A stretch of 36,239 bases of DNA from a virus, in IMG/VR virus record IMGVR_UViG_3300007538_000076, positions 1 through 36,239 of that record; one strand, 5' to 3'. The position numbers and the translations under genes are program-made. Under the pieces are notes generated by a model. The model was given only the letters and a program-made list of their open reading frames with translations. It searched no databases and was not told the DNA's origin. Below are positions 1-36,239 of this stretch, piece after piece (position 1 is the first letter of the stretch; the number at the start of each line of letters is the position of its first letter).

Positions 1-18
1 AGAATCACCAAAAACCAT

Positions 19-47
19 TTGACAGATCGACTGCATCTTGTTAAATT
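19..47 (+). promoter_or_regulatory. sigma-70 type promoter
   Basis: TTGACA at 19-24 and TAAATT at 42-47 with a 17-bp spacer; an overlapping TATAAT lies at 47-52. It precedes the small gene at 71 and is one of only two strong promoters in the first 16 kb. Confidence 0.7.
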
Positions 48-70
48 ATAATAGCCAAAAGGAGGAAATC

Positions 71-331
71 ATGGCTAACAGCGAAGAGAAGAAGCGTCTT
101 GTGCAGGAGTACATTCGATCCCTGCGTGCTATTGAAGAAGCTATGGAGCCGTATAAGGAGCAGAAGCGAGAGCTTCGTGCAGAGTACCGAGAGCAGGGCT
201 GGCTTGACACCGATGAGATTCGGTCTGCTGTAAAAGCTTACCGTCTATTCAAAGGCAAGTTCGACATTGATGCTGTTTATAACAACTTTCAGCTGCTGTT
301 CGGACATCTTGACAATGAGGATGATGAATGA
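71..331 (+). CDS. small charged helical protein, unknown function
   Basis: 86 aa. The start is placed at ATG 71, behind AGGAGG at 61-65, rather than at the upstream in-frame ATG at 38, which has no ribosome site and sits inside the promoter. The sequence is almost wholly helical and rich in Glu, Lys and Arg, with a pattern (EPYKEQKRELRAEYREQGW) loosely like the GapR/DUF2312 DNA-binding fold. That likeness is from memory of the pattern only. The last codons overlap the dUTPase start by 4 bp, so the two genes are probably co-translated. Confidence 0.75.
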   Translation: MANSEEKKRLVQEYIRSLRAIEEAMEPYKEQKRELRAEYREQGWLDTDEIRSAVKAYRLFKGKFDIDAVYNNFQLLFGHLDNEDDE

Positions 332-786
332 TTATCGAGTTTTATCGCACCAGACCAGATGCGATTAGTCCAGTTCGGGCTAATCCATCGGATGCTGGTC
401 TAGATATTTTTTACTGTCCCGATCCTTATACATCTGGCGTCACTCTACAGCCTGGAGAATCTGGAGTTTTTGCAACAGGTCTAAAGTTTGGCGTGCCTCA
501 TGGTTATATGCTTGAGGTTAAGAATCGTTCTGGAAACGCTGCCAAGCGCTCGCTTTTGGTTGGCGCGTGCGTAGTTGATTCAGGTTATGATGGAGAAGTG
601 TTTGTTAACTTACACAACGTTGGTAACTCTCCTCAGTATATTCACGCTGGAATGAAAATTGCACAGGTTGTATTGATTCCTGTTGTGACTTTTAGACCAG
701 TGGAACAAAGTGAAGATGTGCTTTATAAACATCCAATGTCAATTTCTAAACGAGGCGATGGAGCCTTTGGGAGTACAGGTGGATAA
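328..786 (+). CDS. dut: dUTP diphosphatase (dUTPase)
   Basis: 152 aa, the usual length of a homotrimeric dUTPase. All five family motifs are visible: DAGLDI (22-27), NRSGNAAK (66-73, uridine-site Ser), VVDSGYDGE (82-90, catalytic Asp region), GMKIAQVVLIPV (108-119) and the C-terminal RGDGAFGSTGG (142-152), whose Phe closes over the base. The enzyme hydrolyses dUTP to dUMP and pyrophosphate, keeping uracil out of phage DNA and supplying dTMP precursor. It begins inside the ATGA overlap with the preceding gene, and the next gene begins within its last codons. Confidence 0.95.
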   Translation: MIIEFYRTRPDAISPVRANPSDAGLDIFYCPDPYTSGVTLQPGESGVFATGLKFGVPHGYMLEVKNRSGNAAKRSLLVGACVVDSGYDGEVFVNLHNVGNSPQYIHAGMKIAQVVLIPVVTFRPVEQSEDVLYKHPMSISKRGDGAFGSTGG

Positions 787-1258
787 AAATACAACAGATG
801 TGATGTTTAGCTCAAAATCTAATGATTGGGCTACTCCACAGCACTTTTTTGATTACTTGGAAGATAAGTTTGGTCCATTCACTCTCGATCCTTGTTCAAA
901 CGAATCAAACTATAAAGTGCGAAATCACTATACAGAAAAAGATGATGGCTTAAACAAAGATTGGAGCGGTAATAAAGTTTTTATGAACCCTCCATATGGC
1001 AGGGCGATTAAAGATTGGATTAAGAAAGCTTATGAAGAAGGGCAGAAAAATGATACAACAGTTGTTGCTCTTATCCCAGCAAGAACCGACACACGATACT
1101 GGCATGACTATGTAATGAAATCTGATGCTATTTATTTTATCCGTGGTCGGCTTAAATTTGGAAATGGCGAGAACTCTGCTCCTTTTCCTTCTGCTGTTGT
1201 TGTTTTTCGCAGTACAAATCATAACTTTCCAAAGATTGGTGTCATGGAAGCACGATGA
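779..1258 (+). CDS. phage DNA N6-adenine methyltransferase (Dam, PF05869 type)
   Basis: 159 aa from GTG 779, chosen because GGGAG (769-773) lies 5 nt upstream. ATG 758 and ATG 803 are alternatives; family members often begin near the MFSSK at 803. Visible motifs are SNDWATPQ, the FTLDPCSNE segment and the catalytic NPPYG (residues 70-74). This is the short phage Dam type that transfers a methyl group from AdoMet to adenine N6 and lacks the full D12 architecture. It overlaps the dUTPase stop and runs into the next gene by ATGA. A second, unrelated adenine methylase lies at 7699. Confidence 0.9.
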   Translation: MDKNTTDVMFSSKSNDWATPQHFFDYLEDKFGPFTLDPCSNESNYKVRNHYTEKDDGLNKDWSGNKVFMNPPYGRAIKDWIKKAYEEGQKNDTTVVALIPARTDTRYWHDYVMKSDAIYFIRGRLKFGNGENSAPFPSAVVVFRSTNHNFPKIGVMEAR

Positions 1259-1509
1259 ACAGAAAACAACGCAGAGAAGCAGAAAAGCTCCGCAAAAAGA
1301 ATGACCCAAATCAGATCATGGCAGATCAAATTCATCTTTTTGGAAAACTACCAGATCATTGTTTATCTTGCCAAAAAACATTTGACAAGAGCAATAAAGA
1401 AATGGTAATGTCATGGAGTGTTGTGGTGAAAAGCGATAATGTTTCGCTTTTCTGCCCTGACTGCATTAACAAAACAAAAGAGGTTTTAAATGGTAGAGCG
1501 ATTGAGTAA
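1255..1509 (+). CDS. small zinc-ribbon protein
   Basis: 84 aa. Two CxxC pairs (CLSC near residue 37 and CPDC near 68) are spaced like a zinc ribbon, behind a very basic N-terminus starting MNRKQRREAEK. I recall similar basic-head, zinc-ribbon proteins from marine T4-like phages, function unknown. The start overlaps the Dam stop (ATGA), and the end overlaps the thioredoxin-like gene by 20 bp. Nucleic-acid binding is plausible from charge and zinc fold but is not shown. Confidence 0.8.
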   Translation: MNRKQRREAEKLRKKNDPNQIMADQIHLFGKLPDHCLSCQKTFDKSNKEMVMSWSVVVKSDNVSLFCPDCINKTKEVLNGRAIE

Positions 1510-1846
1510 GAGTGCTTTACAGAAAATGATGAGTGGCAAAGTAAAAGAGCCTGCAACGATTGTTGTTAAGTTCTATAGCAATAGCTGTCATTATTGTCAT
1601 GCGCTAAAGCAAGATTATGAATATGTATCAGAAGAATTTCCTGATGTTCTTTTCTTTGCGTTTAATATTGAAGATTACCAAGACGCATCCAAAATTCTAA
1701 ATTTTGAAGGTGTGCCCACAATCTGTAAGATGGAAGTTGGAGGTACACGTCCAAGAATCAAAGTGATTCCAGAGCCCGAAAATCCACACAAAACAACTTG
1801 GTATACCAGAGATGATATTAGAATCTTTATTGGAGGTGAGCAATGA
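1490..1846 (+). CDS. thioredoxin-like protein
   Basis: 118 aa. It has a thioredoxin-like beta-alpha-beta start (TIVVKFYSNSCHYCHALK), a CxxC redox site CHYC at residues 33-36, and a cis-proline segment GVPTI (Pro76). The residues between the Cys differ from thioredoxin CGPC and glutaredoxin CPYC, so the partner is uncertain. In phages such proteins often serve ribonucleotide reductase or redox control, but no reductase gene is in this window. It overlaps both neighbours, implying translational coupling. Confidence 0.85.
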   Translation: MVERLSKSALQKMMSGKVKEPATIVVKFYSNSCHYCHALKQDYEYVSEEFPDVLFFAFNIEDYQDASKILNFEGVPTICKMEVGGTRPRIKVIPEPENPHKTTWYTRDDIRIFIGGEQ

Positions 1847-2883
1847 GAGAAGCACTGGCATTTGACGACGTGCTACTGGTTCCTGGCAGATCTGATATTG
1901 ATTCAAGATCAGAAGTTGATATTTCATCAGATCTTGATCTTGGCGTAAGTTTAAACGTGCCTATTTTCTCTGCACCTATGGATACAATTACCGAAGGTGC
2001 GATGGGTGCCGCATTGTCAGATTTTGGCGGCTGTGGCATTATTCACCGTTATAATTCTATCGAAGAGCAAGTAAGACAAGTAAATATTGCTTGCCAACTT
2101 TCCAAAGTGCATAGCTCTTATATTAAAAGAAATATTGGAGTTGCCGTAGGAGTATCTGGAGATTTTCTAGAGCGCTCAAAAGAAAGCGTTCGCGCTGGTG
2201 CCAATCTTATTTGTATTGATGTAGCTCATGGTCACCATACAAAAGTTAGAACAGCGCTTCGACAAATTAGGTTGCACGTTGGGGACTCAGTTCACATTAT
2301 GGCTGGAAACGTTGCCACGTTAGAGGCATTTGATGATTTGTCTGATTGGGGAGCAGATTCTATTCGAGTTGGAATCGGCGGGGGCTCAATTTGTTCCACT
2401 AGAATTCAAACTGGTCATGGTGTCCCAACTTTTCAATCTATTTTAGACTGCTCGCATTCACAGCGCCCAGCAAAACTAATTGCTGACGGTGGCATTAAAA
2501 CAAGCGGAGATATTGTAAAAGCTTTAGCTGCTGGTGCTGATGCTGTTATGTGCGGCTCTCTTCTATCTGGAACAAGAGAAACCCCAGGTCGCACTATCCA
2601 CGACACAGACGGTCGTTGGAAAGAATATAGAGGTATGGCTTCCAAAGAAGCTCAACGCGACTGGAAAGGAAGCTACAACTCATTAGAAGGTATTTCTACT
2701 CGTGTTCCTTTCCGTGGCGCGGTAATAGACATTCTAGAAGATCTACGTAGAGGAATCACTAGTGGCTTTAGCTATTCTGGTGCTAGAGACTTGGCACAGC
2801 TTCAATCGCGTGCTAAATTTATTCGTCAGACAAGCGCTGGAGCTTCTGAAAGTAGAACCCACATTCTTAATAGGAGGTGGTAA
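1843..2883 (+). CDS. IMP dehydrogenase / GMP reductase family protein
   Basis: 346 aa TIM-barrel enzyme without the CBS pair of most IMP dehydrogenases. The catalytic loop is GIGGGSICSTRIQTGHG with Cys184; the phosphate-binding ADGGIK follows at about 214. Features are mixed. SRSEVD (21-26) and the short flap before EGIST look like GMP reductase; YRGMAS and the C-terminal SAGASESRTH look like IMP dehydrogenase. So it either makes XMP from IMP (NAD+) or IMP from GMP (NADPH); the sequence alone does not settle which. The RYFQ-type catalytic flap of classic IMP dehydrogenase is absent. It overlaps the thioredoxin-like gene by ATGA. Confidence 0.88.
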   Translation: MREALAFDDVLLVPGRSDIDSRSEVDISSDLDLGVSLNVPIFSAPMDTITEGAMGAALSDFGGCGIIHRYNSIEEQVRQVNIACQLSKVHSSYIKRNIGVAVGVSGDFLERSKESVRAGANLICIDVAHGHHTKVRTALRQIRLHVGDSVHIMAGNVATLEAFDDLSDWGADSIRVGIGGGSICSTRIQTGHGVPTFQSILDCSHSQRPAKLIADGGIKTSGDIVKALAAGADAVMCGSLLSGTRETPGRTIHDTDGRWKEYRGMASKEAQRDWKGSYNSLEGISTRVPFRGAVIDILEDLRRGITSGFSYSGARDLAQLQSRAKFIRQTSAGASESRTHILNRRW

Positions 2884-2884
2884 A

Positions 2885-3211
2885 ATGTCGTCAGAGATAG
2901 ATTATGGTAAACTTACGCGAAGAATCGTATTTACAGAAAATGATCATAGACATGCTCAGTTGGTTTTAAAACTAAAGAACATGAAGATTAGACAATCTGA
3001 TTTTTTTAGACACATTATTACAGGTCTGATAGAAGATGAAGAGCGCATACTGAGCTATGTAGAAGAGATATCAAAAGTTGCAAAAACAAGAAAAGCAGAC
3101 AAAGCAAAACTACGGCAAAAAGGACAACAAAAACTATCAGACTTTGCATTATCAGAAGAAGATATTGATGATATCTTTGACATGCTAGAAGGGGAGTACC
3201 CTGACTTATGA
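2885..3211 (+). CDS. small DNA-binding-like protein (ribbon-helix-helix-like), unknown
   Basis: 108 aa from ATG 2885, one base after the preceding stop, with AGGAGG at 2873-2878. Residues 8-45 (TRRIVFTENDHRHAQLVLKLKNM then RQSDFFRHIITGLIE) have the strand-helix-helix pattern of MetJ/Arc-type proteins. The remainder is charged coiled helix ending in an acidic tail. Transcription repression would fit a ribbon-helix-helix protein, but target and partner are unknown. It overlaps the sigma-like gene by 4 bp. Confidence 0.7.
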   Translation: MSSEIDYGKLTRRIVFTENDHRHAQLVLKLKNMKIRQSDFFRHIITGLIEDEERILSYVEEISKVAKTRKADKAKLRQKGQQKLSDFALSEEDIDDIFDMLEGEYPDL

Positions 3212-3447
3212 GAAAATCACATCTTCCATCGTGTGCAAAGCTTTGTTTGGATAATGGCTCTTCTTGTGAATTAAACGGGTGTCGTTATTGGATTAATTAT
3301 AAAAAAGAGCAAAATTGTTCTTTAGTGTCTATTTATCTTAACGGAAGTATGACTTTACGCGAAGTTGCAGAAAGATTAGGTATTTCATTCGCAAGAGTTA
3401 AGCAAATAGAGTCTCAAGCAATAGATAAAATAAAAAAGTTTATTTAA
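3208..3447 (+). CDS. mini-protein with sigma-70 region 4-like helix-turn-helix
   Basis: 79 aa. The C-terminal 31 residues (MTLREVAERLGISFARVKQIESQAIDKIKKFI, 48-79) match the sigma region 4.2 pattern in which the recognition helix contacts the -35 element. The N-terminal half carries five Cys (9, 13, 20, 25, 37), probably a small metal site. There is no region 2, so it cannot be a full sigma factor. It could contact RNA polymerase beta-flap or DNA as a co-activator or anti-sigma-like factor, as T4 late-sigma partners do. Function is inference. It closes the run of overlapping genes from 71. Confidence 0.8.
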   Translation: MRKSHLPSCAKLCLDNGSSCELNGCRYWINYKKEQNCSLVSIYLNGSMTLREVAERLGISFARVKQIESQAIDKIKKFI

Positions 3448-3469
3448 AAAAACATTTATGAAATTTGAG

Positions 3470-3478
3470 GACTATTTA
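3470..3478 (+). promoter_or_regulatory. possible late promoter motif
   Basis: GACTATTTA sits 32 bp before the structural-type gene at 3510. The same nine bases occur at 12331 before another structural-type gene, and no TTGACA/TATAAT promoter is visible at either place. T4-like late promoters are short AT-rich octamers (TATAAATA in T4), so this is a candidate only. Confidence 0.3.
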
Positions 3479-3509
3479 ATGTTGAGTTCATGTTTTAAGG
3501 AGAAATATA

Positions 3510-4172
3510 ATGGCTCGTAAAAAATTACTAACAGAATCTGAAATTCGTAGATTTATGAAGCTTGCCAATGTTGCGCCAGTTGGCAACAAAAGACTAAGCG
3601 AAATGTATGATGCCCCAGGCACGCGTGATGAGGAAGAAAAAGAGCCTGCTATGCGCGACATGATGGAGCAGGAAGAAGAAGAGATGGATATGGAAATGGA
3701 TATGGAAGAGCCAATGGGCGATGAACTTCCAGCCGAAATGCCAGAAGAGCCAATGGGCGATGAAGAAATGGACATGGATATGGACATGGATATGGGTATG
3801 GGCGCTGAAGGCGACATGATTTCCATTAGCGATTTCATGTCAGCACTTGAAGATGCTTTAGAGAGCGTTACTGGACAAGATGTCAGTTCAGAAATTGGTA
3901 TGGACGACGAGATGGGGGCACCGCCAGAAGGGGGTGATGTTGAAGATCTATCAGCGGAGATGCCTCCAATGGACGATGAAGAAATGGGTGATGAGGAAGA
4001 CATGCTAGCTGAGAGAATTGCAAGACGTGTTCGCGCCCGTCTAAGAGCAGAAAGAAAAGCTGCCGATGCTCTTAAAGAAAGCAAAATGAGAAAAGTCAAA
4101 GCAAAAATGAAAAGAGAAAGAATGGCAAATGATTTAACCGAGAGAATTTTTACAAGACTCACCACCAAATAA
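3510..4172 (+). CDS. acidic Met/Asp/Glu-rich structural-type protein (scaffold or prohead core candidate)
   Basis: 220 aa with a three-part layout: a basic N-terminus (MARKKLLTESEIRRFMKLAN); a long acidic low-complexity centre (45-165) built from repeats of EEMDMD and EEPMGDE; and a basic helical C-terminus (170-220). A strongly acidic middle with basic ends is typical of scaffolding or prohead core proteins that are removed by a protease. The ClpP-like protease gene lies 480 bp downstream. AAGGAG precedes ATG 3510. No exact family is recognised. A terminator follows at 4203. Confidence 0.75.
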   Translation: MARKKLLTESEIRRFMKLANVAPVGNKRLSEMYDAPGTRDEEEKEPAMRDMMEQEEEEMDMEMDMEEPMGDELPAEMPEEPMGDEEMDMDMDMDMGMGAEGDMISISDFMSALEDALESVTGQDVSSEIGMDDEMGAPPEGGDVEDLSAEMPPMDDEEMGDEEDMLAERIARRVRARLRAERKAADALKESKMRKVKAKMKRERMANDLTERIFTRLTTK

Positions 4173-4173
4173 C

Positions 4174-4202
4174 TTGACATAGTAATTTAAAGCCGTTATA
4201 TT
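4174..4202 (+). promoter_or_regulatory. promoter overlapping a terminator
   Basis: TTGACA (4174-4179), 17-bp spacer and TATATT (4197-4202). The expected start point, near 4208-4210, falls inside the left arm of the terminator hairpin at 4203-4232. Confidence 0.7.
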
Positions 4203-4238
4203 ATAACCACCAGAAGAGATTCTGGTGGTTATTTTTTT
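4203..4238 (+). terminator. intrinsic terminator
   Basis: A 13-bp perfect stem (4203-4215 with 4220-4232), GAGA loop and a T run at 4232-4238. It ends transcription coming from the acidic structural gene. RNA started at the overlapping promoter would lack the first half of the left arm and should escape it. Confidence 0.88.
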
Positions 4239-4251
4239 GAGGTGATTGCTC

Positions 4252-4662
4252 TTGGAACATCCCTGGTTATTTTACTTTTTGTTTTTTATATTTGGCTACT
4301 ATACTTGCAAAGTGTTTTATTTTCTTGTTGCAGTACAAAAAAGTATTCAAATTTTAAAGCTGACACAAGCAGTAGGACTACTTATTATTATAAAAGCATT
4401 AGAAAGTATGCATTATGCTCATAATTATCGGATCTTTTTGCTTGGTCCAACCGCAAGTGAACAAAACAAAGATGCTTATAATGCTCACTTTGAAGCCGAA
4501 ATTAAAAGCTTTACTTCAAAGTACATTCGTGAGATAATTGATTTACATGGAGGATTCTTTTCTCATCTTGTTGAGTTCAAGAATTGGGAAGAAGCCATGA
4601 TTTACCTTGAAGATAAAAAAGATAACGTCATTGAATTCATGACTAAGGAGAACAATGATTAA
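4252..4662 (+). CDS. small protein with N-terminal membrane segment
   Basis: 136 aa from TTG 4252, which lies 6 nt after GAGGTGA (4239-4245). TTG 4246 is in frame but touches that ribosome site. Residues 1-50 are strongly hydrophobic and contain one or two membrane helices (PWLFYFLFFIFGYYT and LTQAVGLLIII); the remainder is soluble and mixed charged. It sits between the acidic structural protein and the ClpP-like protease, and overlaps the protease by 8 bp. I recall similar proteins in marine T4-like phages, without a known role. Confidence 0.75.
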   Translation: MEHPWLFYFLFFIFGYYTCKVFYFLVAVQKSIQILKLTQAVGLLIIIKALESMHYAHNYRIFLLGPTASEQNKDAYNAHFEAEIKSFTSKYIREIIDLHGGFFSHLVEFKNWEEAMIYLEDKKDNVIEFMTKENND

Positions 4663-5272
4663 CAAAGTTAAAAGCAAAATCAAAAACTTGCTATCAATAA
4701 ACGAAAACGATCAAAGAATCGTGTTGTTCAACCCTGGAGAAAAAGAGCCTGACTTAAGAGTAGTGGGACTTTTTTCAGATGTAGTTGACGAGAAAGTATC
4801 AGAGATTGTAACAGGTCTTATTTACATGAATGAAGTTAACAAGGCATCAAAAGAAAAAAGAGATATTGATTTTTATATTTCAACATACGGTGGTAACGCT
4901 GACGATATGTTTGCTCTTTATGACATTATGAAAGTAATCGAGCAAGATACTGATATCAGCACTATCGGCATGGGCAAGGTTATGTCTGCTGGAGTTCTTA
5001 TCTTAGCTGGCGGCACAAAAGGCAAGCGAAAGATTGGTCGCAACTGTAGAGTTATGTTACATTCTGTTATTGCTGGCAATCATGGATCTTTACATTCTCT
5101 TGTAAATGAAATGGAAGCTATTCAAGACCTTCAAGAACTTTATATTGATCGGCTTGTTGAAGATACAAAAATGACCAAAAAACAACTAAAAAGACTGCTA
5201 GAACAAAAAGTTAACATCTATTTATCAGCAGAGCAAGCAGTTGAATATGGGATTGCTGATATAATCGTGTAA
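4655..5272 (+). CDS. ClpP-like serine protease (probable prohead protease)
   Basis: 205 aa with the ClpP/crotonase fold pattern: DFYISTYGGNADD oxyanion segment, nucleophile Ser111 in GKVMSAGVL, and His136 in VMLHSV. The third triad position, an Asp before the FMSA segment in ClpP, is Asn187 here (VNIYLSAEQA), so either another residue (Asp165 or Asp170) serves or the triad is altered. No Clp ATPase gene is present in the window. Position beside an acidic scaffold-like protein suggests a maturation protease rather than general proteolysis; that is inference. Confidence 0.85.
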   Translation: MINKVKSKIKNLLSINENDQRIVLFNPGEKEPDLRVVGLFSDVVDEKVSEIVTGLIYMNEVNKASKEKRDIDFYISTYGGNADDMFALYDIMKVIEQDTDISTIGMGKVMSAGVLILAGGTKGKRKIGRNCRVMLHSVIAGNHGSLHSLVNEMEAIQDLQELYIDRLVEDTKMTKKQLKRLLEQKVNIYLSAEQAVEYGIADIIV

Positions 5273-5284
5273 GGAACTTTGTAA

Positions 5285-7702
5285 ATGAATAGATATCTTT
5301 TTGAAATGATGTTGCGTTTAATTAACGAACAATTGGATGCTCAAGAAGGCTTATTAACCGAGGTGGTATCTGATCTTCCTAGTCGAGTATCACTTACATT
5401 CGGTCCCAATGATGATGTGCGAGCGTCGGTAACTGCAGATGGCAACTTTAAGGAATCAACCATTGACGCTCAGCCGCGTCTCGCCCAAATCGGTCAAGTC
5501 GTCAGACAAACGGCGTCTTACAGCCCCCCCCAACGAGGACAATACGAGCAAAGGCGTGAAGCAGCATTCAACGCTTTTATGGATTATTTGAAGAAGGTTC
5601 CAGATCCCCCCAACCTTGATATCGGCGCGGGAAGAGAAAACGCTGTATTTGTGGGCAGAGTGGTTCAGAGCGGGTCGCAACAAGTTCCGTTCACACGAGA
5701 TAACATCAAGAAGCTGCCAACCTGGCACCGAATTATATTTCCAATAAAATACATCAAGCCGAAGGGATATGCCAATCATATTGGCAATCTTATCAAAATA
5801 GGCAACATGGGATCACGCCCCAAAAGAAATGCTATTATTAATAATCTTATGAAAAACGGCGGCGTAACCTATGAAGGCTGGACCTTTAAAATAGATCCTA
5901 ATCATGGTCTTCTCGACATCAAGACCGACGAAGGAGATTTTAATGTAGGAGGAGTCTTAACAGTCTCTTCAGATACTGAAGATATAAACGAAAGATTCAA
6001 TATAACATTTAGCGGAGGTTCAAGCGACAGCAATGTATCTGAATTGTTCGAAGGAAACTTGCTCATAGCACTTAATGGGCACACAAGCTCATTCCCGCCA
6101 CAAGCAGAAAACCTTGGAATTTATCAAGTGGAAAACAAAAGGGGACAACTAATAGATATATTTATTGGGGATCCAGGGTGGCAGAACATTGCTAATGACG
6201 TCATTGCAAATATCACAGGATCGGGTCTGGGCACGGAACTTGCTAATCATGAACTATACGATAAACCAGGGACTGCAGACAAGCTAACTGACATTTATAA
6301 ATTTTATAAAGGAATTACAAAAGGCGAAGGGGCTCCCGCTACTAGAACACCAAAAACAGACATAGCAAGTGATGATAATGATAAAACTCTAAGAATATCA
6401 GTTAAAAAGAAAGGAGCTTCACTTTTAAGTCCAGAGTTCTCCGAAACAAAAGCTTTTATGGCTATTGCTTTGGGGTTTACCCGGAACAATCAGCTTTTAA
6501 ATGATCCATTATTTAATAATGTTAAAAATGCGCTTGAATCGCCGCCCCGGAGGTTCGCGCGTCGGAGGTCGGTGTCTTTGAGATCGGCGCCCTCCAGATC
6601 GGCGTCCTTGGGGCGCTGGGCGGCGGCGGGTTCCCAACCCCAGAGGATCCCGCCTCCGAGATCCGAATCCGTGGCGAAGGGCAAAAACGCTTTGAATGAG
6701 ATATATGATTATATAAATATTCATACTCTAAAGATCGATTTCAAAAAAGCTTTCTTATTGGAAGCCATGACCGGAAACCACAAGTTTCCCTCTGGAAGCG
6801 TAGCTATCGCTAACAGATTATTATCTTGGGACGAAAACGGAGCAGGTTCTTATTATGATATAAACGATTGGGTTAATAAAAACTACAACAACGTAACATT
6901 TAGAGCCAGAAGTAGAGGTCAAGGTCGATCAGTAGGGCTTGGAATAGAGCAGGGAACAGCCTCCTTACAAGAATATGCAGAAATATCAAATGAAGAAATA
7001 AATGATCGATCATTTGAAATCGCAAATGATCTTATAGACTTTTTAAATATACTCTCCGAATCAGAGCAATCAGATGTTAACACGGTCAAAAGCTTTTTTT
7101 CCAAATTCATTGATAGCATTAACTCTAAAGAAACTGGTGAGTCAAAAGAAGATCTTGCGAGAGAAACAGCACAAAAAACCAAAGACATGCTCGGAAGAGA
7201 AACGCGAGGCAAAAAAGCGATTATAGCTGGATTGCTGGCACTCGTATTGAGTGTTGGCACCAATGTCTTTAATAATATAGAAAACATTGTTGATAATCCA
7301 GAAAATGCAATAGAAATGGTAGAAGATAATTTACAGTCGCCCGCTCCTTCAGAAGAATCCATAAAAATACCATATGAAAAAATTAATGAATTTATATTAA
7401 CTGCAATAGGTTATTCATTAAAAGAAGTAGATCCAGGGTCTAATACTGTTACAATCGGATATCCAGATGAAGAACAAGAAAGAATTCTGCAAGCAATGGT
7501 TCAAGAAATGCTCGGCTCTCCTGGGAAACCAGAAGCACCAGTTCAACAAGATACAGAGACAGAAATTTCTGATAATGTTGTTGCTTTAGATCCAAAAGAT
7601 GTTAAAAGTACTAAAGACGACGAAGAAATAGAAGTTGATGTCAAAGACGACGAACAAGAGGAGCAAGAGGAGCAAGAGCAGAATAACACGGAGGAAACTT
7701 GA
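5285..7702 (+). CDS. large virion-type protein, function unknown
   Basis: 805 aa, the longest gene here. The N-terminus (MNRYLFEMMLRLINEQL) resembles short headers of phage structural proteins. Residues 418-465 are Arg/Ser/Pro-rich and encoded by a GC-rich stretch (about 6538-6690) unlike the AT-rich flanks. A single hydrophobic segment lies near 644-660 (AIIAGLLALVLSVGTNVF), and the C-terminus is a Glu/Asp/Gln tail. Runs of eight C (5524-5531) and six C (5606-5611) lie near the 5' end. The stop overlaps the next start (TTGA). An internal or ejected virion protein is possible, but no family is recognised. Confidence 0.75.
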   Translation: MNRYLFEMMLRLINEQLDAQEGLLTEVVSDLPSRVSLTFGPNDDVRASVTADGNFKESTIDAQPRLAQIGQVVRQTASYSPPQRGQYEQRREAAFNAFMDYLKKVPDPPNLDIGAGRENAVFVGRVVQSGSQQVPFTRDNIKKLPTWHRIIFPIKYIKPKGYANHIGNLIKIGNMGSRPKRNAIINNLMKNGGVTYEGWTFKIDPNHGLLDIKTDEGDFNVGGVLTVSSDTEDINERFNITFSGGSSDSNVSELFEGNLLIALNGHTSSFPPQAENLGIYQVENKRGQLIDIFIGDPGWQNIANDVIANITGSGLGTELANHELYDKPGTADKLTDIYKFYKGITKGEGAPATRTPKTDIASDDNDKTLRISVKKKGASLLSPEFSETKAFMAIALGFTRNNQLLNDPLFNNVKNALESPPRRFARRRSVSLRSAPSRSASLGRWAAAGSQPQRIPPPRSESVAKGKNALNEIYDYINIHTLKIDFKKAFLLEAMTGNHKFPSGSVAIANRLLSWDENGAGSYYDINDWVNKNYNNVTFRARSRGQGRSVGLGIEQGTASLQEYAEISNEEINDRSFEIANDLIDFLNILSESEQSDVNTVKSFFSKFIDSINSKETGESKEDLARETAQKTKDMLGRETRGKKAIIAGLLALVLSVGTNVFNNIENIVDNPENAIEMVEDNLQSPAPSEESIKIPYEKINEFILTAIGYSLKEVDPGSNTVTIGYPDEEQERILQAMVQEMLGSPGKPEAPVQQDTETEISDNVVALDPKDVKSTKDDEEIEVDVKDDEQEEQEEQEQNNTEET
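6547..6606 (-). other. antisense pentapeptide-repeat-like fragment inside the 805-aa gene
   Basis: Read on the minus strand, this GC-rich stretch encodes DADLE-GADLK-DTDLR-RANLR, four pentapeptides of the A(D/N)LXX type, inside a 64-codon open frame (6490-6684). The sense strand reads Arg/Ser-rich sequence in frame with the 805-aa protein. It looks like an inverted fragment of a pentapeptide gene captured by the structural gene. Confidence 0.55.
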
Positions 7703-8460
7703 AATCACCACTACGCTACCCAGGTGGCAAAACTCGTGCAGTAAAGCATTTACTGCCTTACATTCCAAATAAAGATATTTGCGCTCCATTTTTAGGTGGA
7801 GGTTCATTAGAGTTAAAGTTATCTCAAACAAGAAAAGTATGGGGATACGATGCGTTTTATCCTCTTTACAACTTTTGGGATTGTTTACTGAACAACAAGC
7901 AAGAGCTTGTAGAGGCTGTTACAAGAAATCATCCAATAAACAAACAACTTTTTTCTGCTCTCAGAGAAAAACTAAAGAACTACAACAAACAAGACGGCAA
8001 GTCAATTGAAATGGCTGCTGCTTATTTTGCAGTTAATCGCTCTTCTTTCTCTGGAGCAACTTTATCTGGTGGTTATTCACAGCAAGCGGCTGATGGTCGG
8101 TTTAACGCAAACAGCATTAAGCGCTTATCTGACTTTAGCGCGCCTAACTTAAAAGTAGGCTTTAAAAGCTTTGAGGAGAGCATTAAAGACCATGAAAAAA
8201 GTTTCTTGTATCTTGACCCTCCTTATTTTTTAGAAGCCAAAAGCAAGCTATACGGAAAGAACGGAGACATGCATGAAAACTTTGATCATGATTTGTTGCA
8301 TTCGCTCTTGACAAGTAGAAAAAACTGGTTATTATGTTATAATGATTGCGATTATGTTCGTCAGCGATATTCAAACTATGAAATAGTGCAAGCCGAATGG
8401 GCGTATGGCATGAATAAATCAAAGCAATCAAGCGAACTATTTATTATTTCAAGAGGTTAA
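7699..8460 (+). CDS. D12-class DNA adenine N6-methyltransferase
   Basis: 253 aa from TTG 7699, which overlaps the previous stop as TTGA and has GGAGG at 7690-7694. Motifs are in D12 order: LRYPGGKTR (5-13, motif X), CAPFLGGGSLEL (28-39, AdoMet site), and YLDPPYF (171-177, catalytic motif IV). The family methylates adenine N6, typically in GATC, protecting DNA from host nucleases. The window has many GATC sites, but site specificity cannot be read from the sequence. It immediately precedes the GroEL gene. Confidence 0.93.
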   Translation: MKSPLRYPGGKTRAVKHLLPYIPNKDICAPFLGGGSLELKLSQTRKVWGYDAFYPLYNFWDCLLNNKQELVEAVTRNHPINKQLFSALREKLKNYNKQDGKSIEMAAAYFAVNRSSFSGATLSGGYSQQAADGRFNANSIKRLSDFSAPNLKVGFKSFEESIKDHEKSFLYLDPPYFLEAKSKLYGKNGDMHENFDHDLLHSLLTSRKNWLLCYNDCDYVRQRYSNYEIVQAEWAYGMNKSKQSSELFIISRG

Positions 8461-8461
8461 A

Positions 8462-10051
8462 ATGAGTCATAACATGGTCTTCGCAAGTGAAGACAAACTA
8501 CAACAAAAAGTTATTAAAGGTGCCAACATATTGGCTGATAATGTTGCTTCAACGCTGGGACCGAGAGGAAGAACAGTTCTTCTACAAGAAAAAGGTAAAA
8601 CTCCTTTTGTTAGCAAAGACGGTATTACCGTTGCTCACTTTGTTCATTTAGACGATCCATTTGAAAACGCTGGCGCGCAGTTAATTAAACAAGCAGCAGT
8701 AGAAACAAACGGAACGGCTGGGGATGGAACCACAACATCAACAGTTCTTGCTCGCTCTATTCTTGTTGAATCGCAAAGATATATTCTTGCTGGCTCTTCT
8801 CCAACTGAATTACAACGTGATTTACAAACAGTTGCAAATGAAGTTGTAGCAAACCTTTCAGAGCTTACTTATCCAATCAAAAGTATTGAAGACATTAAGC
8901 ACATCGCTACGATCTCTGCTAATAATGACGAGGCGATTGGTGACTTGATTTCTCTTGCTGTTGATCGAGTGGGTCAAGACGGCGCGATTACAATTGAAGA
9001 ATCAAGATCTATTGAGACAAGCTTAGATGTTGTTGAGGGCTTTCGCTTTGAAGGCTCGTATGCAGCAGGAGCTTTTATTAATGACGAGCGCCGTGCTATT
9101 ATGTATTATGAAGAGCCTTTGTTTTTAATTACAGATCATAAGCTTGAAAGTGTATCTCAAGCAGATCCAAATAGTATTCTTTCAATTCTTCAGGTTGCGA
9201 ATAGAACTGGACGACCAATTATTTTTATTGCTGAAGAAATTGAAGGTCAAGCGCTCGCTTCTTTAATTTACAACGCAGTCAAGCGCAAAGAAACAAATGC
9301 AGGTATTCGCGCTGCTGCAATTAAAATCTCTTGTTATGGAGAAGAGCGCAGAGCAATAATGGAAGATTTAGCGTTGTCTGTTGGTGCGACATTTATTACT
9401 CGTGAAAGTGGTATGCAATTAAAAGACGCTAAACTAGAGCACCTGGGATCCGCAAAGTCAATTGAAAGCACAATAGAAAAGATTACTATTGTTGGCGGAA
9501 CTGGTGATTATGAGCGTATTGAAGAACAAATCGGTACGTTTAAAGCTTTGATTGAGCAAAGCAGCGATTTATCTTTCTGCGAAAGAATACAAGATCGCAT
9601 TGTAAGGCTGTCGTCTGGTGTTGCCGTTATTAAAGTTGGCGGCTCAACAGAAGTTGAAATGATAGAAAGAAAGCATAGAATTGAAGATGCGCTTGAAGCG
9701 GTAAGATCAGCACAAGAAGAAGGAATCGTTGGTGGTGGTGGAACTGCTTTGCTACGCGCAAGCTTGAGACTACAAGGTGACTCTGAAGCACACGCTATTA
9801 TTAAGCGTGCTTGTCAAGCTCCAATCCGTAAAATGGCTGAAAACTCTGGTTTATCTCCAGATATTATAGTTAAAGATGTTCTTGAATCTTCTGATCAAGA
9901 AGGTTGGGATTTTAAACAAAATCGCTTGTCAAACATGCTTGAGAGTGGTATTATAGATCCAGTAAAAGTCTCAAAGACGGCTTTACTAAACGCAGTTAGC
10001 TGTGCTGGTACGCTAATCACAACTAACTACGGCATTATACAGGTAGAGTAA
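8462..10051 (+). CDS. groEL: phage GroEL-like chaperonin
   Basis: 529 aa, close to bacterial GroEL length. ATP-site elements are present: TLGPRGR (31-37), Asp53 in KDGITVA, GDGTTT (87-92), and EEGIVGGGGTAL near 420 with the catalytic Asp of IEDAL just before. The C-terminus ends GIIQVE and lacks the GGM tail. No GroES or gp31-type co-chaperonin is visible in the window, so it would use the host's, or act alone as reported for some phage GroELs. It starts one base after the methylase stop. The body is divergent but intact. Confidence 0.93.
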   Translation: MSHNMVFASEDKLQQKVIKGANILADNVASTLGPRGRTVLLQEKGKTPFVSKDGITVAHFVHLDDPFENAGAQLIKQAAVETNGTAGDGTTTSTVLARSILVESQRYILAGSSPTELQRDLQTVANEVVANLSELTYPIKSIEDIKHIATISANNDEAIGDLISLAVDRVGQDGAITIEESRSIETSLDVVEGFRFEGSYAAGAFINDERRAIMYYEEPLFLITDHKLESVSQADPNSILSILQVANRTGRPIIFIAEEIEGQALASLIYNAVKRKETNAGIRAAAIKISCYGEERRAIMEDLALSVGATFITRESGMQLKDAKLEHLGSAKSIESTIEKITIVGGTGDYERIEEQIGTFKALIEQSSDLSFCERIQDRIVRLSSGVAVIKVGGSTEVEMIERKHRIEDALEAVRSAQEEGIVGGGGTALLRASLRLQGDSEAHAIIKRACQAPIRKMAENSGLSPDIIVKDVLESSDQEGWDFKQNRLSNMLESGIIDPVKVSKTALLNAVSCAGTLITTNYGIIQVE

Positions 10052-10052
10052 A

Positions 10053-10322
10053 ATGGAAAACTTTAAGGATGGAGATTTATTGCACATACCACAAAATGTT
10101 TGGTTATACTCTTGCGATAAGTTAAGTAATGTTCTTAAAACAGAACGTCCCATGATCGCTATTTACATGGGAGATCATAAAAAAGAAAACATTATTACAG
10201 ATAGATTTGTTAAAAACATTTTATCGTATGGTCACAGAGAAGATCAGGTTACAACAGTATTTGTAAATAATCAGTATTGGTTTGTGGCTAAAAAATATTG
10301 TTATTCTTTAGGAGGGGCATAA
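10053..10322 (+). CDS. small 'GDLL' protein, unknown
   Basis: 89 aa, starting one base after the GroEL stop. The opening FKDGDLLHIPQNVWL shows the G-D-L pattern shared by many small proteins in this window; DGDLLHIP also resembles GEYLLHIP in the gene at 15168. The rest alternates beta-strand-like segments. Its last codon overlaps the next start. Confidence 0.7.
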   Translation: MENFKDGDLLHIPQNVWLYSCDKLSNVLKTERPMIAIYMGDHKKENIITDRFVKNILSYGHREDQVTTVFVNNQYWFVAKKYCYSLGGA

Positions 10323-10579
10323 TGTTAATAAGATTGACAGAAGTAAAAAACAACAGCTTGCGAGAAGTATTTGTTAATCCTGAGCGTGTTGTGATGATTC
10401 TTGAAGATCACAGAACAAAGTCATTAAATGAAAGCGGGCTATTAGCTGAAGGGTTAGATAAGAACCATAGGTTTTCTCGATTAGTTATGGACGGCAACAG
10501 CGACGTTATTGTTGTTGGTTCTCCTGCTATGATTGAAGAAACACTTCAGCGTTCTGGCAAGCAGTTGTTAAGAGGATAA
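10322..10579 (+). CDS. small beta-rich protein, unknown
   Basis: 85 aa from ATG 10322, behind AGGAGG at 10310-10315; the in-frame ATG at 10298 is inside the preceding gene and lacks a site. The pattern (MLIRLTEV, FVNPERVVMILE, SRLVMDGNSDVIVVGS) resembles FlbD-type small proteins, a weak likeness only. Adjacent genes are unknown small proteins. Confidence 0.7.
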   Translation: MLIRLTEVKNNSLREVFVNPERVVMILEDHRTKSLNESGLLAEGLDKNHRFSRLVMDGNSDVIVVGSPAMIEETLQRSGKQLLRG

Positions 10580-10580
10580 G

Positions 10581-10880
10581 ATGAGCAGAATTAAAATCCA
10601 ATATTCAATAGAGTTAGATGAACTGGAACCAGAGGTTAAACGATTGTTTAATAAAATCATAGAAGCTCATTCTCATTTATCAAACTTTAACATTGACAGA
10701 GAAATACTGACGGTTGGTGTCTTAGAGGAGATCGATGCCGCCAGACAAGAGTTAGCAAAGTTGGATGCTTTATACACTGATATTGGAGCTATTACTCAAT
10801 CTTATTTAACTTATAAAGCTCAAGAAGCCGCTTATCATCAAGCCCAAAGGATGCATAATGAAAGTGCCTTTGAAGAGTAA
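10581..10880 (+). CDS. small helical protein, unknown
   Basis: 99 aa, mostly predicted helix with a coiled-coil-like stretch (EEIDAARQELAKLDALY). The last 23 bp overlap the next gene. No family recognised. Confidence 0.7.
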   Translation: MSRIKIQYSIELDELEPEVKRLFNKIIEAHSHLSNFNIDREILTVGVLEEIDAARQELAKLDALYTDIGAITQSYLTYKAQEAAYHQAQRMHNESAFEE

Positions 10881-11616
10881 CACGACCTTTAAAAGCACAG
10901 CAAAATTAAAAGAACTGATTAAGCCTGCAAGCAAAATCAGTTCTTTTTTGTTGTTCGATGGGCAAACCGAAGTTTCTTTAGCCGAAGCGGGACATTTTGT
11001 AATCTCACATACAAACAAGCCTTTTATCTACGAGTTCTGGGTAAACTTACTTACAGAGCCAAAAGTATTAGCTCAAACGGCAGATGCATTATTTCCTACG
11101 CTCGCACCAGCACAGCTAACTTATTTGCAAGAAAGCTGGACTGAATTTAAATACCCTATTGATAGATCTGCTTTGTTTTTCTTGCTCAATAGGTGCTCTG
11201 ATAGTGGTTTTGTTTCTTGTGGCAAGATCAATAAAGATCATTACAACCCTATTGCTTTGAGCTATGTCAAGAACTTTAAGATAAAAAACTTTTATCCTTA
11301 CCTTGACCAAGTTGACGATCCTTTTGAAGCGATAGTCAGCGCAAAAGACGCAGATTATATTTTACTACCAGTTGGTAATTATAGTTTCAACTTCTTTGAG
11401 CAAGGTAAAAGCAAAGGACCAGAAATGTATTCAATTAATCACAAGAAACTGTTCAGAACATTGCAACAAATAAATAAGAAATGGATCATTTTATATAAGT
11501 TCCACCCCGCACTTCTTACTATGTATAATCGTAATAGAATCTTTATGTTTGACGCTTACGGCAAGCCAACCAAAGATAAAGCAAAGTGCGAGGAGTTAGC
11601 TATTGTCAATTTCTAA
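10858..11616 (+). CDS. possible degenerate D12 methylase-like protein
   Basis: 252 aa. Several stretches line up in order with the active D12 enzyme at 7699: SALFFLLNRCSDSGF matches the AAYFAVNRSSFSGA segment; DYILLPVGNYS sits where YLDPPYF is expected; and INHKKLFRTLQQINKKWIILYKF matches FDHDLLHSLLTSRKNWLLCYND. The DPPY motif and the glycine AdoMet loop are missing, so methylation is unlikely. It may be a decayed or repurposed paralogue, for example a DNA-binding remnant. This assignment is by eye and tentative. Confidence 0.6.
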   Translation: MKVPLKSNTTFKSTAKLKELIKPASKISSFLLFDGQTEVSLAEAGHFVISHTNKPFIYEFWVNLLTEPKVLAQTADALFPTLAPAQLTYLQESWTEFKYPIDRSALFFLLNRCSDSGFVSCGKINKDHYNPIALSYVKNFKIKNFYPYLDQVDDPFEAIVSAKDADYILLPVGNYSFNFFEQGKSKGPEMYSINHKKLFRTLQQINKKWIILYKFHPALLTMYNRNRIFMFDAYGKPTKDKAKCEELAIVNF

Positions 11617-11953
11617 AATATTACTTGGATGCCTTTTAATAACTTTAGGACATGCGATAGGTTGGTTTCACATGAACTCTCAGTTTATCTGGGAATGGTG
11701 GAAAGATAAGCCTATTCTTGCATTAATTATTTTTTCTTTGCCAGCGGGTATTTTCTTTTGGTATGGGGGCAAAATAGCTTTTAATCAGATAGGAGAGTTC
11801 TGGGCTGTTCGTTTCCTTGCCTTTGCTCTTTCTTATCTTGTTTTTCCATTTTTAGCATGGCATTTCATGGGTGAAAGTTTTTTTACTCCTAAAACTATTA
11901 TTTGCGTTTTGCTTTCTTTCGTGATAGTATTAATACAGGTACTATGGAGGTAA
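11603..11953 (+). CDS. four-helix inner-membrane protein
   Basis: 116 aa from TTG 11603 with AGGAG at 11591-11595. Four hydrophobic segments are visible: ILLGCLLITLGHAIG, PILALIIFSLPAGIFFW, FLAFALSYLVFPFLAW and TIICVLLSFVIVLIQV. I recall similar small membrane proteins in marine T4-like phages, function unknown. It overlaps the previous gene by 14 bp and ends one base before the cupin start. Confidence 0.8.
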   Translation: MSISKILLGCLLITLGHAIGWFHMNSQFIWEWWKDKPILALIIFSLPAGIFFWYGGKIAFNQIGEFWAVRFLAFALSYLVFPFLAWHFMGESFFTPKTIICVLLSFVIVLIQVLWR

Positions 11954-11954
11954 G

Positions 11955-12317
11955 ATGAAGTACAAAGGTTTTGTAGAATGGGAAGACGCTCAAAAAATTG
12001 AAAAGCCGTGGGGCTTTGAAATTCATTGGGCATTAACAGATAAGTATTGCGGTAAATTGCTGTTTATTAAAGCAGGGCACCGACTTTCAAAACAATACCA
12101 CGAGGTCAAAGAAGAAACAATCTTTGTTCTTAAAGGTCCGCTTTATCACTATGACGAAGAAGACAAAATCACCAAGCTTGTGTCAGGCGACACAATTCAC
12201 ATAGCCCCTGGACAGATTCATCGCTTTGGAGCGAACGAGTGCAACGTTGAGTTAATTGAAGTGAGTACGCCAGAGTTGGATGATGTGGTCAGGCTTGAAG
12301 ACGATTATTCGCGTTAA
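11955..12317 (+). CDS. cupin protein, type II phosphomannose isomerase-like
   Basis: 120 aa single cupin domain. KPWGFEIHW resembles the KPWG header of the mannose-6-phosphate isomerase domain, the two cupin motifs are HRLSKQYHEVKEETIFVLKG and GDTIHIAPGQIHRFG, and the metal ligands would be His, His, Glu and the final His. The tail STPELDDVVRLEDDY is typical for this group. Such proteins may act on sugar phosphates or nucleotide sugars; a phage role in surface polysaccharide or modified bases is conceivable but unsupported here. GGAGG precedes ATG 11955. Confidence 0.85.
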   Translation: MKYKGFVEWEDAQKIEKPWGFEIHWALTDKYCGKLLFIKAGHRLSKQYHEVKEETIFVLKGPLYHYDEEDKITKLVSGDTIHIAPGQIHRFGANECNVELIEVSTPELDDVVRLEDDYSR

Positions 12318-12330
12318 TACATAAAATAGC

Positions 12331-12339
12331 GACTATTTA
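12331..12339 (+). promoter_or_regulatory. possible late promoter motif
   Basis: GACTATTTA, followed by TGAAATGAGGGAC, 19 bp before ATG 12358. The same nonamer occurs at 3470. No TTGACA is nearby. Candidate only. Confidence 0.3.
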
Positions 12340-12357
12340 TGAAATGAGGGACATTAT

Positions 12358-13137
12358 ATGAGCATTGCTGTAGATAGTTGGTTTCGATTCATCAACGAAG
12401 TTGAAAAACTTTTAGAGCGCGATCCGATTGACTTACGACTTTATGAAGTTATTTTGGGCGTTCTTGTTGATTTAAGAATCTCAGGGCTAGATAACCAAAT
12501 TGAAAATTCAATCCGAGGAATCAGAGAAGTAACAACGGTTAAACACATCGCAGATCGCCAAAGAAGAAAAGGCGAAGACCTTGTTTATCGCGAGTACGCA
12601 ATTAAATTTGAGTTAACCGGAAGACAATCAAGAGACACTTACAGAGATTATATTCTTGTTCCGGCTGTCAATAAAGATGTTAAAGGCGTTAAAGTTGTTG
12701 ATCGTGGTCCCGTTAAGGCTGTTGAAGCCGCTCTTCTTGAGTGGGGCGGATTGGGATATGCTGCTCCTCCAGTTGACCCATACTTGCCAACAATGCAAAC
12801 ACCAAGAGGCTCTTTAAATGCCGTTGTCGCTGATTGGGTTGAAGGTGGCGTTCAATTGTATGATTTTCCAACAAATACAAATGAAATGCAATACCATGTC
12901 ATGATGCCAGTAGAAGAGCTTTGGGATTTTTGCTCACGAGAATACAGAGGAACAGCAACCGACTTTGATGGTCGTTACAAAAACTTCATTAAAAATGGGG
13001 CACAAATGCCTGTATACGTTGCTATTGGCAAAAATGGGAGAGTAAAGATCACGGGCAACGAAGACCTTATTTGGTTTGCTAAAAAATCAGGGCTTAAAGA
13101 GCTACCAGTATTTTTTAGTTACCAACTTCAAGTATAG
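12358..13137 (+). CDS. conserved-looking phage protein, possibly structural
   Basis: 259 aa, with GAGGG at 12346-12350 before the start. The N-terminal third is helical; the middle is beta-rich. The C-terminal 45 residues (MPVYVAIGKNGRVKITGNEDLIWFA then LPVFF) have the pattern of ParB/sulfiredoxin-type domains. Position after a possible late promoter and before a membrane-anchored protease suggests a virion or assembly role. No firm family. Confidence 0.7.
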   Translation: MSIAVDSWFRFINEVEKLLERDPIDLRLYEVILGVLVDLRISGLDNQIENSIRGIREVTTVKHIADRQRRKGEDLVYREYAIKFELTGRQSRDTYRDYILVPAVNKDVKGVKVVDRGPVKAVEAALLEWGGLGYAAPPVDPYLPTMQTPRGSLNAVVADWVEGGVQLYDFPTNTNEMQYHVMMPVEELWDFCSREYRGTATDFDGRYKNFIKNGAQMPVYVAIGKNGRVKITGNEDLIWFAKKSGLKELPVFFSYQLQV

Positions 13138-13146
13138 GGAAATAAG

Positions 13147-13893
13147 ATGAAGATATTACGCGGCTCCCTTATGTTTGCTTTAGCGACAATACTTTCTTTT
13201 GCTTACACTTACGGCTTAGTAAAAACAACAGTACAGTTACCAGAAATTAGCGACTTAAGGGACGCAGACAACATAAGCAACAACCTTGGTTATTATGAAT
13301 CAAGAGCGGTTCGCAACTCAAGACAGAGTGTTGTTCGCGTAATGTCAGTGCATGATGAAGGGCTGGCTTCTTCCAGCGGAACGTATTTTAAAATCAAAGG
13401 CAAGCATTATATTGTTACTGTGAGTCATGGTATTTTGGGACCATGCGACTCGACGTACATAATCTATGGCGATACTAACTTTTCAAAATGCAGAAACATA
13501 GTCGCAAGAGATGATGAAATAGATTATGCTGTTTTTGAGGTTGATAAGTTAAAGGGAATTAATCCTATCAAACTTGCCAATATACCTATCGGACAAAAAT
13601 GGAAGCAATCTTTTGCGACTTTTTCGCCGCTTTATTATACTGGTTTTCCAAACTCCGCTGGTCCTTTAACTTTCAGCGGTAAAGTCGCTGGTTATGCAAG
13701 AGGAGATTATGTTTATATGCACTCGTATGCTTGGTCTGGTGCATCAGGGGCTGGAGTTTTTGATTATGAAGGTAATTATGTTGGATTGGTTCTTGCGATT
13801 GACGTAGGAAAAACAATGTACGGAGTCCAAGCACTTGAAGATATGGTTGTTGTTGTGCCCTCGTTTAAAATCAACTGGAAAGAAATAAAATAA
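13147..13893 (+). CDS. membrane-anchored trypsin-like serine protease
   Basis: 248 aa. Residues 8-26 form a hydrophobic signal anchor (LMFALATILSFAYTYGLV). The soluble domain carries a chymotrypsin-fold triad in order: His94 (VTVSHGI), Asp126 (IDYAVFEV) and Ser200 in GASGAGVFD, the family GxSGxx loop. The domain should face the periplasm. A phage periplasmic protease could act in envelope disruption at lysis, in superinfection control, or on a virion protein. RBS GGGA lies just before ATG 13147. Confidence 0.85.
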   Translation: MKILRGSLMFALATILSFAYTYGLVKTTVQLPEISDLRDADNISNNLGYYESRAVRNSRQSVVRVMSVHDEGLASSSGTYFKIKGKHYIVTVSHGILGPCDSTYIIYGDTNFSKCRNIVARDDEIDYAVFEVDKLKGINPIKLANIPIGQKWKQSFATFSPLYYTGFPNSAGPLTFSGKVAGYARGDYVYMHSYAWSGASGAGVFDYEGNYVGLVLAIDVGKTMYGVQALEDMVVVVPSFKINWKEIK

Positions 13894-13898
13894 AACGG

Positions 13899-13929
13899 TT
13901 GACAAGGCGTGTAAAAAATGAAATACTTA
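13899..13929 (+). promoter_or_regulatory. weak promoter candidate
   Basis: TTGACA (13899-13904) is followed by TACTTA at 13924-13929, a 19-bp spacer that is longer than usual. It lies in the 55-bp gap before the gene at 13949. Confidence 0.35.
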
Positions 13930-13948
13930 TTAAATGGAAGGAAACCTA

Positions 13949-14275
13949 ATGAACAACGAAACATCAACAGAACCAGAGGCGTTAAAGCCAAAGAAGCCTT
14001 CTAACCGAGCACCAGAAGGTATTCGTACTTTTACGGTTTGCCGACAGTCAGATGAGTCTGGTGTTAGTGGAGAAGGTATTGTTATTGAAGGTGCCGTGTT
14101 TGCTACGGGTCATACTGTCATTCATTGGTTGACTCCAGCACCAAGAGGCTCTATTGCATTTTTCGACGCTTTTGATGATTTTATAAAGATCCATGTCACT
14201 CCTCACCCTGGCAATGGAACAATCATTACTTTTGAAGATGGTGAGCAAGTTATTTATGGTAGGCAAGAACAATGA
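13949..14275 (+). CDS. small conserved-looking phage protein, unknown
   Basis: 108 aa from ATG 13949 with GGAAGG at 13936-13941. The upstream ATG at 13934 is in frame but overlaps that ribosome site. Residues 25-70 (GIRTFTVCRQSDESGVSGEGIVIEGAVF) resemble a small protein family I recall from phages (RTFTV, SGVSGTG, EGVVF), function unknown. It overlaps the nucleotidyltransferase start by 4 bp. Confidence 0.75.
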   Translation: MNNETSTEPEALKPKKPSNRAPEGIRTFTVCRQSDESGVSGEGIVIEGAVFATGHTVIHWLTPAPRGSIAFFDAFDDFIKIHVTPHPGNGTIITFEDGEQVIYGRQEQ

Positions 14276-15168
14276 ATGAATGGAAAGAATACTTGGATAG
14301 TATTGAGGAAACAGGAACTTATAAAAAAAGAATCCGACGTTACCTCTCGGATCGCAACAGGTTACTTGGTAAAGGAGGTCAGAAAAACTCTGCTCCATAC
14401 ACCAAGCGCATGGGAAAACATGTAACGTTTGATAAGCAATTAGAAGAAGCTGAAGCCGAAGAGTTTCAGTTACAAACCAAGCTTCAGCCCGATTTATGGA
14501 AAGATAAAAAGTTAGATTCAGAAGTCCGCGAGCGCTTGCTACAGATTGCAAATGATTTTATCGACGGCTTAAAAGTTGACAATCTTGAAATTCAAGACAT
14601 TCGTTTTACTGGCTCTTTGGCAAACTATAACTGGTCACGGTTCTCTGATATTGATTTGCATATCGTCGTAGACTTCTCGAAAATAAATAAAGATACACAG
14701 TTAGTCAAAGCTTTTTTTGACGAGGCTAGAATGCGCTGGAACGACCAACACAGGATACTTTTGCACGACTTTGAAGTAGAGATTTATGTTGAGAACACTG
14801 GTGAGGACCACAAATCGACAGGTGTTTATTCAATAACTAATGATGAATGGATCGTAGAGCCACAACAACTCGACATCAATATTGATTTTGAAACTGCAAA
14901 CAAGAAAGCAGAGGACTACAAACAGCAAGCTGATCAAATATCACAGATGATCAGCAAAGGAAAAGATTTAGATAAAGCTATTGATCGAGTTGAGCGTGTT
15001 AAAAGTAAAATTAGAGATATGCGCAAAGCTGGATTGGAAACAGAAGAATCCGAGTTTTCATCTGAGAACATAGCATTTAAGATTCTTCGTAGGGACAATG
15101 TACTAAAACAATTAAGCGACTTAAAACGAAACGCTTATGATAAGAAAATGACTTTACAGGAGGAATAA
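14272..15168 (+). CDS. nucleotidyltransferase-fold protein
   Basis: 298 aa. The polymerase-beta-type motif is clear: GS at 114-115, then D126 and D128 in FSDIDLH, and a downstream acidic strand (FEVEIYVE). The N-terminus is basic (residues 17-50); the C-terminal half is coiled coil. The fold transfers a nucleotide to RNA, protein or a small molecule; the substrate cannot be read here. A co-transcribed toxin-antitoxin partner of the MNT-HEPN kind is not visible. The adjacent tRNA cluster begins 2 kb downstream, so tRNA is one possible substrate. Confidence 0.85.
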   Translation: MNEWKEYLDSIEETGTYKKRIRRYLSDRNRLLGKGGQKNSAPYTKRMGKHVTFDKQLEEAEAEEFQLQTKLQPDLWKDKKLDSEVRERLLQIANDFIDGLKVDNLEIQDIRFTGSLANYNWSRFSDIDLHIVVDFSKINKDTQLVKAFFDEARMRWNDQHRILLHDFEVEIYVENTGEDHKSTGVYSITNDEWIVEPQQLDINIDFETANKKAEDYKQQADQISQMISKGKDLDKAIDRVERVKSKIRDMRKAGLETEESEFSSENIAFKILRRDNVLKQLSDLKRNAYDKKMTLQEE

Positions 15169-15410
15169 TGGAGTTTTATGATTTTGCAGATAATATAACC
15201 GCATACCCAGGAGAGTATTTGCTTCACATTCCTTCTCGACAGATCGTTGTTTGTGGCGCTTTCAAATTAGAAGAGCGAAAGATTAAAGCGCTTTCCAATG
15301 GTGTTTTGATCGAAGATAGAATCGAGAACTTCCAGAAGATCAAACTTAATAAAGAAGAGCGACGACAGAAAGTCGTTAATCGTGGTTGCGGAGGTTGTAA
15401 AAAGAAATGA
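15168..15410 (+). CDS. small protein with Cys-rich C-terminus, unknown
   Basis: 80 aa, overlapping the previous stop by one base and preceded by AGGAGG at 15157-15162. GEYLLHIPSRQIVV looks like the N-terminus of the gene at 10053. The tail RGCGGCKKK may bind metal. No function known. Confidence 0.7.
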   Translation: MEFYDFADNITAYPGEYLLHIPSRQIVVCGAFKLEERKIKALSNGVLIEDRIENFQKIKLNKEERRQKVVNRGCGGCKKK

Positions 15411-15670
15411 CAAACATTTATATTTATTGCTTATTTGATGGTGACGATATCTTTAGAGGCGTATACTCATCCCTTAAAGCTATCCACAGAGACGCACTAA
15501 AAATTGCAAACAGCGGCAACTCTGGTGTTTATTTAGAATCTTCAATGGGCTTAGATAAACCTTCTCTTACCGAATTACGTAATCATTTCAGAGGTAAGAG
15601 CGATGTTATGGTTCGTTATCGATCTGGCAACAAAGTTGCAAAGATCATTAAAACAACTTTAAAAGAATAA
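15407..15670 (+). CDS. small protein, unknown
   Basis: 87 aa, starting in an ATGA overlap. Opening strand TNIYIYCLFDGDDIFRGVY, then a helix (SLKAIHRDALKIANS) and a basic C-terminus. No family recognised. Confidence 0.7.
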   Translation: MTNIYIYCLFDGDDIFRGVYSSLKAIHRDALKIANSGNSGVYLESSMGLDKPSLTELRNHFRGKSDVMVRYRSGNKVAKIIKTTLKE

Positions 15671-15683
15671 CAACGGAGATAAA

Positions 15684-16148
15684 ATGAAGGTTGTAACAAC
15701 AGATTTAGTTTATTTGTACCGACGTAGAAAGCCAGGGCTTGGTATTGTGCTGGACACTAAAAAGCCTAAAGATCATATCCGACCAGGATTAATTGAAGAT
15801 ATTGAAGAATTAAAAGAAACTCTTTTGCGAAAAAATGAAGCGCTTTACAGAACATTTGAAGAAGAAATGCCAAATTACGCAGCTTTAGGGAGCCGGCGCT
15901 ATACTATCGCTGGAAACCTAAGAGATTATTTTGTTATTTCGTCTGGGTTACCAAGAAATCTAGCATTTGAGATTATGATGAATAATGGAACTTATTCTTT
16001 AAGTTGGTGGTCTGATTCACTTGGCAAACACCTAAAGAAAGACTACGCTCTTGTTTACTGGTATCAAAGTCCTTCTTGTTATACTGCTGAAAGTATTAGA
16101 GATAAACAAGTGTGGTATCCTTCTTCTTGGCTGAGGAAACAATGTTGA
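15684..16148 (+). CDS. phage protein, unknown
   Basis: 154 aa with CGGAG 8 nt before ATG 15684. Early residues VVTTDLVYLYRRRKPGLGIVLDTK look like the SH3-like 'LV...GIV' domain recurring in this window. The middle (RRYTIAGNLRDYF) and a Trp/Tyr-rich tail are not recognised. It is the last gene of the promoter-poor left half. Confidence 0.7.
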   Translation: MKVVTTDLVYLYRRRKPGLGIVLDTKKPKDHIRPGLIEDIEELKETLLRKNEALYRTFEEEMPNYAALGSRRYTIAGNLRDYFVISSGLPRNLAFEIMMNNGTYSLSWWSDSLGKHLKKDYALVYWYQSPSCYTAESIRDKQVWYPSSWLRKQC

Positions 16149-16400
16149 GTGGCAATCCCAAGTTTTAACATAGGTGATTTGGTCGTATGCAAATACAGTA
16201 TGGAAGTTGTGCATTTTCCAGTTTATGAACTTGAAAAATATCAACAAGTACATATAGGCTTGATTATTGAGATCAGAAAAGATTATGTATTTTTATTTGA
16301 CAAATCTACCGCTTATGATGTAAAGTGTTTTGATAATGTAATCAGGACTTTTTCTTGCTGGGAGATGCAAATCTTGAGTTCGATAGAAAAAAAGCCTTGA
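16149..16400 (+). CDS. small GDLV-family protein
   Basis: 83 aa from GTG 16149, immediately after the previous TGA, so translation is probably by reinitiation because no close ribosome site is seen. It begins with FNIGDLVVCKYS and has a later GLIIEIRKDYVFLF strand, the pattern of the recurring SH3-like family. Its stop TGA (16398-16400) lies within the TTGACA box of the next promoter. Confidence 0.65.
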   Translation: MAIPSFNIGDLVVCKYSMEVVHFPVYELEKYQQVHIGLIIEIRKDYVFLFDKSTAYDVKCFDNVIRTFSCWEMQILSSIEKKP

Positions 16401-16424
16401 CAGATTCCATGAGCATGTTATAAT
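16397..16424 (+). promoter_or_regulatory. consensus promoter
   Basis: TTGACA 16397-16402, 16-bp spacer, TATAAT 16419-16424. It is the first of the dense promoter array and drives the gene at 16447. Confidence 0.9.
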
Positions 16425-16446
16425 GTAAAAGAATAAAGAGAAAAGA

Positions 16447-16668
16447 ATGATTAAAATTGGCGACTTGCTGAAATATACAACCTTTTTTCAAAGAGGGGAA
16501 ATATATTATATTTATCTTGGAGAAGGCGTTGTTGAAAACGAGCTTTATCAAAAAATGTACGCTATGAATGGCTCTTGCGCCGGTTCTGTAGAGCAGTATT
16601 GGGGACCGCGTGCTTTTTATGAATCTTCTCCTTATTGGGAAGTTATTTCATCTTTGGAGAAAGAATAA
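16447..16668 (+). CDS. small GDLL-family protein
   Basis: 73 aa. Starts IKIGDLLKYTTFFQRGEIYYIYLGEG, a GD(L/V) N-terminus followed by a beta strand. It has an AGAGAAAAGA purine leader about 16 nt long behind a consensus promoter. Its stop shares a base with the next start (TAATG). Confidence 0.75.
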   Translation: MIKIGDLLKYTTFFQRGEIYYIYLGEGVVENELYQKMYAMNGSCAGSVEQYWGPRAFYESSPYWEVISSLEKE

Positions 16669-16823
16669 TGAGAGAATTACTGATTGTTTTAACTGTTGCT
16701 TTTTTTCTTGATGCTGTAGCTATGTTTGGCTTTTATCTTTGGATTAGATTTAAGGTAAGTGATCTTGAAACCCGCATCGAAAACTTTTTTAACAGAAAGT
16801 CCTTGACAAACAAAAATGAATAG
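16668..16823 (+). CDS. single-helix membrane mini-protein
   Basis: 51 aa from ATG 16668. Residues 3-25 are hydrophobic (LLIVLTVAFFLDAVAMFGFYLWI), followed by a short charged tail. It overlaps the previous stop by one base, and its 3' end contains the next promoter. Confidence 0.7.
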   Translation: MRELLIVLTVAFFLDAVAMFGFYLWIRFKVSDLETRIENFFNRKSLTNKNE

Positions 16824-16831
16824 GATAAATT
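16803..16831 (+). promoter_or_regulatory. promoter inside a gene end
   Basis: TTGACA 16803-16808, 17-bp spacer, TAAATT 16826-16831. It lies within the last codons of the gene at 16668 and drives 16854. About 40 bp around it are repeated almost exactly at 17073-17112. Confidence 0.8.
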
Positions 16832-16853
16832 AAATAAGTAAAAAGGAGGACAC

Positions 16854-17060
16854 ATGACTTGGACTGCGATTGTTGTATCGGCTCGTGGGGGCGAATTTAG
16901 CCACTCTTTTGCTTTTGATGGACCTTTATTCCCGCGTGAAGCTTACGAACATGCTGTATCGCTCCTGCCTAAGCCTAGGTATCATGCTTCTGGTTGGTTT
17001 TATAACATTGCTGCGGTTATAAAAGGTGAGCATTTGATTTATCACCCATCTACAGAATAA
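16854..17060 (+). CDS. small protein, paralogue of the gene at 33698
   Basis: 68 aa with AAGGAGG just upstream. The start MTWTAIVVSARGGEFSHSF and the later AYEHAVSLLP resemble MTYTAILIDNFAKTFTRP and AYREASRLA at 33698, so both seem to be copies of one family. Function unknown. Confidence 0.7.
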   Translation: MTWTAIVVSARGGEFSHSFAFDGPLFPREAYEHAVSLLPKPRYHASGWFYNIAAVIKGEHLIYHPSTE

Positions 17061-17076
17061 AAAACAAAAAAAGTCC

Positions 17077-17105
17077 TTGACAAATAAAAATGAATAGGAT
17101 AAATT
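17077..17105 (+). promoter_or_regulatory. promoter for tRNA-Leu/tRNA-Gln
   Basis: TTGACA 17077-17082, 17-bp spacer, TAAATT 17100-17105; a near copy of the promoter at 16803. The first tRNA starts 11 bp after the -10 box. Confidence 0.8.
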
Positions 17106-17115
17106 AAATAAACAA

Positions 17116-17199
17116 GGTCGAGTGTCGGAATCGGTAGACGATCCTGACTCAAAATCAGGTGCCAGTAATGGCGTGCGGGTTCGAGTCCCGCCTCGACTA
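17116..17199 (+). tRNA. tRNA-Leu(CAA)
   Basis: 84 nt. A 7-bp acceptor stem (one G-T) encloses an anticodon stem CCTGA/TCAGG with loop CTCAAAA, giving anticodon CAA (reads TTG). The long variable arm fits Leu, and the T arm is GCGGG-TTCGAGT-CCCGC. Discriminator A; CCA is not encoded. Nearly the same body recurs at 22721. Confidence 0.92.
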
Positions 17200-17205
17200 C
17201 TTTAT

Positions 17206-17278
17206 TGGGGCATAGTTCAATTGGCAGAACCACGGGTTTTGATTTCGTATGTTGCAGGTTCGAGTCCTGCTGCCCCAA
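17206..17278 (+). tRNA. tRNA-Gln(TTG)
   Basis: 73 nt. Acceptor TGGGGCA/TGCCCCA, D stem GTTC/GAAC, anticodon loop TTTTGAT giving TTG (reads CAA), T stem GCAGG/CCTGC. Discriminator A, no encoded CCA. A coding gene starts 4 nt after its 3' end. Confidence 0.92.
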
Positions 17279-17281
17279 CTT

Positions 17282-17674
17282 ATGAAGATAGGCGATTTGA
17301 TAACTGATGATCCCGATTTCAACATGGGGATTATTTTTGAATTTGTTGATGAAGATAATTATGTAGTATTCACTACTGATGGTAAAAGATACCATTTCTG
17401 GTCTGAAGTTCAAAAAGATGGAACAATAATAAGATATTTAAATGGGTTTATTCACTCAAGAAAAGGTCCAGCGCGTGAAAACACAAAAACTGGACGTAAA
17501 GAATGGTGGATAGATAATTATTTACATCGCATTGAAGGACCGGCAATTATTCATGGAGATTATGAATCTTATTATCTGCGTGGGCAACCTTACAGTAAAG
17601 AAGCTTGGAAACTCGCAGTAGATAAAATAAAAAAAGTTCTTGACAAAATCTCTAAGAACGGGTTACATTGTTAG
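17282..17674 (+). CDS. GDL-type domain fused to MORN-like repeats
   Basis: 130 aa from ATG 17282, only 3 nt after the tRNA-Gln 3' end and without a ribosome site, so tRNA processing would leave a nearly leaderless message. The N-terminus is MKIGDLITDD, as in the small GDLV family. Residues 52-110 (NGFIHSRKGPA, NYLHRIEGPAIIHGDYESYYLRGQPYS) look like MORN-type repeats in which N-G-x-LHRxxGPA recurs. The 3' end overlaps the next promoter. Confidence 0.75.
   Translation: MKIGDLITDDPDFNMGIIFEFVDEDNYVVFTTDGKRYHFWSEVQKDGTIIRYLNGFIHSRKGPARENTKTGRKEWWIDNYLHRIEGPAIIHGDYESYYLRGQPYSKEAWKLAVDKIKKVLDKISKNGLHC
17640..17669 (+). promoter_or_regulatory. promoter
   Basis: TTGACA 17640-17645, 18-bp spacer, TACATT 17664-17669, inside the 3' end of the gene at 17282. 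Drives the pentapeptide gene at 17694. Confidence 0.75.
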
Positions 17675-17693
17675 CATCAAAGAGGAAAAGGTC

Positions 17694-18230
17694 ATGAATC
17701 TATCAAACGGTTGGTTTCAAAACTTTAACTTTCAAGACTCTGACTTGAAAGAAGCTGACTTTTCAAATAGCGACCTGACCCGCGCTAACCTGACCCGCGC
17801 TAACCTGTCTGGCGCTGACCTGATTGGTGCTAACCTGTACGCCGCTAACCTGTCTGGCGCTGACCTGATTGGTGCTAACCTGATCAGCGCTGATCTGTAC
17901 GCCGCTAACCTGATCAACGCTAACCTGAGCCACGCTAACCTGAGCCACGCTAACCTGAGCCACGCTAACCTGAGCCACGCTTACCTGACCGGCGCTTACT
18001 TGAACCACGCTAACCCGAAAGGCGCTGACCTGAAAGGCGCCAACCTGGGATACGCTAGCCTGGGATACGCTGACCTGAGAGACGCTAGCCTGGGATACGC
18101 TAACCTGATTGGCGCTGACCTGACCGGCGCTGACCTGACCGGCGCTGACCTGACCGGCGCTAAATACAGTGAAGCTACTGTTTTTCCTTATAATTTTGAT
18201 CCTGTTAAGGCTGGCATGATCAAAATCTAA
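17694..18230 (+). CDS. pentapeptide-repeat protein, copy 1
   Basis: 178 aa from ATG 17694 with AGGAAAAG upstream. A fixed head ([13 protein letters not shown]) is followed by about 27 pentapeptides of the form A(N/D/Y)LXX, then a fixed tail (SEATVFP, FDPVKAGMIKI). The fold is expected to be a right-handed square beta-helix. Proteins such as Qnr and MfpA in this fold mimic DNA and bind gyrase; whether these do is unknown. Each unit is a 15-bp near-repeat, and consecutive LSHAN units at about 17922-17985 are identical. Four paralogues follow in the window. Confidence 0.92.
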   Translation: MNLSNGWFQNFNFQDSDLKEADFSNSDLTRANLTRANLSGADLIGANLYAANLSGADLIGANLISADLYAANLINANLSHANLSHANLSHANLSHAYLTGAYLNHANPKGADLKGANLGYASLGYADLRDASLGYANLIGADLTGADLTGADLTGAKYSEATVFPYNFDPVKAGMIKI

Positions 18231-18238
18231 AAAAGTTC

Positions 18239-18266
18239 TTGACAAAATCTAAGAACAGGTTATATT
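18239..18266 (+). promoter_or_regulatory. promoter for tRNA-Arg/tRNA-Ile
   Basis: TTGACA 18239-18244, 16-bp spacer, TATATT 18261-18266. The tRNA-Arg gene starts 20 bp further on. Confidence 0.88.
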
Positions 18267-18285
18267 AAGAAAGTGAGAACAACAA

Positions 18286-18359
18286 GCATCCATAGCTCAG
18301 TGGATTAGAGCAAAAGGTTTCTACCCTTTAGGTCGCAGGTTCGAGTCCTGCTGGATGTA
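18286..18359 (+). tRNA. tRNA-Arg(TCT)
   Basis: 74 nt. Acceptor GCATCCA/TGGATGT, D stem GCTC/GAGC, anticodon stem AAAGG/CCTTT with loop TTTCTAC giving TCT (reads AGA), T stem GCAGG/CCTGC. Discriminator A, no encoded CCA. Confidence 0.93.
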
Positions 18360-18363
18360 CTTT

Positions 18364-18437
18364 GCGTCGGTAGCTAAATGGTGAAGGCGTCTGTCTTATA
18401 AGCAGAAGATATGCGGGTTCAAGTCCCGCCCGACGCA
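18364..18437 (+). tRNA. tRNA-Ile(TAT)
   Basis: 74 nt. Acceptor GCGTCGG/CCGACGC, anticodon stem TCTGT/GCAGA with loop CTTATAA giving TAT (reads ATA), T stem GCGGG/CCCGC. The D stem is weak. A directly encoded TAT anticodon for Ile is less common than the modified CAT form. Discriminator A, CCA not encoded. Confidence 0.85.
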
Positions 18438-18459
18438 CTATTTACAACAGGAGATAGAA

Positions 18460-18666
18460 ATGCAAAATGCAACTTGTGTAGAGTGCGGTGAAGAGTATAA
18501 CATTCGTCGTAAGCATCTTGGATACGATACTTGTCTTGAATGCGGTCAAGCTAATGCTGTGACTGTTATTTCAAAGCGTAACTATGAATCTCTTAGGAAC
18601 ATGATTCCGCATCATTTCACTGGTTCAGTTGAAAGAATGTTTGACAAGCGAGGTGGAATGGGGTAG
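18460..18666 (+). CDS. small zinc-ribbon protein
   Basis: 68 aa with AGGAG 8 nt before ATG 18460. Two CxxC pairs, CVEC (6-9) and CLEC (25-28), predict a zinc ribbon. The C-terminal half (YESLRNMIPHHFTGSVERMFD) is basic and helical. Nucleic-acid or translation-related roles are possible, none shown. Its stop overlaps the next GTG. Confidence 0.78.
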   Translation: MQNATCVECGEEYNIRRKHLGYDTCLECGQANAVTVISKRNYESLRNMIPHHFTGSVERMFDKRGGMG

Positions 18667-19094
18667 TGTTAGCTTTGCTTCTTTTATTCACTTGTGCTGA
18701 AGAGATAGATTATACTTCAGAAACGCATGATTTCTCTAATAATCTTGTTGTACTTGACAAGTATTTTACAGATAGATGCATAAAACTAGTTGAATGCGAA
18801 GAAGAAAGCTGTTATATTTATTCTTACGGAGAAGGAGAAGTATCGCTAATAAATGAAGGTATCTTTTGGGAATACGAGCCTCCAACAACTTATTGGGTTG
18901 AAGACTATAACTTTCAAGTTTACAAGATGCTTTCAGGTGAATGCTGGTCAATCCAAATAAATAATTTTGGAATAAAAAAGAAAGCAACTGCTTGCCCTTG
19001 TCCTTATTATCCTACTTATTATATGTTCTACAAAACAAACATGCTTGTGTCGCCTAGTGGTCGATGGCACCAGCCTTGTAAGCTGGATGGATAA
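18666..19094 (+). CDS. exported Cys-rich protein overlapping a tRNA gene
   Basis: 142 aa from GTG 18666 (overlaps the previous TAG). The N-terminus MLALLLLFTCAEE is a short hydrophobic export signal; Cys10 does not fit a strict lipobox. Further Cys residues (RCIKLVECEEESC, ATACPCPYYP) suggest disulfides outside the cytoplasm. The last 17 codons are also the first 52 nt of the tRNA-Thr gene, so the message and the tRNA cannot both be made from one transcript. No family recognised. Confidence 0.65.
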   Translation: MLALLLLFTCAEEIDYTSETHDFSNNLVVLDKYFTDRCIKLVECEEESCYIYSYGEGEVSLINEGIFWEYEPPTTYWVEDYNFQVYKMLSGECWSIQINNFGIKKKATACPCPYYPTYYMFYKTNMLVSPSGRWHQPCKLDG

Positions 19095-19128
19095 AACCGC
19101 GTCGTGGGTTCGAATCCCACCACAAGCT
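19043..19128 (+). tRNA. tRNA-Thr(TGT) with long variable region
   Basis: 86 nt. Perfect stems: acceptor GCTTGTG/CACAAGC, anticodon CCAGC/GCTGG with loop CTTGTAA (anticodon TGT, reads ACA), T stem GTGGG/CCCAC, D stem GCC/GGC. The variable region is about 17 nt, whereas Thr tRNAs normally have about 5; it pairs poorly. Discriminator T, no CCA. The 5' half overlaps the 3' end of the gene at 18666. Confidence 0.85.
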
Positions 19129-19136
19129 TTATTCTT

Positions 19137-19352
19137 ATGAAAGAAAGAAGTATACATATCGGTGGGCTTTATATGTATCGCCCAACGCACGTAGATAAAG
19201 ATGAAGAATTTTCATTTTTTATTGTACTAGGGCGCATTAACGACGACATGCAAGAATTGCCTATTTACCAAGTTATTTGGAATAACGGAACTATTGATAC
19301 TTTTGGCACTTTCTTTATAGAGAAATATACCGAACTAATATCTACTTTATAA
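19137..19352 (+). CDS. small GGL/GDL-family protein after a tRNA
   Basis: 71 aa from ATG 19137, 8 nt after the tRNA-Thr 3' end, with no ribosome site. The upstream in-frame ATG at 19104 is inside the tRNA and is rejected. Starts RSIHIGGLYMYRPTH, then FFIVLGRIND and YQVIWNNGTIDTF, matching the beta-strand order of the GDLV family. Confidence 0.7.
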   Translation: MKERSIHIGGLYMYRPTHVDKDEEFSFFIVLGRINDDMQELPIYQVIWNNGTIDTFGTFFIEKYTELISTL

Positions 19353-19362
19353 GGAGAATCAC

Positions 19363-19572
19363 ATGTTTATTTCTGATAAAACATTAAACATTGATGTTGG
19401 TCATTATCGACCTTTATTCGTTCGCTATGTTATTAATCCAAATAATACCTGCTCCATTCATTTCGGGACAAGATTTTCTCTTACTTTAAGCTTGACACAA
19501 CTAAACGAGTTAGTTAAGTTAATGAACCACATGAAAGATGATTTGCTTGAACAGCGAATCAAGAACCCCTAA
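19363..19572 (+). CDS. small protein, unknown
   Basis: 69 aa with AAGGAG at 19351-19356. Beta-strand N-terminal half and a helical end (LTQLNELVKLMNHMKDDLLEQ). No family recognised. Confidence 0.7.
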   Translation: MFISDKTLNIDVGHYRPLFVRYVINPNNTCSIHFGTRFSLTLSLTQLNELVKLMNHMKDDLLEQRIKNP

Positions 19573-19590
19573 AAAAAGAAGGAGAGTATA

Positions 19591-19866
19591 ATGTCGAGTC
19601 TATTTTTTGCTGGAGATAAGGCTACCTCTGAAGAGGTGAGAAAGACTCTTAGTAGCCACGTTGTGGACCATTTTGACGGTGCTTTCTCGGTTCAGTTTGA
19701 GACTGATGATGGGGGCAATCATGTATGTCTTTACATCGAAGTCGATCAGCCCTCGAAGCCTCTGACTCCACAGATGAGGTCAGATCTTCACAGGTCTAAG
19801 TGGCTTGGCTGGAGGTATATGCTTATCAAGGTTCCTGTTGGATACGTGAAGGCATTTTTTCCTTGA
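19591..19866 (+). CDS. small protein, unknown
   Basis: 91 aa with AAGGAGAG before ATG 19591. Mixed alpha/beta; residues 31-51 (FSVQFETDDGGNHVCLYIEV) form a clear beta hairpin. Its TGA stop (19864-19866) is the middle of the next TTGACA box. No family recognised. Confidence 0.72.
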   Translation: MSSLFFAGDKATSEEVRKTLSSHVVDHFDGAFSVQFETDDGGNHVCLYIEVDQPSKPLTPQMRSDLHRSKWLGWRYMLIKVPVGYVKAFFP

Positions 19867-19891
19867 CAAAGAATCTTTATAAGGTTACATT
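19863..19891 (+). promoter_or_regulatory. promoter overlapping a stop codon
   Basis: TTGACA 19863-19868 contains the TGA stop of the upstream gene; 17-bp spacer; TACATT 19886-19891. The expected start point is about 3 nt before ATG 19901. Confidence 0.82.
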
Positions 19892-19900
19892 ATCCTCGCC

Positions 19901-20113
19901 ATGAAAACAAAGGAGATAAAAATTGGTTCTTTAGTCGTTTATAAAATCTTTGATCCAATAATGGAAGGTAGGCTTGGTATAGTTGTCGGTGAGCATGCCT
20001 TTTCAATGGTTAAGGTTGTCTGGTTTCCGCCGATAAAACAACTTGGTGATGCCAGATATCATTATCATAATGTAGAATCACTAAAAGTAATTTCGGAGGT
20101 GAATAGTGAGTAA
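19901..20113 (+). CDS. small GSLV-family protein, possibly leaderless
   Basis: 70 aa. ATG 19901 lies about 10 nt after the -10 box, leaving almost no leader. An AAGGAG (19909-19914) lies inside the gene and would suit an in-frame ATT at 19922 instead. The sequence IKIGSLVVYKIF then RLGIVVGEHAFSMVKVVW has the family pattern: a GxLV strand, a short linker, a GIVV strand and an aromatic strand. The start is thus uncertain. Confidence 0.7.
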   Translation: MKTKEIKIGSLVVYKIFDPIMEGRLGIVVGEHAFSMVKVVWFPPIKQLGDARYHYHNVESLKVISEVNSE

Positions 20114-20276
20114 CGTGAACAATGTGAAGATTGGAGATTATGTTCGTGTAGTCGGCTATGATAAGTTGGGCGTTGTTGTTTCAGAGCCAAATTACGTTCA
20201 TGGAACCATTAACGTTTTTCTTGACGACGTTATTACTGCTATGTTTTGGCACAACCTGGAGCGGGTGAGCGGGTGA
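20106..20276 (+). CDS. small GDYV-family protein
   Basis: 56 aa from GTG 20106, 6 nt after GGAGG (20095-20099), overlapping the previous gene by 8 bp. Sequence: VKIGDYVRVVGYDKLGVVV, then NVFLDDVITAMFWHNLERV. It is one of the shortest members of the recurring family. The stop overlaps a GTG at 20273. Confidence 0.72.
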   Translation: MSNVNNVKIGDYVRVVGYDKLGVVVSEPNYVHGTINVFLDDVITAMFWHNLERVSG

Positions 20277-20305
20277 ATAAAAATCTACTAAACAACGGAG
20301 TTGAC

Positions 20306-20515
20306 ATGGATACTACAATTAGTCGTTCTCAGAATACTTGTTCCGCAATTATTGGTGGCTTTGTTCTGCTATCAAGCATCCAAAACTCAAAGCAATTAAG
20401 CTCGATGTTTCCTTTTGACCAGAAGAGCGAAATGTCTGACGATGAAATCGTAGAAGAACTATTGATCACTTATTGCGAGCAGCTTCGAAAGAGCGGAAAG
20501 GTTGTTGAAGCATGA
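20306..20515 (+). CDS. small protein with hydrophobic segment, unknown
   Basis: 69 aa from ATG 20306, with CGGAG at 20296-20300. GTG 20273 overlapping the upstream stop is an alternative start adding 11 residues. Residues 11-28 (TCSAIIGGFVLLSSIQNS) are moderately hydrophobic; the remainder is acidic helix. The stop overlaps the next ATG (ATGA). Confidence 0.65.
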   Translation: MDTTISRSQNTCSAIIGGFVLLSSIQNSKQLSSMFPFDQKSEMSDDEIVEELLITYCEQLRKSGKVVEA

Positions 20516-20772
20516 AGTTTTACATTTCTAAAATTACGATTTCAGAAGACTTATCAGTAAATGAGATTGTGATTACTAAGCCTGATTCAAAAAACGTAAC
20601 GCTCAACACGATGAGAAGACTTAAAAGCATAGGCATTCCAGATCTTTACGTTGCTTTATACGACCCAAAACATTATAAGGCTTTGTTGAAAAACCAACGA
20701 AAACAAAGCAAATTTAAGCCCTTAAACAAGAAAGAGCTAAAAAAGCTAGAGGAAGAAGAGTTTTCTTCTTGA
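20512..20772 (+). CDS. small basic protein, unknown
   Basis: 86 aa, starting in an ATGA overlap. Beta-strand opening (MKFYISKITISEDLSVNEIVI), then a strongly Lys-rich helical tail. Its TGA stop lies inside the next TTGACA box. No family recognised. Confidence 0.7.
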   Translation: MKFYISKITISEDLSVNEIVITKPDSKNVTLNTMRRLKSIGIPDLYVALYDPKHYKALLKNQRKQSKFKPLNKKELKKLEEEEFSS

Positions 20773-20796
20773 CAAAATCTTGTAGCTTGTTATATT
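20769..20796 (+). promoter_or_regulatory. promoter overlapping a stop codon
   Basis: TTGACA 20769-20774, 16-bp spacer, TATATT 20791-20796. Drives the 40-aa membrane gene at 20816. Confidence 0.9.
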
Positions 20797-20815
20797 AACA
20801 GCGAGAGGAGAAAAC

Positions 20816-20938
20816 ATGAGGTATGAAGAACTTTTCTTTTTGATTCAGCTTTTAATAGTTTTTCTAACTCCGCTTTCAGTTGCGATAGGCGGAATGGCTG
20901 GTATCGCTTTGGGAATCTTTTGGTTTAACGATAAATAA
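20816..20938 (+). CDS. single-helix membrane mini-protein
   Basis: 40 aa, with GAGGAG at 20803-20808. One long hydrophobic stretch (residues 6-36, FFLIQLLIVFLTPLSVAIG then MAGIALGIFWF) could form one or two short helices. It stands alone between two promoters, so it is a deliberate unit. Small phage membrane proteins of this type often act in lysis timing or superinfection exclusion; no specific evidence here. Confidence 0.72.
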   Translation: MRYEELFFLIQLLIVFLTPLSVAIGGMAGIALGIFWFNDK

Positions 20939-20945
20939 AAAGTTC

Positions 20946-20973
20946 TTGACAGATTAGACTATCAGGTTATATT
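20946..20973 (+). promoter_or_regulatory. promoter
   Basis: TTGACA 20946-20951, 16-bp spacer (GATTAGACTATCAGGT), TATATT 20968-20973. Drives the nuclease candidate at 20998. Confidence 0.92.
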
Positions 20974-20997
20974 GGTAGTATCAAAAAGGAGGATAAC

Positions 20998-21720
20998 ATG
21001 GCGGCTGGCTCTGGTGGGCGACATTACGAGCGAATGCTTGCGGCGATGATTAATCTTTTTGCTGCACGAAACAACATTAATATTGAATGCGAGGATCCCG
21101 CTGGCTCTGATAAGAATGCTAAGGATATCCGTATTAACACACAAGGTCAGCCGCTTTGTATTGAAGTCAAGAATTCGATTGGTGAGCGTGGAGAATTTGG
21201 ACAGTTTCAGATTCAATGGTCCAATAACGCTTGGAGCTTTAAGAGCGGTAAGAATGCAGAACTTTCTCAAAAGATTTTGGATGCAATCAGACCACGACTT
21301 CCAAATGCTTTTGACTTCACTACTTTTAACTTTTCTGTTGCTAATTCTCTACGTCGTCAATGGCTAGGTAGTTATTTCCCGCAAAATAGTTATGGCGGAT
21401 TTGATGTTGTTTTTGCGAACGCAACAGAGGTTGGTCTTTCTTCGGTAGATTTGATTGAAACTTACTATGCTGGGAATGACGGCATTCAAATCGATGGTTA
21501 CGGATTGTATGGTCTAAATAACCGTATTCCTATTGGTTTTGCCGACGCGCAGCCGCAAGTAAGTATTAAATTTCGCGTCAAGTATCATGGTGGATATCGG
21601 AGAGGTCGCCCGACTTATTCGTTTACTGTTGCACCTACTTTGTTTAGTTTGCAGCGTTCAACTATGGATCTTGAAAACGACGAAACTTTAAAGAAACTTT
21701 TTTTGCTTGACAGATCATAG
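20998..21720 (+). CDS. PD-(D/E)XK-type nuclease candidate
   Basis: 240 aa with AAGGAGG 6 nt before ATG 20998. The core fits the restriction-endonuclease fold: helix with Glu11 (YERMLAAMINLF), Asp43 (AKDIRI), and the strand CIEVKNS with Glu56 and Lys58, the E-x-K pair; Gln in FGQFQIQW may be a fourth site residue. The C-terminal half is beta-rich and unrecognised. A phage early nuclease could degrade host DNA or resolve junctions; methylation at 779 and 7699 could protect phage DNA. The 3' end holds the next promoter. Confidence 0.75.
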   Translation: MAAGSGGRHYERMLAAMINLFAARNNINIECEDPAGSDKNAKDIRINTQGQPLCIEVKNSIGERGEFGQFQIQWSNNAWSFKSGKNAELSQKILDAIRPRLPNAFDFTTFNFSVANSLRRQWLGSYFPQNSYGGFDVVFANATEVGLSSVDLIETYYAGNDGIQIDGYGLYGLNNRIPIGFADAQPQVSIKFRVKYHGGYRRGRPTYSFTVAPTLFSLQRSTMDLENDETLKKLFLLDRS

Positions 21721-21734
21721 ATACATGTTATATT
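21707..21734 (+). promoter_or_regulatory. promoter inside a gene end
   Basis: TTGACA 21707-21712 lies in the last codons of the nuclease gene; 16-bp spacer; TATATT 21729-21734. Drives 21754. Confidence 0.88.
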
Positions 21735-21753
21735 ATAAACATCAAAAGGAGGA

Positions 21754-22020
21754 ATGATGAAGGACATTGGAACTAACGTATGGGCGACCTTTGGTGGTAC
21801 GCTAAGGTTTGGAACGATTATTGAAGAGCGTGTAGAAGATAACGGGTGGCGCTATGTCCGCTGCAAGTGGGTAGATGATCATAAGTTTGAAGCAGATAGA
21901 GCTATGGTTCTACAGCTACGCCACTATGATAAGTATAGCGACTGGTATCGTGTAGACAAGATTCATGCTTTGGATACTAAAAACATTATTGGCTCTTTGA
22001 GCAAGCTGGAGGGAGTATGA
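21754..22020 (+). CDS. small Trp-rich protein, unknown
   Basis: 88 aa, with AAGGAGG 5 nt upstream; ATG 21757 is also possible. Pattern: GTNVWATFGGTLRFGTIIEE, then WRYVRCKWVDDHKFE and YDKYSDWYRVDKI. The strand order (G-T-x-V-W then F-G-T-I-I then V-x-C-K-W) is like the SH3-like family of this window but longer. Function unknown. The stop overlaps the next ATG. Confidence 0.75.
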   Translation: MMKDIGTNVWATFGGTLRFGTIIEERVEDNGWRYVRCKWVDDHKFEADRAMVLQLRHYDKYSDWYRVDKIHALDTKNIIGSLSKLEGV

Positions 22021-22169
22021 AGTTGACCGATAAGGAAAAGAAGTTTCTATCCGATAATGGTTATACATATGATGGTCACTGGCTAATTCATATTTCAGGT
22101 GCCCGCCACTGGACGCGGGATCCGATTAAGAGCGTTAAAGAAAGCAACATGCTGAAGATCACAAAGTAA
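22017..22169 (+). CDS. small basic protein, unknown
   Basis: 50 aa from ATG 22017 in an ATGA overlap, with GGAGGGAG just before. Sequence runs MKLTDKEKKFLSDNGYTYDG then HISGARHWTRDPIKSV. No family recognised; presence is supported by start context, overlap and fit to the gap before the next promoter. Confidence 0.65.
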   Translation: MKLTDKEKKFLSDNGYTYDGHWLIHISGARHWTRDPIKSVKESNMLKITK

Positions 22170-22178
22170 AACTTTTTC

Positions 22179-22207
22179 TTGACAACAAATAAAAACAGTG
22201 TTATATT
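22179..22207 (+). promoter_or_regulatory. promoter
   Basis: TTGACA 22179-22184, 17-bp spacer, TATATT 22202-22207. Drives 22231. Confidence 0.88.
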
Positions 22208-22230
22208 GTAACCACGGGGAGAAAAAGAAA

Positions 22231-22428
22231 ATGGCTAAGTATTCTATTGTTAGATTTTATCGCAGTGCTGGTATCCGCTCTCGTGTGATTAAAGCTGGTC
22301 TAACGCTTGAGGAAGCCCAAGAGCATTGTCAAAATCCCGAAACTTCTTCTCGCACTTGCACTAACGCTGTTGGTCGCCGTCGTACAAGGCAGTTAGGAGA
22401 CTGGTTCGACGGCTACCGCGAAGAATAA
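22231..22428 (+). CDS. small 'LTLEEAQEHC' protein, copy 1
   Basis: 65 aa from ATG 22231. Core: KYSIVRFYRS, GLTLEEAQEHCQNPETSSRT and GDWFDGY. A family with this core is, as I recall, widespread in phages with no known function. The gene at 33408 is a paralogue sharing VRFY, GLTLEEAQEHC and SSRT. His/Cys in EEAQEHC could bind metal. Confidence 0.8.
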   Translation: MAKYSIVRFYRSAGIRSRVIKAGLTLEEAQEHCQNPETSSRTCTNAVGRRRTRQLGDWFDGYREE

Positions 22429-22438
22429 AAAAAAGTTC

Positions 22439-22467
22439 TTGACAACCGCTACTCTTTCGGTTATAAT
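22439..22467 (+). promoter_or_regulatory. consensus promoter for tRNA-Lys/tRNA-Asn
   Basis: TTGACA 22439-22444, 17-bp spacer, TATAAT 22462-22467: full consensus. The tRNA-Lys gene starts 13 bp later. Confidence 0.93.
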
Positions 22468-22480
22468 AAAAGAGTGAGAA

Positions 22481-22553
22481 GGGCTCATAGCTCAATTGGC
22501 AGAGCATCGGACTCTTAATCCGCAGGTTCCAGGTTCGATTCCTGGTGGGCTCA
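22481..22553 (+). tRNA. tRNA-Lys(CTT)
   Basis: 73 nt. Acceptor GGGCTCA/TGGGCTC with two G-T pairs, D stem GCTC/GAGC, anticodon loop CTCTTAA giving CTT (reads AAG), T stem CCAGG/CCTGG. The top anticodon-stem pair is a T-C mismatch. Discriminator A, no CCA. Confidence 0.9.
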
Positions 22554-22597
22554 CTTTACAAATTTCCGCTCGCACACCGGCTAAAGTGTGTTACTCT

Positions 22598-22670
22598 GAC
22601 TCAGTAGCATAATGGTTAATGCTTTCGGCTGTTAACCGAACGATTGTAGGTTCGAGTCCTACCTGAGTCG
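22598..22670 (+). tRNA. tRNA-Asn(GTT)
   Basis: 73 nt. Acceptor GACTCAG/CTGAGTC, anticodon stem TTCGG/CCGAA with loop CTGTTAA giving GTT (reads AAC/AAT), T stem GTAGG/CCTAC. Discriminator G, usual for Asn. The 44-nt spacer before it contains a small hairpin CACAC/GTGTG. A run of nine T follows. Confidence 0.93.
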
Positions 22671-22678
22671 CTTTTTTT

Positions 22679-22707
22679 TTGACAGCCCGCGATCGTCGGG
22701 TTACAAT
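22679..22707 (+). promoter_or_regulatory. promoter for second tRNA-Leu
   Basis: TTGACA 22679-22684, 17-bp spacer, TACAAT 22702-22707. The spacer contains an imperfect inverted repeat CCCG...CGGG, not seen in the other promoters. Confidence 0.85.
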
Positions 22708-22720
22708 AGAGAGGACATAA

Positions 22721-22807
22721 GGGAGCGTGTCGGAATCGGTAGACGACCCTGACTCAAAATCAGGTGCCAGTAATGGCGTGCGGGTTCGAGTCCCGCCGCT
22801 CCTACCA
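22721..22807 (+). tRNA. tRNA-Leu(CAA), second copy
   Basis: 87 nt including an encoded CCA at 22805-22807. Acceptor GGGAGCG/CGCTCCT (one G-T). The body from the D arm to the T arm is identical to tRNA-Leu at 17116 except near one D-arm position, but the acceptor stem is unrelated. Anticodon CAA again. Confidence 0.92.
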
Positions 22808-22834
22808 TTTAAGTTGTATTGCTTGAGGCAATAG

Positions 22835-23077
22835 ATGAAAGTGGAAGAACTTGAAATCGGATGTCTTTATCAAATAAAAGATACAGAAGATCGTTGGTTT
22901 GCGATTGTGGGGGGTAAACTAGATATCTGGTGCGCGACGACAGCGGGACCAAGGTTTTTTCTTTACCTTGGGGAAAAGAAAAATAAATGGCGCAAATACG
23001 AAAGAATGGTTCTATGGAATGGTAAGATACTGCCAATCTGGAACAATTCTTGGAAACATATAGAAAAATGTTCTTGA
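22835..23077 (+). CDS. small 'GCLY' (GDLV-family) protein
   Basis: 80 aa with GAGG 6 nt before ATG 22835, 27 nt after the tRNA-Leu. Start VEELEIGCLYQIKDTEDRWFAIVGGK follows the family order of a GxLx strand, linker and xxIVG strand. Trp-rich C-terminus. The TGA stop lies in the next TTGACA box. Confidence 0.7.
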   Translation: MKVEELEIGCLYQIKDTEDRWFAIVGGKLDIWCATTAGPRFFLYLGEKKNKWRKYERMVLWNGKILPIWNNSWKHIEKCS

Positions 23078-23101
23078 CAAGTCTCTAAGACAGGTTATAA
23101 A
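23074..23101 (+). promoter_or_regulatory. promoter overlapping a stop codon
   Basis: TTGACA 23074-23079, 16-bp spacer (AGTCTCTAAGACAGGT, same as at 24642), TATAAA 23096-23101. Drives the exported-protein pair at 23117 and 23902. Confidence 0.85.
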
Positions 23102-23116
23102 ACAGGAGTTAAATTA

Positions 23117-23905
23117 ATGTGGCTTCTTTTTACTAATATGGCTTTCGGGCAGGAAGTTATTTATTCTCCAGTTACCGATATTGAATTTGACGCTCTGGAA
23201 ATAGATGCTGAAATTATAAGACCATCTATTGAGTTTGTTAATAATCCTCAGCCTGTTGTTAGGGAGATTCGCACATCATGGCAGCAGCTTTGCAACAATA
23301 CAAAGCGGGCTGCTGATGGAAGTTTAGAGCCCGAAGAATCAACAGATTTGATTATGGCAACGGGAATTCTAACAAATGACTACTTGCTTCTTGGCACATA
23401 TGACATGTGTATCATTCCTCCTGACAATGGGGAGATCCGCCTCAACCAGATTGTAGTGGTTGAGGGAGATAGAGGTACAGTTGTTTACGAAAATCCAAGA
23501 ACTACAAATTTAGTAAGTGGTGGCTGTGAGTCCATAGGTGATTTTGGAGAGTACCAAGCGGGAACAGAAAATTGCCAGCCATTAGTGGCGTATCCATATC
23601 TCACAAGCAGCTATTATTGGGATTATACAGTTTCTAATGGCAGAACAGTTTTAGTTCCAGATGATATGGTTCTTGACTACATCAATGATTCTACATTTTT
23701 CAAAGACCGTTACGGACCATCCTTCAATGTTGGAACAAAGTGCTTCTTTGCCCTCCCAGAAATTGCTATAGGCAAGCTGATTGTATCCTCCGATGAAGAG
23801 GTCTACATAGGTTATAATAGAGACTTTGTAGACTCTGAAGGTAATCATCTTTTTCTTGATTTCGATTCAGACTCTTGGCTTATCTTTCTTAGGAGAGTAA
23901 AGTGA
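23117..23905 (+). CDS. exported protein, unknown
   Basis: 262 aa with AGGAG at 23104-23108. A short signal peptide is likely (MWLLFTNMAFGQ, cleavage before EV). The mature part has paired Cys (LCNNTK, DMCII, GGCES, ENCQP, TKCFF) suited to disulfides, and no membrane helix. It overlaps the next gene by 4 bp and shares its promoter, so the two products probably act together outside the inner membrane. No family recognised. Confidence 0.72.
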   Translation: MWLLFTNMAFGQEVIYSPVTDIEFDALEIDAEIIRPSIEFVNNPQPVVREIRTSWQQLCNNTKRAADGSLEPEESTDLIMATGILTNDYLLLGTYDMCIIPPDNGEIRLNQIVVVEGDRGTVVYENPRTTNLVSGGCESIGDFGEYQAGTENCQPLVAYPYLTSSYYWDYTVSNGRTVLVPDDMVLDYINDSTFFKDRYGPSFNVGTKCFFALPEIAIGKLIVSSDEEVYIGYNRDFVDSEGNHLFLDFDSDSWLIFLRRVK

Positions 23906-24612
23906 TTACATTCTTCTTACTTTTTACATCGATTGTATCTGCCGATAATACTGTTACATGCAATGATGGGGAAATCATTCAAAAGATACCAGGAGTCCCA
24001 TCAGAGGCTTTGTGCGCGGATCATGAAGGAGTTTCTAAGCAAGAGCCAATAGCAATCGAAGAAAGAAAGATTAAAGAAACACCAAAAGACTTTTATGGTG
24101 CAGATCGCTTCCACGATCCAGATTACTTTAAGTTTGCCTTTTGGGTGGAGCCAATTGCATTCTACAATGATTATCAAAACGGCGGGAAAGACGCCCCATA
24201 CATTAGTGGAGGAATTGGACTTTATGGTCAGGCGTTTTATTTTAATCTAGGTTACAGTTATTACTACGGCTTGAAATATTATGAAACATCTGATCCTATT
24301 CATGGCTCTAGTCTTGCAATAGGAGTGGCTATACCTTTCGCTTTTCGTTATGGATATTCTTTTCAACCATTTTTTGGATTCAAAAACCATGTGTCTAGAA
24401 TCCTCTACAATGAGGAGTATCTAGATTACTCTGTACAAGCCGGATTCGAACTTGGGTTAAAAGGATCTTATGAACATTTCTATGTTGAAGCGGGGTATGT
24501 ACCGGGAGTTCAAGAAATTTACAGGCATCGACAAGCTGGAGAGTCAGAGCCAAGAGACTTTCATATAAGTGCAACTAACGGACCTTTTGTAAAATTTGGA
24601 ACAGTTTTTTGA
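23902..24612 (+). CDS. outer-membrane beta-barrel candidate
   Basis: 236 aa from GTG 23902, with AGGAGAG at 23891-23897. Signal peptide MITFFLLFTSIVSA then DN. A 60-residue linker precedes alternating amphipathic strands rich in Tyr, Phe and Gly (YISGGIGLYGQAFYFNLGYSYYYGL, SVQAGFELGLKGSYEHFYVEAGYV). The protein ends FVKFGTVF, a terminal Phe as in outer-membrane barrels recognised by BamA. A phage barrel could mask or replace a receptor to block superinfection; function is inference. This supports a Gram-negative host. Confidence 0.78.
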   Translation: MITFFLLFTSIVSADNTVTCNDGEIIQKIPGVPSEALCADHEGVSKQEPIAIEERKIKETPKDFYGADRFHDPDYFKFAFWVEPIAFYNDYQNGGKDAPYISGGIGLYGQAFYFNLGYSYYYGLKYYETSDPIHGSSLAIGVAIPFAFRYGYSFQPFFGFKNHVSRILYNEEYLDYSVQAGFELGLKGSYEHFYVEAGYVPGVQEIYRHRQAGESEPRDFHISATNGPFVKFGTVF

Positions 24613-24641
24613 ACTTCCACAATAGAAATGCTAAAAAATCC

Positions 24642-24669
24642 TTGACAAGTCTCTAAGACAGGTTATACT
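24642..24669 (+). promoter_or_regulatory. promoter with no leader
   Basis: TTGACA 24642-24647, 16-bp spacer, TATACT 24664-24669. The start codon ATG 24676 lies where transcription should begin. Confidence 0.85.
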
Positions 24670-24675
24670 CTAAGC

Positions 24676-24882
24676 ATGAATAAATGGAAAGCTGGCGATA
24701 TTGCTTTTGCAGATCCTTGGAGCTATCCCTCCATAAGAGGAAAGCTGTTGGTTTTAGTTCAAAAATCGGAATTTATTACTGAAAGCTGGCTTGTTCTCGT
24801 TGGAGAACAAATGTTCGCTTATCCTATTGAAGAAGTTTACCTTTTTAATCCCTTTATCTATCAAGGTAAGGAGTGTAAATGA
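24676..24882 (+). CDS. small GDIA-family protein, leaderless
   Basis: 68 aa. ATG 24676 is only 6 nt after the -10 box and there is no ribosome site, so the message is probably leaderless. Sequence MNKWKAGDIAFADPW, then RGKLLVLVQKS and WLVLVGEQMFAY, follows the small SH3-like family pattern. It overlaps the next gene by ATGA. Confidence 0.72.
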   Translation: MNKWKAGDIAFADPWSYPSIRGKLLVLVQKSEFITESWLVLVGEQMFAYPIEEVYLFNPFIYQGKECK

Positions 24883-25082
24883 AGGCTGGTGATTTGGTTC
24901 GCGTGAGTGATAAGTTTCCTCAAGAGCTACTAAAACTTGGTGTCGGTATCGTTCAAAAAAAAGAAGAATTGCTGGGAGCACCAGAGATTGACGCATATTC
25001 TATTCTCTGGTCAAACGGTGAAATTATTTGCTTTTATATCAATCATTTAACTATTATCTCTTCTTTAGAAAAAAGTGCTTGA
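24879..25082 (+). CDS. small GDLV-family protein
   Basis: 67 aa with AAGGAG at 24867-24872. MKAGDLVRVSDKF, LGVGIVQKKEE and YSILWSNGEIICFY form the strands. Adjacent to another member of the same family, suggesting tandem duplication and divergence. Stop TGA is in the next TTGACA box. Confidence 0.75.
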   Translation: MKAGDLVRVSDKFPQELLKLGVGIVQKKEELLGAPEIDAYSILWSNGEIICFYINHLTIISSLEKSA

Positions 25083-25106
25083 CATTTTATCGCAGTCGGT
25101 TAAATT
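25079..25106 (+). promoter_or_regulatory. promoter overlapping a stop codon
   Basis: TTGACA 25079-25084, 16-bp spacer, TAAATT 25101-25106. Drives 25131. Confidence 0.85.
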
Positions 25107-25130
25107 GGTAAAACCAAAGCGGAGAAACAA

Positions 25131-25316
25131 ATGAATCCGGGTGATTTAGTAGAATGCAAGTATAATAGCGTTTTATTTCGTATCGGTGATCTTGGAATTA
25201 TTCTTGACGAGAAAATAAAATTTTATACAGCCCACCCTCATGTGGTTGTCTTACTGTTGAATGGTTCAAAAGTGAAAATCCCATCTGTGATGTTAAAAGT
25301 TGTGTCCTCTGCTTAA
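25131..25316 (+). CDS. small GDLV-family protein
   Basis: 61 aa with GCGGAG 6 nt upstream. MNPGDLVECKYNS, IGDLGIILDEK and HVVVLLLNGSKVKIPSVML: third family member in a row, with a clear five-strand pattern. Function unknown. Confidence 0.75.
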   Translation: MNPGDLVECKYNSVLFRIGDLGIILDEKIKFYTAHPHVVVLLLNGSKVKIPSVMLKVVSSA

Positions 25317-25323
25317 AAAGTTC

Positions 25324-25351
25324 TTGACAGATTCTCATAGTTGGTTATATT
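25324..25351 (+). promoter_or_regulatory. promoter
   Basis: TTGACA 25324-25329, 16-bp spacer (GATTCTCATAGTTGGT), TATATT 25346-25351. Drives pentapeptide copy 2. Confidence 0.92.
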
Positions 25352-25374
25352 GTTGGCACTAAAAAGGAAAGGTC

Positions 25375-25866
25375 ATGAATCTATCAAACGGTTGGTTTCA
25401 AAACTTTAACTTTCAAGAAGCTAACTTAAGAGAAGTTGACTTTTCAAATAGTGACCTGACCAACGCTAACCTGATTGACGCTGACCTGATTGGCGCTAAC
25501 CTGCACGGCGCTGACCTGTATGGCGCTTACTTGACCAGCGCTAACCTGACCGACGCTGACCTGAGAGGCGCTGACCTGACCGACGCTTACTTGACCAGCG
25601 CTAACCTGAGAGGCGCTGACCTGAGAGGCGCTAATCTGATTGGCGCTAACCTGAGTAGTGCTTACCTGTATGGCGCTAACCTGCACGGCGCTTACCTGAG
25701 AGACGCTAACCTGAGATACGCTAACTTGACCGGCGCTAACCTGACCGGCGCTAACCTGACCGGCGCTAACCTGTATGACGCTATCCTGAGATACGCTAAA
25801 TACGGTGAAGCTACTGTTTTTCCTACTAATTTTGATCCTGTTAAGACTGGCATGATCAAAGTCTAA
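25375..25866 (+). CDS. pentapeptide-repeat protein, copy 2
   Basis: 163 aa. Same head as copy 1 ([13 protein letters not shown]) and same tail (GEATVFP, FDPVKTGMIKV), with a different number and order of pentapeptides between, including repeated LTSAN, LRGAD and LTGAN units. Units are 15-bp near-copies of CTGANNGGCGCTAAC. The leader before ATG (AAAGGAAAGGTC) is shared with copies 4 and 5. Confidence 0.92.
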   Translation: MNLSNGWFQNFNFQEANLREVDFSNSDLTNANLIDADLIGANLHGADLYGAYLTSANLTDADLRGADLTDAYLTSANLRGADLRGANLIGANLSSAYLYGANLHGAYLRDANLRYANLTGANLTGANLTGANLYDAILRYAKYGEATVFPTNFDPVKTGMIKV

Positions 25867-25876
25867 AAAAAAGTTC

Positions 25877-25904
25877 TTGACAGATTGAATTATCAGGTTA
25901 TATT
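25877..25904 (+). promoter_or_regulatory. promoter
   Basis: TTGACA 25877-25882, 16-bp spacer (GATTGAATTATCAGGT), TATATT 25899-25904. Drives 25930 and, by read-through, the RNA at 26758. Confidence 0.92.
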
Positions 25905-25929
25905 ATAAAAGACGGAAAGGAGAAAACCA

Positions 25930-26751
25930 ATGCCTCGCATCACTTATCACGACCGCTTTACCGCTCTTCTTGCAAAAGACTACCTGTCCGATCGAGATCG
26001 GAACTTTGCTGAGAGCCTTTTTAGCTACTATCAGCGTAAGGGAACGCTAACCGCTGGTAGACGTAATGCTTTTGTAAATATGGAAGAGCGCTATGCTACT
26101 CGTCCCGAACCTAGCGCTTCTGAAGACGTAATCAGTGAGCTTCAGGCTCTTCAAGGGAAAATTGAAAGTTTTAATCCGAATAGCTGGGATCAGGGTTTTG
26201 TAATTAGTGTTGTTCAGCAGGTTGTTTCTGGTCGTCAACTTTCAGATCGTCAAAATGAGATTCTTGGGCAGATTAAAGATCGTTATTCGGATACAGCTAT
26301 CCAGTCTTTTCACGATTTTCGTGATACCTTTAACGATGGTCTGCGCGAAGATTGGCGCGTTCTTATGACTTACTATCATAGTTTGCCAGAAAGCTATTTC
26401 GTTAAGCAAGTAACTGAATTCTTTGCAGATCCCGAAAACCATGTTCCGAGCCAGAGAGACTACGAGCGTATTCGTAACAATAAATACGCTAACAAGATTC
26501 TTTTGGGCTGGAACAGCGAGCCTCAATGGCAAAGCGGCGAAATGGTTAGCCTTCGTGATACTGCGCCGAGACTAACCAGCAAGCATTTTCCAACAAATTT
26601 AGGTTTAGTTATTCGTTCTAATTCTCGCGTTCCACAAAACGCATGCGTTGGTAACAAATTGTATGAAGTGTTGCCGATTGGCGGGGTTGCTCCTGTTGAG
26701 ATTGAGGAGCGTTACCTAAAGAACGCCACTCGCAAGAGAAAGAAAAGTTAA
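25930..26751 (+). CDS. phage protein with duplicated helical motif and C-terminal SH3-like domain
   Basis: 273 aa with AAGGAG upstream. Residues 16-55 (LAKDYLSDRDRNFAESLFSYY, then GRRNAFVNMEERY) are echoed at 94-122 (VSGRQLSDRQNEILGQIKDRY), an internal duplication. The C-terminal third (SGEMVSLRDTAP, NLGLVIRSNS, KLYEVLPIG) repeats the strand pattern of the small GDLV family, so that domain occurs both free and fused. The tail is basic. The 3' untranslated region forms the structured RNA. Function unknown. Confidence 0.75.
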   Translation: MPRITYHDRFTALLAKDYLSDRDRNFAESLFSYYQRKGTLTAGRRNAFVNMEERYATRPEPSASEDVISELQALQGKIESFNPNSWDQGFVISVVQQVVSGRQLSDRQNEILGQIKDRYSDTAIQSFHDFRDTFNDGLREDWRVLMTYYHSLPESYFVKQVTEFFADPENHVPSQRDYERIRNNKYANKILLGWNSEPQWQSGEMVSLRDTAPRLTSKHFPTNLGLVIRSNSRVPQNACVGNKLYEVLPIGGVAPVEIEERYLKNATRKRKKS

Positions 26752-26757
26752 ATTTAT

Positions 26758-26913
26758 GTAGCTGAGAGGGTAAAGATATGCTATTATTTGGTTCATAGCC
26801 GTCAACGAACCAAGCCAATCGTAAGGTGTGTTTTTACGTAAAGGCAAATTTAAAGGGCGGATAGCGATGTTACGCGGCGAAAACAGCGGCTTATCCTCTC
26901 AGCTACTTTTTTT
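26758..26913 (+). ncRNA. probable structured non-coding RNA
   Basis: A perfect 12-bp closing stem (GTAGCTGAGAGG 26758-26769 with CCTCTCAGCTAC 26895-26906) encloses 125 nt without a coding frame, followed directly by seven T. Inside: hairpin TTGGTTC/GAACCAA (about 26788-26812); a CGTAA/TTACG hairpin (26820-26836); a GGATAGC/GC-TATCC stem near 26859-26896 that competes with the last two closing pairs; and AGCCG (26797-26801) able to pair with CGGCT (26887-26891) as a pseudoknot. It has no promoter of its own and would come from the 3' end of the transcript of 25930. No known class recognised; it is not a tRNA, tmRNA or RNase P pattern. Confidence 0.72.
26895..26913 (+). terminator. 3' arm plus T run of the structured RNA
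   Basis: The 3' arm of the closing stem is followed by TTTTTTT (26907-26913), as in an intrinsic terminator whose loop is the whole RNA. The next promoter begins 10 bp later. Confidence 0.6.
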
Positions 26914-26922
26914 ATTTTCTTC

Positions 26923-26950
26923 TTGACAGGTTTTCATATCCGGCTATATT
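26923..26950 (+). promoter_or_regulatory. promoter
   Basis: TTGACA 26923-26928, 16-bp spacer, TATATT 26945-26950. Drives pentapeptide copy 3. Confidence 0.9.
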
Positions 26951-26974
26951 GTTAGCACCACAAAGGAAAAGGTC

Positions 26975-27376
26975 ATGAATCTATCAAATGGTTGGTTTCA
27001 AAACTTTAACTTTGAAGGCTCTGACTTGAAAGAAGTCAATTTCTCAAATAGCGATCTGAGATTGGCTAACCTGTATGGCGCTTACCTGAGAGACGCTGAC
27101 CTGAGAGACGCTGACCTGAGAGACGCTAACCTGACCCGCACTAGCTTGTCTGGCGCTGACCTGACTGGCGCTGACCTGAGATCTGCTAACCTGTTTGGCG
27201 CTGACCTGACCGGCGCTGACCTGACCGGCGCTGACCTGAGATCCGCTAACCTGAGATCCGCTAACCTGTCTGGCGCTAACCTGAGATCCGCTAACCTGAC
27301 CAACGCTGTATACAACGAAGCTACTGTTTTTCCTGGCGGTTTTGGACCTGTTAAGGCTGACATGATCAAAACCTAA
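26975..27376 (+). CDS. pentapeptide-repeat protein, copy 3
   Basis: 133 aa, the shortest copy. Head [25 protein letters not shown]; repeats rich in LRDAD, LTGAD and LRSAN; tail [18 protein letters not shown]. Three identical [10 protein letters not shown] units follow each other near 27085-27135. Fewer repeats than the other copies shows that the array changes length by whole 15-bp units. Confidence 0.92.
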
Positions 27377-27438
27377 AAAAGTTCTTGACAGATTTGTGCA
27401 GTCGGTTATATTGCAAAAGAACAAGAAAGAAGGAGCCT
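27374..27438 (+). repeat. 65-bp direct repeat, copy A
   Basis: Sequence from the previous stop through promoter, leader and ribosome site is identical, as far as I can align by eye, to 28084-28148. It flanks the first zinc-knuckle gene and so could recombine to delete or duplicate it. Confidence 0.85.
27385..27412 (+). promoter_or_regulatory. promoter
   Basis: TTGACA 27385-27390, 16-bp spacer (GATTTGTGCAGTCGGT), TATATT 27407-27412. Drives 27445. Confidence 0.93.
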
Positions 27439-27444
27439 AAAAAA

Positions 27445-28086
27445 ATGGCAAACTGCTCATGGTGTTACGGTGCTGGTCATAACCGGCGCTCTTGTCCTCG
27501 GCGTTCAGACGAAGCTAAAAAAAGAGATCCTAAGCCTCGTTGCAGTTACTGTAATTGGAAAGGCATTTATGAGGGTAGCTCTGACCATAACCGTAGAAAC
27601 TGCCCGACCCTAAAGGCAGACTTGCAAGAAGCGTACCGCATTAACTCAATCTATCGCAAAGGCGCAATTGAAATTTTGTCAGAAAATGGTGTTGGTCCTG
27701 GCTCGCTGATTGTCAGGAGCGAATATGGTTGGTCTGCGGACAACAAATACGTAGCTTGCGAAAGACCCTATATTATTCGTTCTTTGTCTTGGGATACGTT
27801 TTCAACTCATGTTGGTAGCTGGCTTCCTGCTTTCACAGCAAGCCCATTGAGCGAAATCGGTCGATTCCGGCAAATCAACGCCCTTATGCCGATTGTTAAT
27901 GGTGAAACTTGGATTTGGGATGAAGATGCAAGTCAATGGATCAAAACTGTATCCCATTATACGCTTGACAGGCATATCAACCATAATGCATGTTTGACAG
28001 CAGGAAGTTTTAACGCTTCTGATTCATGGTTGGCAGGATATAATCCTGCGATCTCTCAGCTTTGGAGAAATTCAAGAAAACCTTAA
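27445..28086 (+). CDS. zinc-knuckle protein, copy 1
   Basis: 213 aa from ATG 27445 with AAGGAG at 27429-27434. Two zinc knuckles: CSWCYGAGHNRRSC (C-x2-C-x4-H-x4-C) near residue 4 and a longer variant CSYCNWKGIYEGSSDHNRRNC near 33. CCHC knuckles bind single-stranded nucleic acid. Next is a GPGSLIVRSEYGW segment like the GDLV domain, and a C-terminal region ending SWLAGYNPAISQLW that is shared with copy 2. A phage RNA- or ssDNA-binding role is plausible. Confidence 0.8.
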   Translation: MANCSWCYGAGHNRRSCPRRSDEAKKRDPKPRCSYCNWKGIYEGSSDHNRRNCPTLKADLQEAYRINSIYRKGAIEILSENGVGPGSLIVRSEYGWSADNKYVACERPYIIRSLSWDTFSTHVGSWLPAFTASPLSEIGRFRQINALMPIVNGETWIWDEDASQWIKTVSHYTLDRHINHNACLTAGSFNASDSWLAGYNPAISQLWRNSRKP

Positions 28087-28148
28087 AAAAGTTCTTGACA
28101 GATTTGTGCAGTCGGTTATATTGCAAAAGAACAAGAAAGAAGGAGCCT
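28084..28148 (+). repeat. 65-bp direct repeat, copy B
   Basis: Second copy of the repeat at 27374-27438, 710 bp apart; contains the promoter and ribosome site of the next gene. Confidence 0.85.
28095..28122 (+). promoter_or_regulatory. promoter
   Basis: TTGACA 28095-28100, 16-bp spacer, TATATT 28117-28122; identical to the promoter at 27385. Drives 28153. Confidence 0.93.
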
Positions 28149-28152
28149 CAAA

Positions 28153-28836
28153 ATGGCTAGACGCTGCGGATACTGTGGAAACACCGGACATAACCGACGC
28201 ACTTGTCCTTCGGGTATTCAGACCCGTGTAGCGGACACCACCGAGGTCACCGTCGTCAATAAGCGGCGTTGCAGTTACTGTAACTGGAAAGGCGTGCTCG
28301 ACGGTAGTTTTGACCATAACCGTAGAAATTGCCCTATTTTGAACCAAGATTTGCAAAAGGCTTATGCCGAAAATGCAAAGTATAGGTCTGGTATCATTAA
28401 GATTTTTCAAGAGGCTGGTATCGGTCCTGGGTCGCTGGTCTTCGCATATACAAGGTATAATGGCAAGTCTGTTAGAATGCCGCATTTGCTTGAGTCTATT
28501 TCTCTTAAGCTCACCACCTGCCATTGTGGCAGCTACAGCCGACATGCTGTTTATGTTCTCACTCGACCATCTTATGATATTGGTCGCACAGCAGTCTCGT
28601 ATTTTAGACTGCCCCAAGTAAATGGCACTTTCCCCATGTGGGATCCAAAACTTGCATGCTGGAATTTTGTGGACCTTAATAGCCTTTCAGCGAGAACATC
28701 ATCGCATCTGCTTCGAACCCCCAGCATTGATGAAAATATTTCTGCAATTCCAGGTGATTTTGACATTCCTGATGGTTGGCTTTCCGGCGAAGATCGGCAG
28801 ATCTTAGACTTCTGGAAAGAAGTTAGAAAACCTTAA
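28153..28836 (+). CDS. zinc-knuckle protein, copy 2
   Basis: 227 aa, tandem paralogue of 27445. Knuckles CGYCGNTGHNRRTC (5-18) and CSYCNWKGVLDGSFDHNRRNC (40-60); the second is the best conserved block between copies. GIGPGSLVFAYTRY is the GDLV-like segment. The C-termini share DSWLAGY/DGWLSGE and a final RKP. The middle sections have diverged strongly, so the duplication is not recent even though the promoters are identical. Confidence 0.82.
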   Translation: MARRCGYCGNTGHNRRTCPSGIQTRVADTTEVTVVNKRRCSYCNWKGVLDGSFDHNRRNCPILNQDLQKAYAENAKYRSGIIKIFQEAGIGPGSLVFAYTRYNGKSVRMPHLLESISLKLTTCHCGSYSRHAVYVLTRPSYDIGRTAVSYFRLPQVNGTFPMWDPKLACWNFVDLNSLSARTSSHLLRTPSIDENISAIPGDFDIPDGWLSGEDRQILDFWKEVRKP

Positions 28837-28845
28837 AAAAAGTTC

Positions 28846-28873
28846 TTGACAGATTCTCATAGCAGGTTATATT
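28846..28873 (+). promoter_or_regulatory. promoter
   Basis: TTGACA 28846-28851, 16-bp spacer (GATTCTCATAGCAGGT), TATATT 28868-28873. Drives 28898. Confidence 0.93.
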
Positions 28874-28897
28874 GTAAATACCAAAAAGGAGAAGAGC

Positions 28898-30124
28898 ATG
28901 AAGAACAAAAACTTTGACCTCAACATGCATACTGCGCGCCTGCTTCTACAAGAGCCATTCTTTGCTGCCCTGTCTCGGCGTATTGACAAGACCGCTAGCA
29001 CGGCGCTGCCTACTGCCGGTGTTCACTTTAATGAGCATCGTCAACAGTTTGAGTTGCTTTACAACCCTGAGTTTTTTGCGCAACTGAGCGAGCAACACAA
29101 GCTTGGCGTGCTAATGCATGAGTTTTATCACATTATCTTTGAGCATGTTCTTCTCCGTAAGCCAGAAGGGGGTATTCAGAAGATTGACAATATCGCTATG
29201 GACCTTGCGATCAATGGTCTGCCTGAAATGCGTAACAAGATCCCTGGTGAGTCTTGCCCCGGTCCTGTACTTCCTGGCTCCTCCGAGCCTATGAGGGGCT
29301 GTATCCCCGGCGAAGGAATGTTCGCGGATTTCCCTTCCGAAAAGTCTTATGAGTATTACAAGCAAATGCTTGAAGAAAAGTTTGAACAGGATCCGAACAG
29401 CGGCGGCGGCGATGGTGGCGGCGACGGGCTTGGCGACGTAGACTCTATGGACTCTCACGAGGGTTTTGGGCAGGCTTCCGGGACTGACGCTGCTGTAGCT
29501 GCCGAGCGTCTAAAGCAAGCTGTGAGGGATGCAGCAGAAGAGGCTTCAAAGTCTAACAATTGGGGCTCTGTCTCGGCGTCGATGCGCAAGCGTATCATGG
29601 ATTCAATCGCTACTCATATTGACTGGCGCTCTGTCCTGAGATACTTTGTCAAGACTTCTCAGCGCGCCGATAAGCGCTCTACACCCAGGCGTATCAATCG
29701 ACGTTTCCCCAAGATTCACCCCGGTAAGCGCGTGCGGCGACACGCTAAGATCGCTATCAGCATCGATCAGTCTGGCTCTGTATCTGACGCTATGCTCGCT
29801 GCTTTCTTTAGTGAACTTAACAATTTGGCGACCATCGCGGAGTTTACTGTGATCCCGTTTGATACTGAGGTAGCTGAAGACAAGGTTTACACTTGGAAGC
29901 GCGGCGAAAGTCGTGTTTGGGAGCGCGTTTTGACTGGTGGCACTTGCTTCAACGCCCCAACTAACTATGTCAATGAACGTAATTTTGACGGTCACATCAT
30001 CCTGACCGATATGATGGCTCCTAAGCCTGTTGCCAGTCGATGCCAGCGCATGTGGCTAACCGATCAGAACGGAGCTAGCCGCCCGTATTTCCAGACAAAT
30101 GAGCGGGTGATCGCGATTAATTAA
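28898..30124 (+). CDS. HExxH metallopeptidase-like / VWA-like protein (DUF2201 type)
   Basis: 408 aa. The N-terminal part carries HEFYH (74-78), a HExxH zinc motif in a helix (LGVLMHEFYHIIFEHVL). A Gly/Asp-rich linker (168-182) leads to a VWA-like domain with DQSGSVS (290-296), the D-x-S-x-S metal site, and GGTCF plus ILTDM further on. This arrangement matches proteins that pair with MoxR-family ATPases in bacteria, and such an ATPase lies at 31113. The pair may remodel or disable a host complex. GC content is higher than in region 1. The two genes are not adjacent: a pentapeptide gene, a small gene and an empty promoter unit lie between. Confidence 0.83.
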   Translation: MKNKNFDLNMHTARLLLQEPFFAALSRRIDKTASTALPTAGVHFNEHRQQFELLYNPEFFAQLSEQHKLGVLMHEFYHIIFEHVLLRKPEGGIQKIDNIAMDLAINGLPEMRNKIPGESCPGPVLPGSSEPMRGCIPGEGMFADFPSEKSYEYYKQMLEEKFEQDPNSGGGDGGGDGLGDVDSMDSHEGFGQASGTDAAVAAERLKQAVRDAAEEASKSNNWGSVSASMRKRIMDSIATHIDWRSVLRYFVKTSQRADKRSTPRRINRRFPKIHPGKRVRRHAKIAISIDQSGSVSDAMLAAFFSELNNLATIAEFTVIPFDTEVAEDKVYTWKRGESRVWERVLTGGTCFNAPTNYVNERNFDGHIILTDMMAPKPVASRCQRMWLTDQNGASRPYFQTNERVIAIN

Positions 30125-30132
30125 AAAAGTTC

Positions 30133-30160
30133 TTGACTTATTCTCGCAGCGCGTTACATT
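30133..30160 (+). promoter_or_regulatory. promoter with TTGACT
   Basis: TTGACT 30133-30138 (one change from consensus), 16-bp spacer, TACATT 30155-30160. Drives pentapeptide copy 4. Confidence 0.85.
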
Positions 30161-30183
30161 GTTAGCACCAAAAAGGAAAGGTC

Positions 30184-30660
30184 ATGAATCTATCAAACGG
30201 TTGGTTTCAAAACTTTAACTTTGAAGGCTCTGACTTGAAAGAAGTTGACTTTTCAAATAGCGACCTGACCGACGCTAACCTGATTGGCGCTAACCTGAGA
30301 GGTGCTAACCTGACCAACGCTAATCTGTCATACACTTACCTGCACGGCGCTTACCTGATTGGCGCTAACCTGAGAGGTGCTAACCTGACCAACGCTAACC
30401 TGACCAGCGCTAACCTGAGATACGCTTACCTGACCGGCGCTAACCTGCACGGCGCTTACCTGATCGGCGCTAACCTGACCAGCGCTAACCTGAGATACGC
30501 TAATCTGTCATACACTTGCCTGACCGGCGCTTACCTGATTGGCGCTTACCTGAGAGGTGCTGACCTTTTCCGCACTAAGCTGACCCGCGCTAAATACAGT
30601 GAAGCTACTGTTTTTCCTATTAATTTTGATCCCATTAAGGCTCGCATGATCAAAGTCTAA
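30184..30660 (+). CDS. pentapeptide-repeat protein, copy 4
   Basis: 158 aa. Head identical to copy 5 up to GSDLKE; many LTNAN, LTSAN, LRYAN, LIGAN units; tail SEATVFP, FDPIKARMIKV. The block NLSYTYLHGAYLIGANLRGA is echoed later as NLSYTCLTGAYLIGAYLRGA, an internal duplication of several units. Position between the VWA-like gene and its ATPase suggests a later insertion. Confidence 0.92.
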   Translation: MNLSNGWFQNFNFEGSDLKEVDFSNSDLTDANLIGANLRGANLTNANLSYTYLHGAYLIGANLRGANLTNANLTSANLRYAYLTGANLHGAYLIGANLTSANLRYANLSYTCLTGAYLIGAYLRGADLFRTKLTRAKYSEATVFPINFDPIKARMIKV

Positions 30661-30669
30661 AAAAAGTTC

Positions 30670-30697
30670 TTGACAGCCTACCACGGCATGTTATATT
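30670..30697 (+). promoter_or_regulatory. promoter
   Basis: TTGACA 30670-30675, 16-bp spacer, TATATT 30692-30697. Drives 30721. Confidence 0.92.
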
Positions 30698-30720
30698 GTT
30701 GTAGACAAGAGGAGTTATCA

Positions 30721-30975
30721 ATGTTTGAAGATGAGATTAATGCTGTTCTTTCGGCTACAAAACACTATTTCGATATTGAGACTTACGTTGAAACTGGTGG
30801 ATGCTCCTATGTCATTGTCTTCTTCAAGGAAGGGGATAGATACGGATTCTCTATTGAAAACGGGTGGCGAAGCACTATAGTAACTTGGGCTACCTCGAAT
30901 AGTCAAAACTTTGTAGATGGTTGGGAGCACGCATTGCGAGAAGCCTTCAACGAGATTGACTTTTCAGAAGAATAA
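30721..30975 (+). CDS. small protein, unknown
   Basis: 84 aa with GAGGAG upstream of ATG 30721. Helix, then beta strands (CSYVIVFFKEGDRYGFSIENGW), then helix (FVDGWEHALREAFNEI). No family recognised. Confidence 0.75.
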   Translation: MFEDEINAVLSATKHYFDIETYVETGGCSYVIVFFKEGDRYGFSIENGWRSTIVTWATSNSQNFVDGWEHALREAFNEIDFSEE

Positions 30976-30984
30976 AAAAACTTC

Positions 30985-31012
30985 TTGACAGATTGAACTA
31001 TCAGGTTATATT
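30985..31012 (+). promoter_or_regulatory. orphan promoter without a gene
   Basis: TTGACA 30985-30990, 16-bp spacer (GATTGAACTATCAGGT), TATATT 31007-31012. Only a 7-codon frame (MNEREEL, 31017-31040) follows before the next promoter. It looks like a cassette whose gene was deleted. Confidence 0.88.
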
Positions 31013-31056
31013 GTAAATGAACGAGAGAGAAGAACTTTAAAAAAATAAAAAAGTTC

Positions 31057-31085
31057 TTGACAGACAAACCCAAACAAGCTACATT
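31057..31085 (+). promoter_or_regulatory. promoter
   Basis: TTGACA 31057-31062, 17-bp spacer, TACATT 31080-31085. Drives the ATPase gene at 31113. Confidence 0.87.
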
Positions 31086-31112
31086 AGCTATGTACTAAAG
31101 AGGAGAGTAGAA

Positions 31113-32177
31113 ATGGCTACCATCGACTTTGCAACCTTCCTTGGTTTTATTGACCACGTTCTTGACGCTCGTTTCCCGGTCCTTATCCGTGGTCGCCACG
31201 GTGTCGGTAAGTCTGAAGTTGTCTATCAGACCGCTGCACGACGTGGGCTCGACGTGGTAGAGCGCCGCGCTTCTCAAATGACAGAAGGTGATCTGCTTGG
31301 TCTTCCCGACACCGCCGACCTCTCCGATGGTCGCAAGGCTACAACGTGGAATGCGCCCGATTGGCTTGTCACCGCTTGCACTGAGCCGGTTGTTCTCTTC
31401 TTGGATGAAGTTGACCGCGCGACTGTGGAGGTTCGACAAGGGCTTTTCGAGTTGACTGACTCTCGCAAGATCAACGGCTGGCATCTTCACCCAGGAACCC
31501 TTGTGCTCGCCGCTGTCAATGGTGGTGAAAATGGAGCGCAGTATCAGGTTGGTGAAATGGACCCTGCTGAACTTGACCGCTGGACAGTCTATGATATTGA
31601 GCCGTCCGTTGAAGACTGGCTCAATTGGGCGAATGGCAAGGTTGATCCTATCCTTTGGGATTTCATCAACGCGGAGCGTGCTCACCTTGAGCACGGCGGC
31701 GAGCACGAGCCTAACAAAGTTTACCCTTCTCGCCGCTCCTGGGTTCGCTTCAATGGAGTTGGTACTAGTGCTAACGTCTTTAAGCAAGGCGCAGATCTAA
31801 ATGTGCTCTTCAACCTTGCTATGGGTTTTGTTGGCTTCGAAGCGGCTATCAAGCTTCGCGATTTTGTCAACAACTATCAGTATCAAGTGTCGGTTGAAGA
31901 TCTGATTGACCGGGGACAGATTGACCGTACTAGCTCTTGGGGGATCAACGATCACTCCGCTATGGTCGAAAAGCTTACTGCTTCCGGCATCTTCTCGGAG
32001 TCTGATTGGAGTCAGGATCGGATCGTTAACCTCGCTGAGTATTTCATCGCCCTTCCCTCTGAGGTCGCTCTCAAGCTTTGGGCTGTGATGGGCGCTGCTA
32101 ACAATATCTCACTTGTGAAGGCGATTCACCCCCTGATCGCTGACCAGATCGTCAAGCTAATCAAGGTTGAGAGCTAA
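31113..32177 (+). CDS. MoxR-family AAA+ ATPase
   Basis: 354 aa with GAGGAGAG upstream. Walker A GRHGVGKS (27-34), Walker B VVLFLDE (93-99), sensor-1 Asn136 in LAAVNGG, and EMDPAELDRW, the sensor-2/arginine region typical of MoxR proteins. MoxR ATPases act with VWA-domain partners to activate or remodel enzymes; the natural partner here is 28898. The C-terminal third is helical and not recognised. Codon use is GC-richer than in the small genes around it, suggesting the pair was acquired together. Confidence 0.88.
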   Translation: MATIDFATFLGFIDHVLDARFPVLIRGRHGVGKSEVVYQTAARRGLDVVERRASQMTEGDLLGLPDTADLSDGRKATTWNAPDWLVTACTEPVVLFLDEVDRATVEVRQGLFELTDSRKINGWHLHPGTLVLAAVNGGENGAQYQVGEMDPAELDRWTVYDIEPSVEDWLNWANGKVDPILWDFINAERAHLEHGGEHEPNKVYPSRRSWVRFNGVGTSANVFKQGADLNVLFNLAMGFVGFEAAIKLRDFVNNYQYQVSVEDLIDRGQIDRTSSWGINDHSAMVEKLTASGIFSESDWSQDRIVNLAEYFIALPSEVALKLWAVMGAANNISLVKAIHPLIADQIVKLIKVES

Positions 32178-32180
32178 CTT

Positions 32181-32393
32181 GTGAGCGTTGAGGGTTGCTC
32201 GCCTAAGTTTTTCTTAGGCGAGCTAGTTGTTTACAACAAAAGCTTGAGCGCTATAGTATCTGAACATCTTGGCGTAGGCTATATTACAAATAACGATCAT
32301 AAAGGTTCTTACGAAGTTTATTTTGAAAAAAAGAAAAAGACCTTGCGCTTCTCTGAAGAAGTGTTATATAGTCTCATGAGAGAAGAAAAATGA
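32181..32393 (+). CDS. small GELV-family protein with 5' hairpin
   Basis: 70 aa from GTG 32181, 3 nt after the ATPase stop with only a weak upstream purine site. Core FLGELVVYNKS, GVGYITNND and YEVYFEKKKKTL belongs to the GDLV family. Its first codons contain a perfect 11-bp hairpin (32197-32223). Overlaps the next gene by ATGA. Confidence 0.7.
   Translation: MSVEGCSPKFFLGELVVYNKSLSAIVSEHLGVGYITNNDHKGSYEVYFEKKKKTLRFSEEVLYSLMREEK
32197..32223 (+). promoter_or_regulatory. coding-region hairpin
   Basis: GCTCGCCTAAG / CTTAGGCGAGC, 11 bp perfect, loop TTTTT, starting 16 nt after GTG 32181. No T run follows, so it is not a normal terminator. It may slow ribosomes or protect the upstream ATPase message end. 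Confidence 0.6.
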
Positions 32394-32647
32394 ATAATCC
32401 AAAGCCAGGAGATTTGTTGATACCAGTAGACGGAGGAGAACCGGCGATTGTTTTGGAGATCCGGGTAAATCGTCGGCATAAATCCATCTACGGTAAAAAG
32501 CCTGGAATGTGGCAAAAGAAATCCCTAAGACGTGTAGAATACTTGATTTTTCAAAATGGTAGACAAAGCTGGATCCCTGATATTCTACTAAAAGCGAGAT
32601 ATGATCTCGCAAAGGTTGAAGAAAATGAAGAAAGTGAAGAAGATTAA
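32390..32647 (+). CDS. small GDLL-family protein
   Basis: 85 aa, ATGA overlap. PKPGDLLIPVDGGEPAIVLEIRV and YLIFQNGRQSWIPDILL are the family strands; a basic insertion (RRHKSIYGKKPGMWQKK) is unusual. The acidic tail overlaps the next gene. Confidence 0.72.
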   Translation: MNNPKPGDLLIPVDGGEPAIVLEIRVNRRHKSIYGKKPGMWQKKSLRRVEYLIFQNGRQSWIPDILLKARYDLAKVEENEESEED

Positions 32648-32762
32648 GTCTCGTAACTGGCTCGCCGTGCATGCTCATAACCGGCGTGCATATACGGCTA
32701 AAAACAAGCGAGCCGAAAAATCTAAGAAGGCTTGTAGAAAAAAGGTTGACAGTTCTCACTAG
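32625..32762 (+). CDS. very basic mini-protein
   Basis: 45 aa from ATG 32625, overlapping the previous gene by 23 bp, with AAAGG upstream. About 40% Lys/Arg/His: KKVKKIKSRNWLAVHAHNRRA then KNKRAEKSKKACRKK. I recall similar RN-LAV-AH basic mini-proteins in marine phages; nucleic-acid binding is likely from charge. The 3' end contains the next promoter. Confidence 0.7.
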   Translation: MKKVKKIKSRNWLAVHAHNRRAYTAKNKRAEKSKKACRKKVDSSH

Positions 32763-32773
32763 CAGGTTATATT
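32746..32773 (+). promoter_or_regulatory. promoter inside a gene end
   Basis: TTGACA 32746-32751, 16-bp spacer, TATATT 32768-32773. Drives pentapeptide copy 5. Confidence 0.9.
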
Positions 32774-32796
32774 GTTGACACCATAAAGGAAAGGTC

Positions 32797-33345
32797 ATGA
32801 ATCTATCAAACGGCTGGTTTCAAAACTTTAACTTTGAAGGCTCTGACTTGAAAGAAGCTGACTTTTCAAATAGCGACCTGACCCGCGCTAACCTGAGATC
32901 CGCTAACCTGAGATCCGCTAGCTTGTCTGGCGCTGACCTGAGATACGCTAACCTGTATTACGCTAACCTGATCAGCGCTGACCTGACCCGCGCTGACCTG
33001 ACCCGCGCTGACCTGACCCGCGCTGACCTGAGATGCGCTAACCTGACCGGCGCTAACCTGAGATCCGCTAACCTGTACCGCGCTATCCTGATTGACGCTA
33101 ACCTGATTGACGCTGACCTGTATTGCGCTTTTCTGACCAGCGCTGACCTGAGAACCGCTGACCTGACCGGCGCTGACCTGACCAACGCTATCTTGTACCA
33201 CGCCAACCTGACTGGCGCTAACCTGTCCAGCGCTGACCTTCGCGCTGACCTGAGATGCGCTAACCTGACCGACGCTGTATACAACGAAGCTACTGTTTTT
33301 GATGATGATTTTGATCCCATTAAAGCTGGCATGATCAAAATCTAA
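32797..33345 (+). CDS. pentapeptide-repeat protein, copy 5
   Basis: 182 aa, the longest copy. Head as in copy 4; three consecutive LTRAD units (about 32985-33030); tail NEATVFD, FDPIKAGMIKI. Near 33229-33250 the register slips: SADLR-ADLR-CANL lacks one residue, as expected from an unequal exchange between CGCGCT and ACCTGA units. Pentapeptide helices normally tolerate few such slips, so this may distort or end the coil. Confidence 0.92.
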   Translation: MNLSNGWFQNFNFEGSDLKEADFSNSDLTRANLRSANLRSASLSGADLRYANLYYANLISADLTRADLTRADLTRADLRCANLTGANLRSANLYRAILIDANLIDADLYCAFLTSADLRTADLTGADLTNAILYHANLTGANLSSADLRADLRCANLTDAVYNEATVFDDDFDPIKAGMIKI

Positions 33346-33354
33346 AAAAAGTTC

Positions 33355-33382
33355 TTGACTCATTGAACTATCAGGTTATATT
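33355..33382 (+). promoter_or_regulatory. promoter with TTGACT
   Basis: TTGACT 33355-33360, 16-bp spacer (CATTGAACTATCAGGT), TATATT 33377-33382. Drives 33408. Confidence 0.88.
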
Positions 33383-33407
33383 GTCAGTACCAAAAGGAGA
33401 GAAGAAC

Positions 33408-33635
33408 ATGAGCTATATGATTGTTCGCTTTTATGATGCTCCAAGTGTTTCCAATATCATTATCGCTGATGGATTGACGCTGGAAGAAGCTCAGGAGCAT
33501 TGCAGTTCGCCAGATTCAAGTTCTCGCACTTCTACCGATCCTGAAGTTGAGGACCATACGCGGATTTATGGACATTGGCAGGATGATTATGTTCCTTCAT
33601 CCCCTGATGACGATAGCTGGCGAGATCGAATCTAA
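33408..33635 (+). CDS. small 'LTLEEAQEHC' protein, copy 2
   Basis: 75 aa from ATG 33408 with AAGGAGAG upstream. MIVRFYDAP, GLTLEEAQEHCSSPDSSSRT and YGHWQDDY match the protein at 22231; it has an extra acidic tail. The two copies lie 11 kb apart, showing dispersal of cassette genes. Confidence 0.8.
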   Translation: MSYMIVRFYDAPSVSNIIIADGLTLEEAQEHCSSPDSSSRTSTDPEVEDHTRIYGHWQDDYVPSSPDDDSWRDRI

Positions 33636-33644
33636 AAAAACTTC

Positions 33645-33672
33645 TTGACAAACTCTCATAGCAAGTTAAATT
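33645..33672 (+). promoter_or_regulatory. promoter
   Basis: TTGACA 33645-33650, 16-bp spacer (AACTCTCATAGCAAGT), TAAATT 33667-33672. Drives 33698. Confidence 0.88.
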
Positions 33673-33697
33673 GGTAGTACCAAAAGGAGAGAAGAGC

Positions 33698-33895
33698 ATG
33701 ACTTATACTGCGATTTTGATCGATAATTTCGCGAAGACCTTCACTCGCCCGCTATGCCTGTATAGCCAGTCTAGCCCTAACGACGCATACCGCGAGGCGA
33801 GCCGCCTCGCTGAAGATTGGGAGGAGGTAATGCTTATTCTCCCCGGCGACGTAAGCCCGGCATATATCGATCCTGACGTGTTTGAAGAGGACTAA
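33698..33895 (+). CDS. small protein, paralogue of the gene at 16854
   Basis: 65 aa. TYTAILIDNFAKTFTRPL and AYREASRLAEDWEEVMLILPG match the layout of 16854. GC-rich codon use, compared with AT-rich 16854, suggests independent arrival of the two copies. Function unknown. Confidence 0.75.
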   Translation: MTYTAILIDNFAKTFTRPLCLYSQSSPNDAYREASRLAEDWEEVMLILPGDVSPAYIDPDVFEED

Positions 33896-33904
33896 AAAAA
33901 CTTC

Positions 33905-33932
33905 TTGACAGATTCTCATAGTCGGTTATATT
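33905..33932 (+). promoter_or_regulatory. promoter
   Basis: TTGACA 33905-33910, 16-bp spacer (GATTCTCATAGTCGGT), TATATT 33927-33932. Drives 33958. Confidence 0.93.
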
Positions 33933-33957
33933 GTCATTACCCCAAAGGAGAAAAACT

Positions 33958-34269
33958 ATGAACCTTGCCCAAGAACTTCGTGAGCGAACTGCCGCAGCTA
34001 AAACCGCTTCTTGTATGCATGTGCAAGCCTTTTACGACAAGATTGAGCAATTTTGCCGTGATGCGGCTAGTGTCGGTGAAGAGGAGATCGTTTTTAGTTT
34101 GAAAGGCGCGTATGCTTCTGCCTTTCCAGAAGATGAGGAGTCTATTTTATGTGAAGAGCTTCCCGCTTGGGCTGATGATGCACTAAATCAGGCGCTCTTT
34201 CTTCTGAGAGAGCAGGGGCTACGCACTAGTTATGGTGCTAACCATTATTGCGTAAGTTGGGAAGAATAA
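33958..34269 (+). CDS. small protein, unknown
   Basis: 103 aa, mostly helical (LAQELRERTAAAKTASCMHV, ALNQALFLLREQGL), acidic. AAAGGAG precedes ATG 33958. No family recognised. Confidence 0.75.
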   Translation: MNLAQELRERTAAAKTASCMHVQAFYDKIEQFCRDAASVGEEEIVFSLKGAYASAFPEDEESILCEELPAWADDALNQALFLLREQGLRTSYGANHYCVSWEE

Positions 34270-34290
34270 GAGAACAGCTAAAAAAACTTC

Positions 34291-34318
34291 TTGACAGATT
34301 TAACCAGCGGGTTATATT
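34291..34318 (+). promoter_or_regulatory. promoter
   Basis: TTGACA 34291-34296, 16-bp spacer (GATTTAACCAGCGGGT), TATATT 34313-34318. Drives 34342 and 34527. Confidence 0.92.
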
Positions 34319-34341
34319 GTTTATGCTAAAGAGAGAAGAAT

Positions 34342-34530
34342 ATGAACAACGACGAGATCACTATCACCCTAAATGTCAGAGAGATCCGTAGAAACTTCCA
34401 TGCTTTGGAACATATACGCGCTCTTGGAATGAAACATACTGTAGAAGATTTTGATAAAAAGTGGCATACTGCCTGCACTTTGATGGATCTGATTAAGAAA
34501 GCTGAAGAAGAAAAGGAGAACGAAGAATGA
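34342..34530 (+). CDS. small helical protein, unknown
   Basis: 62 aa. Helical throughout with an acidic end (LIKKAEEEKENEE). The stop overlaps the next ATG (ATGA). No family recognised. Confidence 0.72.
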   Translation: MNNDEITITLNVREIRRNFHALEHIRALGMKHTVEDFDKKWHTACTLMDLIKKAEEEKENEE

Positions 34531-34637
34531 CAAAATCAGAAATTGCCAGACTTCTTGCAATGATCGCGCAAGAAGATACAGATCGGGATACTTTTAACTT
34601 TGTTTTAAACAGGATTTTTGCAGCATTTCAAAGCTGA
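34527..34637 (+). CDS. mini-protein, unknown
   Basis: 36 aa from ATG 34527: MTKSEIARLLAMIAQEDTDR then a short hydrophobic end. AAAGGAG lies 9-15 nt upstream inside the previous gene. The only case in this stretch where two genes share one cassette promoter. Confidence 0.6.
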   Translation: MTKSEIARLLAMIAQEDTDRDTFNFVLNRIFAAFQS

Positions 34638-34671
34638 GTTTCAGGATTATCTTAATCACAAAAAAAAGTTC

Positions 34672-34699
34672 TTGACAGATTCTCATAGTCGGTTACATT
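34672..34699 (+). promoter_or_regulatory. promoter
   Basis: TTGACA 34672-34677, 16-bp spacer (GATTCTCATAGTCGGT), TACATT 34694-34699. Drives 34724. Confidence 0.93.
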
Positions 34700-34723
34700 A
34701 TCAGCACCAGAAAGGAGAAGAGC

Positions 34724-34957
34724 ATGTACTTCAAGACCATTCTAGTTGATAACGACCTAATCGTAAAGCTTCATTCGGGTGAGGTTAAGCTCCGTCCGGG
34801 GCAGTGGATTCAGCTTGCGTGGAGTAATCGTAAATCTCGCTGGATTGGTCGCAACCCCGCTTCCGGTACGATTTGGGCTAGCCATTATCCATACCAAAAT
34901 ACTCAGGCTATGTTTGACGCGAGGTCTGAAGCTATGAAAAAAGATTTTTCTTCTTGA
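34724..34957 (+). CDS. small protein, unknown
   Basis: 77 aa. Strands YFKTILVDNDLIVKLHSGEV and GQWIQLAWSNRKSRWIG suggest a beta-rich fold. GGAGAAGAGC leader typical of the cassettes. The TGA stop lies inside the next TTGACA box. Confidence 0.75.
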   Translation: MYFKTILVDNDLIVKLHSGEVKLRPGQWIQLAWSNRKSRWIGRNPASGTIWASHYPYQNTQAMFDARSEAMKKDFSS

Positions 34958-34981
34958 CAGATTCTCATAGTCGGTTACATT
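34954..34981 (+). promoter_or_regulatory. promoter overlapping a stop codon
   Basis: TTGACA 34954-34959, 16-bp spacer (GATTCTCATAGTCGGT), TACATT 34976-34981. Drives 35005. Confidence 0.93.
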
Positions 34982-35004
34982 ACCAGCACCAGAAAGGAGA
35001 AAGC

Positions 35005-35079
35005 ATGCGGTTTTTTATTTCGGTTCTCTTCTACTGCCTTCCTTATCTCATGGTTTTCGCTTTTGTTTTGAGTATCTGA
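35005..35079 (+). CDS. 24-aa membrane mini-protein
   Basis: ATG 35005 behind AAAGGAGAAAGC, own promoter and own cassette. The product (MRFFISVLFYCLPYLMVFA then FVLSI) is one hydrophobic helix. Short as it is, the complete cassette signals support a real gene. Confidence 0.65.
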   Translation: MRFFISVLFYCLPYLMVFAFVLSI

Positions 35080-35089
35080 AAAAAACTTC

Positions 35090-35117
35090 TTGACAGACTA
35101 GATAATCAGGTTACATT
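35090..35117 (+). promoter_or_regulatory. promoter
   Basis: TTGACA 35090-35095, 16-bp spacer (GACTAGATAATCAGGT), TACATT 35112-35117; same sequence as the last promoter at 36192. Drives 35141. Confidence 0.93.
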
Positions 35118-35140
35118 GTCAGTACCAAAAGGGAGAAAAC

Positions 35141-35509
35141 ATGGATATCACTTCTGCTCAAGCTCGCGCTCTCCGGTGTCTGGTTCGTCAGAAGTTTGCT
35201 AGCCTTGCAAACCCTGGAGCCTTCTCGCCTGACTTGTCTGGCGTTAGCTCTGTCGCTTCGATCTCGACGCTTCGAGCGCTGTATCGACGAAACCTTGTCG
35301 CTCCTGCTAGCCGCTCTTGGGAAAGTTATGTGATCACTCCAGAGGGAATGTCGTATGTCCGCGATTTTATAAGCGAATTCCTTACTGAAGAGCGCCAGCG
35401 AGAGCAGCGCTTGCGCGACGTAGCTACCCAGAACGGCTGGGGCGGCGTCCTATCTACTGCAAATCGCTACGATTTTGCGATTAAGCACATGAGCGAGATC
35501 ATTTCTTAA
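35141..35509 (+). CDS. winged-helix-like protein, possible regulator
   Basis: 122 aa. Residues 4-72 (SAQARALRCLVRQKF, VASISTLRALYRRNLVAPASR, SYVITPEGMSYVRDF) follow a winged-helix order: helices, recognition helix, then a wing with a T-P-x-G turn as in MarR/PadR-type proteins. The remainder is helical. It may regulate the cassette promoters, which is speculative. Confidence 0.7.
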   Translation: MDITSAQARALRCLVRQKFASLANPGAFSPDLSGVSSVASISTLRALYRRNLVAPASRSWESYVITPEGMSYVRDFISEFLTEERQREQRLRDVATQNGWGGVLSTANRYDFAIKHMSEIIS

Positions 35510-35518
35510 AAAAACTTC

Positions 35519-35546
35519 TTGACAGATTTAACCAGCCGGTTATATT
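35519..35546 (+). promoter_or_regulatory. promoter
   Basis: TTGACA 35519-35524, 16-bp spacer (GATTTAACCAGCCGGT), TATATT 35541-35546. Drives 35571. Confidence 0.92.
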
Positions 35547-35570
35547 GTTAGCACCAGAAAGGGAGACAAC

Positions 35571-35645
35571 GTGGACAACTTTCTATCGGCTGTGACTCTT
35601 GTTTTTACTCTTGCCTGCTGGTATATGGTTTTCTGGTTGGTTTAG
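35571..35645 (+). CDS. 24-aa membrane mini-protein
   Basis: GTG 35571 behind GGGAG, own promoter. Product MDNFLSAVTLVFTLACWYMV then FWLV: a single hydrophobic helix. Second 24-residue membrane peptide in a cassette of its own (the other is at 35005), with unrelated sequence. Confidence 0.62.
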   Translation: MDNFLSAVTLVFTLACWYMVFWLV

Positions 35646-35662
35646 TAGTTTAAAAAAAGTTC

Positions 35663-35690
35663 TTGACAGATTCTCATAGTCGGTTACATT
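35663..35690 (+). promoter_or_regulatory. promoter
   Basis: TTGACA 35663-35668, 16-bp spacer (GATTCTCATAGTCGGT), TACATT 35685-35690. Drives 35715. Confidence 0.93.
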
Positions 35691-35714
35691 GTCAGTACCC
35701 CAAAGGAGAAGAGC

Positions 35715-35927
35715 ATGTATAAAACCAAAAATGGTAAGCACGGTACTCTTTACCTGTATCGCTTTTCTTATATCTCAACCGACGAATGTGAACCCAAAAG
35801 CGCTGTGGTTGCTTGGGGTTATAATGCCGAGGACGCCGAGGAGCGGCTGATCGATAATTTGGATGCGCAAGGCTTTGAATACATTAAAGATTATGAGCTT
35901 CGCGGTCCTTCCAGGGTTAAGAACTAA
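35715..35927 (+). CDS. small protein, unknown
   Basis: 70 aa. GTLYLYRFSYISTDECEPKS, then AEDAEERLIDNLDAQG. A strand-then-helix layout; no family recognised. Confidence 0.75.
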   Translation: MYKTKNGKHGTLYLYRFSYISTDECEPKSAVVAWGYNAEDAEERLIDNLDAQGFEYIKDYELRGPSRVKN

Positions 35928-35936
35928 AAAAAGTTC

Positions 35937-35964
35937 TTGACAGATTCTCATAGTCGGTTACATT
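35937..35964 (+). promoter_or_regulatory. promoter
   Basis: TTGACA 35937-35942, 16-bp spacer (GATTCTCATAGTCGGT), TACATT 35959-35964. Drives 35991. Confidence 0.93.
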
Positions 35965-35990
35965 GTCAGTACCCCAAAGGAGAAGGTAAC

Positions 35991-36182
35991 ATGACTGTTA
36001 GCGCCGCCATTAACAAGTATCGCGAGCATATTGAGTCTGGAGATCGGCGCGGCGCGCTGGCGGCGCTGGCGATTATTCACCCGCACTGGCAGCACTATGA
36101 GCGTGTGGACGTGGTTGATCGCGACCTATATGATCAGTCTCGCAAGCGTATGCAGGATCGGCGGCGGCGCATGGGAATTTAA
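35991..36182 (+). CDS. small basic protein, unknown
   Basis: 63 aa from ATG 35991 with AAAGGAG upstream. Helical with a very basic tail (RKRMQDRRRRMGI). GC-rich relative to the left half. Nucleic-acid binding plausible from charge only. Confidence 0.72.
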   Translation: MTVSAAINKYREHIESGDRRGALAALAIIHPHWQHYERVDVVDRDLYDQSRKRMQDRRRRMGI

Positions 36183-36191
36183 AAAAACTTC

Positions 36192-36219
36192 TTGACAGAC
36201 TAGATAATCAGGTTACATT
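36192..36219 (+). promoter_or_regulatory. promoter at window edge
   Basis: TTGACA 36192-36197, 16-bp spacer (GACTAGATAATCAGGT), TACATT 36214-36219, then AAAAGGGAGAA. The driven gene begins beyond the window, so the array continues. Confidence 0.92.
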
Positions 36220-36239
36220 GTCAGTACCAAAAGGGAGAA

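Follow-up and report, generated by a model that had tools for sequence, protein, structure and literature searches.

A family of predicted pseudoknotted RNAs in phage genomes assembled from metagenomes

Introduction

In a 36,239-base IMG/VR virus record, called the window here, a gene is followed by a non-coding stretch of 149 nt that looks able to close into a folded RNA. Is this structure conserved, and if so, does it belong to the transcript in front of it, to the gene behind it or to neither? A reading made from the sequence alone had placed it in a 3′ untranslated region and considered a switch. The comparative analysis presented here indicates that the stretch is a member of a new family of folded RNA, unrelated to any known RNA family tested. 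We do not claim a new function for it.

Results

Fold of the element in the window

The element occupies positions 26758–26906 on the + strand (Table 1). Its ends pair in a perfect 12-bp helix (26758–26769 with 26895–26906) that encloses 125 nt, just as the sequence-only reading had it, and the pairing can be extended to 16 bp if one G·U pair is included (26758–26773 with 26891–26906). We refer to this closing stem as P1. The folding energy of the stretch is −54.8 kcal/mol vs −36.2 ± 3.8 kcal/mol for shuffled sequences, none of which (0 of 200) was as good. Two internal hairpins had been described earlier and both are real (P2 and P3). The same is true of the 5-bp pseudoknot, which had been put forward only as a possibility; its conserved pairing is CCGUC with GGCGG, and the equivalent pairing covaries in relatives. 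The RNA starts 7 nt past the stop codon of the upstream gene, P0001. It was also said to have no promoter of its own, and our scan of the 70 nt upstream agrees, as nothing better than in shuffles was found there.

Table 1. Features of the RNA locus in the window (all on the + strand)
Feature	Position	Basis or remark
Upstream gene P0001, 273 aa, family of unknown function	25930..26751	Homologue in all nine first records
Structured RNA, P1 to P1′	26758..26906	Fold z −4.85; window-free model R3 48.7 bits; 38-sequence alignment A9
P1, closing stem, 5′ strand GTAGCTGAGAGGGTAA	26758..26773	16 bp with one G·U
J1/2, joining strand, A/U-rich	26774..26788	A/U-rich in most members (alignments A5, A8)
P2 hairpin, TGGTTC-(12-nt loop)-GAACCA	26789..26812	38 sequences: pairing in 98% of cells, two-sided changes at 4 of 6 pairs
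Pseudoknot, 5′ strand CCGUC, inside the P2 loop	26799..26803	Equivalent columns 94% paired
P3 hairpin (GCC/GGC and CGUAAGG/UUUUACG), variable part	26814..26845	Minimum-free-energy fold
A-rich strand AAATTTAAAG, 5′ of the second pseudoknot strand	26846..26855	Equals the GRAGTTGAAAG strand of relatives (A8/A9)
Pseudoknot, 3′ strand GGCGG	26856..26860	Register verified; columns as for the 5′ strand
P6 hairpin, CGC-GGCGAAAACA-GCG	26873..26888	Conserved loop, consensus GGYRAGRACA
P1′, closing stem, 3′ strand TTATCCTCTCAGCTAC	26891..26906	As for P1
T run (7 T), terminator-like, not conserved	26907..26913	Directly after P1′
Promoter-like TTGACA-16-TATATT of the next gene (26975)	26923..26950	Sequence; downstream of the RNA

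The surroundings of the RNA have several features of their own. P0001 represents a conserved protein family with N-terminal MPRITYHDRFAALLAKDY and C-terminal GSMVAL...GxKxYKLLPIGG. It gave no acceptable match in Pfam and PHROGs and none in prokaryote genomes, and no relatives of the P0001 and MGYRSEV proteins were found in INPHARED. The genes flanking the P0001–RNA unit (25375–25866 and 26975–27376) have mutually similar C-terminal ends that resemble pentapeptide repeats. A promoter-plus-leader module (TTCTTGACA...TATATT...) is repeated before many genes with 80–93% identity, its copies in the window being at 17661, 25321, 26942, 30155, 32746, 33901, 34946 and 35515; this is probably a phage-wide promoter type, and tandem TTGACA boxes are seen in relatives. 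Elsewhere the window encodes a GroEL-like chaperonin of 529 aa (8462–10051; phrog_5725; Cpn60_TCP1 E 3.7e-56), a protein uncommon in phages. The genes at 28898–30124 and 31113–32177 encode a DUF2201/VWA metallopeptidase-like protein and a MoxR-type AAA+ ATPase. The latter is kept throughout the phage lineage, and its best isolate relatives come from Vibrio phages of 191–195 kb (~31% identity).

Search for relatives

Relatives were collected by several routes. One started from the IMG/VR relatives of the upstream protein (46–49% identity, later 39%), and directly past the stop codon of each of them there is a similar element. A search with the conserved 3′ motif gave three further members, two of them behind a different gene. 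The first nine members were picked without reference to the pseudoknot. A scan with the neighbouring MoxR-type ATPase yielded 80 loci of the same phage lineage, in records that reach 205 kb. About 15 more members came from a sequence-blind descriptor (P2 with a 12-nt loop, the pseudoknot and an enclosing P1) and a second, motif-based version of it. When applied to several hundred unrelated loci, the motif-based version produced no real-looking match; its top score on these controls, 16.8, came from one sequence present twice. Further copies were found in whole records with a covariance model that contained only P2 and three P6 pairs and had no pseudoknot. L576 was recovered through its P6 sequence alone, and it carries a different pairing, UUCAC/GUGAA.

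The family is present in at least 32 IMG/VR phage records, which carry 35 firm copies; seven more copies are tentative (L529, L532, L547, L559, L560, L562 and L563). Some genomes hold two diverged copies. The window element is recognized by model R3, built from 23 other members, at 48.7 bits with E = 1.7e-15 (a rough value, from a shortened calibration), and it is the sole match of this model within the 36-kb window. Model matches under ~20 bits are unreliable without the anatomy. L072 and L076, at 19.4 bits, were rejected as members, as they lie inside a gene.

An exact search for the P1 strand returned only chance matches, inside genes. BLASTN in INPHARED found nothing for the window element and only chance matches for a type-B copy (see below). 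A pattern scan of prokaryote genomes gave at least 119 matches, and none of those listed has the fold.

Anatomy and covariation of the family

Members of the family share one order of parts: P1, an A/U-rich strand, P2, a variable P3, the GRAGTTGAAA strand, the second pseudoknot strand, CTGGCGAG, P6 and P1′. The whole element measures ~115–220 nt. The consensus of the P2 loop is nnTTCA-nn-GYCnnn-A-nYGAAnn, while P3 differs in length and sequence and is absent from short members. Around the second pseudoknot strand a short AGU/ACU pairing is possible, in columns that hardly vary; if it forms, the pseudoknot contact would be loop-to-loop. The terminator-like T run noted earlier is indeed present behind P1′ in the window, but only three of 24 members have one (the window, L489 and L491).

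In the alignment of the first nine members (A5), P2 together with a 6-bp pairing between its loop and a downstream strand is formed in 97.2% of the cells vs 83.4% in shuffles. The covariation score is 0.444 vs 0.173, none of 500 shuffles being as good, and pairing falls to 29–50% when the partner is slid by one to three columns. Across 24 members (A8), pairing of the fold reaches 96.6%, and two-sided changes are seen at ten pairs (0 of 500 shuffles), a count which is partly circular, as some of the 24 were chosen by requiring the pseudoknot. In the alignment of 38 matches (A9), P2 and the pseudoknot are 96.2% paired vs 76.2% in shuffles, with 73 two-sided changes vs 12 and again none of 500 shuffles as good; sliding the partner by one to three columns leaves 27–56%. 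All six pseudoknot pairs show a two-sided change in one or more of the 38 sequences, and one of these pairs appears as UA 21 times, AU and GC five times each and CG three times. Model-found members scoring 23 bits or more keep five or six of the six pairs (L495 was checked by eye). The covariation is not circular for the first nine members, chosen regardless of the pseudoknot, for those that came through the pseudoknot-free model or for L576, recovered through P6 alone.

P1 is conserved as a stem of ~9–22 bp that is re-formed with unrelated letters. It has 10–18 bp of differing sequence in all nine first members and 10–19 bp in model-found members at 23 bits or more. The compensatory changes in the closing stem, which the sequence-only reading had named as the thing to look for, are found among the relatives, and as no Rfam family matches either, that reading withstands the refutation it had itself proposed. 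The inner pairs of P6, CGC/GCG, are 97% paired and nearly invariant (A8). On inspection by eye, the outer P6 stems vary and are still paired in many members, for instance as GAUGG/CCAUC (L430), GUG/CAC (L017) and GGUGC/GCACC (L526), whereas that of the window is weak.

Genomic location of the copies

All members were drawn from metagenomic assemblies of interrelated records, so the counts given here are not independent. In 21 of 24 members of type A, which includes the window, a stop codon on the same strand lies 3–44 nt before the start of the RNA, and the promoter of the next gene is usually found downstream of it. The upstream gene is of the P0001 group in ten of these members and of the MGYRSEV group in eight; in the other six it shows no detectable similarity, and some of these six are mechanical ORFs only. 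Downstream genes are mixed as well, with one group of seven followed by small groups and singletons. L150 and L216 do have the P0001 gene, but at a distance of 6–8 kb from the RNA.

Other copies lie beside genes for tRNA or tmRNA. L540 and L541 are inside tRNA clusters, the tentative L532 has a tRNA-Ser within ~10 nt downstream, and the window RNA is ~4 kb from the closest tRNA gene. In nine records (type B) the RNA precedes a phage tmRNA gene, at a distance of 13–860 nt and in the same orientation; L525, L526, L527 and L545 are firm and L529, L547, L559, L560 and L562 tentative. In L525 the tmRNA follows directly after the RNA. Since neighbouring genes vary and copies occur in tRNA clusters and before tmRNA, the RNA is not tied to one mRNA.

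We rejected the idea that the RNA precedes every phage tmRNA, as it fails for nine of the 18 tmRNA genes of the lineage (none within ~1.5 kb upstream). A tmRNA gene above the Rfam cut-off was seen in 18 of 22 related phage records (G005, G006, G008, G010, G011, G014, G015, G016, G020, G021, G023, G025, G027, G033, G040, G058, G059 and G062), with tags such as ANNNNHFDSVRLAA. L526, L545 and L560 have a small ORF, starting with MWKLW or MWKVY, in the interval from the type-B RNA to the tmRNA gene.

Scanning for own promoters gave one in 41 at a shuffle level of 0.01, which is close to chance. This is L545 (G062:19714), where TTGACA-17-TAATAT ends 4 nt before P1; no other copy has a good own promoter. 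In the copies linked to MGYRSEV (L430, L452, L150, L216, L454 and L455), P1′ includes a TTGACA box that belongs to the next promoter region, and the complementary TGTCAAG is in P1.

Discussion

The element outlasts changes of both neighbour genes, which makes an RNA acting by itself the best reading. We lean, with modest confidence, towards a compact pseudoknotted noncoding RNA of large marine phages that is released from longer transcripts and acts in trans. It would be transcribed as the tail of the preceding gene's mRNA or within a tRNA/tmRNA transcript. Cleavage, or termination at the T run, might then release a stable RNA, with P1 sealing its two ends. The loop-2 pseudoknot would hold the core, and the conserved P6 loop with the strands around the pseudoknot would be the likely contact surface for a partner. 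The position of some copies beside tRNA and tmRNA genes suggests a role in translation or in tRNA and mRNA metabolism, where the partner may belong. A narrower version, in which the RNA is made with phage tRNAs and tmRNA and acts in translation takeover, in ribosome rescue or as a decoy for host defences directed at tRNAs or ribosomes, seems to us rather unlikely. Against the preferred reading, almost no copy has a recognizable promoter of its own, nine of the 18 tmRNA genes in the lineage are not closely preceded by such an RNA, and the window copy is ~4 kb from the nearest tRNA gene.

The main rival is a cis-acting 3′-UTR element that stops transcription or shields the upstream mRNA from 3′ exonucleases and has no separate life. 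We regard this as possible, though not probable. The position of type-A copies shortly behind a stop codon, usually before the next promoter, is what one would expect of it, as are the lack of an own promoter and, in the window, L489 and L491, P1 followed by a T run. The remaining 21 of 24 members have no such run, however, and the family conserves a pseudoknot and a specific loop where protection would require only a plain stem. The upstream genes are also unrelated to one another, and copies sit in tRNA clusters and before tmRNA. The earlier assignment to the 3′ untranslated region of the mRNA of 25930–26751 is therefore right about the location, but the tie is only local. It is decidedly unlikely that the RNA is a cis-regulatory leader, riboswitch-like or protein-binding, of the downstream gene. 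Four copies (L448, L493, L019 and L479) do lack a clear promoter between P1′ and the next start codon, and the RNA of L545 has a promoter in front of it and a small ORF (MWKLW..) behind. On the other hand, most type-A members, the window included, have a promoter between the RNA and the next gene; downstream gene families are not constant, and what follows L525 and L532 is a tmRNA and a tRNA-Ser.

We find a switch between P1 and a competing stem scarcely credible. The window does contain the letters for an alternative 6-bp pairing to the P1′ strand, but a stem this good turns up in 100 of 200 shuffles, and it is not retained in relatives (4–8 bp, for the most part no better than in shuffles). 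Both P1 and the pseudoknot survive sequence changes, so the family keeps the closed fold, and the proposal of a switch by competing stems is not upheld. The other role suggested in that proposal, a decoy that binds a protein or the ribosome, is conceivable. Nor is it at all likely that the RNA represents a diverged branch of some known class of phage RNA or tRNA-associated RNA (T4 RNA C/D, GOLLD, ROOL, tmRNA or others): some copies do share the neighbourhood of such RNAs, tRNA arrays and tmRNA, but there was no match in Rfam 15 and no credible one in the T4 tRNA region and nine isolate phage genomes.

The family, which is not in Rfam 15 and was not seen in the isolate phages tested, adds an RNA whose pseudoknot is supported by covariation and which recurs in a lineage of large marine phages (records up to 205 kb) known here from metagenomes only. 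Its copies beside tRNA and tmRNA genes raise a testable question: do these phages have a dedicated noncoding RNA that controls host translation?

Comparison with known RNAs

We scanned the window and its relatives with Rfam 15 at gathering and relaxed thresholds and found no match over the RNA, in line with the earlier remark that no known class was recognized; the only matches above the gathering threshold were neighbouring tRNA and tmRNA genes. The family model found no credible match in the genomes of T4, the Vibrio phages phiKT1024, Va1 and KVP40, phage G, Atu_ph07, CcrColossus, HTVC008M and P-SSM2, where the only listed match (KVP40, 13 bits) is under the control noise level. No description of this RNA was found in the open literature, of which our coverage is incomplete, and a prior description is possible. 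A CsrA/RsmA sponge was considered, since many members have GGA in the P6 loop, and rejected, because it is absent in the window, L452, L454, L455, L430 and L540. We also rejected a resemblance to hammerhead or RNase P RNAs and a sequestration of Shine-Dalgarno sequences, as the required letters are not conserved.

Intrinsic terminators and structured 3′-UTR ends also have a stable closing stem at the end of an mRNA, and three of 24 members share their T run. The "loop" of the present RNA, however, is a conserved pseudoknotted domain of more than 100 nt, and most members have no T run. tmRNA is likewise pseudoknotted and adjoins the type-B copies, but the present RNA has neither a tRNA-like end nor a tag ORF (ARAGORN, Rfam), and Rfam RF00023 recognizes the adjacent tmRNA genes and not this RNA. 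The T4 species 1 and 2 RNAs (rnaC and rnaD) are small stable RNAs of 139 and 119 nt made together with phage tRNAs. The present RNA may be similar to them in these respects, but the family model detects nothing credible in the T4 tRNA region that includes them (its top score there is 7.5 bits and covers only one short hairpin of the rnaC part).

GOLLD and ROOL occur in phages and prophages as structured, pseudoknotted noncoding RNAs, frequently next to tRNA genes, and their function is unknown (PMC12286853). They are elaborate and measure ~660 to over 800 nt. Both are several times larger than the present RNA and built from other helices, and it matches neither of their Rfam models. What it has in common with them is the phage habitat, a pseudoknot and an unknown function. 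L540, L541 and L532 are close to tRNA genes, while the window copy is 4 kb from the nearest one.
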